Shown here: in pieces, positions 1-8,048 of the stretch | Layout of the letters: every line of letters starts with the position of its first letter | How positions within the stretch are numbered: the stretch's first letter is position 1 | From: an uncultured Cellvibrio sp. | GTDB lineage: Bacteria > Pseudomonadota > Gammaproteobacteria > Pseudomonadales > Cellvibrionaceae | Direction: 5' to 3' | NCBI GenBank assembly: GCA_946886255.1 | Contig: CAMPIG010000213.1 | Span: forward strand, 1 to 8,048 | DNA length: 8,048 nucleotides | Notes under the pieces: generated by a model | Told to the model about the DNA's origin: nothing | The model's database searches: none | The model's input: the letters and a program-made list of their open reading frames with translations, nothing else | Program-made: the position numbers and the translations under genes

Positions 1-382
1 TGAAATTTTTATTATTTCCCACAACTTTCTGCACAGAAATATCTATCATCACTGTGCCGAGATTTTTACCAAACCAACCGGGTTCTTTAATATCCCACCA
101 ACGTCGAATCAGATTCCCATACTGGGGATCATCAAATCTGGAAAGATCAGAAATATCCAGCACTTCCACCATATCCCCGGCAGGCATATCCTTGCTGAAA
201 TCTTCTGGTATTGCGAAATGGAAGACATTGCCTGATAAATTAATCTGATGCGGATAAAGTTTGTTTTTTTCTGCTTGTGCAGATCCGGAAAACATGCCGG
301 TTAGTATAGATAGCATAATAAGTACCAAGGTGGTTTTACGCTTCAGCGAGCAGGTTTGATTGACGTTCTTTAGCACCAACAT
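1..382 (-). CDS. Exported protein, candidate periplasmic immunity protein (partial)
   Basis: The frame is open from an ATG at 380-382 to the left edge, giving about 127 residues with the C-terminus missing. The start of the protein is a classic signal peptide: a basic n-region with KRK near residue 14, a hydrophobic stretch (LVLIMLSILTGMF) and a likely cleavage after AQA near residue 37. The mature part contains acidic stretches and an RRWWDIKEPGWFGK segment. I do not recognise a named family with certainty; it resembles, from memory, exported proteins found next to lipase-type type VI effectors (Tli4-like immunity proteins). It starts 12 bases after the stop of the hydrolase gene, so the two are probably co-transcribed. 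No strong Shine-Dalgarno is visible before the ATG, which would fit translational coupling. The inference is that it neutralises the neighbouring hydrolase in the periplasm. The reading of an exported protein is firm; the immunity role is not. Confidence 0.72.
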   Translation of the reverse strand, partial: MLVLKNVNQTCSLKRKTTLVLIMLSILTGMFSGSAQAEKNKLYPHQINLSGNVFHFAIPEDFSKDMPAGDMVEVLDISDLSRFDDPQYGNLIRRWWDIKEPGWFGKNLGTVMIDISVQKVVGNNKNF

Positions 383-394
383 ATATCTAGCGGC

Positions 395-1609
395 TCATGG
401 CAAATAATTTGGTTTAGATTTCTTGGCAATGCTTGTTTCGATCTTATTAAAAACCTTTTGAATAGCATTACGCCCCTTACCCGGTCCGTTTTCCATATTA
501 TGACGCCAGGATTCCTGGCTTTGCATTAATGTATGCGGACTTTGTAATACCGAGCCGGACATAACATGATTACTGTATAGCACTGCGCCAAGAATTTTTC
601 GCGGATTGAGTGTGTTCATGCCGATGATATTAGGCACCAAGTCGTAATCGTTACTACGAATGGCCAGTACTGTTACGCCAGCACGGGAAAATAACGGTTT
701 TGATCGAAGATTATTATTGGCGCTACCGTGAAAGGCAATGCTGTGTTTGTCGAGCAATTTGCCTTTTTCTGGCGCGCGCAGGCCATTTAACCGCCCTCTG
801 TTAAACATCCAGCTACTGGAGCCATTTAACAAATAGCGCACAGCTTCGGCAAAAATTACGCCACCCTGACTGTGGGCGACCCATTGGGTTTTGTTATCTT
901 GCGCTTGAGTATCGGCGAGCACTTTGGCGAAGTGGCGGGTAACCGTCGTGGTGATACCCATTTTGTCACGAAAAGATTCCCAGGTGTCACCGATACCACC
1001 AACGCTGGGATTATGGAATAAGGTATATTCCTGCAAATTTTTAAATTCGTATTCGAGATGCGCGCCCATCAACCAGGTGGCTTTTGTCAGGTTATTGGAT
1101 TGACCATTAACGGCGGCGTATGCGGTTGAAATTTGTTCTGCCTTGCCGTTAACTTGCCAAATTCCCTGATTATTTTTCTTGATGCGGTAAAGCCCAGCCT
1201 GCTCCAGTCGATCACGCTGTTTTTGCAGTCTGTTTACTAATTGGATGTTATAAACAACCACCTCTCCATTAGCGATGCGATAGTCCACCCGATAAGCATC
1301 ATTTTCTAACATATAAGTGGAAATACTACCTTTAAGAACCTTTGAATCAGGAGATCTAGGGAGGGAGCGTAAACTTCTTAGAAGGTCGTCGAGACGAGAA
1401 TAGTAATATGTCGCTAACTCTTGCACACGCACAAATTCTGCATAGCCAGTTAGCCTTATTTGATAACCAGCAACTACCGGACCTTGATCTACAGTGCTTA
1501 CAAATCTGCTGATACTTTGAGAATTCAACATCGCCGCATGCTGGGGCGATGTCTGCACGGCGCCGTGCTTTAATAATAACTGGGTGTGTATATCCTGGCT
1601 GGTATCCAT
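395..1609 (-). CDS. Alpha/beta-hydrolase (lipase-like) putative toxic effector
   Basis: This 404-residue protein has a hydrolase core in its C-terminal half. The nucleophile elbow is AHSQG at residues 245-249 (Ser247), preceded by a hydrophobic strand (TQWV) and followed by a helix (VIFAEAVRYL). Plausible remaining triad members are Asp321 or Asp323 in NDYDLVP and His359 in SPHTL. The conserved-looking blocks (HNPSVGGIGD, IAFHGSANNN, NIIGMNTLNP) recall lipase domains of polymorphic toxins and type VI secretion phospholipase effectors; this is recognition from memory. No signal peptide or membrane segment is seen, which fits delivery by a secretion machine rather than Sec export. The N-terminal 160 residues are of unknown fold. 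The ATG is preceded by AAAGGA at 1617-1622 with about 7 bases of spacing. An exported protein gene follows after 12 bases, as in effector-immunity pairs. An ordinary cytosolic esterase is the main alternative. Confidence 0.8.
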   Translation of the reverse strand: MDTSQDIHTQLLLKHGAVQTSPQHAAMLNSQSISRFVSTVDQGPVVAGYQIRLTGYAEFVRVQELATYYYSRLDDLLRSLRSLPRSPDSKVLKGSISTYMLENDAYRVDYRIANGEVVVYNIQLVNRLQKQRDRLEQAGLYRIKKNNQGIWQVNGKAEQISTAYAAVNGQSNNLTKATWLMGAHLEYEFKNLQEYTLFHNPSVGGIGDTWESFRDKMGITTTVTRHFAKVLADTQAQDNKTQWVAHSQGGVIFAEAVRYLLNGSSSWMFNRGRLNGLRAPEKGKLLDKHSIAFHGSANNNLRSKPLFSRAGVTVLAIRSNDYDLVPNIIGMNTLNPRKILGAVLYSNHVMSGSVLQSPHTLMQSQESWRHNMENGPGKGRNAIQKVFNKIETSIAKKSKPNYLP

Positions 1610-1616
1610 AAATTAA

Positions 1617-1622
1617 TCCTTT
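1617..1622 (-). promoter_or_regulatory. Ribosome binding site of the hydrolase gene
   Basis: On the minus strand AAAGGA lies about 7 bases before the ATG at 1607-1609. It supports this start and shows that the gene can be translated independently of the upstream operon, from which it is separated by a terminator. Confidence 0.7.
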
Positions 1623-1671
1623 AACAAATAATACTTTCCGCTATCCCGGCAGTCCTTTTTATGTCGCACGA

Positions 1672-1700
1672 ATGATGAACGAATACGCGCGAGATTTCAA
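1672..1700 (-). promoter_or_regulatory. Weak candidate promoter for the hydrolase/exported-protein pair
   Basis: On the minus strand TTGAAA (1695-1700) matches the -35 consensus at five of six positions, and CATCAT (1672-1677) matches the -10 at four of six, with a 17-base spacer. It lies between the upstream terminator and the start codon, about 60 bases before the ATG. Some promoter must lie here if the terminator is effective, but other AT-rich hexamers in the gap could serve, so this specific pair is only a suggestion. Confidence 0.3.
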
Positions 1701-1720
1701 TTCTCAATCAAATACTATTG

Positions 1721-1743
1721 AATTTTTTCTCCCTGAAAAAATT
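1721..1743. repeat. AT-rich perfect inverted repeat overlapping the terminator tail
   Basis: AATTTTTTC (1721-1729) and GAAAAAATT (1735-1743) are exact reverse complements around a 5-base spacer. The right arm overlaps the T-tract of the terminator, so the two foldings exclude each other in a read-through transcript. It may be a by-product of A- and T-runs. Confidence 0.6.
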
Positions 1744-1765
1744 TGCCCCGCTTACGCAGGGCAAA
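1736..1765 (-). terminator. Rho-independent terminator of the heme/DUF1501 operon
   Basis: On the minus strand a hairpin with arms TTTGCCC and GGGCAAA (plus two inner G-C pairs around a GTAA loop, one mismatch) is followed directly by six T residues (1741 down to 1736). It begins 20 bases after the TAA of the DUF1501-like gene (1786-1788). The plus strand has no proper T-tract on the other side, so it works in the minus direction only. It separates the three-gene operon from the hydrolase pair. Confidence 0.85.
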
Positions 1766-1785
1766 AAAAATATTATAGGGTGTGG

Positions 1786-3381
1786 TTAGGTCACCGGTGT
1801 CGATATGGTGCCATTACATATCGGCTGAAACGCGGTGAGACGATCCATCATGGCTGCACTGCCTAAACCATGCGTGGGAAATAGCAGCGGAAACTGGCCT
1901 TGCTCGTTGTGCAAAGCCATGTAATTTAATATCACCATCTCTACCAGCAAGTTCACATTATTGGCGACCGGGCTTGAGGCAGTTTCAACATCACCACTGG
2001 CACGCATGTAGCCAATCTGCTGATGCTGCGCCTGTTCAGCGGCGGTACCACCGATTAATGCCGGACGACCGGCAGGGTTGTACACCAGAAAGAATGAAGA
2101 CGCCGTTTGTTGATCATCACCGGTCCAGACGCCTTTGCCGCGCCCTTCTTCCGACATATCCAACATACCGTTGCTGAACACTGATCCATCACTGAACACA
2201 TAAATCATCAGGGGCACGCCTTTGCGGGCGGCGTACTCCAGACAGGCACCGATACAACGGCCCGCGCGCAGGTCGCGTTGTTCGCCGGTAGAGCGGTCAC
2301 CCGTGTGGTAATCGTAACCACCCATGGTGACGGTGCCGGCACCGGCATAACCCTCTACTACCAACTTCATTACCGAGGCGGTTTTGCGGAATTCACCGTC
2401 GCCATCAAACTCTGCATCACTGAATACACCGGTAGGGCCGACGATATCCGGATCAGCTTCGGGGTTGATGGCGGAAGGATTGCCGAAGCGGTCGGCCAGG
2501 TCAGCACTTTTCACATAACCGCAGCGCATCATTTCTTTCAGGACTTCGTCTTTGGTCGCGCCAGTGCCGGGATTGACGTGATTCAATTTGCTGTCACTGA
2601 TGCGATAGATGGATTCCATCACCGACACGGTATCTTCCTGGCTGAGCAAGCCGACCAGATCACCTACGTCCACCAGGCCGGTCACGTCGCGCGGATTATC
2701 AACTTTAGTCGGCCGCACTTCGGGGTTGATCATCATCGCCGGTGCCATGGAATTACCACCGGAATCACCGGCGCGGGAACCGATCAATGCCAGCAGTGAA
2801 CCGTTGGAGCCAGCACGATTGATACCGTACATGGGGTTGTGAGGGTTGTTGCCGGTGTCATTTTCCGAGCGTGCTGGAATCACTGCGCCATTGGTTGCCG
2901 GCGCTGCGGCGATTGCCTTTTCGAGAATGCCGCGCAGCATCTGACTATCAGAATGGAACGCCAGGCCAAGGTCGGTATTGATGAAGTTACCCACCGATGC
3001 ATTCGGCACCATCTCCGCCGGTAACCCTTGTTTGCTGTACCCACTGGCAGTCAGAAAATCCAGCTGACCGTTTTGTTTGCCTACCAACACGTTGGAACCG
3101 GCGATGTTGGCACCGCCAGCCAAATCAAAACAAATAAAAGGAATCTTACCTGCGCCTTGTGCAGCGATACCGCAGGCATCACGAGCTGCCGAGACATCAG
3201 CAGAAAGCGCCGCTTCAGCTTTGCGCGGATTGGCGAACAAACTGAACACCGAGCCGCCGAGAACCGTACCGAAACCTGCTTTAAAACCCTGCGCAATCAA
3301 TTCACGCCGGGACACCGGCCGCCGGTGGCTGTTGAGGAGCAACGGCGCATCGGGGTGGAGTGGAGGTCTGCGTTTAGCCAT
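1786..3381 (-). CDS. Tat-signal DUF1501-like protein (alkaline phosphatase/sulfatase fold)
   Basis: This 531-residue exported protein starts with an n-region containing twin arginines (SRRELI, Arg25-Arg26), then a moderately hydrophobic stretch (residues 35-50) and a probable cleavage after AEA at 57, which points to export of a folded protein by the Tat system. The mature part has a strand with FDLAGG (85-90), a GGYDYHTGDRS block (354-364) and MIYVFSDGS (392-400). These parallel the metal-site regions of DUF1501 proteins, a branch of the alkaline-phosphatase superfamily, though the usual DTH motif is replaced by DYHTGDR. Homologues are often mis-labelled as secretion pathway proteins. In planctomycetes and other bacteria DUF1501 proteins are encoded next to exported heme proteins, as here. 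ATG 3379-3381 is preceded by AAGGAAA at 3386-3392 with good spacing. It is the last gene of the operon, 72 bases after its upstream neighbour. Substrate and activity are unknown. Confidence 0.82.
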   Translation of the reverse strand: MAKRRPPLHPDAPLLLNSHRRPVSRRELIAQGFKAGFGTVLGGSVFSLFANPRKAEAALSADVSAARDACGIAAQGAGKIPFICFDLAGGANIAGSNVLVGKQNGQLDFLTASGYSKQGLPAEMVPNASVGNFINTDLGLAFHSDSQMLRGILEKAIAAAPATNGAVIPARSENDTGNNPHNPMYGINRAGSNGSLLALIGSRAGDSGGNSMAPAMMINPEVRPTKVDNPRDVTGLVDVGDLVGLLSQEDTVSVMESIYRISDSKLNHVNPGTGATKDEVLKEMMRCGYVKSADLADRFGNPSAINPEADPDIVGPTGVFSDAEFDGDGEFRKTASVMKLVVEGYAGAGTVTMGGYDYHTGDRSTGEQRDLRAGRCIGACLEYAARKGVPLMIYVFSDGSVFSNGMLDMSEEGRGKGVWTGDDQQTASSFFLVYNPAGRPALIGGTAAEQAQHQQIGYMRASGDVETASSPVANNVNLLVEMVILNYMALHNEQGQFPLLFPTHGLGSAAMMDRLTAFQPICNGTISTPVT

Positions 3382-3453
3382 GGTATTTCCTTCGCTACTG
3401 GGTATCGTAGTCGTTGTGTCGTAATCGTTTATAAGCCTGAAGGCTGAGCCTCG

Positions 3454-6000
3454 TTATTGGAGCAGCATCACAGCGCCGCCGAATGCCGCCGCGCAGGTTG
3501 CCATCACCACATCTGTGGTGCCGGTACTGCCCGCTGTCATTCGATCAATCAGCTGATTTAACTCCAACCGCAATTCATCCGGGTCAGCCTGGACATCCAA
3601 CTTGCTGCCATCAATTTCATGGGCCAATAATTTTTCAAGCAAGGGTTCAATAACCTGTTCGCGACCCGTGACGGTGAAAGCGGCACCCGGTGCTGCACCG
3701 AAATTAAAGCCGGGGAAGAAACTGGTCCGGCGACTGGTGTCATTAACCAGCGCATTGCAATAAGACACCGTCAGCTGCGTCACCCCCATCTGATGGGCGG
3801 CCAGGAAGCCTTCCATATTGGGAACCGTGGGTAATTGTTGCTGCACATTGGTGTAAGTTGCAGCCACGGCAGTGGCAGTAGCCGGTACCGTTGTCAGGGT
3901 GGACAAGGTCGCATTGATTTCCGCAAAGGTACGCAGGCCAATCACAGCCTGACCTTCTACGTCAGACGGCGCTACCGGCGAAGGTACGCCAGGCTCGGGG
4001 CGCTCATAACTGTGGGTGCCGATGCGATCAAAAGTCAGGAAAAATTCATCCAGATCCGGGCCGCGTTTGGCTTCGACAACTGTACCCAAGTTCGACAGTA
4101 CTTGCCGCCCTTCAATCATCTGATCCTGCCGTAATTCGGTACTCAGGTTGGCAAACACTTGTCCCACCATCACCTCGGCACCGTTGATGCCGATGCGGAT
4201 ACCCTCAAGATCAACGCCACCATTCATTTGAGCGGTCGTACCGGTTTCCGGGTCTGCAAGAATGGTGAAAAACGGCTGGTTAAACAGGTAGCCAAAATCA
4301 TCAAACTGCTGCACTTCAAACACAATAAAGCTGAGCGGCACATCGATCAGTTCGGAAATGTTGAACAGCAACAGGTAGCGCGCGCCCACCCCCACTTCGA
4401 AATTTTTCACGATGTCTTCTGCGGCCATGGCCCGATTGTGGATACCGAGGAAGCGAATGCTGCCTTGCCACATACGGTTGTTCGAAGTTTCGTTACCTAC
4501 CACCAATGCATAGCTATCGTTCCAATCAGCCAACACAGCGCCCGGTGTCGGATCTTCATCGCCGGTATATTCGCCGTTGACATAGATGCGGCGACCATTC
4601 ACGGGATCAAAGGTAGCCACCACATGCTGCAGTGTGGCTTGCAGACGTTCGTCATTATCGGCAGTGGCCAACTCAACCAGGCCATTGGCATCGCTCAGAT
4701 TGGTGCGATTCATAAAGCTGTAGTTGTAGTTGTACTGCCCAAGGGTGAAGTTGCGTTCGGTTGCCGTGCCCGAGAGACTGACAATGCGTGCGGGGTTATT
4801 ATCGTTATCACCTTGGGCGACGTTATCGGGAATAACCCAGGCTTCGATACTGTATTCCCCGGCACCGCGAATCAGGTTATAGATTTTGCGGCTGCTGCCA
4901 GCTGATGCCTGGGCTTTGCCACCGTCGTTGAAGCGAACACCCCAGGCGCTGCTCCAGCCCACATTACCGAACAGGTTCAGGTTGGTGGCTGGCTCCACGC
5001 CGCTGGTATCGTATGCGATGGTGCCGGTGCCGGTTTTAAATTCGTATTTGGCGATAAGGTCGGTATCGATGCGACCGCCGCTACTGACGACGAACGCATC
5101 AGCCAGACCAACCGCTTTACTCATGATCAGATCTTCATCGATCACTGTCGACTCAATGGTGTCAGCGAACGCCTGGATAGCATTGCGCATGGCAGTCGCG
5201 CTGGCCGCACAATCGTTATCCCAGCAGTTATGGAAATCTGTCCCCAGACGCTGTACAAACCGCGAAGCGCCTGGATTGTCTAACCGCATACGCGCCTTGG
5301 CAGCGTCATAAGCCACAGCAACATCGGTACTACTGAAATAGGGTTGTTGACGGGTGATCGCGCCTTCCGCATGGCAGCTGCCGCAATATTCGGTCAACAG
5401 TGGGTAAACGGTGGAGGTGAAACCGGCGGGGGAATCAGGGAAACTCTTACTGTCACTGACATCGCGCTCTTCGGGCGGTGTCAGGACGATGGAATTCGCT
5501 TCGGTTCCGCTGTTTTCTGCCCATGCAGCAATCCAGGTGGTGATGATATCGCCGCATACAACCGGATCAGCTTCCCAGCAGTTGTGCCCACCGACCACAC
5601 GGCTCACCAGACGCGACATGGAAGGGTTACCCAAATCCACTAAACCGTTGTCAATTACCGCCGCGTAGGCAAGATTGATGTCATCCCCTCGGGCAAAGGT
5701 CGGTTGCTGACCATTATCACCATGACAACTACCGCAGCGATCTGGCGGCGCGATATTGACCCACAGACGTGTCTGGAACTTGAGCACATCGTCAGTGGCA
5801 GCCGGATTAGTGCCTTTGTAAACGAAGTCGTCGTTTGTTCCGCCATTATTGGGTGGTGGTTCCGTAACGGTATCGGCACCGCTGCCAGAACCACCACAAC
5901 CCGCCAATGCCAGCAAGGTGGTGAAAAGCAGCGAGAGCACAAGCAGCCCTGGGCGGTAGTGACCGCGAGAGTTGAAATTTTGTTGGCTCATTGTGTCCAC
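3454..6000 (-). CDS. Di-heme c-type lipoprotein with LamG-like domain
   Basis: This 848-residue protein begins with a lipoprotein signal ending in LALAGC (Cys35); Gly follows, so outer-membrane anchoring is expected. Two similar c-type cytochrome modules follow. The first has CGSCH at 89-93 and a distal HNCW...C (141, 149); the second has CGSCH at 206-210 and HNCW...C (259, 264). Residues about 312-535 form a LamG/concanavalin-like jelly roll (KYEF, YSIEAWV, LQHVVATFD, RIYVNGEY, WQGSIRFLGIHNRAM), typical of carbohydrate or surface binding. Residues 540-848 match nothing I recognise. The start is GTG (5998-6000) with AGG at 6009-6011; an ATG three codons later is the alternative. The protein probably carries electrons at the cell surface and binds a partner or polymer through LamG. 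It is the middle gene of the operon and lies 74 bases downstream of the mono-heme protein gene. Confidence 0.88.
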   Translation of the reverse strand: MDTMSQQNFNSRGHYRPGLLVLSLLFTTLLALAGCGGSGSGADTVTEPPPNNGGTNDDFVYKGTNPAATDDVLKFQTRLWVNIAPPDRCGSCHGDNGQQPTFARGDDINLAYAAVIDNGLVDLGNPSMSRLVSRVVGGHNCWEADPVVCGDIITTWIAAWAENSGTEANSIVLTPPEERDVSDSKSFPDSPAGFTSTVYPLLTEYCGSCHAEGAITRQQPYFSSTDVAVAYDAAKARMRLDNPGASRFVQRLGTDFHNCWDNDCAASATAMRNAIQAFADTIESTVIDEDLIMSKAVGLADAFVVSSGGRIDTDLIAKYEFKTGTGTIAYDTSGVEPATNLNLFGNVGWSSAWGVRFNDGGKAQASAGSSRKIYNLIRGAGEYSIEAWVIPDNVAQGDNDNNPARIVSLSGTATERNFTLGQYNYNYSFMNRTNLSDANGLVELATADNDERLQATLQHVVATFDPVNGRRIYVNGEYTGDEDPTPGAVLADWNDSYALVVGNETSNNRMWQGSIRFLGIHNRAMAAEDIVKNFEVGVGARYLLLFNISELIDVPLSFIVFEVQQFDDFGYLFNQPFFTILADPETGTTAQMNGGVDLEGIRIGINGAEVMVGQVFANLSTELRQDQMIEGRQVLSNLGTVVEAKRGPDLDEFFLTFDRIGTHSYERPEPGVPSPVAPSDVEGQAVIGLRTFAEINATLSTLTTVPATATAVAATYTNVQQQLPTVPNMEGFLAAHQMGVTQLTVSYCNALVNDTSRRTSFFPGFNFGAAPGAAFTVTGREQVIEPLLEKLLAHEIDGSKLDVQADPDELRLELNQLIDRMTAGSTGTTDVVMATCAAAFGGAVMLLQ

Positions 6001-6008
6001 GGTATTTA

Positions 6009-6011
6009 CCT
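6009..6011 (-). promoter_or_regulatory. Ribosome binding site supporting the GTG start at 6000
   Basis: AGG on the minus strand lies 8 bases before GTG (5998-6000) but 17 bases before the in-frame ATG (5989-5991). The spacing favours GTG. The following AAATACC(G/A)TG context is shared with the leader of the DUF1501-like gene. Confidence 0.5.
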
Positions 6012-6028
6012 GATGTTTTTAATCTTGG

Positions 6029-6050
6029 GCCGGTTGCCTACAGCACCGGC
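6029..6050 (-). other. Intercistronic RNA hairpin
   Basis: GCCGGT and ACCGGC form a perfect 6-bp stem, extended by two G-C pairs past one bulged base, with a 5-base loop. It sits in the 74-base gap between the first two operon genes and is not followed by a T-tract, so it is not a standard terminator. Such hairpins can stabilise the upstream message after processing or adjust the ratio of the two products; that role is inferred. Confidence 0.5.
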
Positions 6051-6074
6051 ATTCCCACGTCTGGCGGCTCTGGA

Positions 6075-7328
6075 TCAGGGCCCTTTGCAATAATCAGCGG
6101 TCTCGATAAACACCTGCTTCAGGTTGTAACCACTGCTGGCAAAGCTATCGGTAATAGCCTCAAGCTCCGCGCGATCAGTAGCATCGGCAGGACGGCGCAG
6201 ACAGACATTGCGAAATACTTTTTCTACCTGACAGTGGGCAAAAGCCCGGCTGTGAGCCAGTTCCATACCCATGGTTTTTGCGCCGTTGCCAGTACCGGAA
6301 AGCCCGGCATCCCAACCCAGCGCTGCGTTCTGGCCTTTACGCCAATAGTTCTGCCACTGGTCGTTCGGCGTGACAAAGCCATAACGGAAAGTCGAGGAGT
6401 TAATGTGATATTTCTTCTCTACCCGACTGTTGGTATCCGGGTCGATATCCGCTTCGGTGTTGTAGTGGATACTGCCATTGAGGCCTTCCGGGTCAGCGTC
6501 AATATCAAATTCATAGTCGTAATAAGCGAATGCCTGAGCCATGGGGTCCATGCCGTTGTGGCAACCGATGCAGCTGTTCAGGAAGACGCGACTATCACCG
6601 CCGGGACTGCGGCTGACATCCTGGCGAATACGGTCCGGCACCAGAGACGTGTCATGCACTTGCTCCAGGTCACGGCAGAGGTGGTTTAGCAGGGTGAAAC
6701 GAAACATGGCGCGGTTCGTACCGGCAATAAAAAATGCCTTGGCTGCTGCGCGGGTGGTCAGCACACCGGAGGTGGCATTGGCTGGCAAATTGTTAACAGA
6801 AGACTGGGCACGGCGGATCAAGGTGTTCTTTAAACTGTGACCTGCAGTTTCCAGTGCTTCATAGTGGTTATTGTTGTTATTGGCATAGGCGGGCAAACCG
6901 CCTGCGTTGCTGGTATAGAGCACGTCGTCATAGAGGATCTTGCGGAAGTCATCTTCATCGCGCACCAGACCAATAAAGGTGGCGGTGTAGTCATTCAGTG
7001 GCGCGAAGACGGTTTGTTCGCGATTGGTCCAGGGTGTGGCCATATTCTTGAGTGTAACGCTGTAGAAGGCTTCGTTATCCATCGCCACTTCGACAGCACC
7101 CGCTACGTCATTGGTGCTGATAAGATTGGCCATCTGCAAGAGTACGGCTTCTGAGGGCGGTACCCCGGCAATGCGATTGTGTATTTGCAATGCCTGTTCC
7201 CGGGGACCGGCCAGAGCGATGGACGCAAACAGGGAAACCAGCAATAGGGCACCGGACATCATTCGGCGATGCGCAGAAGGAAGCCATCCGGCAGGTCTGC
7301 CAGATGAAAAAAAGGCTTGTGTGGTCAC
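6075..7328 (-). CDS. Exported mono-heme protein, DUF1592/DUF1588/DUF1585-like
   Basis: This 417-residue protein has a long basic n-region, a hydrophobic segment (residues 25-40) and a likely cleavage after ALA at 40. A block near 205-270 (NRAMFRFTLLNHLC ... FLNSCIGCHNGMDP) carries one c-type heme motif, CIGCH at 253-257, and recalls the DUF1588 region with its C-x-x-CH-x-x-MD signature. The C-terminal part (AFAHCQVEKVFRNVC, 362-376) resembles DUF1585, and the N-terminal part may be a short DUF1592-like region. Cys218, 366, 376 and 414 are further cysteines that could form disulfides. Planctomycete relatives are usually much longer, so this is a compact form. The start is GTG (7326-7328), chosen because GGAG stands 5 bases upstream; the ATG at codon 23 has no comparable site. 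It is the first gene of the operon. It probably acts in the periplasm in electron transfer or oxidation of an unknown substrate. Confidence 0.82.
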   Translation of the reverse strand: MTTQAFFSSGRPAGWLPSAHRRMMSGALLLVSLFASIALAGPREQALQIHNRIAGVPPSEAVLLQMANLISTNDVAGAVEVAMDNEAFYSVTLKNMATPWTNREQTVFAPLNDYTATFIGLVRDEDDFRKILYDDVLYTSNAGGLPAYANNNNNHYEALETAGHSLKNTLIRRAQSSVNNLPANATSGVLTTRAAAKAFFIAGTNRAMFRFTLLNHLCRDLEQVHDTSLVPDRIRQDVSRSPGGDSRVFLNSCIGCHNGMDPMAQAFAYYDYEFDIDADPEGLNGSIHYNTEADIDPDTNSRVEKKYHINSSTFRYGFVTPNDQWQNYWRKGQNAALGWDAGLSGTGNGAKTMGMELAHSRAFAHCQVEKVFRNVCLRRPADATDRAELEAITDSFASSGYNLKQVFIETADYCKGP

Positions 7329-7333
7329 GGCTG

Positions 7334-7337
7334 CTCC
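7334..7337 (-). promoter_or_regulatory. Ribosome binding site supporting the GTG start at 7328
   Basis: GGAG on the minus strand stands 5 bases before the GTG at 7326-7328. This is the best Shine-Dalgarno match near the N-terminus and decides the GTG over the internal ATG codons. Confidence 0.65.
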
Positions 7338-7355
7338 AGATTTTTGTTCTGCCTC

Positions 7356-7371
7356 GACTGAAAAATCAGTC
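7356..7371. repeat. Short perfect hairpin in the operon leader
   Basis: GACTGA and TCAGTC are exact reverse complements around a 4-base A/T loop. If the TATAAT further upstream is used, this hairpin lies in the 5' leader about 19 bases before the ribosome binding site. It could be an RNA element or a second protein site, or chance. Confidence 0.4.
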
Positions 7372-7384
7372 TAGCAGGCTAATT

Positions 7385-7412
7385 GTTCGGCAATGATTAT
7401 ATGTCGCCGAAC
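7385..7412 (-). promoter_or_regulatory. Candidate operon promoter inside a palindromic operator
   Basis: On the minus strand a consensus TATAAT (7396-7401) lies about 68 bases before the GTG start of the operon's first gene. It is flanked by perfect 7-bp arms GTTCGGC and GCCGAAC (7385-7391 and 7406-7412) with a 14-base spacer. No good -35 stands 17 bases upstream (CAGGTT at 7419-7424), which suggests an activator-dependent or otherwise controlled promoter. A dimeric regulator bound to the arms would cover the -10. The regulator is not in the window. Confidence 0.5.
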
Positions 7413-7772
7413 GGTATAAACCTGTGGCTCGCTTGCATCCACATTGTCGACCGGTTCACAGATTCGTTAATACGCGCCACCTTCGGTGCTGCTCCGCCAT
7501 CGACGAAACAGCCAGAAGCATAGAATTCAGCTATTTTTAGAAGCCAGCTTGTTGCAGAAATCTGTTTGAAAGGTATTTGGCAACGGTTGTGAAAGCGTGA
7601 CCAGATCGAGAGATTGGCGCCAAGCCTTATCTGAGAATGTGGCTCCGTGCGGCGACATTCCATTCAGCCGCCAGCGTCCACCGGACATCGGCCGGCAATA
7701 ACGACTCGCGGCAATTGACTGCCATGATTGAGCTATCATCCCCAACCCGTTTCTTGTGCAGGGCAAAACGCC
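7413..7772. other. Intergenic region without a convincing gene
   Basis: Short minus-strand frames in this stretch lack ribosome binding sites and give unremarkable residue composition, and none resembles a known family. No tRNA, terminator or insertion sequence end was found. A 10-bp palindrome TTGGCGCCAA is at 7614-7623. The promoter of the plus-strand lipoprotein must lie here or at its right end, but no convincing -35/-10 pair was identified. Confidence 0.55.
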
Positions 7773-8048
7773 ATGATCCACCATCTCCGTTTATCGCTTA
7801 TACACAGCTCGCCTCTGTGGCTTGTCTGCTTGTTGGTTACCGCCTGCGGAGGCGGAGGTGGCGGCAGTGAGGGCGGCGGCCAAAGTCCGGACCCGGTCAC
7901 AGTGGACTTGCCGGTGGCGTTTATTGATCGTCCCTTGCCGACCGATGAAGACGACCCTGAAACCTTGCTGCCCCTGGATATTCTCGACCCGGCCGCCTTT
8001 AACCCCGGTGCCGAAATTTTTGTAAAACCTCGTGCTACGGCGCTGGCC
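7773..8048 (+). CDS. Lipoprotein N-terminus, PD40/hydrazine-synthase-alpha-like (partial)
   Basis: The frame is open for 92 codons from ATG 7773 to the right edge. The first 25 residues form a lipoprotein signal with lipobox VTAC (Cys25), followed by a glycine-rich linker (GGGGGG, SEGGGQ). The next segment, VAFIDRPLPTDEDD and then FNPGAEIFV, resembles the start of large PD40-repeat lipoproteins related to the hydrazine synthase alpha subunit; this is from memory and needs the missing part. Gly after the Cys suggests the outer membrane. AGGG (7760-7763) lies 9 bases before the ATG. The gene is divergent from the heme/DUF1501 operon and probably works with it. The ATG is the natural start because it gives a complete signal peptide. 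A TolB-like propeller would be expected downstream. Confidence 0.8.
   Translation, partial: MIHHLRLSLIHSSPLWLVCLLVTACGGGGGGSEGGGQSPDPVTVDLPVAFIDRPLPTDEDDPETLLPLDILDPAAFNPGAEIFVKPRATALA

Follow-up and report, generated by a model that had tools for sequence, protein, structure and literature searches.

A conserved gammaproteobacterial gene cluster of heme, LamG and Tat-exported proteins associated with a TolQR-GltG core

The Agl/Glt-like core of gammaproteobacteria was described by Luciano et al. (2011, PMC3169522) as a 'complex of unknown function', and motility through the core alone was judged unlikely by the same authors; no mention of a cytochrome, a lectin or a DUF was found in the main text of that paper. 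Agl motors are reported to carry different surface cargo in the Agl-Glt and Agl-Nfs systems, and the core to stand alone in many gammaproteobacteria (PMC3858216, 2013). Clusters of ApbE, DUF3570, thioredoxin and DUF4266 genes were described in 2021 with a function that 'remains uncertain', and flavinylation of DUF3570 by ApbE was shown experimentally for Chlorobium luteolum (PMC8238504); LamG, gliding and Gammaproteobacteria were not found in the main text of that report. The alpha subunit of hydrazine synthase has Tyr591 as ligand of heme alpha-I (PMC12607021, PMC12758564). Its homologues are reported from Planctomycetota and Desulfobacterota, and no mention of Gammaproteobacteria was found in the main text describing them (PMC12758564).

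The locus analyzed here shares parts with each of these systems. Its relatives carry the same TolQ, two TolR, GltG-type protein with AgmX/PglI C-terminus and TPR proteins as the Agl/Glt-like core, but here these genes are linked to an outer-membrane module with hemes and flavin (compare PMC3169522 and PMC3858216). As in the ApbE-DUF3570 clusters (eLife 2021, PMC8238504), we found ApbE, DUF3570 with a D..S[GS]AS site and a thioredoxin-like protein, as well as DUF4266 with a terminal CXC in 2 loci (L093 and L094); unlike in those clusters, the neighbors that were family-searched gave no DsbD match beyond a weak overlap of ResA, and the genes stand together with the trio, the HzsA-like gene and those of the motor. 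The HzsA-like protein follows the order of propeller, CxxCH middle and C-terminal stretches seen in hydrazine synthase alpha (5c2v), but is a lipoprotein and lacks the heme alpha-I tyrosine. Finally, the locus has c-type heme, LamG and PSD2 (DUF1585) parts in common with planctomycete and verrucomicrobial PSCyt-PSD proteins bearing LamG, a likeness to planctomycete DUF1501/cytochrome pairs having been pointed out in an earlier note on this DNA and that to planctomycete PSCyt/LamG clusters being borne out here, except that the parts are spread over separate smaller proteins and the Tat partner has no PF07394 match. No description of the combined gene set was found in the titles and abstracts of the open-licence literature searched.

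Gene layout and conservation in relatives

The window, which is the whole 8,048-nucleotide stretch analyzed, from an uncultured Cellvibrio sp., contains three co-directional genes and a divergent fourth, and all four reading frames lie where the earlier note had placed them (Table 1). On the minus strand, the trio is ordered DUF1588-like, LamG, Tat protein, and its genes are separated by 72 and 74 bases. By eye, the true start of the DUF1588-like protein is likely MMSGALL at 7262. The HzsA-like gene has an ATG at 7773 and a VTAC lipobox at 7836-7847. A search of the divergent intergenic region for a sigma-70-like site found none, and terminator-like sites such as the hairpin following the trio numbered 7 across the region, compared to 6.9 expected by chance.

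Table 1. Features of the cluster, with positions counted from the first base of the window
Feature	Position	Strand	Basis or remark
Hairpin and T-run, terminator-like	1742..1765	-	10 pairs, six T; 20 bases beyond the last trio gene
Tat-type exported protein, 531 aa	1786..3381	-	ORF; alkaline-phosphatase-like predicted fold; 'DUF1501-like' in the earlier note
GGYDYH motif of Tat protein	2305..2322	-	GxxDxH form in 7/10 PF07394 proteins
SRREL twin-arginine signal of Tat protein	3298..3312	-	Motif
LamG di-heme lipoprotein, 848 aa	3454..6000	-	ORF, Pfam, motifs
Heme site 2 of LamG protein, CGSCH	5371..5385	-	Motif
Heme site 1 of LamG protein, CGSCH	5722..5736	-	Motif
Lipobox LALAGC of LamG protein	5896..5913	-	Motif
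Mono-heme exported DUF1588/1585-like protein, 417 aa	6075..7328	-	ORF, Pfam, motif
Heme site of DUF1588-like protein, CIGCH	6558..6572	-	Motif
Divergent intergenic region separating both arms, 399 bases	7329..7727		ORF borders
HzsA-like lipoprotein N-terminus, open at window end	7728..8048	+	ORF; profile evidence from relatives

The first 1,700 bases of the window have a G+C content of ~0.44-0.46, compared to 0.53-0.57 in the cluster. The esterase-like gene they contain (395-1609) lies near the cluster in only 1 of the best 80 of 549 relatives' loci, and the next gene in 0/80. Based on its lower G+C and the rarity of the esterase-like gene, this flank does not seem to belong to the system.

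Lack of joint conservation had been named beforehand as an observation that would refute a system. A scan of contigs for relatives of the Tat protein gave 549, of which the best 80 loci were retained. Within these 80, a LamG gene was nearby in 79, a DUF1588-like gene in 77 and the PD40-like N-terminus of the divergent gene in 71. The single LamG miss and the 3 DUF1588 misses were all contig ends; 4 of the 9 PD40 misses were likewise contig ends, and the other 5 loci do contain the ORF. Co-location of the four genes is far above chance, and the result went against refutation. Hosts of these 80 loci include Gilvimarinus, Cellvibrio, Microbulbifer, Marinimicrobium, Paraglaciecola, Aliikangiella, Chromatiaceae MAGs and tubeworm endosymbionts. 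With the motifs present and the neighborhood recurring in relatives, the earlier picture of an exported, heme-rich gammaproteobacterial system stands, but that of a compact four-gene unit does not: the four genes are the visible part of a locus that reaches 18 genes (L093 with L063). Counts of labelled ORFs given below are lower bounds, as ORF calling was crude (longest first, 30% overlap) and chose the wrong frame in some loci, e.g. L016, L022, L039, L098 and L170.

Divergent trios lacking an adjoining HzsA arm occur in five regions (L153, L154, L156, L157 and L158). The LamG-like protein in the last four of these has one CxxCH, and their host genomes also carry a GltG-type gene.

Proteins of the trio and the divergent arm

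The mono-heme protein had been labelled DUF1588/1585-like. DUF1585 (PF07624) scored 26.8 bits, barely above its cut-off of 25.8, while DUF1588 (PF07627) scored 13.9 bits and remained under its cut-off of 27. LamG domain PF13385 (Pfam E 5.7e-16) and the lipobox confirmed the 848-aa product as a LamG lipoprotein, and the heme counts were likewise as described, with one CxxCH in the 417-aa protein and two in the LamG protein. In relatives, a single CxxCH was present in 72/72 DUF1588-like ORFs and two in 74/76 LamG-protein ORFs, 60 of the 76 having a lipobox pattern.

The description of the Tat protein as DUF1501-like is backed by its predicted fold and the common GxxDxH motif, but not by sequence comparison. 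A Pfam search of the window protein returned no family match, 0/44 members of the Tat-family alignment (window included) matched PF07394 (DUF1501), and the only match found by hhalign between the family and 10 PF07394 proteins was the Tat signal. Moreover, the DH motif present in 10/10 of those proteins is absent from the window protein. Within the family itself, [ST]RRx[FLI] signals occur in 67/74 ORFs and GG[YFW]DxH in 74/74. The predicted fold is that of the alkaline phosphatase superfamily (sulfatases, ENPP, iPGM), at an identity of 6-13%. Of the 120 database relatives listed, 10 are annotated as 'general secretion pathway protein GspF'. We rejected this identity, as a type II secretion F domain was absent from the Pfam matches of the 44 alignment members; the label is a misannotation that has spread.

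The divergent gene had been taken for a PD40-like lipoprotein. Its exported lipoprotein N-terminus was confirmed, but what the window holds is actually the start of an HzsA-like protein that has two hemes in relatives, where the full-length product has a median of 907 residues, two CxxCH in 71/74 ORFs and a lipobox pattern in 62/74. The hydrazine synthase alpha middle domain (PF18582) was matched in one relative (L002) with 51 bits (cut-off 26.6, E 2.3e-13), and a profile of the divergent protein matched hydrazine synthase alpha (PDB 5c2v_A) with E 1.1e-11. This alignment consists of three collinear stretches, namely propeller, CxxCH middle domain and C-terminal part, only the middle one being strong and the other two weak. 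Of the 72 divergent ORFs with a first CxxCH, none has a tyrosine at His+4 or anywhere in the 8 residues that follow this heme site.

Beyond the HzsA-like gene, ORF clustering of the 80 loci identified an SH3-plus-barrel protein in at least 68, a second barrel in at least 68, a ResA-like thioredoxin in at least 59 and DUF3570 in at least 66; ApbE was labelled in at least 24. Family matches on these neighbors were OMP_myx_plus, ResA-like, DUF4266, DUF3570 and ApbE, so the gene set of flavinylation systems (ApbE, DUF3570, DUF4266 and a thioredoxin-like gene) is present together. A search of the same neighbors for the DsbD family found none, apart from ResA overlapping weakly through its thioredoxin domain. 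A small lipoprotein with C-terminus CGCN lies between ResA and DUF3570 in L093 and L094; that of L093 is DUF4266 (E 8.8e-23), giving the order ResA-DUF4266-DUF3570 in both loci, and ApbE is unlabelled in both stretches. DUF3570 adjoins ApbE in L172, L178 and L179. The strict flavinylation site [ST]GA[ST] occurs in 29/66 DUF3570 ORFs, most others reading SSAS, and the relaxed pattern D..[ST][GSA]AS in 63/66.

The TolQR-GltG core and its co-occurrence with the cluster

Locus L059 displays the order TPR-TPR-TPR-TolQ-TolR-TolR-GltG-ApbE with family support. TolQ (E 8.6e-21) and the two TolR (E 8.8e-9 and 2.4e-6) all score below their equivalog cut-offs; they are therefore homologous to, but not, Tol-Pal itself. 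The GltG-type AgmX/PglI C-terminus matched NF033768 with 65.3 bits (cut-off 40), and the exported core TPR proteins, candidate counterparts of GltC, GltD and GltE, have clear TPR domains, with a match to the GltE model (E 1.7e-10) that falls below its cut-off. Downstream of the trio, the 80 loci contain TPR642, the first core TPR gene, in at least 31, TPR960 in at least 30 and TPR221 in at least 27. TolQ, TolR and GltG were labelled in at least 18, 15 and 16 loci, respectively; these lower counts, and that of ApbE, are at least partly due to locus ends and crude ORF calling.

In both Alteromonadaceae checked, Paraglaciecola arctica and an Aliiglaciecola, the core directly follows DUF3570 and 18 genes form one stretch. 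In 17/17 regions chosen for having the genes on a common contig, core genes accompany the trio, the HzsA arm or both, and can stand at either end; unrelated ORFs intervene in one of the 17 (L175). Since the core can adjoin the cluster on either side, and further orientations occur in L151 and L152, the linkage probably arose more than once. In the nearest kin of the window, the core lies 150 kb away in Cellvibrio mixtus and ~53 kb away in Gilvimarinus algae, and on a separate contig in Cellvibrio UBA7671 and G. chinensis.

The GltG type was above cut-off in 8/8 cluster genomes and 0/14 controls, 2 of which match weakly. We then counted gene presence in 369 gammaproteobacterial genomes, ignoring kinship: the Tat protein was present in 50, the GltG type above cut-off in 85, the HzsA-like protein in 51 and PF07394 in 58. 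The GltG type occurred in 47/50 Tat-positive compared to 38/319 other genomes (odds ratio 116, p 3.5e-32, uncorrected for kinship) and in 48/51 HzsA-like-positive genomes, and the HzsA-like protein in 44/50 Tat-positive genomes. For the ordinary DUF1501 control (PF07394) there was no clear link (GltG type in 19/58, odds ratio 1.8, p 0.06). The genetic association between trio, HzsA arm and core is strong. Tat and GltG genes are within 30 kb of each other on one contig in 18/50 genomes, many genomes being fragmented.

Three Tat-positive genomes lack the GltG type: G075, which has a long TPR protein on another contig, G009, represented by a contig-end fragment only, and G042. The HzsA-like-positive genomes without it are G042, G075 and G195. 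The trio of G042 looks intact (L147:8435-10255), and no TPR960 or GltG match was found there. Its HzsA-like gene is split by intervening stops into two ORFs (332 and 235 aa), which match only residues 49-487 of 908; we read this as decay of the HzsA arm where the core is missing.

The core must have other uses, since 38 genomes carry it without the Tat protein, 32 of them also without the HzsA-like protein. Of 40 core regions in these 38 genomes, 4 have the HzsA arm and DUF3570, with ApbE beside all 4; core and HzsA arm without trio are seen in L109, L118, L120 and L125, and L132 has barrels, ResA and DUF3570 without HzsA. In 10 Tat-negative core regions with listed ORFs the other neighbors look unrelated by eye, L106 having been family-searched. 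Judged from this distribution, the core looks to be the widest module, to which the thiol/flavin/HzsA arm was added and then the trio.

In L106:2229-15779, TolQ-TolR-TolR-GltG is not accompanied by TPR genes and comes after genes of a type VI secretion system (VasE/TssK, IcmF/TssM, TagF, PP2C and a kinase). ORF sizes, which alone were compared, are similar in L108 and L115.

A proposed envelope machine and competing explanations

The association of known parts is real and widely conserved, and its genetics are strong. From gene content, linkage, heme, lipoprotein and Tat motifs and co-occurrence, we infer that the four window proteins are the redox or surface head of a motor-coupled envelope machine, all belonging to one larger gammaproteobacterial system, and put the odds at about even (~0.5). 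Electron flow, outer-membrane location, motor coupling and substrate are the deduced parts of this proposal. The remainder of the machine, as seen in relatives, would comprise the two outer-membrane barrels, the ResA-like thioredoxin, the CXC protein DUF4266, the barrel protein DUF3570, ApbE and the proton-driven core. Electrons may pass to or from the outer membrane through the thiol pair and the FMN of DUF3570; in a thiol, flavin, heme order, the heme groups in the HzsA-like, DUF1588-like and LamG proteins would extend the chain at or across that membrane. The LamG and phosphatase-fold parts may act on a surface polymer by binding or processing it, and the surface head may be moved, gated or assembled by the TolQR-GltG motor.

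A more specific version, which we consider tentative and rather less likely, is that an Agl/Glt/Tol-type motor powered by the proton motive force (pmf) drives a redox device at the outer membrane, its strokes being transmitted via GltG, the TPR proteins and the two barrels. Equally tentatively, the head so moved or gated would bear FMN and five c-type hemes and would oxidize or reduce a surface polymer or an outside acceptor. Several findings speak against a single machine: the core is non-adjacent in the four nearest kin, 38 core genomes lack the Tat protein, some trios lack the HzsA arm, the strict DUF3570 site occurs in only 29/66 ORFs, ApbE was labelled in only 24/80 loci, and G042 has a trio without core.

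The competing explanation that survives best, although we regard it as somewhat unlikely, is surface polymer degradation similar to that of planctomycete/verrucomicrobial PSCyt-LamG-sulfatase clusters, with a flavin/heme oxidative step and the core incidental. The LamG domain (PF13385), DUF1585 and the predicted phosphatase/sulfatase-type fold are consistent with this explanation, as are the PSCyt genes with pfam13385 and sulfatase neighbors reported from Verrucomicrobia (PMC5615132). However, the cluster is also found in tubeworm endosymbionts and Chromatiaceae MAGs, no glycosidase or sulfatase was found among the family-searched neighbors (ORF clusters 16-25 lying outside that search), and the Tat family is not PF07394, the window protein lacking the DH motif of all 10 PF07394 proteins.

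We likewise consider it unlikely, and slightly more so, that motor core and heme cluster are separate systems whose common hosts and adjacency reflect common descent. Their non-adjacency in all four genomes examined from Cellvibrio and Gilvimarinus fits this idea, as does the core without Tat or HzsA-like protein in 32/369 genomes, which are related and were counted without kinship correction. Against it stand the joining of the core to either end of the cluster, together with the further orientations in L151 and L152, the 47/50 co-occurrence compared to a control without clear association, and the four intermediates that have core and HzsA arm but no trio.

Less probable still is a gliding or adhesion machine, in which the trio and the HzsA-like lipoprotein would be the adhesin part of Glt-like motility. 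The core does resemble Agl/Glt, and Agl-Glt and Agl-Nfs carry surface cargo (PMC3858216), but an adhesin would not be expected to have five hemes and a flavin relay, and Luciano et al. judged core-alone motility unlikely (PMC3169522). A nitrogen-cycle enzyme of the hydrazine synthase type is highly improbable, since despite the PF18582 and 5c2v_A matches (E 2.3e-13 and 1.1e-11) the counterpart of Tyr591 is missing in 72/72 ORFs with the first heme site.

Under the envelope-machine reading, the gammaproteobacterial Agl/Glt-like core gains a testable partner set of hemes, flavin, thiols and a LamG fold, and the DUF3570 flavin system gains a candidate heme chain and motor. If true, its pmf-motor version would represent a previously undescribed kind of energized outer-membrane redox machine. 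Since the cluster occurs in genera with cultured strains (Microbulbifer, Cellvibrio and Gilvimarinus), deletions could be attempted.

Two further small proteins accompany the core. A conserved protein of ~180 aa (hyp179), with no Pfam match, is first in the core cluster of L059 (11587-12117). Between the last TPR gene and TolQ lies a small protein that looks exported and has an I[VI]PW motif (L093:12138-12425, whose product has no Pfam match, and L094:8509-8916); an ORF with the motif is present in 35 of the fetched loci of at least 5 kb, and it is possibly an unlisted component of the core.
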